Origin: a virus
Length of the DNA: 34,156 bases
IMG/VR virus record: IMGVR_UViG_3300046459_000191
Coordinates: 1-34,156 of that record
Strand: one strand, 5' to 3'
Within the stretch, counting starts at the first letter, position 1. Every line of letters starts with the position of its first letter. This document shows, in pieces, positions 1-34,156 of the stretch. Made by a program: the position numbers and the translations under genes. The notes below the pieces were generated by a model, which saw only the letters and a program-made list of their open reading frames with translations, had not been told where the DNA came from and ran no database searches.

Positions 1-1024
1 ACAGCTCCTTCTTTCCGGCGTAGGCCACGCGGATACAGTCGCCACCCTCCAGGGCGGCATTGGGAATTGCGCTGATCGTCGTCGACACATTCGGCGCAAT
101 GGCGTCGAAGAGCGCGAAGTCCGCGGCTGCCTGGCAGGCTCCCTGCGTCACCCACAGGGCGGACGAGATGAACTTCGGCGCATGACCGAATGGGCCACTC
201 CATCTCGTCGGACTCGTCGGCCCGTTGTCGTAGGCAACAGCGCTGACCGGTGCGGCGTTGGAGGCGGTATTTTCTCCGCTCGCCACAACGGCGTTGTAAA
301 CAGCGGTCCGTGACATCTGCCGGGCGGCTGACATCAGCGTTCCGCCCTCTCCCTCCGCGATGTCCCAGACAACGCGAGAGGTCAACACCTGCGGAACGTC
401 GGCAATTACGAAACGGTCCAGGGCGTCGACATAAATCTCCGCCTGCATCGCCAATGCCACCTGTTGAACGGCGTCCCAACGGTCGCTATTTGCGTTCCAG
501 GTGACAACAGCGCACGCGGGATCCCGCGCTCCTGTCGTTGCGTTGACGATTACTGCGTCAGGCAGGGTCTGGCGGATCAGGTACTCGATCGCGTCGACGC
601 ACGTTGTATAGCCGCGGGTCGACGTCGGGACCATGAATTTGTCGTCGATGATGTAGCACTCCGACGACTGCCCGGTGAGCGTGACCGGGCCGAACATCGT
701 GTCGCCGGCCGGCTCGTTGATGCGGAACGTTCCCAGCGGAACCATTTCCAAAATGTTCCCCGCGTATCGAATGCCGCGGGAAACCATGAGCTTCTGCCCG
801 TAGACCGCGAGAGGGTCTAGCGCTCCCCACGGAAGTCGCTTCGGGTCGGCCACCGTCAGGGAGAGGGAGCGTCGGACTTTGCTCCCCCGGTCCACCGTGA
901 CCGACCCATCCGAGATAGGAAGGTCGGCCACGGTGACGATGCCGTCATACATAGCCCTGACGGACACCGAGATGGAGTGCGACGTCGTCAGGGTCTGGAG
1001 GAAGCGCGGTGTTACGGTCTGCAT
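1..1024 (-). CDS. DUF5047-like tail-tip protein, 3' end cut by the window
   Basis: The frame stays open for 341 codons from an ATG at 1024 to the left edge, so the C-terminus is missing. The start lies 2 nt past the stop of the upstream minor tail gene, implying translational coupling. The N-terminus (MQTVTPRFLQTL) followed by a short beta-rich stretch, then blocks such as VPTSTRGYTTCVDAIEYLI and VVWDIAEGEGGTLMSAAR, resembles the DUF5047 proteins of actinobacterial siphoviruses, which sit just after the tape measure and first minor tail gene. The likely role is a baseplate or tail-tip hub subunit that attaches fibres. The family name is recalled from general resemblance. The position in the tail operon is the firmer evidence. 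Confidence 0.75.
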   Translation of the reverse strand, partial: MQTVTPRFLQTLTTSHSISVSVRAMYDGIVTVADLPISDGSVTVDRGSKVRRSLSLTVADPKRLPWGALDPLAVYGQKLMVSRGIRYAGNILEMVPLGTFRINEPAGDTMFGPVTLTGQSSECYIIDDKFMVPTSTRGYTTCVDAIEYLIRQTLPDAVIVNATTGARDPACAVVTWNANSDRWDAVQQVALAMQAEIYVDALDRFVIADVPQVLTSRVVWDIAEGEGGTLMSAARQMSRTAVYNAVVASGENTASNAAPVSAVAYDNGPTSPTRWSGPFGHAPKFISSALWVTQGACQAAADFALFDAIAPNVSTTISAIPNAALEGGDCIRVAYAGKKEL

Positions 1025-1026
1025 TC

Positions 1027-3261
1027 CTATCCCCCGTTCACTCCGGTGTAGACGTCAAGCCAGTTGGTCGCGCCGGACGTCAGGACGCCTAGCCAGTCGG
1101 GGTTGCCGGTGCGCACCGAATCCCACGTGCGGCTCGCGCTCCCGGTCGCTCCGCCGATGGGACGGTCAACCTCCGTCAGCGGAACGGACCATGCGCGGTC
1201 CTGATGGCCGGCGTAGTCGGCAAGGCGTGCAGCCGACACGTCGCCGACCTGCACGTACACGTCGGACTCACCCCACGCGCGCGGCCACCGGATCAGCAGC
1301 GTGTTCCCTGTCTCCAGGAGCCACCACATGCTTTCCAACTCTTCCTGTGTCTCCGTGACCAGCGTCAGCGTCCCTGTACGTGAGGTACGCACGTCGGTGA
1401 TGACGATGGGTCGAGCACGGCCCCGGACGGGGTTGACGCCCTGCCGTGCGGCCCGTGACCAGTCCGGGAGTGTGCCGACGACGGCCGTAGCGTTCCTTGC
1501 GGGGAGTCCCGGGTCCACGATCGACACGGACGTGTAGTCCGGTTCGGGCAGGGTGATCGGCTCCGATGCCGCATTTATGTACGTCGATCCGGTCCACAGC
1601 TTCATCAGGTACCGGACCGGGACACCTAGCGGCGCCTCGTAGTCTTCGGCCACGGCAGAGTCACCCGTGATGACGGTTTGCGTCAGGTCGCCAGAGGGTC
1701 CGCGGACCGGAGTTAGCGTGCCGTCCGCGCCCATGCGCGAGAGACTCCAGTAGGTGTAGCTACTGGTCGTCATCCCCTGCATGGTGATAGCGGTGCCTAC
1801 TCCCCCGGGGAGCGGGTCCGCCAGGACGTTGATGCCGCCGGGCCCCACGAAGACGTTGTCGACGTGGATTCCGGCGCCGGCGTCAGGCGTGATGAACCGA
1901 AGTCCGACCGTCAGGGTCGCAGCGTTCGACGGCGCCACGGAGCTGCCTTGTGGGGCGTACCACCCGGCAAGGGCGCCCATCTTCCAGCGCGAATAGGTGG
2001 TTGAGATCGTCGCGCCTGACGCGTCCTGCCACGTGAACAACATGTCAACTATCGGGCCGTCTGCCGCCGCCGGATGGTAGACGTACGGAGCTATCAGGTA
2101 CGCCTGTCGGGGCGCCACCGGGATCGGGGACTTCATCGAGAGGATGGCGTCGACGGTGCCGTCAGCCACGAATCGAAGAGTTGCAACCCCCTCGTAGGTG
2201 GACGGCGGCGTCGACCGAATCAGTGAAGTAGCCCCACTGACGATCTTCCAGCTGGCCACGGAGACTTCAAACGACTGGTCGTTGTAGCCCAGCAGGTTTC
2301 CCGGGAGCGTCGGGGACGGTGAAAGCCTCACCTGATCGAAAATCCACGACTGGCCGGCAGCCGTCGCCACCGCCTCCAGCACGACGCGCGCTGACGTTGC
2401 GCCAGCGGGCGCCTTGTCAATGACTGCGCATCGGGTCCACGTCGACGCCGCCAGCCCTGTCCACGTCTGCGACGAGGTGCTGATCTGCGTGCCGACGTTG
2501 TCGTACCAGCGGATCTGAACGTGCAGCTCACCGGTTACAGGTGGGTAGACCCACGCATACGCCACATGCTCCACCCCTGCCGCCACAGGCACGGAGGCCG
2601 TAGTGCCGACACGGAGCAGATCAACGGCCGTCGCGGTTGCCCGCAACGCCCACCAACCCTCGTAGCTCAGTGTCGAGATTCGGTCGACGCTGCAATTCCA
2701 GACGCTCTGCCAGCCGCTCGTATCTGCCTCCACCCCCTGCACGTTGTAAGGCAGCAGATTGCCGGGGATGGTAACGGCGGGTCCGAACGTCGCAAGGTCC
2801 ATGACCACGGACTGAGCGGCGGCAAGGCCGTTCACCGTTACTCGCATCGACGCGTACTTCGCGCCTGCGGGTGCGGTAGTGACCAGGATGGGCGGCGGTT
2901 CGGCCCACACCACGGAGTTAGGCAACGCCCCGGGCGCGGAGGTCCAGGATCCCAGAAGGGTTCCGCCCGTCACAGCGGAGTAGTACGACACGGTGACGGT
3001 TGCGGTACGGCCAGCAGCTGCGGTTATCAGCCCGAAGTACGCATAGGCGACGTACTCCGTTCCAGCCGTGACCGCTATTCGGCTCGCTGCGTAAGCACTC
3101 ACAGCGCCTGTGACGGTGGCCTTCAGCTGGAGACTGGCCACGCCGGAGTAGAACCGCGCCGTGGAGCGGGTGGCCGTAGCGTTGGTGTCGGCCACCCACC
3201 CGGTTACGTCGGTCTCCATGCTGCTTGTGTTGGCCGGCAGGAGGTTCGTAGTTACGCCCAC
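1027..3261 (-). CDS. Minor tail protein with three carbohydrate-binding-like repeats
   Basis: 744 residues from a GTG start that overlaps the preceding 48-residue gene by 10 nt. Three repeats begin with the same signature: NLLPANTSSMETDVTGW at residue 6, NLLPYNVQGVEADTSGW at 168 and NLLGYNDQSFEVSVASW at 322. Each runs about 150 residues and closes with a beta-strand pattern (for example SWIFDQVRLSP), like CBM4/9-type jelly-roll modules. The C-terminal third is different: a Trp-containing beta-rich domain (ESMWWLLETGNTLLIRWPR) found at the end of many actinophage minor tail proteins. The likely role is a tail-tip protein touching cell-wall glycans. The repeats are seen directly; glycan binding is inferred. 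Confidence 0.8.
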   Translation of the reverse strand: MGVTTNLLPANTSSMETDVTGWVADTNATATRSTARFYSGVASLQLKATVTGAVSAYAASRIAVTAGTEYVAYAYFGLITAAAGRTATVTVSYYSAVTGGTLLGSWTSAPGALPNSVVWAEPPPILVTTAPAGAKYASMRVTVNGLAAAQSVVMDLATFGPAVTIPGNLLPYNVQGVEADTSGWQSVWNCSVDRISTLSYEGWWALRATATAVDLLRVGTTASVPVAAGVEHVAYAWVYPPVTGELHVQIRWYDNVGTQISTSSQTWTGLAASTWTRCAVIDKAPAGATSARVVLEAVATAAGQSWIFDQVRLSPSPTLPGNLLGYNDQSFEVSVASWKIVSGATSLIRSTPPSTYEGVATLRFVADGTVDAILSMKSPIPVAPRQAYLIAPYVYHPAAADGPIVDMLFTWQDASGATISTTYSRWKMGALAGWYAPQGSSVAPSNAATLTVGLRFITPDAGAGIHVDNVFVGPGGINVLADPLPGGVGTAITMQGMTTSSYTYWSLSRMGADGTLTPVRGPSGDLTQTVITGDSAVAEDYEAPLGVPVRYLMKLWTGSTYINAASEPITLPEPDYTSVSIVDPGLPARNATAVVGTLPDWSRAARQGVNPVRGRARPIVITDVRTSRTGTLTLVTETQEELESMWWLLETGNTLLIRWPRAWGESDVYVQVGDVSAARLADYAGHQDRAWSVPLTEVDRPIGGATGSASRTWDSVRTGNPDWLGVLTSGATNWLDVYTGVNGG

Positions 3262-3398
3262 TGGTCACCCTCTTCCGCTTCGGGCTCGCCACGTCGTGGC
3301 ATGAGATCCGGAACCGCCGGACGGGCAATGGGGGGCGCCGTGTAAACCGGAGCCTCCCCACCCTGATCAGGAACGGGGTCGGACGTTTCGTCGGGCAC
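3252..3398 (-). CDS. Small proline-rich linker protein of the tail operon
   Basis: A 48-residue frame fills the gap between the tape measure gene and the next minor tail gene. Its GTG at 3398 overlaps the tape measure stop (TAGTG), and its TAA lies inside the next gene, which starts 10 nt upstream of the stop. Such double overlap implies reinitiation by the same ribosomes. The product is acidic and rich in Pro and Glu (PDETSDPVPDQ, RRGEPEAEEGDQWA) with no recognisable domain. It may be a small tail accessory protein or only a coupling device. The start rests on the overlap, because no separate Shine-Dalgarno site is obvious. Confidence 0.6.
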   Translation of the reverse strand: MPDETSDPVPDQGGEAPVYTAPPIARPAVPDLMPRRGEPEAEEGDQWA

Positions 3399-6300
3399 TA
3401 GACCCACCTTCCTGTGTTGATGGCCGAAGCCGTGGATTCCTCGCGCGCCGTCACTTCCGTGCGCACGATGTCGGTGATCTCGCGGTCCCCGACGTAGACG
3501 CGGACGTCGGCGTGAACCGTCGCTGTGCCTCCGCCTCGTCCCGCGCTCGCGCGCAGGGTGTCCCACTGGGATCCGGTGAAAACGGGTTCAGGCTTCCCGG
3601 TGCCGTTGGCGACGAGCGAGAGGCCCTCCGGGAGGTACCCTCCGTCGTCGTACCAGTGAGGCGAGCGGCTCAGCCACTTCGAGTAGGCGGCTGCGGGGCT
3701 GCCGTAGTCGGGACGGTTCTTGATGTAGCCGAGTCCCCACTTGATCTGAGTGGCGGGGTTCGACGACCAGTCAGCGCCCGCAGCAGCCATCTTGTTTGCG
3801 GGAAGCGCCTGCGGGATGCCGTAAGCGCCGGACGACGGATTCTTAGCGTTCCAGCGCCAGCCGCTTTCGCCCTGCCACAGCTTCTTCAGCGGGTTCCACT
3901 GGGAGTCGCCCCAGCCGAACTCGCCCAGCATCTGACGGGCTGCGGTCTGAGCCGCTCCAGTGCTTCCACCACTTCCGCCGCCGATCGACGGCTTGAAGCC
4001 GTAGACGTCGCGGAACATCGCGCTGTGCGCGCCACGAGCACGGGATCCGACGAGGACGCCGTCCCCGCCGCGCGACTCCACGTTGACGCCCGCGAGCGTG
4101 CCGGCCGTGTGGCCGACGCCTGCGTTGGTGACGCCGATCTGGAATGGAGCGTTGAGGTTGCGGACCCAGCCCGACGGGGCACGGCTACCGCTGAACGCAC
4201 CCGTTGCCCACCGTCGGTGCGGTTTCTCGCCGCGGATGACGGATTCGATGGCGCTCATGAGGCCGGAGCAGTCCCATGAGGGGTTGCCGTTGCCGCCCCA
4301 CTGATAGGGTTTGCCCGCCTGCGTCTTCGCCCAACTGAGGCCCGCAGCAACGTTTGCGCCTCCTCCGCCGAAGCTGAAGAGACCGGTCACCGCATTCTTC
4401 ATGTCCGTCAGCATCGTCAGCGGCATCTGTGCCACCGACTTAGCCCACGGATTCGTCAGGATCGGCGCCATGGCGTCAGTGAAAACGCCCTTGGCCGACT
4501 GGAAGATCTTGCCCGGGTTCAGGTAGTCAAACGCACCGCCAAGGAACTTACCGGCGTCGCTTGCCTTGTCCTTCATCCAGCCGACGATGCCGCCGTCCGC
4601 GAACGCCGGCATGCCGCTGGAGATCGCACGGTGAACGCCACTGATGCCGCCTGAACGGGCGGCAGCGTTCCACGCGTTGATCCGGTCCGCGCCAACTGCG
4701 CGCGTCCACTCCGGCCGCATGACTGCCTCGCCGCCACCGACGGCGATGACGCGATCGTCACGGCCCGGGGAATACCCGGACATGATGCCGCCAGTGTGGA
4801 AGCCCTTCAGCGACATGGGCTTTAGCTTGTCGGCTCCGGTGACCTTCGCGACCTGGTTCCAGAGAGGAACGATGCCGTTGTTGTAGACGTGGTCGATGAC
4901 GAAGCGGACCGGCTTCTTTGTGATTTCCTGGAGCTTGTCCCAGTGCTTCTTGATGTCGTCCTTGGACTTCTTGAACGCCTCTGCGACGAGGTCGACGCCT
5001 TGCTTGATTCTCTCAAACGGCGGCTTGATCGCCTTGTCCCACAGCCACTTAGCCTTGTCGCCGATCCACCCGAAGACAGGCTTGATAGCCTTGTCCCAAA
5101 GCCATTTGGCGACCTTTCCAAGAGCGTCGAACTCCTTCTTCGCTTCGCCGAAGGCCGGCTTGATGCCCTTCTCCCAGACCCACTTAGCCTTGTCGCCGAT
5201 CCATCCGAAGACAGGCTTGAGGATCTTGTCCCACAGCCACTTAGCCGCGTCGCCGATCGCGCGGAACGCAGGGCCGATCGCCTTCTCCCACAGCCACGCT
5301 CCGATCTTGCCGAGTGCCTTGAACGCCAGGTAGGCGGGCAGGAGGAAGAGCGTCACTACTAGCGTGAAGAGGAACTGAGCAGCCTCACCAATGAACTTGA
5401 AGGCTGGCTTCAGCGCGTTGTTCCACAGCCACATCGCGACGTCGCCGATGGCCTTCATCGCGGTCCAGATGGCGGAGAACACCGGCTTCAGGACGTTGTC
5501 CCACACGAACATGGCCGCAAACTTGATCGCGTCCCAGACGGCAATCACTGCCGTGCGGAACCATGCCCAGTGATTCCATGCGTACATGATTCCGGCTGCC
5601 AGCAGTACGAGCGCTGCAATGATGATCGTGATGATCGCGACGACAGGGTTCATCTCGAAGGCGAGATTGGATGCGACGATTGCCGCCGTCCACCCCTGCG
5701 TGATCAGCGTCGCCAAAACAACGCCCGCACGATAGGCGACCATGATGACGCCGAATGCTGCGGTTGCCAGGGTCACGGCGCGCGTTGCCGCCCACATCAG
5801 CCAGAGGGCTTGAATTGCCTCCGGGCAGTTCGTCGCGATCCAGGCGATACCGTCCAGGAGCGGGCCAAGAACCTCGAACATCGTCTGCGAGAGCGGCGCG
5901 ATTGCCTTCGACAGGTCAAGCGCGGAACTCAGGACCCTGCCGATGAAATCTGCGAGTCCAGGCGCCGTTTCCTTGACGTATGCGAGGAACTTCTCAAACT
6001 GCGGGGAGCCCTTCAGGCTCGTCCCCCACTTCGCGAATCGCGCGGTGATGCGGTCCGACCTCTGTGCGATGCCGTCCATATGCGGGAAGAATGCGTCGAT
6101 GATACCGGCAATGCCCTTGATGACGTTGCCGAACGCCACGCCGAAGCCTTCAACGGCTGGCTGTACGCTGTCCTTCAGGTCGGCCTTGAAGCCCTTCCAG
6201 AACGGCGTCTTCAGCTCCGCCGACGCCTTGTCATACAACGTCTTCACGCCGGCCGCAGCACCGAGGACGAGCGGCGTCAGGCCAGGCAACGACGCCTTCG

Positions 6301-8083
6301 CTGAATCGACTCCGCGCGTAAAGAGCGGGAGCACCTGAGGCTGCAAGGACTTCTGCCACTGGTCGAACGCCGTCTTCAGCCCGCGCGGGCCGGCGATGGC
6401 GTCGAACAGCGCGCGCTGTGGCGCCGTGAGTTTCGCAAGCGCCTTCTGATACTCGTCGGTCTTACTGATGGCCTTCGACGTCGTGTCGATGCCGGAGAGG
6501 CGGGCGGACTGAACTCCGCGCTCAGCCGATGCGATGGACTCCGCGGCGGACACCTGAGTGTCTGCTGCGTTCGCCACGGCGCTGGCAAGTGACCGCTGTG
6601 CGTCGGCCACGGTCTGCGCTGCGTCGACCTGCGCGCGGGCGGCTGCCTTCTGTGCATCGGCTACGGCCTTCGTCTGGTCCAGGACGTCGCGCTGTGCATC
6701 GGCCAGGCGCTGCGTTGCCGTCTTAACGGCATCGGAGCCTTCTACGCCCGCCTTCTTCTGCGCAGCCGCGGACTTCTGCAGCTCCGCGTAACTCTGCTTC
6801 TGCTCCTTGGCAGCCTGCTGCGCCTGGTCGAACGCCAGCTGCGCGGCCTCCTTCTGGAGGTCCGTGGCCATGGGGTCGGCCAGTGTGGCGTTCAGATCTA
6901 GCTGTGCCTGTTGGACGCGGAGAGTCGCCTCCCGCTGGTCCAGGGCACCGTCAATGAGCTGATCATTGAGTGCCTTCAGCTGCCGGGCAGCGTCAGCGCG
7001 AGCCTGCGTCAGATCCTGTTCAGCCTGGCGCGCGGTGCGCTGTGCGTCGGAGAGGGATCGCTCCGCACGTGCCACGGCATCCGCAGCCTGGCGACGCTGG
7101 TCAGCGGCACGCTGGACCGCCTGAGCGACTCCACGTTCCGCGGTTTCAACTTGCTGGCTCGCCTGCGCGATGGAGCGTGCGGCGGATCGGTGGGCAGACG
7201 ATAGCGTCGCCTGCGCGCCAGCCATCTGAAGCGCACGCTGTGACGCCTGTACGGCTGCCTTCGCGCCGTTGTCGGTCGACTTCGTGGCCTCGTCCTGTGC
7301 CGCCTTCTGCGCCTGGACTACCTTCACGACGCCAGACACGGCGGGGATAGCTACGAGTGCCATGGCGCCGATGCCTGCGCCGGCAGCTGCCGCCATGGAG
7401 ACGACCGCACCGAGGCCGGCAGCGATTACCGGGCCAAGCGGGATAGCGGCTGTGATGCCCATCTGGATCGCCAGACCCATGAGAGCGGCCTGCGCACGGC
7501 CCGTGTCTATATCTACACGGACATTGACGTCCTTCGCGTCCACAGCGTCGATCTCTGCGCGGATCTCCGCGAGAGCAGCCCGAGCGGCGGCAGTGTCGGC
7601 ACGGACTGCGATGTTCGGGTGCTGCGCTCCTAGCCTCTTCAGCTCCTCTTCGATGCGCTGCACCTCAGCGCGAGCGGCCATGGCGTCGACGTCCACGCCG
7701 ATGCGCTTGCCAGCCAGCTGCTCCAGCTTGGCGCGGAGGCGCGCGAGTTCGGCGTCAACGCCTGTGTCACCGAGCCGGATATCCAGCTTCGGCATGGCCT
7801 TGAACGCAGCAGTCAGCTTCCGCCGAAGGGAGTTCGCGAAGGCTCCACCAACGTCGTCACCCTGGCGGGCGCCGGCGCGCTGCGCTGCGTTCCCACCACG
7901 GTTGACGGCGTCGGGGATGCTGATCACAAGGTGGCGACTGATGGCGTCGCCCATGCGCTCGCCCACGTCCCGCCCAATGCGGTCCGCGGACGGAAGGACA
8001 GCGGCCTTCAGTCGGTTGTGGAAATTGGGGGTCAGCGGTACGACGTCGACGCCGACAGAGCCGACGATATCCAGGTCCGCCAT
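3398..8083 (-). CDS. Tape measure protein with NlpC/P60-like and lytic transglycosylase-like domains
   Basis: At 1561 residues this is the longest gene in the window, placed right after the tail chaperones as tape measures always are. It sets tail length and is thought to help DNA cross the envelope. A hydrophobic block at about 200-260 is followed by a long Ala/Gln-rich coiled coil (about 280-530) and a second hydrophobic block (about 765-850). Trp-rich repeats come next (WLWDKAIKPVFGWIGDKAK and variants, about 870-1040). Near the C-terminus an NlpC/P60-like segment has WDCSG with Cys near 1272 and a candidate His near 1324. A transglycosylase SLT-like segment has GESGW with Glu near 1405 and SSGAYGIPQ. 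The enzymatic domains probably open peptidoglycan at infection. Confidence 0.95.
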   Translation of the reverse strand: MADLDIVGSVGVDVVPLTPNFHNRLKAAVLPSADRIGRDVGERMGDAISRHLVISIPDAVNRGGNAAQRAGARQGDDVGGAFANSLRRKLTAAFKAMPKLDIRLGDTGVDAELARLRAKLEQLAGKRIGVDVDAMAARAEVQRIEEELKRLGAQHPNIAVRADTAAARAALAEIRAEIDAVDAKDVNVRVDIDTGRAQAALMGLAIQMGITAAIPLGPVIAAGLGAVVSMAAAAGAGIGAMALVAIPAVSGVVKVVQAQKAAQDEATKSTDNGAKAAVQASQRALQMAGAQATLSSAHRSAARSIAQASQQVETAERGVAQAVQRAADQRRQAADAVARAERSLSDAQRTARQAEQDLTQARADAARQLKALNDQLIDGALDQREATLRVQQAQLDLNATLADPMATDLQKEAAQLAFDQAQQAAKEQKQSYAELQKSAAAQKKAGVEGSDAVKTATQRLADAQRDVLDQTKAVADAQKAAARAQVDAAQTVADAQRSLASAVANAADTQVSAAESIASAERGVQSARLSGIDTTSKAISKTDEYQKALAKLTAPQRALFDAIAGPRGLKTAFDQWQKSLQPQVLPLFTRGVDSAKASLPGLTPLVLGAAAGVKTLYDKASAELKTPFWKGFKADLKDSVQPAVEGFGVAFGNVIKGIAGIIDAFFPHMDGIAQRSDRITARFAKWGTSLKGSPQFEKFLAYVKETAPGLADFIGRVLSSALDLSKAIAPLSQTMFEVLGPLLDGIAWIATNCPEAIQALWLMWAATRAVTLATAAFGVIMVAYRAGVVLATLITQGWTAAIVASNLAFEMNPVVAIITIIIAALVLLAAGIMYAWNHWAWFRTAVIAVWDAIKFAAMFVWDNVLKPVFSAIWTAMKAIGDVAMWLWNNALKPAFKFIGEAAQFLFTLVVTLFLLPAYLAFKALGKIGAWLWEKAIGPAFRAIGDAAKWLWDKILKPVFGWIGDKAKWVWEKGIKPAFGEAKKEFDALGKVAKWLWDKAIKPVFGWIGDKAKWLWDKAIKPPFERIKQGVDLVAEAFKKSKDDIKKHWDKLQEITKKPVRFVIDHVYNNGIVPLWNQVAKVTGADKLKPMSLKGFHTGGIMSGYSPGRDDRVIAVGGGEAVMRPEWTRAVGADRINAWNAAARSGGISGVHRAISSGMPAFADGGIVGWMKDKASDAGKFLGGAFDYLNPGKIFQSAKGVFTDAMAPILTNPWAKSVAQMPLTMLTDMKNAVTGLFSFGGGGANVAAGLSWAKTQAGKPYQWGGNGNPSWDCSGLMSAIESVIRGEKPHRRWATGAFSGSRAPSGWVRNLNAPFQIGVTNAGVGHTAGTLAGVNVESRGGDGVLVGSRARGAHSAMFRDVYGFKPSIGGGSGGSTGAAQTAARQMLGEFGWGDSQWNPLKKLWQGESGWRWNAKNPSSGAYGIPQALPANKMAAAGADWSSNPATQIKWGLGYIKNRPDYGSPAAAYSKWLSRSPHWYDDGGYLPEGLSLVANGTGKPEPVFTGSQWDTLRASAGRGGGTATVHADVRVYVGDREITDIVRTEVTAREESTASAINTGRWV

Positions 8084-8087
8084 TACG

Positions 8088-8818
8088 CTACGCCTCCTTT
8101 GGCTGGTTTCTCAGCCGCGGGTCAAGGGCGCGGCGCTGCTCGTCGGTAAGGCCCTTTCGAGCAGCCGACTTCGGGGGAATTCCCGGACGTGGTGTGGGCG
8201 TGAATTCGGGAGGCGTACCGCCGGCAATGGCGATAGCAGCGTTCGTGTTCTGCCGGATCTCATCCCGCAGAATCGCGAGCATGATCTCCACGCCACTCCA
8301 CGGCGCCTTATCCGGCCGGTACTCCGCGCCGGGTGCCGCCACAGCTCCGGTCTCCTCCGCCTCGTTCCGGAGAGCGGTTTTCGTTGCGGACTCCGGCGGA
8401 AGCCGGTTGATGTAGACACGCAGCTTCCGCAGGGAGAGGCGTCCCCGGTAGATGTCCAGGAGGTCCAGCCCGCTGTAGTAGAAGGCTAGATCGCCTTCTA
8501 GCGCTTCCGCGTGCTCCGTCGCGACGTGGAGCGTCCAGAAGACTTTCCCGGGGTCTCCCCGGTCGTCTCCATCGCAGCCGCCGTGAACTCGTTGATCGCG
8601 TCGAAGGTCGCGTCCAGCTCGATGAAGGTGTCCACGTCATCCGCGTGAAGCACGCCGGCCGCCCACGTGTCGTAGTCGCCGCCCCGGAGGGCGCGGAGGT
8701 ACGACGGACGCCAGTGGTTCGCAGGCTTGATCCGCAGGTCCACGCCGTCCAGAGGGACGGTCGTGTACTCGTCGGTGGCCTCGTTCTCCTGTGCCTCAGC
8801 GGGGGTGATGTCAGTCAT
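8088..8818 (-). CDS. Tail assembly chaperone, long form made by -1 frameshift (G-T type)
   Basis: The same start as the short chaperone, but a -1 slip at 8543-8549 moves the ribosome into a frame open to the TGA/TAA-type stop at 8088. This gives about 243 residues: 92 from the first frame and 151 from the second. The second part has no good start of its own and carries the pattern typical of the T-part (GDLAFYYSGLDLLDIYRG, then LSLRKLRVYINRLPP), followed by a charged tail. In lambda and its relatives the G and GT proteins load the tape measure and guide tail tube growth, then leave. Position between major tail protein and tape measure agrees. Reading the second frame as a separate 84-residue gene from an ATG at 8342 would miss most of the domain. 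Confidence 0.88.
8498..8818 (-). CDS. Tail assembly chaperone, short form (G type)
   Basis: 106 residues from ATG to TAG without frameshifting. It has the expected features: an acidic N-terminus (MTDITPAEAQENEATDEY), a central segment with WRPSYLRALRGGDYDTW, and a basic end after the slip site (STSRRSTRKR). It is the abundant product, since most ribosomes do not slip. It acts in the host cytoplasm as a scaffold-like chaperone for the tape measure. It follows the terminator at 8874-8910, which could lower its expression relative to the major tail protein. Confidence 0.85.
   Translation of the reverse strand: MTDITPAEAQENEATDEYTTVPLDGVDLRIKPANHWRPSYLRALRGGDYDTWAAGVLHADDVDTFIELDATFDAINEFTAAAMETTGETPGKSSGRSTSRRSTRKR
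8543..8549 (-). promoter_or_regulatory. Programmed -1 ribosomal frameshift site
   Basis: On the minus strand the heptamer is GGGAAAG, read in the chaperone frame as G GGA AAG, which exactly fits the X XXY YYZ rule. After the slip the ribosome reads GTC TTC TGG and stays open for 151 codons. No pseudoknot was worked out downstream. Confidence 0.88.
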
Positions 8819-8873
8819 GGGCGCGGGTCTCCTATGTCAGTGAATGGCTTGCGCGGGTCGACGTGCAAAAGAG

Positions 8874-8910
8874 AGCGACGCCCCGGACCCGCGCGGTACA
8901 GGGCGTCGCT
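8874..8910 (-). terminator. Intrinsic terminator after the major tail protein gene
   Basis: Perfect 10-bp stem (AGCGACGCCC with GGGCGTCGCT) around a 17-nt loop. In the minus direction it is followed by CTCTTTTGC, a short T run. It lies 15 nt past the major tail protein stop and before the chaperone start. It probably lets the major tail protein be made in excess over downstream tail proteins. Confidence 0.75.
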
Positions 8911-8924
8911 GGTAGGTGGGGCTA

Positions 8925-9515
8925 TCAGCCCGCTGGGAAGAACGACGAGACGTCAACGCCGCCGTAGTCGATGGAGCGCTGGACGGCCGCGCTGTTCGCG
9001 GCACCCTTGTAGAACTTCAGGGTCATCTGAACGCCCATGACGTCAGAGGTCTGCGGCTGCTCGTCGCCTCGCTCGGTGACCTTGCCGTTCGGCATGTACA
9101 GGCGCATACGCTTGTCGCCGTCCATGCTGTCGAAGAGGAAGGCGTAGCGCAGGTCCGACGGCTTGTCGGGGAGCGCGTACGTCACGGTCTCCGTGGTCGG
9201 CTCCAGCGACGCCACAGGGACGTTGTCATACAGGCTGCGGACGAGAGGGTTCAGGCCCTCCAGGAAGGTCACCTGGACGGACTTCACCGACTTCGTCATC
9301 AGGGTGCGGATAGGCTCCAGGGAGCCAGCCGCCTCCACGTCCTTCGACTCCTCTTCGATCTTGAAGAGGCCGCCCTCCGTGGTGACCCAGCCGAGGTTGA
9401 CCCACGGGGTCGCCGGGTCCGCGAACGCGACAGGCATGGTCGTGTTGATGGCCGCCGCGTAGACGAGGTAGTCAGTTGCGCCGAAAGTGAGATCGGCATT
9501 GCGGGTGTCCGCCAT
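8925..9515 (-). CDS. Major tail (tube) protein
   Basis: 196 residues when started at the ATG at 9515, which has GGAGG 6 nt upstream. An upstream in-frame ATG at 9557 lacks this and would add a poor N-terminus. The product builds the tail tube as stacked hexameric rings. The sequence has the usual look: a compact beta protein with VNLGWVTTEGGLFKIEEE near the start (a segment common in phage tube proteins), a loop-forming middle (DVEAAGSLEPIRTLMTKS), and VMGVQMTLKFYKG near the end. It lies between the tail terminator gene and the chaperones, as in nearly all long-tailed phages, and has its own terminator. Confidence 0.9.
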   Translation of the reverse strand: MADTRNADLTFGATDYLVYAAAINTTMPVAFADPATPWVNLGWVTTEGGLFKIEEESKDVEAAGSLEPIRTLMTKSVKSVQVTFLEGLNPLVRSLYDNVPVASLEPTTETVTYALPDKPSDLRYAFLFDSMDGDKRMRLYMPNGKVTERGDEQPQTSDVMGVQMTLKFYKGAANSAAVQRSIDYGGVDVSSFFPAG

Positions 9516-9578
9516 GATGCCTCCAGGGCATGCGAAATGCCCGAACGCCGATGGCAATTCGGGTCAGTGGTTTGGGGG

Positions 9579-9947
9579 TTACGCGGCCCGGAGGCTCACG
9601 GTGTAGCTGGCGCCACGTCGATGGACGGATTCGTTCGCCCACGGCTGTCGCGACGGGCCGGAGTCACAGCGGACGGACCGAATCACGGCGCCGTTGACGG
9701 GACCGCTCAGGAAGACGAGGGCATCTCGCACGCTGTTAGCTAGGGTGCGGGCCTCGTCAGCCGTTGCGGCGAATACGTCGACTGCGACGCGAGGATGGAG
9801 CGAGAATCGCTCGTCTCCCCCACCGATGCGCTCCACGCGGATCACGGGGAGCTGCTCCGCCAGGTCCGCGGGAGTCTCGGAGCAGCCGAAGACGTCGAAG
9901 GTCTGCTCTGCCCACGGGGCTAGTACCGCTTCGATGTCAGCCGCCAC
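9579..9947 (-). CDS. Tail terminator / tail completion protein
   Basis: 122 residues from a GTG start that overlaps the upstream gene by 11 nt. The layout (helix, then LPVIRVERIGGGDERFSLHPRVAVDVFA, then a helix with EARTLANSVRDALV) resembles tail terminators of the lambda gpU and HK97 gp10-neighbour type, small alpha/beta proteins that cap the tail tube and join it to the head. The location just before the tube gene supports this. The family cannot be pinned down by eye. Confidence 0.75.
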   Translation of the reverse strand: MAADIEAVLAPWAEQTFDVFGCSETPADLAEQLPVIRVERIGGGDERFSLHPRVAVDVFAATADEARTLANSVRDALVFLSGPVNGAVIRSVRCDSGPSRQPWANESVHRRGASYTVSLRAA

Positions 9948-10299
9948 TGTGTCCCGCCTTCGCAGCGTCTATCGCCTTCTGCAGCGGGGCGTACCGCGGG
10001 ACGTGTCCGTCGCCGTGCTCCACGCGCCAGGCATGCGGAGCGCGGTTGACGAGTCGGGCACTTGCGCGCCGGCGGGGCTTGCCACGGAAGGGAACGTTCT
10101 TGTAGATCGGCAGCACTTCGAAGGAGGCCCGATACAGGCCCGGGTGCCGGTCCTCTTCAGGGTCACCCGTCGGAGAGACTGCCTGCGCCTCCGCCATCAT
10201 CTTCGTTGCGGCCGACACACACGCGGGCTGCAGCCACGGGCGGGACAGCATGGCGCCGATGCCGGAGTACCGGCCGGTGTACTTCGAGCGGTACGCCAT
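9937..10299 (-). CDS. Neck / HK97 gp10-like protein
   Basis: 120 residues. The ATG at 10299 overlaps the upstream stop as ATGA and has AGGAGG about 10 nt before it, which decides the start over an upstream in-frame ATG at 10383. The protein is basic (Arg/Lys-rich) with VPFRGKPRRRASARLVNRAPHAW broken by aromatic residues, as seen in minor neck proteins between head connectors and tail terminator. It probably helps join head and tail. The assignment is mainly positional. Confidence 0.65.
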   Translation of the reverse strand: MAYRSKYTGRYSGIGAMLSRPWLQPACVSAATKMMAEAQAVSPTGDPEEDRHPGLYRASFEVLPIYKNVPFRGKPRRRASARLVNRAPHAWRVEHGDGHVPRYAPLQKAIDAAKAGHSGG

Positions 10300-10658
10300 C
10301 AGCCAGTCACCTCCTGCAAGGTTGCTTCGACGCGAGCCAGGGACGTCAACGGGAAGATGAGCGGGCGGCCGATAACCTCCCACGTTTCCGTGCCGTCCTC
10401 ACTGACGATGCGGTCGGAGGGGCGAACGTCGGTGCCAATGGGGGCCGCGAAAACGCGCCGTGTCAGCACGGTGTCGCTCGCCTCATGTGTCTCCGACGAA
10501 GAGCCCACGGTCACGCCGTAGGGGCTCATAACGGCGCAGTAGTCGACGCGGGTTCGGACGCGCGGGCCAGGGACGTAGGAGCCGGTGGAATCCCGGACCC
10601 GCTCCCCTGGCCGCTCGATGAACCACGTCGCGGACATCAGTCCTGCGATCAGGCTCAT
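10299..10658 (-). CDS. Head closure / head-tail adaptor protein
   Basis: 119 residues if started at the ATG at 10658, which overlaps the upstream stop (ATGA). An in-frame ATG four codons earlier has no better ribosome site. The beta-rich sequence (RVDYCAVMSPYGVTVG, EDGTETWEVIGRPLIFP) resembles the SPP1 gp16 or HK97 stopper class, which plugs the connector after packaging. It lies in the order expected: connector, stopper, gp10-like, terminator. The fold is inferred. Confidence 0.65.
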   Translation of the reverse strand: MSLIAGLMSATWFIERPGERVRDSTGSYVPGPRVRTRVDYCAVMSPYGVTVGSSSETHEASDTVLTRRVFAAPIGTDVRPSDRIVSEDGTETWEVIGRPLIFPLTSLARVEATLQEVTG

Positions 10659-11041
10659 GCCTGCCGCCATGGGTACGTAGTGATCCGAACGTCCGGCGGT
10701 GCGATGTCCAACATTCCCGCGCCGGCCGACATGCCGACAGCCCGCTTCAGCCGGCGACGCTCGTCGTCAGACAGGATCACGCCTGTCTGCGAGTCGGCGT
10801 AGGACTGGAGCATGCCGCCCGCCTGTTCCGACCGGAGCCCTTGCGGGTTGGTCAGAATGCGAGCGGCCACCGCCAGTGCGACGGCGCGAATCCCGCGCTG
10901 TGGGGGCTCGGTTACCCGCTCCCCCACCTCACCGAGGATCGCGTCTTCCGTCAGGTCATGCGCCAGCTGCGCGCGCTCGTCGGAGATTGGAGTCCCCAGC
11001 AGCGCGCGTAGCTCAGCCGTCGTGAACAGCAGCATCGCCAC
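10655..11041 (-). CDS. Head-tail connector protein (gp6/gp15-like)
   Basis: 128 residues and largely alpha-helical at the start (LLFTTAELRALLGTPISDERAQLAHDLTEDAILGE), with RGIRAVALAVAARILTNPQG in the middle and a hydrophobic DVRITTYPW end. This is the pattern of the HK97 gp6/SPP1 gp15 adaptor ring that docks under the portal. The start overlaps the previous gene by 29 nt, so translation is probably coupled. A second ATG two codons in is possible. Confidence 0.72.
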   Translation of the reverse strand: MAMLLFTTAELRALLGTPISDERAQLAHDLTEDAILGEVGERVTEPPQRGIRAVALAVAARILTNPQGLRSEQAGGMLQSYADSQTGVILSDDERRRLKRAVGMSAGAGMLDIAPPDVRITTYPWRQA

Positions 11042-11252
11042 CGCCTGCCTTACGTCGCGCTGGGGTGCGCTTGGCGACGGTCTTCTTCGCCGGAGCGGGC
11101 TCCGTAAGTCGCTTCACGGTGGGCGGCTCGCTCCACGCCTTCGGATTGGTGATGAGCACCTGTGCCCAGTCGGGCACGACGTCGTCAGGGCCGAACGCGT
11201 GGGTCTGACCCTTGTCGTCCTTCACGTGGACGTAGGTACGTAGCTTGGCCAC
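11013..11252 (-). CDS. Hypothetical protein between capsid and connector genes
   Basis: 79 residues from a GTG. The N-terminal half is a short beta-rich unit (LRTYVHVKDDKGQTHAFGPDD) with a Trp-containing segment (PDWAQVLITNPKAW). The C-terminal third is Lys/Arg/Pro/Ala-rich and probably disordered. Proteins of this size and look often sit right after the capsid gene in actinophages and have no settled function. The basic tail might bind DNA or capsid, but nothing here proves it. Confidence 0.65.
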   Translation of the reverse strand: MAKLRTYVHVKDDKGQTHAFGPDDVVPDWAQVLITNPKAWSEPPTVKRLTEPAPAKKTVAKRTPARRKAGGGDAAVHDG

Positions 11253-11283
11253 GGTCGGCCCTTCTGTGAGTGACTTACGCTGG

Positions 11284-12312
11284 TCAGGCCAGGACGTCCG
11301 CGACGAAGGTCAGGTCAGGAGCCGCCACGACAGGAAGGGCGATGGCGGTCGCGCGGGTCCACACGGTCTGTGGGTCCTCGCTCTTGTAGCCACCGACAGC
11401 CACGCCGGCAGCGTCGCCAGCCAGGCCGTACCGCGGGTCGTCAGCCTCCACAGGGACGCCCCACAGGGTCTGACCCACAGCGTCGCCGAACTCCGGCAGG
11501 AAGAGGATCTTGTCCACGGGAGTGACTCGCGTCGCGACACCGTTCACGGACACCTGCGCGTCGTAGATGACGACGGGCGGGATGTCGAAGTCGCCGAAGA
11601 CGTTCGACAGGCCGTCCTTGGTGAGCACGGTGGGCGGGTTGACCGACTGCGCCAGCTTGCAGAGCTGCGCGTTGCGACGCAGGTAGTTGTAGACCGTCCG
11701 CGACATCAGGGTGTACGCAGGAAGGTTGCCGTTCGTCGCGTTGTAGACGTCAAGCCACGCCTGGAAGTCGTCATACGGCTTCGAGTTGGCGGTGTCGTTC
11801 CACTGCAGGGTGCCCGAAGCGATGGTCACCGAGTGCGCAGCGTTGCGGCCGAAGTCGACACTGGCCTGAACGCCGTTCTCATTCAGGCTCACGCCGGCGT
11901 TGAAGAGTGCCTCACCGCGCGCCAGCTCCATACGGGCTTCGATCTGGCGAGCCAGCCGGATGCCGTCGTCCAGCATCGCGTCACGGATCTCAGCGTTCTG
12001 AGTGTCCAGGTTCCGGCGCTTGATGCGCTCGTACTCCCCGACGGGGATCTTCCGCGAGATGGGCGGCAGTTCGCCGCTCACGCGCGCGCCACCGGGCCGG
12101 ACGCCGACGTCAGAGCTGGCGTCGTAGGCGCGGAAGGTCGCAGCCTCAGTCAGGCCACCGCCACCGCGAGTGAAGCGGTAGGACAGGTCGTTGATGGTGC
12201 GATTGGGGAGCCAGCGGTCGAGCGTCTGCGCGTTCTCCGGGCGGTCGGCAAGAGCCGCCCGCGCGTACCCGGTCAGTTCCGCCGGGGTCGCGAACTCGTC
12301 AATGAGCTGCAT
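11284..12312 (-). CDS. Major capsid protein, lambda gpE family
   Basis: 342 residues, the normal length for the E-type capsid family. Supporting segments are MQLIDEFATPAELTGYARA at the start, ERIKRRNLDTQNAEIRDAM and ARQIEARMELARGEALFNA in the helical spine region, and VNPPTVLTKDGLSN and LWGVPVEADDP toward the end. It forms the icosahedral shell and matures together with the decoration protein encoded directly upstream, just as lambda D and E are paired. A GA-rich Shine-Dalgarno region (GAGAGAGG) lies about 12 nt before the ATG. Confidence 0.92.
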   Translation of the reverse strand: MQLIDEFATPAELTGYARAALADRPENAQTLDRWLPNRTINDLSYRFTRGGGGLTEAATFRAYDASSDVGVRPGGARVSGELPPISRKIPVGEYERIKRRNLDTQNAEIRDAMLDDGIRLARQIEARMELARGEALFNAGVSLNENGVQASVDFGRNAAHSVTIASGTLQWNDTANSKPYDDFQAWLDVYNATNGNLPAYTLMSRTVYNYLRRNAQLCKLAQSVNPPTVLTKDGLSNVFGDFDIPPVVIYDAQVSVNGVATRVTPVDKILFLPEFGDAVGQTLWGVPVEADDPRYGLAGDAAGVAVGGYKSEDPQTVWTRATAIALPVVAAPDLTFVADVLA

Positions 12313-12330
12313 AGTTGGTTGTTACCTCTC

Positions 12331-12729
12331 TCAGACGAAGATGACGCGGGAGGCCAGATCGACCTTGCCGGCGGCGTCGACGGCCACGGGGAGCTTGGAC
12401 TCCTTGACCGCGCAGTGAACGAGCATGGAGCCGACGGCGCTGGACAGGGTGGCGCCCCGACGGGTCACGACCTCCACACCCGTGAACAGGAAGCCGACGA
12501 GGGTCTGACGGCCGTCAACGGCGGTGTCGTCGTATGGGCCGTACTTGCCGCCGGTCGTGATCTTGCCGAGCGGAATGCCGCTCTTGACGTAGCCGTCCGG
12601 GTAGTGGGTGCCAGCGGTGAACTTGGTGACGTCGAGCGTCACGCTGAGAGCGATGTCGGTGCCGTGGTCGCCGGCGAGCCAGTCCCGCCGGTCCTGGCTG
12701 AACGACTCAGTGATGAGTCCGAGGTTCAT
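12331..12729 (-). CDS. Head decoration protein, lambda gpD family
   Basis: 132 residues. The block SGIPLGKITTGGKYGPYDD, followed by DGRQTLVGFLFTGVEV, is the hallmark of the gpD-type capsid decoration family. These proteins form trimers on the shell surface and stabilise it after expansion. The gene is 18 nt upstream of the major capsid gene in the same operon, and ends with a short basic/hydrophobic tail (KVDLASRVIFV). Confidence 0.92.
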   Translation of the reverse strand: MNLGLITESFSQDRRDWLAGDHGTDIALSVTLDVTKFTAGTHYPDGYVKSGIPLGKITTGGKYGPYDDTAVDGRQTLVGFLFTGVEVVTRRGATLSSAVGSMLVHCAVKESKLPVAVDAAGKVDLASRVIFV

Positions 12730-12750
12730 GGGTCCTCCTGTGAGGGTCGG

Positions 12751-13296
12751 TTAGTTCTTGGCGTGGCGCTGTCGGTACAGCTCCGCGCCGGTAGCCGTGG
12801 TGCGGGTGCTACCGCCCACGTCGCCCCCACGGTCGCCGCCTGCGCGGGGTGGAGGGGTGCCGAAGCCGGAGGGTGCGAAGTCCTTCAGCAGATCGTCTGC
12901 GTCGGTCTCCAGCTCCTCCTTCGTGGAGCCCTGGAGGCGCTTGGCCTGCGCGGGCGTGAGGCCCTTCTCAGCGGCTACAGTGATCCGAAGCGCGTCCGCC
13001 CGGGCCTCGTCCCGCTCGCGTTCGGCGGTGAGGCGAGCGGCGTCCGCGGCGTCCTTTTCTGCCTGGAGCCGCTCAGCGTCGGTCAGATCCGCGGCCTTGC
13101 GGGCGTTCAGCTCCGTCTCGATCGCGCGCAGGCGCTCCAGCTCCGTGGAGTCCGGCGCCTGTGAGGCGCGCTGCTCGTGCTTGCGGGACTGGAACTTCCA
13201 GTACGCGGCCTGATGTTCGGGCGTCATCTCCGCAGTCGGAGTGTTGTCCGGGTAGCCGTGCTCGTTGACGGCCGGCGGAGTCTCTGGCTCAGGCAT
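12751..13296 (-). CDS. Capsid scaffold protein
   Basis: 181 residues, highly charged, with a long predicted coiled coil from about 30 to 120 (ELERLRAIETELNARKAA, then repeated Ala/Glu/Arg heptads). A low-complexity Gly/Pro region and a short basic C-terminus (GAELYRQRHAKN) follow. A C-terminal basic helix that grips the capsid protein is typical of phage scaffolds. The location between MuF-like and decoration genes fits. It has AGGGGA about 7 nt before the ATG. Confidence 0.88.
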   Translation of the reverse strand: MPEPETPPAVNEHGYPDNTPTAEMTPEHQAAYWKFQSRKHEQRASQAPDSTELERLRAIETELNARKAADLTDAERLQAEKDAADAARLTAERERDEARADALRITVAAEKGLTPAQAKRLQGSTKEELETDADDLLKDFAPSGFGTPPPRAGGDRGGDVGGSTRTTATGAELYRQRHAKN

Positions 13297-13337
13297 GGTG
13301 GTTTCCCCTGTCGGGAGTCGTCAGCCCGTGGCGGGCG

Positions 13338-14147
13338 TCAGGTCGGAAGGTGAATGTCGTCAGGGCCCGAGAATCGCTGTCCGCGATATCCGAGGACCGG
13401 ACCAATCTCGCCGTGATCGTTGGCGATGATGATCTTTCGGTAGTCGACCGCTCGTCCTCCGCGGTCGCTCTTGCCGAGCGCTTCTTCGACTAGGTCGTGG
13501 ATGCGCTCTAGCTTCTCTTCGTCGATGACCTGGCCCGGATCCTCGTCGGCCGTCACGAGCTTCACGAGGCAGTCACAGCCCGGATGGATTGGCGCCAGGT
13601 CGCGCTTCCGGTAGCGCTGCGTGGACGCGATCATGCAGAGAGCACAGTCGTACTCGCCCTGCAGCTCACGGACCGTGTACTGAAAGCGCGGCATGTCGTC
13701 GCCGACCTCGCGCACGGTGTGCGTCCGGGCTAGCTGAAGATCGGTCTTCGCAAGCGTCTCCAGGCGATGCGCTCCGCGGTCGATAGCCACGTCCAGCGGC
13801 TCACCGTTGGAGAGCGCCCACCACACGTCCTTGAAGGGACGCTCGTAGACGTCCTCCGGGTCAACGTCGCGCAGGGCCTTGCCGGTTACCTTGTCGAAGT
13901 CCAGGCCGATTCGCCCGGCGTCAGCGTCGACATCCCGGTAGAGCTGCTCCAGGTAGGTCGCCGTCAGCGACGCCACCTGACGCTGCCCAGCGAGCAGCAC
14001 GGGGAGCGCAGTTCGCTGGAAACGCTTGACGTCGGGATCGCGGTACGAGCCCAGATCAGTCCAGGCGCGGGCGGTACGTCCAAGGACGCTCGTCCACACG
14101 CTGCTGACTGCCGTCCCGTACTGGCGATCAAGCCGCGTTAGGGACAT
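13338..14147 (-). CDS. Mu gpF-like minor head protein
   Basis: 269 residues, overlapping the portal gene by 20 nt, with GGAG 5 nt before the ATG. The C-terminal part has the MuF pattern: ETLAKTDLQLARTHTVRE, then CALCMIASTQ and HPGCDCLVKLV, giving a Cys/His cluster (CxxC and HPxCxC) that may hold a metal. MuF-like proteins ride in the capsid with the portal and aid head assembly. Some related proteins in other phages carry toxin or protease domains at the end, but here only about 50 charged residues follow. No separate capsid protease was found nearby. Confidence 0.85.
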   Translation of the reverse strand: MSLTRLDRQYGTAVSSVWTSVLGRTARAWTDLGSYRDPDVKRFQRTALPVLLAGQRQVASLTATYLEQLYRDVDADAGRIGLDFDKVTGKALRDVDPEDVYERPFKDVWWALSNGEPLDVAIDRGAHRLETLAKTDLQLARTHTVREVGDDMPRFQYTVRELQGEYDCALCMIASTQRYRKRDLAPIHPGCDCLVKLVTADEDPGQVIDEEKLERIHDLVEEALGKSDRGGRAVDYRKIIIANDHGEIGPVLGYRGQRFSGPDDIHLPT

Positions 14148-15648
14148 CCGCGCTCCGTCCGATCACAGGCTGATCAGTGGTCGGCTGCTTCGCGTCGCGC
14201 TTGGCCTGGAGGGAGGCCGGCTGTGGGTCGGTCGCCGGAGCTGCGTTCAGTGCGTCTGCCGCGCGATCGATCTCCATGCGGTCGATCTGTGCGGGCGTGT
14301 AGCCCATGTCCTCCATGCGCTGACGCCACGGAACGCCGGCCGAAGCCTTCTTCACTGCAGCGTCTGCCAGTTCGGAGATGCTGCGGGACTCCGGGTCACG
14401 CCAGAGAGTCTCAGCGTCGTATGCGGTCGCGCGCGTCTCGTCGCCCAGCACCTTGAAGGCCAGGCGCATGACGTTCTCCCAGCTCTCACCGAAGGTGCGC
14501 TGACGGTCTCGAACCTTCGAGATAAGCCCGGTCTCCGCGGCCTTCAGAGCGTCGCCGGAGACGTTGACCACGGCGCCGATCAGGTAGTGAGGTGGTGTCC
14601 GACTGATGGCTGCAAGATCCTGGACGGCAGCCTCCACCGCGCGCACATACGGCACGAGGTCGGTGGCCGCGAACTCACCGAACTTGACGTCCGCGTCGTC
14701 GGTAGTCCACAACTTCCGAATGTCCAGTTGGAACGGCTGAATTTTCGCGCCGGTGACGGGGTCCTCGTCGACCTGAAGGCCCGCGGCCCAACGCTGTCGG
14801 AACGCACCGTACTTCATGGCTGCAATCAAGTTGATCAGCGAGAGGTTGATGCGGTTCTGGATCGAAAGAACGTCTTCGTGCTCCGCGAAGCCTTCCGGTC
14901 TGCGGTTGCGCCGGTTGACGAAGGGGACGAGCGGAACCATGCCCAGCGTGTTCTTGCCGACGCTGTCGTCCGTGCTCGGGAGCGCCAGGGCGTCCCAGCC
15001 GCGGAGCGTTGCGGCGTTGCCGGAGAATACCGGCGCCTGTGACTTGGTGGTGAACTGATGGACCTCTGTCGGCGTCCACAGCGTCGCGCGAGTGTCGCCA
15101 GTCCAGTCATCGCGCCACAACTTCAGGCCCGCGGCTAGCTTCCGACGGTTGCCCGGCAGATGCTCCACAGCCACCTGACGGGGGGTCTCGTGCGTCAGGA
15201 CAGGCCGGCCGTCGTCACCCTTCTCCACGAGGACGAAAGCCCGTCGCTGGGAGAGTGCGCCGTAGTGGACGAGGTCAGAGTCCGCATCCATCCCATTTTC
15301 TTGCCAAATCCTGTTCGCGTCCTCGTCGGCAGCCTTGGCGGACTTGCCGCCCTTGACCTTTCCGAAGCGGAAGCCGTCGACGCCCATACGCTCCGTCGGG
15401 GAGTCGATGACGAGCGACGTCCAGTTAGTCCGTGCGTCGTGCATCCACGCAGCAACTTCGCGCGGGTCGACGCCCGGGACGTATGGAAGGGGCGCCTTTC
15501 CTTCGGCGTAGCGACGCAGGGTATCGAGACCGGGCGTCACCTCTCCGTCGCAGTCGGGGCGCGAGTCGTCACGCTCGTCCAGCAATTTCTTGCCCAGGCG
15601 CTGAAGCCACCATCCCGGAGACTCCACCCTCGTTGCATCGATAGGCAC
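14128..15648 (-). CDS. Portal protein (SPP1 gp6-like)
   Basis: 506 residues from a GTG with a strong AAGGAGG upstream. It forms the dodecameric ring through which DNA enters and leaves the head. Supporting features are N-terminal WWLQRLGKKLLDERDD, the segment YVPGVDPREVAAWMHDAR, the long wing region, and INRSL-like NRINLSLINLIAAMKYGAF followed by HYLIGAVVNVSGDALKAAE, a typical portal stem region. It sits directly after the large terminase gene and before MuF, the usual order. Confidence 0.92.
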   Translation of the reverse strand: MPIDATRVESPGWWLQRLGKKLLDERDDSRPDCDGEVTPGLDTLRRYAEGKAPLPYVPGVDPREVAAWMHDARTNWTSLVIDSPTERMGVDGFRFGKVKGGKSAKAADEDANRIWQENGMDADSDLVHYGALSQRRAFVLVEKGDDGRPVLTHETPRQVAVEHLPGNRRKLAAGLKLWRDDWTGDTRATLWTPTEVHQFTTKSQAPVFSGNAATLRGWDALALPSTDDSVGKNTLGMVPLVPFVNRRNRRPEGFAEHEDVLSIQNRINLSLINLIAAMKYGAFRQRWAAGLQVDEDPVTGAKIQPFQLDIRKLWTTDDADVKFGEFAATDLVPYVRAVEAAVQDLAAISRTPPHYLIGAVVNVSGDALKAAETGLISKVRDRQRTFGESWENVMRLAFKVLGDETRATAYDAETLWRDPESRSISELADAAVKKASAGVPWRQRMEDMGYTPAQIDRMEIDRAADALNAAPATDPQPASLQAKRDAKQPTTDQPVIGRSADVPNAA

Positions 15649-15660
15649 TTACGAACCTCC

Positions 15661-17367
15661 TTAGAAAGCGACCAAGCGGCCAGACTTCTTCTTACGCTTC
15701 GTGATTCCTGCAGCAACGGCGTCAGCGCGGCACTCGTAGGCGAGTACGGCGGACATGGCGGCGTCGATCTTCTTCGGACTCTTGGCGTGCTCCTTACCGA
15801 TGCCGATGTGGTTTCGGCCCATGGGGCGGCGCTTGGCGTTCAGTACGTGGCGAGAGAGCGTGGCTCCCAGCGCGGAAAACGAGGCATCTTCGCCTTTCTC
15901 GGTGCCGGCGAAGCTGAGCGCCTTGTCGTCGGTCGCCTCCACGAAGCGATTCAGCGCCATCTCCATAGCCGTTGGGCGGTTGGTCCACCACTCCAGCGGG
16001 CGGGCCTGTGTGGCGCGCACGGAGAGGTTCTCGCCGAAGTCCGCGGTCCAGCGGTCCACGTAGTCCTGCCAGTGCGGCGGGTCGCAGTAGAAGCCGCAGA
16101 CCTCGTAGCGATCGAAGGCGCGGGAGACCGCAGCGTCCACGGCTTCGCGGTCCACCTGCCAGCCTTCGCCTTCGGGGCCTTCAGGCTTCTCCCAGACACC
16201 GAGCAACTGAAGGTGTCCGTCGGAGACGCGGCAGGCTGTGAGCGCCGTAGCGTCGTCGCGGATGGATCCGTCGAAGCCCAGCGTGACGAGTTCGCCGGCC
16301 GCTATCTCTTCGGCTCGTCGGCACAGCTCCCACGCGTCGGGGTTCATCCATGCGTCGGAGGAGGACGTCCGGGAGTTGAGGAAGTAGCGCTTGCCGTCGG
16401 CGGAGTCGTTACGGAGGTCGTAGAAGTCGTCAACGAGGGTGTCAATGTCCATCCACTCCATGGCGTCGCCGTAGGCGTCCATGAGAGCGGCGCGGAGTTC
16501 ATCCTCGTTCTTGAGATCCTTGCAAACGCCGTAACGGTGGTCGTACATCAACCTGGCACGGCCACGCTTTTTACGACCCTCACGGATCGCTTCGGCCTCT
16601 TCATAGGTGCGCTCTGCGACGCTGTCTTGCCCGGGGGCGAACATGGTCGTCGTCTCCAGGTACCACGTGCCCGCGCCACGCTTCCTCTTGCGGAGGTTAC
16701 GGGTCACCGTCGCGTACATGCGGCGCAGCTCAGGAGTGTTGTAGAGGTGGGTTTCGTCGAAACAAACCCACGTCTCTTTACCGCCGTCCTTCGAGGAGGA
16801 CGATGCGGTTGACGGCGTGATCTCTCCGCCGTCGGGAAGGTTGATCTTCGTCAGGCCCGGGTCCACGCCCGGGACGCTGCTGAGTAGCGACGCCTCGTCG
16901 GTCAGGTTGAAGTAGATGGTGTCGTAGACGTTGCCGGTCTGGCCTTCCTCCGTCGCCATGATGCGGAGGTAGGGGACGCGGACCGGGCGGCCCATGGGCT
17001 CGCCAGCCTCGTAGACGTACTCGAAGCCCAGCCCCCACGGGTCGCGGTAGACCTCACCGCCTTCAGCCCAGCCGTTGAAGCGGGCTGGCCCGAAGGCTTC
17101 GAAGAGGCCAATACGCGCGCCCAGCCCGGACTTGTCGCAGCCCTTTGGGCGGCTGAAGAACGCGGAGTCGTAGAGGAGTTTGCCCTCGTCGTCATCGACC
17201 GCGTAGCAGTCCACAACGAAGCCGGTGTATTCGTCTCGATGCCGTACAGGCTCACCCTGGACGTCGCCAGGGCCGTGTACGACGAAGTACTCCATCCATG
17301 CGACCGCCATCCACCCGAGAGAGCGGGAGCGGTCGTGACCGGGGGCGCGCACAAGAGCGCGCGGCAT
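15661..17367 (-). CDS. Terminase large subunit
   Basis: 568 residues, near the family norm, with AGGAG 6 nt before the ATG. It is the ATPase and nuclease that pumps and cuts DNA. The Walker A-like loop is SRPKGCDKSG at 72-81, where D78 stands where a Gly is usual. Walker B is TWVCFDETHLY with D204-E205. The coupling motif is in YLETTTMFAPGQ near 236-247. The nuclease half has VTLGFDGSIRDDATALTA and VCGFYCDPPHW with the expected acidic residues. The gene is coupled to the small subunit (9-nt gap) and precedes the portal by 12 nt. Confidence 0.93.
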   Translation of the reverse strand: MPRALVRAPGHDRSRSLGWMAVAWMEYFVVHGPGDVQGEPVRHRDEYTGFVVDCYAVDDDEGKLLYDSAFFSRPKGCDKSGLGARIGLFEAFGPARFNGWAEGGEVYRDPWGLGFEYVYEAGEPMGRPVRVPYLRIMATEEGQTGNVYDTIYFNLTDEASLLSSVPGVDPGLTKINLPDGGEITPSTASSSSKDGGKETWVCFDETHLYNTPELRRMYATVTRNLRKRKRGAGTWYLETTTMFAPGQDSVAERTYEEAEAIREGRKKRGRARLMYDHRYGVCKDLKNEDELRAALMDAYGDAMEWMDIDTLVDDFYDLRNDSADGKRYFLNSRTSSSDAWMNPDAWELCRRAEEIAAGELVTLGFDGSIRDDATALTACRVSDGHLQLLGVWEKPEGPEGEGWQVDREAVDAAVSRAFDRYEVCGFYCDPPHWQDYVDRWTADFGENLSVRATQARPLEWWTNRPTAMEMALNRFVEATDDKALSFAGTEKGEDASFSALGATLSRHVLNAKRRPMGRNHIGIGKEHAKSPKKIDAAMSAVLAYECRADAVAAGITKRKKKSGRLVAF

Positions 17368-17375
17368 CCGGTCTC

Positions 17376-17822
17376 CTAACCTGTGAGTCGGGCTCGCCGA
17401 CTGGTGATGTCTGAGACGTTCCCGGCGCTCTGTACGGGTGCATGACGGCCTGCCATGGGGTCATCGACCTTCAGCTTCAGGCGGGCCCGGTCCTCCGGCG
17501 TGGCGCCATATTTGGCGGCCCGGAGGCGTACCTCAGAGGCGAACTCCCAACGGCCCTTCGTCCACATGACGTGGTGAAGGAGCGCGGTGTCCAGGAGAAA
17601 ATCCCAGTCGGTGTCGATGAAGGTCTGTGCCTGCGGCGACTCGCGCCAGGTCTGCCACCACTGAAGCGTTCGCGGGTGCCAGTCAGCGTCGTCGGGGAGA
17701 ATGCCAGTAGGCAACTCCGGACCGCGAAGCTCATCGTCGGGAACTACCACGGTGCTCGGATCTACCGAGCCCGGACGTCGCAGCTTGGATGGGTCTTTTG
17801 GGGCCCTGCCTCTGCCGGCCAT
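17376..17822 (-). CDS. Terminase small subunit
   Basis: 148 residues with GGAGG just before the ATG. The start MAGRGRAPKDPSKLRRPGS is a typical basic, Pro-rich N-terminus of actinophage small terminases. The middle has WHPRTLQWWQTWRESPQAQTF and a helical segment with WTKGRWEF. It recognises the packaging start site and recruits the large subunit. Adjacency to the large subunit is the strongest evidence. Confidence 0.8.
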   Translation of the reverse strand: MAGRGRAPKDPSKLRRPGSVDPSTVVVPDDELRGPELPTGILPDDADWHPRTLQWWQTWRESPQAQTFIDTDWDFLLDTALLHHVMWTKGRWEFASEVRLRAAKYGATPEDRARLKLKVDDPMAGRHAPVQSAGNVSDITSRRARLTG

Positions 17823-17865
17823 CAGTCCTCCAGGTATCAGCGGCAGTTGCCGCCCATGCCGGGAG

Positions 17866-18486
17866 CTACTGCGTCAGCTTGGTCACCACCGCGGAGATAT
17901 CCGCGAGGATCGACGGGGAAGAGCCATGTCGGCGTCCCGTCATAGTGATGTACCGGCCGGTGGAATAGATCTCTACGGCCGTACCCTCGGGGCGTCGGAT
18001 GCGCCGTCCATGTCGGACGTCAGCGCGGCCCCAGATGTGCAGGCCATCGCCGGACGGGGACACCTCTACGTAGGTGGCGCCCGCGTCGCGGAGAATGGCT
18101 GCGGCCCACGGGGCAAGACGCCCTGTGAGCAGGTTCAAGCAGTGGTCCAGGTCCAGACAGACCACGTCATCGACGTCGGAGAGGACGAAGCCCAGACCGA
18201 CGCCGGCCACGGCTTCCGTGGCGTTCTTGTAGGTGCTCCACGTGCGCGCGTTCGTCGACGAGGCAGCCATGCCGGTTGTCGTCAACGGTCGCTTGTCCGC
18301 GGCTCGTCGGACCCACCTGTCGCAGGTCGTCAGTTCTACGGGGAAGACGCGCTTCTTATCCGCGCGGTGCGAAGCCACACGGCAACGGGTGGAGCAGAAG
18401 CGTGCTCGGTGCGAGTGTCGCGCTCCAAGATGCTCCGGGCACCACTCGCAGGTTCGTGTGTTCATGGGCTCCATCTTACGGGGCAT
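17866..18486 (-). CDS. Zinc-finger protein with prim-pol (AEP)-like domain
   Basis: 206 residues. The N-terminus has a four-Cys cluster (C13, C16, C31, C35) like a zinc finger. Then comes the pattern of the bifunctional primase-polymerase N-terminal domain: GVGLGFVLSDVDDVVCLDLD with D112 and D114, YVEVSPSGDGLHIWG with H150, and AVEIYSTGRYITMTG with E172. These match the metal-binding DxD, the nucleotide-binding SxH-like motif and the third acidic motif of archaeo-eukaryotic-type primases. There is no helicase domain, so it is a stand-alone unit. ATG codons at 18474 and 18465 are alternative starts, the last with GGAG very close. The role may be primer synthesis or a regulatory remnant. Confidence 0.72.
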   Translation of the reverse strand: MPRKMEPMNTRTCEWCPEHLGARHSHRARFCSTRCRVASHRADKKRVFPVELTTCDRWVRRAADKRPLTTTGMAASSTNARTWSTYKNATEAVAGVGLGFVLSDVDDVVCLDLDHCLNLLTGRLAPWAAAILRDAGATYVEVSPSGDGLHIWGRADVRHGRRIRRPEGTAVEIYSTGRYITMTGRRHGSSPSILADISAVVTKLTQ

Positions 18487-18728
18487 GTAACGGTAATACC
18501 AGCCTTGAGCTGGGGATATCCATATGTGTTCAATGGCCGGCGAGTAACGGTAGACCGCCTCCCGCGCCTCTCAGATGCCCCCAGGAGGCTCTGTGCGGGC
18601 GCCTGACGGCCTCCCAGCCGCGCCGGCATGAGCGTTACATTAGAAGTCCCAGAGTCATTCAGACAGGCGACACCAGCACCTTTACGGCCCGGAAGACCCC
18701 TCGGTGGGGGTGCCCCGGGTGGGGTAGC
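18487..18728. other. 242-bp gap with repeated GTAACGGTA boxes before the packaging genes
   Basis: No gene seen. GTAACGGTA occurs at 18487-18495 and 18544-18552 in direct repeat, both followed by ACC within a few bases. An 8-bp inverted pair ATGTAACG (18485-18492) and CGTTACAT (18633-18640) frames the gap. The part at 18515-18535 is AT-rich for this genome. It could hold the promoter for the late operon or a packaging site; neither is shown. Confidence 0.4.
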
Positions 18729-19340
18729 TCACGCTGCCACGTCCGCCGGCCGGTCGCCCTTGATCAGGTTGCAGCGCAGATGAGCAGCCTTGACGTTGCT
18801 CAGCGTGTGGCCTCCGCCCTTCGCCAGGGCAACCACGTGGTCGACACTCGGGCTGTCTGGAGCTGGCCACGAAGCCTCGCGGTTGATCGGCTCATCACAC
18901 AGCCAACAGTTCCATCCGTCGCACTCGTAGACGTCAGAGGCACGGAACACCTCACTCGGGTCCGCCTGATCCCTCTCCATCTGCCGGCGCTCTGCCCGGT
19001 ACCTAGCCAGGCGCCCATCCTCCTCACGACGTGCGTTGTACGCACGCATGGAGCATGTGTCAGTGCAGTACATGCGCGTACGCAGGCCAGGGTGGAACAC
19101 CACGTCACACGTGGGGCACTGGCGTGCGCGCTCCAGTAGTGCCGCTATGTGCCGCGCCTTAGCTGCAGCCTGCCACTGCCCCATGCGGCCGTCCTGCGCA
19201 GCACGAGTGCTACACGCAAGGGCTTTGCACGTACCAGTGCAGTACGTGGGTAGCGGCCCGTTCGGGCGCGCCATGAAGGACACCTGGCACTGGGGGCAAG
19301 TGATGGGCTTGGATCGATCTACGGTGCGAGGGGTGGCCAT
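18729..19340 (-). CDS. HNH endonuclease with two N-terminal zinc fingers
   Basis: 203 residues, with GGGAG before the ATG. Two CxxC...CxxxC units lie at 15-38 (CPQC, YCTGTC) and 75-96 (CPTC, YCTDTC). The HNH domain is at about 140-195: CWLC, then SVDHVVALAKGG with D167-H168, N182 in LSNVKAAH, and the final LRCNLIKG. The pairing with a packaging module suggests either a terminase helper (as HK97 gp74 is for cos cutting) or a free-standing homing nuclease. A second HNH gene lies 330 bp upstream, so roles may be split. Confidence 0.88.
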   Translation of the reverse strand: MATPRTVDRSKPITCPQCQVSFMARPNGPLPTYCTGTCKALACSTRAAQDGRMGQWQAAAKARHIAALLERARQCPTCDVVFHPGLRTRMYCTDTCSMRAYNARREEDGRLARYRAERRQMERDQADPSEVFRASDVYECDGWNCWLCDEPINREASWPAPDSPSVDHVVALAKGGGHTLSNVKAAHLRCNLIKGDRPADVAA

Positions 19341-19359
19341 ATCTGCTCCCGGGCATGGC

Positions 19360-19395
19360 GAAGGGCCCCAACACCGGGAGATGTCAGGGCCCTTC
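19360..19395 (-). terminator. Stem-loop, probable terminator
   Basis: 9-bp perfect stem (GAAGGGCCC with GGGCCCTTC) around an 18-nt loop, between the 80-residue gene and the zinc-finger HNH gene. A second 7-bp stem (TCCGCGG with CCGCGGA) is at 19398-19418. No clear T run follows, so it may be a weak terminator. Confidence 0.5.
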
Positions 19396-19434
19396 TGTCC
19401 GCGGGGATCAGCCGCGGATGTCTATGGGGTTGCG

Positions 19435-19677
19435 CTACTCAGCTGCGAAGCCGATTGGCTTGCGGTCCGTGCGAACGTCGTCGCCCTTGATCTCCACCGA
19501 AGCGGGCATCAGAACGAGCGTCACCGTGGTCACCTCGTCGTCGCCCATCGCGACCTTCGGAACCTTCGCCAGACGCCCAACGTCAACGCCGTTTACACGG
19601 ACGTTCGTCGGAATGACCGGGGCTCCGGGCTCGTGGCCCGATTCGACGATCTCCACTCGCGCGCCGGCGACGCTCAT
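19435..19677 (-). CDS. Hypothetical beta-rich phage protein
   Basis: 80 residues. The ATG at 19677 overlaps the upstream HNH stop (ATGA), which decides the start. The sequence is a run of short beta strands (ARVEIVESG, TNVRVNGVDVG, VTTVTLVLMPASVEI) with no Cys, no membrane segment and no motif I recognise. It is co-transcribed with the HNH gene and lies ahead of a stem-loop. Confidence 0.65.
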   Translation of the reverse strand: MSVAGARVEIVESGHEPGAPVIPTNVRVNGVDVGRLAKVPKVAMGDDEVTTVTLVLMPASVEIKGDDVRTDRKPIGFAAE

Positions 19678-19991
19678 CCGTCCTCCAGGGCGGGGTGTGT
19701 GGGCTTCGGACGGTGGACGCTTACGCGGGCTCCTGCGGCTGCTGTGCCGCCCTCCGAAGAGGACTTTTGGGCGTGATGCCAGCGGCACAAAAGCTGCAAG
19801 TTGTCGTCGTCCTCCGACCCGCCAAGCGAGTGCGGGACGATGTGGTCGACGTCGGTGCCGGGCAGCTCGCAACGTCGGCCGTCGCTGTAGAGCGCCGTAC
19901 AGACGCCTCCGTCACGCCGGATGATGCGACGTCGCGTGCGCTCCCAGCCCTTCGGCAGCGTCTGCCGCCGGTTCGACCCGCTCCACGCCAT
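19674..19991 (-). CDS. HNH endonuclease, packaging-associated type
   Basis: 105 residues from the ATG at 19991, chosen because GGAGGTG lies 5 nt upstream; an in-frame ATG at 20033 has nothing comparable. The compact HNH core is intact: C31 and C41, then GTDVDHIVPHSLGG with D49-H50, N64 in DNLQLLC, C69 and H72-H73. Small HNH proteins of this type next to terminase genes are needed with the terminase for cos cleavage in HK97-like phages. This copy is therefore a candidate packaging nuclease. Confidence 0.85.
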   Translation of the reverse strand: MAWSGSNRRQTLPKGWERTRRRIIRRDGGVCTALYSDGRRCELPGTDVDHIVPHSLGGSEDDDNLQLLCRWHHAQKSSSEGGTAAAGARVSVHRPKPTHPALEDG

Positions 19992-20071
19992 ATCGCCACC
20001 TCCGTCAGGCTTGTGTTCTACGCTGTCGCTCATTCGCGGCCAGGGGAGGCCGTCAAGATTCGGGGGTAGTC

Positions 20072-20329
20072 GTGGAGTTCAAGCTCTTCGGGAAGCACAT
20101 CGCCGGCACACCGTTGGAGCCGAAGCCGCTCCAGCCGGATCGGTACGCGCTCATGGCGTACAAGAAAGGGCTGACCGTGTACACGAAGTCACTGCCGGCG
20201 GGGATCCTGAAACACGACGTCGCCATCTCGCGCATCGAGCTTGCGGGATGGAAGCTCCAGCAGCGCGAGGAAGTTCAACGCGGATCCGGGCCTCGCGTCG
20301 TCCTGACGTTCAGGCGGACGGGGCCGTAA
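20072..20329 (+). CDS. Hypothetical protein on the opposite strand
   Basis: 85 residues from a GTG with a G-rich stretch 6 nt before. Codon third positions are almost all G or C, as in the true genes here, and the sequence is well balanced (EFKLFGKHIAGTPLEP, RYALMAYKKGLTVYTK, ISRIELAGWKLQQRE). No domain recognised. It is one of only three plus-strand genes and lies in a strand switch between packaging and tailspike genes. Its 3' end overlaps the convergent small gene by 55 bp. Confidence 0.6.
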   Translation: MEFKLFGKHIAGTPLEPKPLQPDRYALMAYKKGLTVYTKSLPAGILKHDVAISRIELAGWKLQQREEVQRGSGPRVVLTFRRTGP

Positions 20330-20487
20330 CGCGCGTTCTCGTCCTCGCCCCACTCGCGTCGCCAGGCTGCGCGTTCAATCCGGCGCATGGCGCCTACGCG
20401 GTGCTTCGGTCGCGGATTGTGGGAGCGTCGACAGCGTGGAGAACATCCGGAGCCGGCAAACCCTGCCGCACCGAGCATGCGGGCCAT
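20275..20487 (-). CDS. Small basic protein
   Basis: 70 residues with a perfect AGGAGGTC 3-5 nt before the ATG, the main reason to accept it. The product is Arg-rich (RRIERAAWRREWGEDENA) with a Gly/Ala start (MARMLGAAGFAGSGC). No domain is recognised. It runs head-on into the plus-strand gene, overlapping by 55 bp, so one of the two could be wrong in its end part. Confidence 0.5.
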   Translation of the reverse strand: MARMLGAAGFAGSGCSPRCRRSHNPRPKHRVGAMRRIERAAWRREWGEDENARYGPVRLNVRTTRGPDPR

Positions 20488-20508
20488 GCGACCTCCTGAA
20501 ATAGCTCA

Positions 20509-20549
20509 GCCCCACTGACAGGTGAGTTGTCGTCCTCCGTCAGTGGGGC
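20509..20549 (-). terminator. Terminator after the tailspike gene
   Basis: Perfect 11-bp stem (GCCCCACTGAC with GTCAGTGGGGC) 12 nt past the tailspike stop. A long T run is absent, but the stem is the strongest in this section. It would insulate the tailspike from the genes to its left. Confidence 0.7.
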
Positions 20550-20560
20550 CGGTCTGTGGG

Positions 20561-21793
20561 CTACTTGATGCCGTCACGGTCGTCGCGATGGACGATCTTG
20601 ACTGCCTTCGCCTGCGCCCCCGTGATACTCAGGAACGTAGCGGCTGTGCGGTTCGCTGCCACCGTCCGCCCGCACTGGTCGTAGACGATGCTCTGGCGGC
20701 TCGGTACGGCATCCTGGACGTAGGCGTGTCGCCCCGTCAGGGAGCAGCCTTGGTATCGAACTCCGCCGGGGTTGATATAGCGGTGCGGGGCAAACGTCGG
20801 TGCCGCGGAGAAGCCCTGGAACGACCAGGCGTCGTCCATGCAGCCGATGAACTGGATCATGCCCTTCCAGGCAGAGTCGATCACCATGTTCGCCGCATCC
20901 CGCGGCTCGAAGCGGACTCCGGTCACCGTGAGGTTCTGCACGGAGTCGAAGTGCGAGCCGGCGGGGAAGTTGAAGAACCGCGACGGCTTACCGTCGGGTC
21001 GCTTGCCGGTGAAGATCCATGAGCCGCCACTGACGACGATCGAGCCGCCCTTGTCGAAGCGGAGGACGTCGCCGCACGTGGGCTCCATCTTGCAGTCACG
21101 GAAGCTGTAGTTCAGGAACTGATCCTGTTGCGGGAACTTCGGGCTCATCCCCGACCAGAACCACGCCGTCTCGTAGGAGCCGGTCACGGTGCAGCGGTCG
21201 AACACGAATTCGCTGTTGCAGTTCGACGTCACGGGACCGTCAAGTCCGATGCCGTATGCCCACGTTCCGCGCCACTCACAGCGCGTCCATGTCCAGTCCT
21301 GGCAGGCGCCCGTGGACGTCGACAGGAGGTACGACGCAGCCTTGTTGGTGGAGCGGAAGCTGACGTTCTCCCACGTGACGCCCATCCAGCGATCAGCGTT
21401 GATCAGCAGAGGCTTAGCGGCCGTCATGACAATCTCGCTGGACCGCTTCCCGATACCGCGGATCGTCAGCCCCTGCGCGCGACCAGCGGCTGGCAGGAGG
21501 ATCGTGTCTGACACCGTGTAGACGTCAGACAGGAGCACGGTCACGGTGGCTACCGGGACGCTTCCGCCCTTGTCTGCGGTGAGACGCTTGTTGACGTCAG
21601 CGAACATCGCCTGGAACGCCTTCGTGGCGTCCTCCCCGTGGACGGCTCCGTAAGCCTCCGGACGGACGATGGTGGGGTCTGCGGTCGATGGGGGCGCAGG
21701 AGCGGCCTGGAGCGCCGTTACAGCGTCCTCCAGTGCCTTCGCGCGAGTGGCTAGCGCGTCAGTGTCTTGCGTACTGGCTACCTCTACCGGCAT
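20561..21793 (-). CDS. Tailspike/fibre-like protein with pectate lyase-type beta-helix
   Basis: 410 residues from the ATG at 21793 with GGAG 7 nt upstream. The frame is open further upstream only because it runs through tRNA-Pro, so a longer start is unlikely. Residues 8-30 look like a short coiled coil (TDALATRAKALEDAVTALQ), as in trimeric spikes. Then RPEAYGAVHGEDATKAFQAM marks the start of a pectate-lyase-3 type beta-helix. Coils follow with regular repeats (LTIRGIGKRSSEIVM, WENVSFRSTNK, FRDCKMEPTCGDVLRF, VTGVRFEP). Such spikes bind or cut surface polysaccharide. The gene stands alone, far from the tail operon. Confidence 0.82.
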   Translation of the reverse strand: MPVEVASTQDTDALATRAKALEDAVTALQAAPAPPSTADPTIVRPEAYGAVHGEDATKAFQAMFADVNKRLTADKGGSVPVATVTVLLSDVYTVSDTILLPAAGRAQGLTIRGIGKRSSEIVMTAAKPLLINADRWMGVTWENVSFRSTNKAASYLLSTSTGACQDWTWTRCEWRGTWAYGIGLDGPVTSNCNSEFVFDRCTVTGSYETAWFWSGMSPKFPQQDQFLNYSFRDCKMEPTCGDVLRFDKGGSIVVSGGSWIFTGKRPDGKPSRFFNFPAGSHFDSVQNLTVTGVRFEPRDAANMVIDSAWKGMIQFIGCMDDAWSFQGFSAAPTFAPHRYINPGGVRYQGCSLTGRHAYVQDAVPSRQSIVYDQCGRTVAANRTAATFLSITGAQAKAVKIVHRDDRDGIK

Positions 21794-21851
21794 GTGCGAC
21801 TCCAGGGTTGGGAGCGGCACGAGCGGGGGCCGCTCAGTGGTTGGTCTGTGG

Positions 21852-21925
21852 TCGGGGTAGTCAGATTTGAACTGACGGCCTTCCGCTCCCAAAGCGGACG
21901 CGCTACCAAGCTGCGCCATACCCCG
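21852..21925 (-). tRNA. tRNA-Pro (anticodon TGG)
   Basis: 74 nt. Acceptor stem CGGGGTA with TACCCCG pairs fully, discriminator A. D arm, a 5-bp anticodon stem (TCCGC with GCGGA) and loop TTTGGGA give anticodon TGG. T arm is GTCAG-TTCAAAT-CTGAC. No CCA is encoded. Confidence 0.93.
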
Positions 21926-21931
21926 GTGTCG

Positions 21932-22086
21932 TCGGCAGCGAAGGAATCGAACCTCCGTCTCCGGACCATTGCCCGGTGATCTCACCACTAGCAGTCAATC
22001 CCGCAGGCGAGTGCCTAGGTCAACCCTGCGACGAGATGCGTAGCTGTACGTTCCCGTTGCCGGGCCCGCCATTGATCTAGCTGCCG
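21932..22086 (-). ncRNA. Split tRNA-like element between two tRNAs
   Basis: 155 nt. The 5' end (CGGCAGC, 22080-22086) lies 3 nt after tRNA-Arg. The 3' end has a T arm (GGAGG-TTCGATT-CCTTC) and GCTGCCG at 21933-21939, which pairs 7 of 7 with that 5' end, then an A discriminator, 6 nt before tRNA-Pro. The middle is about 80 nt too long for a tRNA and I could not fold a normal anticodon arm. It contains a CGCAGG/CCTGCG hairpin and a GCCCGG/CCGGGC pairing. It could be an interrupted tRNA, a decayed tRNA or a tRNA-like RNA. Confidence 0.45.
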
Positions 22087-22089
22087 AAG

Positions 22090-22164
22090 TGGTCCCAGGA
22101 GGATTTGAACCTCCGCCCTCCGCATCCGTAGTACGGCGCTCTATCCAGACTGAGCTACGGGACC
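22090..22164 (-). tRNA. tRNA-Arg (anticodon ACG)
   Basis: 75 nt. Acceptor GGTCCCG with TGGGACC (one G-T), discriminator A. D stem GCTC with GAGC, anticodon stem CCGTA with TGCGG around loop CTACGGA, giving ACG. T arm GGAGG-TTCAAAT-CCTCC. No CCA is encoded. Confidence 0.93.
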
Positions 22165-22710
22165 GTGTCGTCGTGCCACTCCTTCGCCTTCCCCGGGTAA
22201 CCCGGTCGCGCAAGGCAACGACGATTCTGGGGGAGGAGGATTTTCCTGCCGCAGCAGCCCCTTACCGTTGCCGTGGCGTCCCCACCGACCCACGGTCAGC
22301 CAGGGCGCCATGTCGCAGGCCCTGACGAATCCCACCGCACGGCTCCCGGTCTGCCCCAGGTCACCACGCGGCCGTACCCAAAAACGTCAGAGGCTCGCTT
22401 CGGGAGTTCCCGGAGTGCATGACGTCGGCCTGACGCAGTTGCCCGCGTCAGGGTGGTTCATCCCGCCCCGACGCATACGAGGACTCACACGGAGCGGGAA
22501 GTTTGAACGGCCGGAGCGCTCAACCGCGCTCTACCGGAGGAGAGTGCGGGAGCACGGGAGCGCTGCCGGCCGTCGGAGGGAGAGGACGCCGCGCCATTCG
22601 CCGGCGTCGCTGTTCCTCCCTCTACCTCTGTTATGGGGCGCAAATCGCGATATGTGATGCGGCGTTATCACACCGTTACCAAAAAGATCTCCGCCTCCCC
22701 CCCTCGCGGA

Positions 22711-22813
22711 CAGTCTGGCCAAAAATCCAAACTAGACCCCTATTTTCATTTCTCTCTAACGCGCGTAGTAAGAAGTGAAAATAAGGATCTAGTCTGTCCT
22801 TTTGGCCAATCTG
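22711..22813. other. Candidate attP: long imperfect inverted repeat next to integrase
   Basis: The arms 22717-22753 and 22771-22807 match at 30 of 37 positions when one is reversed and complemented; similarity extends to 22711 and 22813. The 17-bp centre contains ACGCGCGT. It lies in an AT-rich island 160 bp past the 3' end of the serine integrase gene. Serine integrase attP sites are imperfect palindromes in non-coding DNA near int. The arms are longer than the roughly 50-bp minimal attP, so the true core is probably the inner part around 22762. Confidence 0.6.
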
Positions 22814-22870
22814 GCATGCAGTCGGCTACGTAGCGTGATAGCTCACCCTGCGGCTCGCCACTCACTGTAG

Positions 22871-22892
22871 TTATCCACAGGCGCCTGTGGAT
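22871..22892. repeat. DnaA-box-like sequence in a perfect 20-bp palindrome
   Basis: TTATCCACA at 22871-22879 equals the strict E. coli DnaA box. It forms one half of the perfect palindrome ATCCACAGGCGCCTGTGGAT (22873-22892). It may instead be a terminator stem for the integrase, whose stop is 80 nt away, though no T run follows. Confidence 0.45.
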
Positions 22893-22971
22893 GGCGGAGG
22901 CTTCGGGCGACGTCGACGAGGGCGGCGGAGGCGGTCGACGAGGCGCCGTCCAGCGTCACCAGCTCGTCACC

Positions 22972-24612
22972 TCACAGGCTCTCTTGGTAGGCCACGTCGT
23001 CCAGCGCGTCCTGCTCCGGGTCGACATGCGTCCCAATTTCGAACGTCAACCGCTCCTCCGCGGGTGCTCTCCAGCGCTCCGGGGGATGCACAGTAATCCG
23101 CGCCCCCGCCTCGTGGAGCATCTGACGCCGCGCCAGAGGGTCGCGCTTGGCACGCCAGTCGTCGGCCCACGTTGTGTCCAGTTCGACGATCTCCTCCCGG
23201 GCCGGCTTCACCGGTTCTGCCTGGAGTGCCTCCAGACGGTCGGAGCGCGCCTGCAGCTGTGCCATGACGCCGTCAGCGGCCGGCCCACGGAGCTGCGCCA
23301 GTCGCGCGGACAGCTCCTCCACGTCGGCCGTCAGGTCGGCGATCTCAGCGCGGTTGTCGACGCCAGCGACGCGGATGACCTGCGTGCGACGGAAGGGCCC
23401 CATGTGCGCGAGGAATTGCTCTTCCGCGAACTTCAGGACCGGTTCCGCGTAGATGGCCTGAGCGCCCACACCCTGTGCGTGTGCCTTGCCGAGACACTTG
23501 AAGATTTCCCGCTTCACACCCGTCGGCGTGGCCTTCGCTCCCCGTCCGCCCCGTCGCTCCTTGTACCAACTGATGTACATGTTCGCCTCGCAGATGCCGC
23601 ACACGAGGACTCCCAGCAACGGGTGACCGTCGCTCCGACGAGGTGCGCTCGGTTCTTGCGAGAGACGATTCAGGGCCTCTTGGAGTTGATGCCACGTGTC
23701 GTCGTCAATAAGCGGCTCCCCCTGCAGTACGGGCGCGCCGGATTCATTCCGGACCACGGTGCCGTCTTTCTTGACGAGGTGACCGCGCATGACGGGAGAG
23801 AGCAGCATGTCGCGAACGACGGTCAGCTGCCACGTGCTTTCTGGGTCGATGTCCCGCGGAGGCGTGGCGAGCAACGCCCGATGATTCTTCGGGGTGATGG
23901 CGAGCATCTCCTCCAGCCACCGGAGGATTTCGCTGTAGTTCCGGCCAGCAATGGCGCGAGCCACCATTCCGCGACGGATATCCGCCGTTGACCGGTTGGG
24001 GTGCTTGGCGTCGGTGTGCTCGAATAGCCACCACCCCTCGTTCTGGTCGGGGAACATCTGCCGCCCCGGCTTGTAGCCGTATGGCACGACTCCCCCGGGC
24101 CACCGTCCCATTGACTGCAGGTGTGCGGCGGCCCCCTGGTTCCGCTCCATGATGGTCTGGCCTTCAAGTTGAGCGGCGAAGGCGAGAATCAGCATGATGA
24201 GTTCGGACATGGGAGAGCTGAAGTCCAGCTCCAGTTTGTCGCCGCCAGGTCCGGACGCGAATACCAATCGCTTCCCGTGCTTTTTGGCGTACCGTCCCAG
24301 ATCCGCCATGTCGGCCATGGAGCGGACAGCGCGGTCCATTCGCTGCCAGATCATCACGTCCCATTCGTCGGGACGGTCCAGCCAGTAGGAGAGTTCCTCG
24401 CGCTCCCACGGAGTCGTCTTCAGTGCCGAGACGTCAAGGTCTCGCGCCCATCCGATGAACTCCCCACCCATGCGGCTGCCCGTGGTGGTTACGGTGGCTT
24501 CCTGGACCTCTGGCGACGTCGATGCGTCGGTGTAGCGGCTGATCCGTAGCGCCCCAACGATGCGGAGTCGGGCGTCGGTTGCCTGTGCGCGCCTAGGCGC
24601 GGATGGAGTCAT
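22972..24612 (-). CDS. int: Large serine recombinase (integrase)
   Basis: 546 residues. The N-terminal resolvase domain has the catalytic Ser25 in ALRISRYTDAS and the Arg-rich active-site segment WQRMDRAVRS (R91, R94), plus the helix around LAFAAQLEGQTIMERNQG. The recombinase domain starts near GRWPGGVVPYGY (169-180). A zinc ribbon is suggested by LVCGIC near 355 and KCLGKAH, where the last pair is less regular than usual. A coiled-coil motif follows at about 440-480. It would integrate phage DNA at a host attB. The ATG at 24612 has no Shine-Dalgarno site, but a promoter lies just upstream, so a leaderless message is likely. Confidence 0.95.
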   Translation of the reverse strand: MTPSAPRRAQATDARLRIVGALRISRYTDASTSPEVQEATVTTTGSRMGGEFIGWARDLDVSALKTTPWEREELSYWLDRPDEWDVMIWQRMDRAVRSMADMADLGRYAKKHGKRLVFASGPGGDKLELDFSSPMSELIMLILAFAAQLEGQTIMERNQGAAAHLQSMGRWPGGVVPYGYKPGRQMFPDQNEGWWLFEHTDAKHPNRSTADIRRGMVARAIAGRNYSEILRWLEEMLAITPKNHRALLATPPRDIDPESTWQLTVVRDMLLSPVMRGHLVKKDGTVVRNESGAPVLQGEPLIDDDTWHQLQEALNRLSQEPSAPRRSDGHPLLGVLVCGICEANMYISWYKERRGGRGAKATPTGVKREIFKCLGKAHAQGVGAQAIYAEPVLKFAEEQFLAHMGPFRRTQVIRVAGVDNRAEIADLTADVEELSARLAQLRGPAADGVMAQLQARSDRLEALQAEPVKPAREEIVELDTTWADDWRAKRDPLARRQMLHEAGARITVHPPERWRAPAEERLTFEIGTHVDPEQDALDDVAYQESL

Positions 24613-24619
24613 GCGTCAC

Positions 24620-24649
24620 ATGATAGACACCTCACCTGGCGTGCGCCAA
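24620..24649 (-). promoter_or_regulatory. Putative integrase promoter
   Basis: On the minus strand TTGGCG (24644-24649), an 18-nt spacer and TATCAT (24620-24625). Transcription would begin about 24613-24614, one or two bases before the ATG, which fits the missing Shine-Dalgarno site. Confidence 0.5.
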
Positions 24650-24695
24650 CCTCACCGACCTTCATGTCACCGGAAAGTGTGTCCGCCCACGTCAA

Positions 24696-24735
24696 AGCCC
24701 CGCCCTCCCTTGGGGTTAGTAGGGAGAGCGGGGCT
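24696..24735 (-). terminator. Terminator upstream of the integrase unit
   Basis: 14-bp stem with one mismatch (AGCCCCGCCCTCCC and GGGAGAGCGGGGCT), 12-nt loop, with GTCCGC and GCGGAC flanking the stem further out. It closes the 74-residue gene's transcript before the integrase promoter. Confidence 0.7.
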
Positions 24736-24847
24736 AGCGGACGGACAGGGACCGTGCCGACCTCACATCGAGCGTGACCCCTGCCGCCCACCGCGCGCCG
24801 GGGGTGACGCCCCTGACGCGCGGGTCTATGGGAGAGCCGGAGTCTGG

Positions 24848-25072
24848 TCAGAGAGCTGGTGCTCGCTGCTCGTCCGTTTTCCGGTGCTCGTTAATCTCCT
24901 TAGCGAACTGCGCGGCCAGAACGTCACAGGCTGTCGGAGACGCTGGCTCCGTGGCGGCGATCCAGTGGCGGAGTAACGCCCCGCAGACGTCACACCCGGG
25001 GTACGGCTGCGGCACGGGGGACTTCCGCGAGCCAGTATCGCGGCCGGCGTGTAGCTGGCTAGAGTTCTGCAT
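24848..25072 (-). CDS. Small CxxC protein of actinobacterial type
   Basis: 74 residues with AAGGAG 7 nt before the ATG. The core is YPGCDVCGALLRHWIAA followed by EPASPTACDVLAAQFAKEI, a pattern I associate with small Streptomyces proteins in which a CxxC unit is followed by a long helix. No function is known to me. It shares a divergent promoter region with the GntR regulator and may be under its control. Confidence 0.72.
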   Translation of the reverse strand: MQNSSQLHAGRDTGSRKSPVPQPYPGCDVCGALLRHWIAATEPASPTACDVLAAQFAKEINEHRKTDEQRAPAL

Positions 25073-25217
25073 GTCGTCGCTCCTTCGTAGCGTCGTCCAT
25101 GCCCCCGGACCGGTCGCACGGTCGCGGGGGTCCTTCCGTGTAGCAGCAGCATCCTATAGAACACTGCCGACGTCTATCGCTCGCACTGATGTGTCATGAT
25201 CGTCTACGGTCCCTCAC

Positions 25218-25478
25218 GTGATCGAGCTAGACGAGACGCGGCCCAAATGGCGACAGGTCGCCGACATCATCAGGGCACGCATTGCCGACGGCACTTATCC
25301 GGCTGGCTCGCGCGTCCCCTCCGTCGTCCAGCTCACCGAAGAGTTTGGTATCGCAGCTGTCACGGCGCAGAAAGTCATGCGCGCGTTGCGGGAGGAAGGC
25401 ACCATTCGCACCGAAGTGGGGATGGGGTCCTACGTCACCGGCCACGGAACGACGGAGCCCCGACCGAATTCACGGTAG
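25218..25478 (+). CDS. GntR-family winged-helix regulator, DNA-binding domain only
   Basis: 86 residues from a GTG. The whole protein is a GntR-type winged helix: WRQVADIIRARIADGTYPAG, then RVPSVVQLTEEFGIAAVTAQKVMRALREEG, and the wing TIRTEVGMGSYVTG. No effector domain follows, so it probably binds DNA as a dimer without a ligand or is tuned by level. No Shine-Dalgarno site is seen, suggesting a leaderless start. Control of the adjacent divergent gene and perhaps the lysis-lysogeny switch is inferred from position. Confidence 0.88.
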   Translation: MIELDETRPKWRQVADIIRARIADGTYPAGSRVPSVVQLTEEFGIAAVTAQKVMRALREEGTIRTEVGMGSYVTGHGTTEPRPNSR

Positions 25479-25485
25479 GGGCTCC
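25454..25485. terminator. Bidirectional terminator
   Basis: 8-bp stem GGAGCCCC with GGGGCTCC around a 16-nt loop, overlapping the GntR stop. It separates the GntR gene from the convergent zinc-ribbon gene. Confidence 0.6.
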
Positions 25486-25507
25486 TCTGCTCAGTTCCTC
25501 GTCGGCG

Positions 25508-25711
25508 TTACCGGTCCCAATGCCGGTCATCCGATTCGCCCGGAAGTTCGCCGTGCCCCTCAGACCAGTGATTTACCCAGCCACACAGCGCACATGAGTA
25601 CCGCCCATCGATGCCGTGCACTTCGGTGCCGCACTGCCGGCAATCCGTGCGCGTGATCTCGTTGCCTGTTATGGCAACGGCCGGGGATTCAGGTACGGGG
25701 CGCGGGCTCAT
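25508..25711 (-). CDS. Zinc-ribbon microprotein 1
   Basis: 67 residues from ATG at 25711 (MSPRPVPESPAVAITGNEI). The upstream extension is very Arg-rich and unlikely. Two CxxC units (CRQC and CALC, in DCRQCGTEVHGIDGRYSCALCGW) make a zinc ribbon, and an acidic tail with HWSEGHGELPGESDD follows. There is no Shine-Dalgarno site, but the gene overlaps the end of the other zinc-ribbon gene by 23 nt, so coupling is likely. Function unknown. Confidence 0.65.
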   Translation of the reverse strand: MSPRPVPESPAVAITGNEITRTDCRQCGTEVHGIDGRYSCALCGWVNHWSEGHGELPGESDDRHWDR

Positions 25712-25829
25712 GGTGCAAATGTACCGTCGTCGGCGCCGGGGCGAACCCCGATTGCCAGCCGCAGTTTCCGCACAGCCAGCCACCCGTAGGGCTCTGCTGC
25801 GTCGATGCGCCACAGTTCGGACAACCCAT
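25689..25829 (-). CDS. Zinc-ribbon microprotein 2
   Basis: 46 residues from the ATG at 25829, which has AGGAG 9 nt before it. The N-terminal half is one zinc ribbon: GCPNCGASTQQSPTGGWLCGNCGW, broken here as GCPNC and LCGNC. A short His/Pro tail (TTVHLHHEPAPRT) follows. It lies directly next to the divergent repressor gene, so it may be the first gene switched by it. Confidence 0.62.
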   Translation of the reverse strand: MGCPNCGASTQQSPTGGWLCGNCGWQSGFAPAPTTVHLHHEPAPRT

Positions 25830-25880
25830 CGCGATCACTCCTCTTCGTCGATGCCTGTGCCCACTATCTGACGGCGCATC

Positions 25881-25952
25881 GGACGTTTCTACGTACACAG
25901 GGCAGACGGATAGGCCGCGCAGGGACTATCGTCCTAGAAGGCCCAAACGTCC
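25881..25952. promoter_or_regulatory. Possible operator pair between divergent genes
   Basis: GGACGTTT at 25881-25888 and AAACGTCC at 25945-25952 form a perfect 8-bp inverted pair 56 bp apart, inside the 135-bp gap ahead of the repressor gene. A looser CCTAG/CTAGG pair is at 25933-25957. Repressor binding is inferred. Confidence 0.35.
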
Positions 25953-25964
25953 CTAGGGGGAGCC

Positions 25965-26705
25965 TTGAACGTCGTGCTTCGCGATGCTATGGCTAGCGCG
26001 AATATGACCGCGGGACGTCTCGCCCGTACAGTCGGGGTGAGTACCAAGACTGTGGAGCGATGGCTCTCCGATCCCGTCCGCGTCCCCCATCCCGGGGCGC
26101 GACAGGACGTGTCGGACGCGTTGGGGGTAGAAGCAGCAATGTTGTGGCCGCGCGCTGTACGGAGCGCCGTCAAGATCGGACCGGAGCGGGAGATCGTCTC
26201 CGCCTACCCGTACCGTAACGCGTGCCCGACGTCGGTATGGGGGCGGCTGATTGACGCCTCGTCGACGAGCATCACGTTCGCTGGCTACACCAATTATTTT
26301 TTGTGGCAAGAGCAGAGCCGTCTAGCCGACCGCTTGAAGGCGAAGGCGTCGGCCGGCTGCTCCGTGCGGTTCCTCGTCGGCGATCCCGCGTCCGACGTCA
26401 CGCGCCGGCGCGAAGAGGTCGAAGGCGTGCCGCTCACGGTCGGCACGCGTATCCGGATCACCCTGGACGCGTTGCAGCGGATGGGCGACGTACCGGGCGT
26501 CGAAGCGCGGTTCTCGGACGACCACATCGCTCTCAGCGTCTTCATGTTCGATGACGAGATGTTGGTGACACCGCACCTGTCGTCGCTGCTCGGTCATGAG
26601 TCGCCCATGCTGCATCTGCGGAGGCTGGGGGATGACGGCTTGTACGATCGTTTCGCCGGCCACGTAGCGGCACTGTGGGAGCACGGGCGTCCCGTCAACG
26701 GCTGA
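25965..26705 (+). CDS. HTH regulator with DUF5919-like domain, probable phage repressor
   Basis: 246 residues from a TTG with AGGGGG just before. Residues 9-40 are an XRE/lambda-type HTH (MTAGRLARTVGVSTKTVERWL). After a linker, residues about 85-245 resemble DUF5919: FAGYTNYFLWQEQ, GCSVRFLVGDPAS, EARFSDDHIALSVFMFDDEML and SPMLHLRRLGDDGLYD, a fold related to phospholipase D-like domains. In Streptomyces this layout is found in host regulators. Its plus-strand orientation opposite the early genes, the int gene nearby and the operator-like sites make it the best immunity-repressor candidate. Whether the C-terminal domain senses a ligand is unknown. Confidence 0.8.
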   Translation: MNVVLRDAMASANMTAGRLARTVGVSTKTVERWLSDPVRVPHPGARQDVSDALGVEAAMLWPRAVRSAVKIGPEREIVSAYPYRNACPTSVWGRLIDASSTSITFAGYTNYFLWQEQSRLADRLKAKASAGCSVRFLVGDPASDVTRRREEVEGVPLTVGTRIRITLDALQRMGDVPGVEARFSDDHIALSVFMFDDEMLVTPHLSSLLGHESPMLHLRRLGDDGLYDRFAGHVAALWEHGRPVNG

Positions 26706-26721
26706 CCCTGGAAACGCAAAG

Positions 26722-26750
26722 AGCCCCCGCCGCGTGATGCGACGAGGGCT
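26722..26750. terminator. Bidirectional terminator between repressor and early genes
   Basis: 12-position stem AGCCCCCGCCGC with GCGACGAGGGCT, two positions closing as G-T, and a short TTT after it on the plus strand. Separates convergent genes ending at 26705 and 26763. Confidence 0.65.
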
Positions 26751-26762
26751 TTCGGGCGGTGC

Positions 26763-26987
26763 TCAGTCTTCGGGTCGACCTTCCATCCACGGACATCCGT
26801 TGGGCTGCTCAGCGTGGAGGTACCAGGCCGCGTACCGCTGGTCTCGAAACACAAGGCTCCTGGTGGGCGCCCACGGTTGCCCGTCGTTCTCATGGCGCGG
26901 CTTCCATTCAACTGCAACCCGCTCACGGGTGCGGATCACCGCTCCCTTCTCGACGGCTGCCAGCAACAGCTTGTCTGTCCAGCTCAT
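26763..26987 (-). CDS. Hypothetical early protein
   Basis: 74 residues from ATG at 26987, which overlaps the upstream stop (ATGA) with GGAGGG close before. It is Trp- and Arg-rich (VEWKPRHENDGQPWAPTRS, RYAAWYLHAEQPNGCPWM) and shows no known domain. It is the last gene of the leftward early block before the terminator at 26722-26750. Confidence 0.65.
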   Translation of the reverse strand: MSWTDKLLLAAVEKGAVIRTRERVAVEWKPRHENDGQPWAPTRSLVFRDQRYAAWYLHAEQPNGCPWMEGRPED

Positions 26988-27178
26988 TTGCCCTCCGCTT
27001 CGTCCGCGGCGCGCAGGAGCGATGCCGTCATCCCACGAGCCTGCTCCGGAGTCAGCGGCTCCGGCTGCCCCGCGTTTATGTTGGCGCCGACGTACACATC
27101 GCCGGCGGTCCAGTTCTTCAGTCCGGTGAATACGACGAACAAGCCGTCGCCGTGTCGTCCGTCGATCTTTTCGTGCAT
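26984..27178 (-). CDS. Small early protein with an LTPxxAR helix
   Basis: 64 residues with AAGGAG 5-6 nt before the ATG. The first half is beta-rich (GLFVVFTGLKNW, DVYVGANINAG). Residues 42-63 form a helix (LTPEQARGMTASLLRAADE) similar to residues 41-62 of the 193-residue gene at 32.5-33.1 kb (9 of 22 identical). The shared module suggests a family of small early proteins. Function unknown. Confidence 0.68.
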   Translation of the reverse strand: MHEKIDGRHGDGLFVVFTGLKNWTAGDVYVGANINAGQPEPLTPEQARGMTASLLRAADEAEGK

Positions 27179-27187
27179 CGTCTCTCC

Positions 27188-27457
27188 TTAATCCTGCGGT
27201 CGACAGCAGCGCTCCGGGTCGTAGCACTCATCCGCAGGGTGCCAGTCTCCACGGCAGCCGCACGGGCAACCACCGATCAGTCCGCGCGCGATCAGCCGGC
27301 GTGCTTTGGCCATGAAGAGGTTGTCCGGGACGTGGCCGATGGCGCTCTCCAGCTCCGCCGCAACGTCCCACCGCATCCGCCAGCGTGCGGACGAGAGGGC
27401 GGGAGCGTTGCGGACAGCGGTCACGAAGACATCGTCCGGGATGTCCTTGCACTGCAT
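27188..27457 (-). CDS. Hypothetical protein with a Cys-rich tail
   Basis: 89 residues with AGGAGAG before the ATG. An alpha-helical N-terminal part (DIPDDVFVTAVRNAP, DVAAELESAIGH, LFMAKARRLIARG) is followed by a Cys-rich tail (CPCGC, DECYDPERCC) that could bind a metal. Between two other early genes with short gaps. No family recognised. Confidence 0.68.
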   Translation of the reverse strand: MQCKDIPDDVFVTAVRNAPALSSARWRMRWDVAAELESAIGHVPDNLFMAKARRLIARGLIGGCPCGCRGDWHPADECYDPERCCRPQD

Positions 27458-27466
27458 GATCTCTCC

Positions 27467-28207
27467 TCACACGCCCACGGGGCGACGGGCCTTGACACTC
27501 TGGCACTCCCGGAGGTCGACGAGCACGCTGTTCGCGCCCTGGCCCGGGTAGCTCGTGATCTTTCCTTGCGCCTTCCAGCCGCGGACCGTCTCCGGGGCGA
27601 CGTCCAGGGCGTCAGCAGCCTCCCCGTAGGTCACGAGGACGCGCTCCTCCGGCTCTTCTGCGACCGGTGTGGGGTCTTCCTGCTCCGGCTCCGGGATAGA
27701 CGCTCCAGCGGGCTCCTGCGGCTCCTGTGCGGGCGTCTTGCGCTCGTCGACCGCCGGCAGCTCTGGCGTCTCCAGGTCCGACGGAGGGTCGATGTGGAGG
27801 ACGTGGGCCGCAACGAGCGGCGGAACGGCCGACACAACGACGATGACCCACAGCGTTGGGCCGAACACGTCGGCGGTGATGACGTGTTCCGTGATCTGCG
27901 CGGCCGTTGCCATGAGCAACGCTACGAGAGCGCCTCCCGTTGCGTTGCGAGAACGACGTTTGGCCTCCGCCTCCCGCGGTGTTCCGGCCGCAACGCGAGC
28001 CGCCTCCTTCTGCGCCTTCGCAACACTCGCGCCGATCGCGGCGTAGAGACTCATCACGGCCGGCATGAGCCACGCAACGCGGGCGTCCCAGCCGGCCATC
28101 TCTGCCAACGCGTACTCCCCCGGGGCGGAGAGCGCCAGGGCGGCGTAGAGAACGGCAGACTGTCCGTACCTGCGTGCCAATCTGACGTGCGCGGGGGTCT
28201 TTGGCAT
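27467..28207 (-). CDS. DUF2637-like membrane protein fused to an HTH domain
   Basis: 246 residues. Hydrophobic segments are at about 15-38, 46-62, 90-108 and 117-140 (for example TLWVIVVVSAVPPLVAAHVL), like the SpdB/DUF2637 membrane proteins of actinobacterial plasmids and integrative elements. A Pro/Glu-rich linker (about 145-185) leads to a C-terminal MerR/excisionase-like HTH (VTYGEAADALDVAPETVRGW, then KITSYPG). This would place a DNA-binding head on the membrane. A role in partitioning, spread or control is possible; none is shown. Confidence 0.72.
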   Translation of the reverse strand: MPKTPAHVRLARRYGQSAVLYAALALSAPGEYALAEMAGWDARVAWLMPAVMSLYAAIGASVAKAQKEAARVAAGTPREAEAKRRSRNATGGALVALLMATAAQITEHVITADVFGPTLWVIVVVSAVPPLVAAHVLHIDPPSDLETPELPAVDERKTPAQEPQEPAGASIPEPEQEDPTPVAEEPEERVLVTYGEAADALDVAPETVRGWKAQGKITSYPGQGANSVLVDLRECQSVKARRPVGV

Positions 28208-28248
28208 GGCTCCTCAGTTCGTATGTATGGCGTGCGTTGGGTGTAAGT

Positions 28249-28281
28249 GGAGCCCCCGTCACCTCAATTGGCGGGGGCTCC
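28249..28281 (-). terminator. Terminator after the 82-residue gene
   Basis: Perfect 10-bp stem GGAGCCCCCG with CGGGGGCTCC and a 13-nt loop, 13 nt past the stop. No T run. Confidence 0.65.
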
Positions 28282-28294
28282 GTGGGCGGCCTGG

Positions 28295-28543
28295 TCAGGC
28301 GAAGTAGGCGAACGGGCTGACGCCGTTGCCGTTGTCGTCGACGTCGATCAGCCACTCGTCGAACAGGTCGTCACCGATTCGCCGGTTCAGCTCGTCCATA
28401 ATCCAGCCGCGAACGACTGCGAGCTCCGACGTTGCGGGCTTACCTTCGGTTCCCATCCATGCGAGGCACAGGGCTTCGTTGCTGAGCTTGGTGGACATTG
28501 CCGCGACCTTGGCTGCTGCCTGCTCTCGGATGGAGGCGTTCAT
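28295..28543 (-). CDS. Hypothetical early protein, first cassette-driven unit
   Basis: 82 residues from the ATG at 28543 with AAGGAG 6 nt before. Helical throughout (REQAAAKVAAMSTKL, SELAVVRGWIMDELNRRIG) with an acidic end (WLIDVDDNGNGV). Alternative in-frame ATG at 28579 overlaps the promoter-like element and lacks a ribosome site. It stands alone between the repeat cassette and a terminator, so it is a single-gene unit. No family recognised. Confidence 0.68.
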   Translation of the reverse strand: MNASIREQAAAKVAAMSTKLSNEALCLAWMGTEGKPATSELAVVRGWIMDELNRRIGDDLFDEWLIDVDDNGNGVSPFAYFA

Positions 28544-28578
28544 TTGGTTCTCCTTCGTCAGTCCCTTGCGTTGCCCCA

Positions 28579-28610
28579 ACTATCGCACACTTATGTCGCG
28601 CAACACAACC
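28579..28610 (-). promoter_or_regulatory. Repeated promoter/operator element, copy 1
   Basis: TTGTGT at 28603-28608, an 18-nt spacer (TGCGCGACATAAGTGTGC) and GATAGT at 28579-28584. Spacer and boxes recur at 29.46 and 32.2 kb. The ACA-N4-TGT dyad inside the spacer suggests a bound regulator. Confidence 0.65.
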
Positions 28611-28804
28611 CCTGCCGGCGAACCTCCGTGAATCGCTTCACGGAGCACGGCCACGAGCGACCCGCCCGGCAGCGTCACGACGTGCCCGCCGCGGACCCTC
28701 GTCCAGCTGTGCCCGCGCTTCACGGCCTGGCGGAGGAAGTGGCGCGGTGCCACGTCGTCGACGACCGCGGAGGCTCCGCTCTCGAACGTCACGCGGTAGC
28801 GCAC
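28580..28804 (-). CDS. Small protein whose tail codes through the repeat cassette
   Basis: About 74 residues from a GTG at 28804 that overlaps the end of the previous gene, with a weak AGGTG before it. Core: RYRVTFESGASAVVDDVAP, HFLRQAVKRGHSW, GGHVVTLPGG. The last 24 residues or so are translated from the hairpin and promoter element (LREAIHGG, VVLRDISVR). This may be real read-through or a gene that lost its earlier stop. No family known. Confidence 0.55.
   Translation of the reverse strand: MRYRVTFESGASAVVDDVAPRHFLRQAVKRGHSWTRVRGGHVVTLPGGSLVAVLREAIHGGSPAGVVLRDISVR
28624..28645 (-). repeat. GCGA-loop hairpin, copy 1
   Basis: Stem CTCCGTGAA with TTCACGGAG, 9 of 9 pairs, loop GCGA on the minus strand. 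It has no T run after it. Confidence 0.7.
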
Positions 28805-29421
28805 TGCGACACCTGCGCCCTCGTCACGGTGATGAAGCGGTCCGCGGGGATTACCGCATCCCCTCCGCCCACAAAGCTGATGTGCACGTGGTTGCGAAGC
28901 GCCGTGGGCCAGGTGCTGTGTGTCGCCGTCCGCTCGTGTCCGTGGAGGGTGAAGACGTCGCCGGCGCGGATCTCGCGGGCGGTGACGGTCAGGGTGACGT
29001 AGGCGGGGTCGGCGCACATGATGACGCCCTTCGCGAGAGCCTTACGGCTGGTCGCGACGACTACGGGGCGCTCTTCGTCGACGACAGGAGCGACCTCCGC
29101 GGTGGGCTCCTCCGGGGCGACATCCGCGCGCTGCGAGACACACCAGTGGTGGCCGCACTCGCCGCCGATCTCCTTTGCGTGACCCTCGTCGCACAGGTCG
29201 AAGGTGCCGGGGGCGTACCACTCGTCACCCATGCGACCGCTACTGACGCCTACCTCGTCGGCGAAGTCGATGGAGCCGCGGAGCCAGCTCAGCGCTGCAT
29301 CCTCGTCGCCCAGGTGCTTCCCCATGTCGGTGCCGTTCAGAGTCACTCGGGTGTAGCCGAAGTCGGCGCCACGAGCCTTGACGACCTTCAGCTTGCGGCC
29401 CTTGTAGGTCTCGGTCTTCAT
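28789..29421 (-). CDS. Hypothetical two-domain early protein
   Basis: 210 residues with AAGGAG 6 nt before the ATG. N-terminal half: MKTETYKGRKLKVVKARG and DFGYTRVTLNGTDMG, then a possible metal cluster LCDEGH...GGECGHHWC. A Glu/Pro/Val-rich linker follows at about 100-120. C-terminal half: beta-rich VTLTVTAREIRAGDVFTLHG and RNHVHISFVGG. No family recognised. It is the first gene of the second cassette unit and is coupled to the 74-residue gene. Confidence 0.72.
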   Translation of the reverse strand: MKTETYKGRKLKVVKARGADFGYTRVTLNGTDMGKHLGDEDAALSWLRGSIDFADEVGVSSGRMGDEWYAPGTFDLCDEGHAKEIGGECGHHWCVSQRADVAPEEPTAEVAPVVDEERPVVVATSRKALAKGVIMCADPAYVTLTVTAREIRAGDVFTLHGHERTATHSTWPTALRNHVHISFVGGGDAVIPADRFITVTRAQVSQCATA

Positions 29422-29455
29422 GGTCTCTCCTTCGTCAGTCCCTTGCGATGCACTG

Positions 29456-29487
29456 ACTATCGCACAGTTCTGTCGCGCAACACAACC
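29456..29487 (-). promoter_or_regulatory. Repeated promoter/operator element, copy 2
   Basis: TTGTGT at 29480-29485, 18-nt spacer (TGCGCGACAGAACTGTGC), GATAGT at 29456-29461. Flanking bases down to the ribosome site also match copy 1 (GCAAGGGACTGACGAAGGAG). Confidence 0.65.
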
Positions 29488-29502
29488 TCTGTCGACACAT
29501 CA

Positions 29503-29520
29503 GCGTGAATCGCTTTACGC
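29503..29520 (-). repeat. GCGA-loop hairpin, copy 2
   Basis: GCGTAAA with TTCACGC around GCGA on the minus strand, one A-C mismatch. The stop codon of the HNH gene lies inside it. Confidence 0.6.
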
Positions 29521-30072
29521 AGCTATCCCGGCGCGGACGGATGACCACGCGCGTCCAGTCCGAATCTGGCTTACGAGAGACGTCGACACCCCGAACACTG
29601 CCGCGATGTCCTTGTTGGCCATCCCCTTGGCTATGAGATCTCGTATCGAGAGAACCTCCACCGCTGTCAACTTTGCTGCGGGGTTGCGCTCTCCCTGGTT
29701 ACTCGTCCCATGCTCCACACGGTGACGCTGGTTCTCCTTCGCAGTGACCCACCGAAGGTTGTCCGCATGGTTGTCCAGGTGGTTCCCGTTCAGGTGACCC
29801 ACTTCGTGATCGTCCGACGGGGCGGCGCCGTGGAATGCCTGGCATACGAGCCGGTGAATGTACGCGTACTTGGTGGGGGTGAGACCTTCAGTACCTGGTA
29901 TCGGTTCGCCATTGGTCCGACGCGTCCGGTTGGTCAAGGACACCATGTGTCGCCCTTGCCGGCCTGACTTCTTCGGCACTAGCACCGTCCCGCACTTCCC
30001 CATGACCTGCCCGTCGCTGCTCACCGCGTATCCGGGGAATCCGTCAACGTTCCGCCACTCAACGTCGGCCAT
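29515..30072 (-). CDS. NUMOD4/HNH homing-type endonuclease
   Basis: 185 residues from the ATG at 30072, which overlaps the upstream stop (TGATG). Residues 4-50 match NUMOD4 (EWRNVDGFPGYAVSSDGQV). Residues 70-118 match HNH_3 (HRLVCQAF, HEVGHLNGNHLDNHADNLRWV). The C-terminus (133-175) is a small HTH: KLTAVEVLSIRDLIAKGMA and VFGVSTSLVSQIRTG. These proteins cut DNA and spread themselves as selfish genes. It sits between two early genes and ends in the repeat hairpin, which suggests insertion at a unit boundary. Confidence 0.9.
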   Translation of the reverse strand: MADVEWRNVDGFPGYAVSSDGQVMGKCGTVLVPKKSGRQGRHMVSLTNRTRRTNGEPIPGTEGLTPTKYAYIHRLVCQAFHGAAPSDDHEVGHLNGNHLDNHADNLRWVTAKENQRHRVEHGTSNQGERNPAAKLTAVEVLSIRDLIAKGMANKDIAAVFGVSTSLVSQIRTGRAWSSVRAGIAA

Positions 30073-30893
30073 CAGACGCGCTCCCCCAGCGAGAATCCGG
30101 TACCTGACCCAACGCACGTCTGAAGGACGATGTCCGCCTTACCGAAGTCGGGGATCGCTCCTCCCTGCCGGTTGACGGTCAGGTGTCCGTAGATCCTGTA
30201 GGTGCCAGCAAGCGGGCCGTGAATGACTCGCACTAGGCGCCTGACTGGCACTCTGGCAAGCCAGCTGTAACCCATGTAGTTGTGACCCGCGAGGATCCGG
30301 CCGGCGTACATCGTCAGCGCCCCGGCGTCGATGCACTCCTGAGCGTGCCCAGTGCAGTCGCGGTAGAAGGAGATCCGGATGTCCGCCGGCGGCTTTGCGA
30401 TCGGGCGGCGCTTCGTCGGTGTCGTCGACGGGGTGGCGATGTGCTCCACCGTCAGCGCCTTGCGCTCCCCGTGCCGGCTCGTGTTCGTCGACGAGCGGGG
30501 CTCCGGGGTCGGGTAGTAGGGCTCGATGCCCTCCGACGTCCGGCTGAAGTACGGTGCCGGCGCCATGTCCTCCCCCGCACTGTGCGGCTGCGCGAGAACG
30601 GCCGCCAGGGCAAGCGCGGTTGCGGCGCCGACGGTGACAGCTGCAGCGCGGAACGGGGTACGGGAGGGGCGGCCAGTGTGGGCCAGGTGCTCCACGCCTC
30701 CTCCGAACTCCCGCGCAAAGCGGAAGCCGTCCCGGACAGTCAACTCCGACAACCGTCGCTCCGCCTCGTCGCCGATCAGCCACTCCGCGCCGATGACTTC
30801 CTTCTCCGGCGTGAAGCGGTAGGTCTCGAAGTGCACCCTGGCTCCGTCGCGGGTGGCGCGGACGCGGGTGCCGTCGCTCAGCTTGTAGATCAT
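30072..30893 (-). CDS. Single-pass membrane protein with a sortase-like domain
   Basis: 273 residues from the ATG at 30893 with GGAG upstream. Residues 1-80 are soluble (IYKLSDGTRVRATRDG, EWLIGDEAERRLSELTVRDG). Residues 82-101 form one membrane helix (AAAVTVGAATALALAAVLA). After a Pro/Ser/Thr-rich stretch, residues 170-273 contain AGHNYMGYSWL with H204, a beta-rich middle (YRIYGHLTVNRQGG), VLQTCVG with C260, and R272. The spacing H to C (56) and C to R (12), with TC before a Gly-rich turn, is what sortases have. The domain would face outward. The call is a motif-level inference; it could be another beta-barrel protein. Confidence 0.55.
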   Translation of the reverse strand: MIYKLSDGTRVRATRDGARVHFETYRFTPEKEVIGAEWLIGDEAERRLSELTVRDGFRFAREFGGGVEHLAHTGRPSRTPFRAAAVTVGAATALALAAVLAQPHSAGEDMAPAPYFSRTSEGIEPYYPTPEPRSSTNTSRHGERKALTVEHIATPSTTPTKRRPIAKPPADIRISFYRDCTGHAQECIDAGALTMYAGRILAGHNYMGYSWLARVPVRRLVRVIHGPLAGTYRIYGHLTVNRQGGAIPDFGKADIVLQTCVGSGTGFSLGERV

Positions 30894-30895
30894 CG

Positions 30896-31048
30896 TCACT
30901 TCTCCTCTTCCCTCGTCGGCGCGGGTCCGCCGGCCTTGCGCATGTCCGTGTGGAGCTGGCTGACGGCCGACCGGCGGTTCGTCGTGGCCGTGTCGTGGAA
31001 GCGGTCGAACGCTGCCTGTATGGCGGCGTCTCGGGACGAGTAGGTCAT
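30896..31048 (-). CDS. Small helical early protein
   Basis: 50 residues from the ATG at 31048, which overlaps the upstream stop (ATGA). Helical and charged (RDAAIQAAFDRFHDTATTNRRSAVSQ) with a basic-acidic end (TREEEK). It starts MTY like its upstream neighbour. Ends 2 nt before the next gene, so it is tightly coupled. No family known. Confidence 0.62.
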   Translation of the reverse strand: MTYSSRDAAIQAAFDRFHDTATTNRRSAVSQLHTDMRKAGGPAPTREEEK

Positions 31049-31311
31049 GACGTGGCCTCCGTGCGGGCTGCGGTGCAAATGGCTTCGAGCGCTTCCCGGT
31101 GCGTGCCCATGGCCTCTTCGCGTGTGTCGTCAGGGTGGGTGGTGTGGTCGACGAGGAAGCGGCCGAACTTGCGCCCCTCCGCCGTCTGCTCCCGCGAGTC
31201 GTCAAAGACCACGGTGCTGTACCGGCGAGGCTGGAGCTTCACCGTCGACACGGTGAGCTGGAGTTCGCCCTCACGGACCGGCGTCTGACGGACAACGATG
31301 GGATACGTCAT
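31045..31311 (-). CDS. Hypothetical early protein
   Basis: 88 residues from the ATG at 31311, which overlaps the stop of the gene before (ATGA), with GAGGAGG close by. The first half is beta-rich (PIVVRQTPVREGELQLTVST, STVVFDDSREQ), the second half is helical with His/Thr (FLVDHTTHPDDTREEAM, EALEAICTAARTE). No family recognised. Confidence 0.65.
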   Translation of the reverse strand: MTYPIVVRQTPVREGELQLTVSTVKLQPRRYSTVVFDDSREQTAEGRKFGRFLVDHTTHPDDTREEAMGTHREALEAICTAARTEATS

Positions 31312-31535
31312 GCTGCCTCCTCCTCGGTCTGGGAGATCGCGGACGAGAGCGCCTCTTCGAAGAAAATCGCTATCTGCTCGCCGTGGATGAGGTACTCCGC
31401 CACACGGTCGGTACCGATGTGCGGGTAGTTCTCCACCATCCTGCCCGCACGGGCGCGGGCCACGTCGACGGAGATCTCCGGGAATGCCTTGGTCAGTTGG
31501 GCTGCCGCCCGTCGGATCTTCAGTGCCTTCAGCAT
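31308..31535 (-). CDS. Hypothetical helical early protein
   Basis: 75 residues with AGGGAGAG before the ATG. Entirely helical: LKALKIRRAAAQLTKAFPEI, VARARAGRMVENYPHIG, AEYLIHGEQIAIFFEEAL. Four-gene coupling with its downstream neighbours (31311, 31048, 30893). No family recognised. Confidence 0.66.
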   Translation of the reverse strand: MLKALKIRRAAAQLTKAFPEISVDVARARAGRMVENYPHIGTDRVAEYLIHGEQIAIFFEEALSSAISQTEEEAA

Positions 31536-31544
31536 CGTCTCTCC

Positions 31545-31757
31545 CTAGAGCCGGATCACTTCGACGTCGTCGCCGCGGAAGTAAGTCATGATCAGCGGGT
31601 GGCCGTTGGGCCAGTCCCGTAAGTTCGTTTGGACCCGTAGAACACTCGTGGAGGTCACCCAAACGTCGACCACGCGAGCGAGCGGGACACGGTTGCCGTT
31701 CAGGAGGCCGACGAGCCAGTCTCCGGGGAGGATGTCGGGGAAGCTGGGGATGTCCAT
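31545..31757 (-). CDS. Hypothetical early protein with SH3-like pattern
   Basis: 70 residues from the ATG at 31757 with AGGAGG before it. Beta-rich: DILPGDWLVGLLNGNRV, LARVVDVWVTSTSVLRVQ, FRGDDVEVIRL, in the layout of a small barrel. It follows the tRNA-like element. No known family. Confidence 0.66.
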   Translation of the reverse strand: MDIPSFPDILPGDWLVGLLNGNRVPLARVVDVWVTSTSVLRVQTNLRDWPNGHPLIMTYFRGDDVEVIRL

Positions 31758-31784
31758 GCCGCCTCCTGCGGATTGTGCTTCGAG

Positions 31785-31866
31785 AGCCCCGCCGCGGATT
31801 CGAACCGCGTGCTCGTCGTCCGGCTGGGGGCCGGCGGTGCGTTGACGAGCCGCCAAGATGCGGGGC
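31785..31866 (-). ncRNA. tRNA-like element in the early region
   Basis: 82 nt between two genes. Acceptor GCCCCGC (31860-31866) with GCGGGGC (31786-31792) pairs 7 of 7, and the T arm CGCGG-TTCGAAT-CCGCG is perfect, discriminator T. The middle does not give a normal anticodon loop. It forms a 7-bp stem GCTCGTC with GACGAGC and an inner CCGGC/GCCGG hairpin with loop CCCCA. This could be a decayed tRNA or a tRNA-like structure. Confidence 0.5.
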
Positions 31867-31872
31867 GGGCTA

Positions 31873-32142
31873 TCAGGGGGTGTGCTTGCCGTCGTGGCCG
31901 GTGGGGCTCACGCAGTACATGTAGGCGAGCGATCCGCCACCGAGGACGATGTCTTGGGGGCCACACTCGGCAGGCTTCCAGGCCGCTTCGGAGCCGTGCC
32001 ATCCGACGGGGGTACCGACGATCCACACAGTTCCGTCGGTCATGGTCAGGGAGTGGACGCCGCGCGCGGTGCGGGCGTTGGAGCTGTCGGCGTCGATGAC
32101 CCGGAACTTCAGACCCGACTCATGAGTGACGGTGGTCTTCAT
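31873..32142 (-). CDS. Hypothetical early protein, cassette-driven
   Basis: 89 residues from the ATG at 32142, with AGGAGGAGG before it. Beta-rich: KTTVTHESGLKFRVIDAD, HSLTMTDGTVWIVGTPVG, then GGGSLAYMYCVSPTGHDG. It lies under promoter copy 3 and above the tRNA-like element, which may be in the same transcript. No family recognised. Confidence 0.67.
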   Translation of the reverse strand: MKTTVTHESGLKFRVIDADSSNARTARGVHSLTMTDGTVWIVGTPVGWHGSEAAWKPAECGPQDIVLGGGSLAYMYCVSPTGHDGKHTP

Positions 32143-32188
32143 AGCTCCTCCTCCTGCCGGACCCTCCGTGGGTCCCTGGCGTGGCTCC

Positions 32189-32220
32189 ATAGTTGCACAG
32201 TTATGTCGCGCAACACAACC
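32189..32220 (-). promoter_or_regulatory. Repeated promoter/operator element, copy 3
   Basis: TTGTGT at 32213-32218, 18-nt spacer (TGCGCGACATAACTGTGC) and AACTAT at 32189-32194, where the -10 box differs from the other two copies. Confidence 0.6.
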
Positions 32221-32225
32221 CAAAA

Positions 32226-32264
32226 GAGGGGACCCTCCGTAAATCGCTTCACGGAGGTCCCCTC
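32226..32264 (-). terminator. Strong terminator containing GCGA-loop hairpin, copy 3
   Basis: The repeated hairpin (32235-32256) is extended by GAGGGGAC with GTCCCCTC, giving a long stem, and on the minus strand is followed by TTTT. It ends the transcript of the 93-residue gene. This copy has clear terminator form. Confidence 0.82.
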
Positions 32265-32271
32265 CCGGTTA

Positions 32272-32553
32272 CTAGCCGGCCAGGAAAGCGGCCATCGCGA
32301 TGACGTCGGCGCCAGTGTGCGGAGTGTCCTTCAGCAGCTCCAGCGCGCGGGCCACGAAGGCTTCACGGTCGGTGCCGGCAACCTGGCGGACGTCCTCCGC
32401 CCAGATCTCCCCCTCGTCGGCTGTGAGGACGAGGTACGGCGTGCTGTCGGAGTCGACCCGAGTGACGATGCCGGTGTGACCGACGAACTCGTCATCGTAG
32501 CGCCGGTATCGGGTGATCGCCACCCGGTCGCCGACCTTGATGTCTGCCGTCAC
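32272..32553 (-). CDS. Small SH3-like early protein
   Basis: 93 residues from a GTG that overlaps the upstream stop (GTGA). N-terminal part has a KOW/SH3-type pattern: IKVGDRVAITRYRRYDD, FVGHTGIVTRVDSD, PYLVLTADEGEIW. C-terminal 30 residues form helices ending AAFLAG, resembling the end (ADYLAG) of the upstream partner. Function unknown; nucleic acid or protein binding possible. Confidence 0.68.
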   Translation of the reverse strand: MTADIKVGDRVAITRYRRYDDEFVGHTGIVTRVDSDSTPYLVLTADEGEIWAEDVRQVAGTDREAFVARALELLKDTPHTGADVIAMAAFLAG

Positions 32554-33131
32554 TTCTCCCCCGCCAGGTAGTCGGCCAGCTCGGTCAGGTCGGTCGCGGT
32601 GTAGGTCTGGCTGTTGATCATGAGGTCCGCAGCCTGCTCCAGCAGTGCCGCGCGGGACGGGGCAGGGTCGTCCAGGACAACGATCTTCGACGTGTCGATG
32701 ACGGGCTCGCCGGTGGTCGCCTCCAGCCCGTTTCCGATGTGGTCGACGTCGAACCACCAATTGCGGTCATCGTCGCCCCGCACGCGGAATCCGTCGATGT
32801 GGCCCTCGTGGACCGCCGGGTGCAACTCGGTGACCGTCACAACGTCACCGACGCTGACGCCTGCGAAGTTCAGGCTGTGGCGCGTGAGGCGGAACTTGTC
32901 GCCCAGCTTCGGCATCAGACCTGTGGTCACCTCTGCCTCCTCTCCCCCGTCGACCTCGTCGGCCAGGGCCAGGATGCCGCGGGCGAAGGTTCGGGCGTCG
33001 GCCGGCGAAAGGTAGGGCGAAGTCACGTTCTCGTCGTCCGCGTAGGCGTCGAAGATGACGGACACGCCGTTCTGGGACGCCTTCAGACTCTGATCGGCGT
33101 CGTGCCGGCACTGTGCGGTGTACACGGTCAT
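32550..33131 (-). CDS. Three-module early protein
   Basis: 193 residues with GAGGAGAG before the ATG. Residues 1-64 are a small domain ending in the helix LSPADARTFARGILALADE, also found in the 64-residue early protein at 27 kb. Residues 72-135 have an SH3-like pattern (MPKLGDKFRLTRHSLNF, VSVGDVVTVTELHP, WWFDVDHIG). Residues 160-193 are a helical tail with ADYLAG that recurs in the next gene. It seems to be built from parts shared with neighbours. No known family. Confidence 0.7.
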   Translation of the reverse strand: MTVYTAQCRHDADQSLKASQNGVSVIFDAYADDENVTSPYLSPADARTFARGILALADEVDGGEEAEVTTGLMPKLGDKFRLTRHSLNFAGVSVGDVVTVTELHPAVHEGHIDGFRVRGDDDRNWWFDVDHIGNGLEATTGEPVIDTSKIVVLDDPAPSRAALLEQAADLMINSQTYTATDLTELADYLAGEK

Positions 33132-33157
33132 GCTCTCTCCTCTGTCGTGTTACGTAG

Positions 33158-33179
33158 CTCCGTGAATCGCTTTACGAAG
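33158..33179 (-). repeat. GCGA-loop hairpin, copy 4
   Basis: CTTCGTAAA with TTCACGGAG around GCGA, one A-C mismatch and one T-G pair, directly after the stop of the 47-residue gene. No promoter element follows this copy. Confidence 0.6.
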
Positions 33180-33180
33180 G

Positions 33181-33324
33181 TCAGTCGTCGAAGGTGAAGC
33201 CGTCCATCGGGTCGCCGTCGGATCGCGCCTCCACGGCCAGGAGGACATCGCCGCCCCACAGGGCAGCCTCTTCGGGGCGGACGCCCTGGACGTCGTAGTC
33301 GTCAAGGGAGGGAAGGTGGCTCAT
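33181..33324 (-). CDS. Small acidic protein next to the sigma factor gene
   Basis: 47 residues with AAAGGA 6 nt before the ATG. Very acidic (SLDDYDVQGVRPEEAALWGG, EARSDGDPMDGFTFDD). Its small size, negative charge and place directly downstream of the sigma-like gene allow the idea of an anti-sigma or RNA polymerase-binding protein, but no such motif is visible. Confidence 0.6.
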   Translation of the reverse strand: MSHLPSLDDYDVQGVRPEEAALWGGDVLLAVEARSDGDPMDGFTFDD

Positions 33325-33353
33325 GGTGATTCCTTTCGAAGTGAATGAATGTC

Positions 33354-34136
33354 TTACGCAGCGACCCGGTACCTGTAGGCCGTGGCCACGTTGCGGGCGC
33401 TCTTCACGCCCTGCTGGCGAAGCCCCCTGAGTGCTTCACACTGCTTCCGCCGGCTGATGTTCAGGTCGTCGCTGACGTCCTCGTCCGGGCGCTTGGTCAT
33501 TCCGATGCCGTGGAAGGCGCGGAGTGCGTAGGACTGACGCTGCGGAATGGTGCGCAGGAGGTAGTGGGCCAGGTCCCGGCGCTCCGCGGCGTCAGTGAAG
33601 TCAGACGAGGCGTCAGGGATGGTGTCTCCCAGTGCCGCCCCGTGGTTGTCGTCCGTGAGCGGCGCCTCCAGGGAGTCGGGCTGCGCGAGGGCTTCACAGG
33701 CACTCACAAATGCTTCACGGGACATCCGTCGCTTTGTGTCGGGGTCCGTGGATACGCTGGTCCAGGCGTCTTCGACATTGCCGCCCGCCTCCCACAGTGC
33801 GTGGCGAACGCGGATCACCTTCGTCGGGTCGACGCTGAAGGCATTCGACATCCGGACCCACTCCTCCGCAACGGCGCGGCGGACGGCCCGGTACGCAAAC
33901 GAGCTGAGAGAGGCTGCGTCCGCTCCTGTCGTGTAGTCACGCACGTGCTGCAGCAGCACGATTCGCGCTTCCTGGAGGAGATCCTCCACGTCGTCCCCCT
34001 GTGCGGCCGGCGCTGCGGAGCGGATGACGCTCCGGAGCATCGGCTCGTAGGCGGAGATGATGTCCCACATGGCCAGCTCGTCCCCGCCCTGCGCGGCGAT
34101 GATCTGCTGGTCGGTGACGGTGGTGTGCTGCGACAT
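33354..34136 (-). CDS. Sigma-70-like factor
   Basis: 260 residues with GAGGGAG before the ATG. Residues 19-97 look like sigma region 2: LAMWDIISAYEPMLRSVIRS, DDVEDLLQEARIVLLQHVRDY and SLSSFAYRAVRRAVAEEW. A middle stretch (100-185) is less typical. Residues 186-245 look like region 4: RDLAHYLLRTIPQRQSYAL and DDLNISRRKQCEALRGLR, with a recognisable HTH. It probably directs host RNA polymerase to phage promoters. The repeated element 1-5 kb downstream is a natural target to test. Some phages also have sigma-like proteins with other roles. Confidence 0.8.
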   Translation of the reverse strand: MSQHTTVTDQQIIAAQGGDELAMWDIISAYEPMLRSVIRSAAPAAQGDDVEDLLQEARIVLLQHVRDYTTGADAASLSSFAYRAVRRAVAEEWVRMSNAFSVDPTKVIRVRHALWEAGGNVEDAWTSVSTDPDTKRRMSREAFVSACEALAQPDSLEAPLTDDNHGAALGDTIPDASSDFTDAAERRDLAHYLLRTIPQRQSYALRAFHGIGMTKRPDEDVSDDLNISRRKQCEALRGLRQQGVKSARNVATAYRYRVAA

Positions 34137-34156
34137 GTGGACTCCCTCGTGAATGC

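Follow-up and report, generated by a model that had tools for sequence, protein, structure and literature searches.

Putative early promoters with two phased operator-like palindromes in phiC31-related temperate Streptomyces phages

The window, that is, the whole 34,156-nucleotide stretch of viral record IMGVR_UViG_3300046459_000191, represents part of a temperate phiC31-type Streptomyces phage. The genes that can be recognised in it, for the sigma factor, early functions, the serine integrase, tRNAs, terminase and structural proteins, are encoded on the minus strand. Three related elements were found in it, and we consider with moderate confidence that each is an early promoter specific to the phage and equipped with two operators. 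The phage's own sigma factor would read the core promoter, an SprT-like protein would bind a palindrome that contains the -35 box (P2), and a member of the SAMYPH_32 family would bind a second palindrome farther upstream (P1).

The first-pass annotation had described three elements with a TTGTGT box, a nearly invariant spacer and a -10-like box, and all three were located at the places given there, on the minus strand (TTGTGT-N18-GATAGT at 28608-28579 and 29485-29456, copies 1 and 2; TTGTGT-N18-AACTAT at 32218-32189, copy 3). Scanning the window with TGCGCGACATAASTGTGC at up to three mismatches returned 3 matches against a chance expectation of 0.04, and 0 of 100 shuffled windows reached 3; similarly, TTGTGTTGCGCGACANAANTGTGC with up to three mismatches occurred exactly three times. 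On the minus strand, every element was arranged in the order P1, 18-19 nt, TTGTGT, 18 nt, -10 box, leader with ribosome-binding site, and gene (Table 1). Copies 1 and 2 are both inside one 98-bp duplication (D1; 84% identical, ribosome-binding site included), so that only two independent elements exist within the window, the flanks of copy 3 being distinct from those of the other two. The earlier view that each copy serves one short transcription unit held only in part: behind copy 3 come about seven tightly spaced minus-strand ORFs. An Rfam search detected tRNAs only, comparison of the window DNA with deposited phages found no similarity, and a distant search with one copy as the query gave chance matches only. 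An exact-pattern scan of viral contigs returned no match, because the bases differ from phage to phage.

Table 1. Positions of promoter elements, P1 cores and associated genes in the window
Feature	Position	Strand	Sequence or remark
P1 core, copy 1	28627..28642	-	CGTGAAGCGATTCACG; complementary arms CTC/GAG extend the core; homologous cores in relatives
P2, copy 1	28591..28608	-	TTGTGTTGCGCGACATAA; -35 box is the left half
Extended -10 GTGTGC and -10 GATAGT, copy 1	28579..28590	-	
Conserved leader with ribosome-binding site, copy 1	28550..28570	-	CGCAAGGGACTGACGAAGGAG
First gene behind copy 1, 82 aa	28295..28543	-	
P1 core, copy 2	29504..29519	-	CGTAAAGCGATTCACG
P2, copy 2	29468..29485	-	TTGTGTTGCGCGACAGAA
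Extended -10 CTGTGC and -10 GATAGT, copy 2	29456..29467	-	
First gene behind copy 2, 210 aa	28789..29421	-	
P1 core, copy 3, within a long stable hairpin (z = -5.4)	32238..32253	-	CGTGAAGCGATTTACG
P2, copy 3	32201..32218	-	TTGTGTTGCGCGACATAA
Extended -10 CTGTGC and -10 AACTAT, copy 3	32189..32200	-	
Leader, copy 3	32162..32181	-	CGCCAGGGACCCACGGAGGG; orthologous to the leader behind L004:12122
First gene behind copy 3, 89 aa	31873..32142	-	
P1 core without P2 promoter, between sigma-side genes	33161..33176	-	
P1 core in the structural region	11103..11118	-	Same element and flanks in relative G008 (L038:4199)
Phage sigma factor, RpoD-like regions 2-4	33354..34136	-	Proposed reader of -35/extended -10

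Relatives were reached via the sigma protein and comprised Samy (OR263580), Streptomyces fulvorobeus and S. microflavus prophages, and a series of IMG/VR phages. The cassette was present in 23 related phages, with Samy, two genomes from GTDB Streptomyces and many IMG/VR phages among its carriers, which upheld the proposal that a promoter with an operator is repeated before several early units. In Samy, cassettes are located at L005:20561, 22763, 24700 and 25588. Some cassettes occupied orthologous places: L004:12122 is the ortholog of window copy 3, and L004:13244 is the counterpart of copies 1 and 2, with matching leaders and start regions. The pooled set, from which near-duplicates of earlier phages were left out, held 63 cassettes in 24 phages, and cassettes within one phage, or between close phages, are not independent of one another. 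With frozen patterns, 12 cassettes were detected in 6 of 9 held-out prophage loci and 0 in 20 randomisations; a third phage set, scanned with the patterns unchanged, added 23 further cassettes.

As read from the DNA, box and spacer together are an 18-bp palindrome, P2, with the -35 box as its left half and the extended -10 directly behind it. The ACA-N4-TGT dyad previously suggested within the spacer did not hold up: it occurred in 18 of the 63 cassettes and was missing from 14 of the 24 phages, whereas the true dyad includes TTGTGT, and CTGTG is accounted for by the extended -10. P2 read TTGTGTCGGCCGACACAA in four phages and TTGTGTTGCGCAACACAA, TTATGTCGACCGACATAA, TTGTGGCGTACGCCATAA or TTGTGTTGAGCAACCCAA in others. 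These changes were symmetric, with 13 both-side changes compared with 5.6 in shuffles (0 of 500 shuffles reached 13), and the signal was lost once the partner position was slid. TTGTG was retained as the left half in nearly all promoters while the right half drifted, a constancy that fits a double role as the -35 box. In Samy and G011, the left half of P2 loses one base and one is gained past the right half, so the distance from -35 to -10 stays at 18.

The sequences of the relatives thus present P2 as a site conserved in palindrome and spacing while its bases change. Conservation of the spacer in relatives had been set beforehand as a test, and the elements passed it with a modification: palindrome and spacing were conserved, but the bases were not. 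The suggestion that the spacer is kept since something besides sigma probably reads it was also supported. Could recent duplication and shared descent account for the conserved spacer with no operator involved? The duplication holding copies 1 and 2 would allow it. However, the flanks of copy 3 are independent, relatives whose sigma factors are 45-64% identical nevertheless keep the palindrome and spacing with bases changed on both sides, and symmetric changes in such divergent relatives argue against descent alone; we regard this explanation as having next to no likelihood.

The hairpin reported before each copy turned out to be a second repeated palindrome, an operator-like site by its sequence, which also stands without a promoter at 33161 and 11103. 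In plus-strand reading, P1 is CGYNAGTCGACTNRCG in most phages and CGTRAATCGCTTYACG in the window phage. Each genome carries 5-13 copies, either promoter-linked or free-standing, and 116 P1 sites were counted in 13 phages, so that each genome repeats a single site in many of its intergenic regions. Relative to transcription, P1 was oriented alike in 5 of 5 cases in the window and in mixed orientation in Samy; most P1 sites are near-symmetric. Hairpins do serve as early terminators in phiC31, and P1 might be a mere terminator hairpin of the upstream operon: complementarity between its flanks was more frequent than between shuffled ones (z 8.3), and the RNA at copy 3 folded clearly better than shuffles (z -5.4). 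Copy 3 was, however, the only one of the five window copies to do so clearly, and P1 of copy 2 and P1 at 33161 folded no better than shuffles. Within a phage, the bases of the core are kept more strictly than pairing alone would require, the asymmetric core is found in both orientations in Samy, and a terminator has no need of helical phasing to P2. A terminator is therefore improbable, and we favour P1 as an operator.

Of the 63 cassettes (24 phages), 59 have P1 and P2 separated by a gap of either 7-8 or 16-19 bp, two classes one helical turn apart, and both classes occur in nine phages. Taking one cassette per phage, the phasing was strong (R 0.83, n 24, Rayleigh p ~6e-8). This rule was first seen in 13 phages and was kept in the two later sets: the 12 cassettes of the held-out prophages showed gaps of 8, 16, 17 and 18 only, and 22 of the 23 cassettes of the third set conformed. 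The P1 centres fall near -52.5 and -62.5 with a 10-bp periodicity. The two sites vary independently, which makes two different readers likely: G009 and G332 have a common P2 and different P1, and G372 combines the P1 of the window phage with another P2. A point against the two-operator reading is that some P2 promoters have no P1 (G009, L017:11835 and 14512). P1 and P2 are probably read by two phage-encoded proteins, since the hosts, where known, are Streptomyces. A host factor reading P2 is unlikely, because P2 differs among phages of one host genus.

The core promoter consists of TTGTGT, 17-18 nt, TGN and [C/G/A]AtagT. The features of sigma70 extended -10 promoters (TGN plus xAxxxT, 17-18 nt from -35) are present in the window copies; in the pooled set, TGN and the A and T at -11 and -7 were demanded by the scan pattern and so are no independent evidence. 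The pattern left base -12 free, and C, G or A was found there, with T in 0 of 63 cassettes. The sigma factor of the window aligns with RpoD regions 2 to 4 and could thus read both the extended -10 and the -35. Phage sigma factors carry Arg opposite Q437 of Escherichia coli sigma70 (invariant column R86) and mostly Ala opposite T440, a probable equivalence taken from an ungapped HMMER alignment; in a MAFFT alternative, E. coli region 2.4 aligned to the phage sigma with a gap at the tryptophans. The substitutions Q437H and T440I at these two residues are suppressors of a -12 T-to-C change (PMC2613000). From the Arg at the Q437 position and the lack of T at -12, we infer that the phage sigma is the reader of the core promoter.

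Next, the protein families present in most phages, 28 in number, were compared with P2 variation. The SprT-like family (SAMYPH_31) had the top partial correlation (0.39, p 0.002). Two adjacent columns, 186 and 185, located in its C-terminal CxC...CxxC ribbon, ranked 4 and 5 of 1674 for P2 position 9, the central base. The residue matched the centre base as W with T (4/4), R/K with G or A (16/16) and Q with C (5) or G (2), a match found after all 1674 columns had been scanned. G009 represents the Trp type, Samy the Arg type, and L112 and G004 the Gln type. Phages read after the rule was written agreed with it (R/K with G/A; Q with C), a weak test since none was T-centred. The window itself does not carry the SprT-like gene. 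IMGVR_UViG_3300047321_000083 (L112, 29.8 kb), a second contig of this phage that shares 6084 bases with the window at 100% identity, carries it at 4001-4624; there the protein has Gln-Ile (x2 = Ile), where Gln-Met/Val was expected. L112 also has a fourth P2, TTGTGTTGCGCGACATAT, with P1 upstream, before this apparently leaderless gene. P2 before the SprT-like gene is weak or absent in G009, G332, G318 and G197.

The best candidate for the P2 reader is thus this SprT-like zinc-ribbon protein, which in the window phage would be autoregulated through its own P2. Its HExxH site is HEAAH in the window phage and others and HDAAH, HQAAH or HHAAH in many; the Pfam SprT-like match was below the cut-off, and the predicted model (pLDDT 88.6) had a weak fold match to SPRTN 6mdw (probability 0.82, E 0.4). 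In structure searches, neither the SprT-like nor the SAMYPH_32 model strongly matched any known fold. We suggest tentatively, at somewhat less than even chances, that an often catalytically degenerate SprT-like metalloprotease family acts as an autoregulated early-promoter regulator that reads P2 via its zinc ribbon by a residue-base code (W:T, R/K:G or A, Q:C) and works jointly with another set of operators, located one or two helical turns upstream. If so, this would be an unexpected transcription-factor role for a protease family. Separately, a whole-genome search found the gene split in G411 (L091/L095) and with an internal stop in G410 (L092), and intact in relatives; a -10-like box lies 6-10 nt before its ATG in nearly all phages, in line with a leaderless transcript.

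The same architecture may have other binders, with SAMYPH_32 or another conserved protein on P2 and something else on P1. SAMYPH_32, which the Samy authors named an immunity repressor and found expressed under all conditions, followed P2 in its distances (Mantel r 0.51, p 0.002, 12 phages; partial 0.24, p 0.032, 19 phages), and immediately upstream of SAMYPH_66 there are two P2 sites in tandem. SAMYPH_32 had, however, the most top-ranked columns for P1 (8), whereas the SprT-like family and its linked neighbour SAMYPH_29, which also tracks P2, had the most for P2 (9 each). Moreover, G009 and G332, with their common P2, have SprT-like proteins 67% identical but SAMYPH_32 homologues only 48% identical. 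We hold this alternative to be possible but doubtful and retain the SprT-like protein for P2; the column ranking tentatively suggests the adjacent SAMYPH_32 family, a putative immunity repressor, as the P1 reader.

Three further proteins were rejected as readers: the sigma factor and SAMYPH_86 had no positive partial correlation with P2, and SAMYPH_66 had a partial r of 0.12. SAMYPH_86 is the family of the 246-residue protein at 27467-28207, which had been called a repressor; the designation was not borne out, as its Samy member matches a DUF2637 membrane model and its variation did not follow P2 (partial r -0.13). This protein occurs in all relatives and has a weak C-terminal MerR/excisionase-like HTH.

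A tandem pair of P2 sites (L005 near 17077-17123, with equivalents in relatives) is spaced 29 bp apart with CCGCAGGTSRG between the sites. The pair lies ~900 bp upstream of sigma and upstream of a DUF7169 gene, has no clear -10 behind it, and is conserved upstream of the sigma operon in relatives having that region. It is possibly a further control region, or an origin or replication-linked site.

How might such a promoter work? With the phage's own sigma70-type factor reading the core promoter, a P2-bound dimer would cover about -36 to -19, a stretch that takes in the -35 box together with the greater part of the spacer, and would have to compete with sigma because it covers the -35, thus acting as a repressor. 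Another phage protein would bind P1, centred at about -52 or -62 on the same helix face, and reinforce control; at 8 or 18 bp upstream, it could cooperate with the P2 protein or loop between sites, and free-standing intergenic P1 copies could act as stoperator- or CIR-like sites. From palindromes, spacing rule, conservation and symmetric P2 change, all observed in the genomes, we infer protein binding with repression as its probable effect. Repression is the simplest reading, and activation through P1 would be the main alternative: P1 would then sit at a class I position, P2 would compensate for a poor -35, or both. The P1 centres and their periodicity are indeed the geometry of upstream activators, and the -10 is non-canonical. 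Conversely, P2 overlaps the -35, its left half is held while its right half drifts, as expected if sigma reads the left half, and many P1 copies have no promoter at all. We consider activation unlikely, though less so than a terminator, and prefer repression.

Phages with multiple operators of their own and with repeated early promoters have been described before, namely phiC31, R4 and the mycobacteriophages of clusters A and K. The present cassette, a contiguous palindrome containing the -35 with a phased second palindrome, matches none of these in sequence or arrangement, and no description of these operators for phiC31-related temperate Streptomyces phages was found in the papers searched. 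For phiC31 (Lomovskayavirus), transcription was compared by way of its sequence. The early gene order is similar, from sigma-like gp12 to integrase, promoter-like repeats occur between genes, and a repeated palindrome (CIR) is scattered through the genome. However, its promoter repeat GGGTTGCCGACTYCCTTACGG and palindrome CCTACTCACGTGAGTAGG are both unlike P1 and P2, and its palindromes are at no fixed distance from its promoter repeats. P2 was not found in phiC31 at up to two mismatches, the SprT-like family had no homologue there, and profile comparison of the SAMYPH_32 family with the phiC31 c repressor gave no detectable similarity (probability 1.2%).

The stoperators of cluster A mycobacteriophages and Streptomyces phage R4 resemble P1 in being many intergenic copies of a phage-specific site that diverges between phages. 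Those of the L5 type are 13 bp long and asymmetric, and the repressor that binds them is known (PMC6550527), whereas P1 is a palindrome of at least 16 bp, coupled to a second palindrome at promoters, with a putative binder. In cluster K, the start-associated sequence (SAS), GGGATAGGAGCCC, is asymmetric, 13 bp long and located where translation starts, the ESAS comprises two 17-bp inverted repeats with a variable spacer, both are upstream of a gene subset, and the inverted-repeat consensus differs between subclusters (PMC3203893). These too are repeated elements upstream of some genes, partly with inverted repeats, but P2 is contiguous, inside the promoter and at a fixed distance from the -10. 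Neither GGGATAGGAGCCC next to the start codon nor split 17-bp inverted repeats were present in the window elements. Finally, ordinary extended -10 sigma70 promoters share TTG..., 17-18 nt, TGN, A at -11 and T at -7 with the cassette; here, T is never found at -12 and the -35 forms one half of an operator that is palindromic.

These data provide a testable regulatory map for a group of phiC31-related temperate Streptomyces phages. As the operators change in sequence while the geometry is fixed, they offer a natural specificity matrix for immunity and for orthogonal Streptomyces promoters.

Two other features were observed. A second promoter-like class without P2 (KTSACA, 17 nt, CAYAAC) precedes the sigma and recombination directionality factor genes (L005:5198-5241 and 17912-17955; L004 near 9934-9975; L035 near 14600). 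In the window, a 48-nt AT-rich inverted repeat (77%) at 22711-22813, near the integrase and tRNA genes, is a possible terminator or attachment region.
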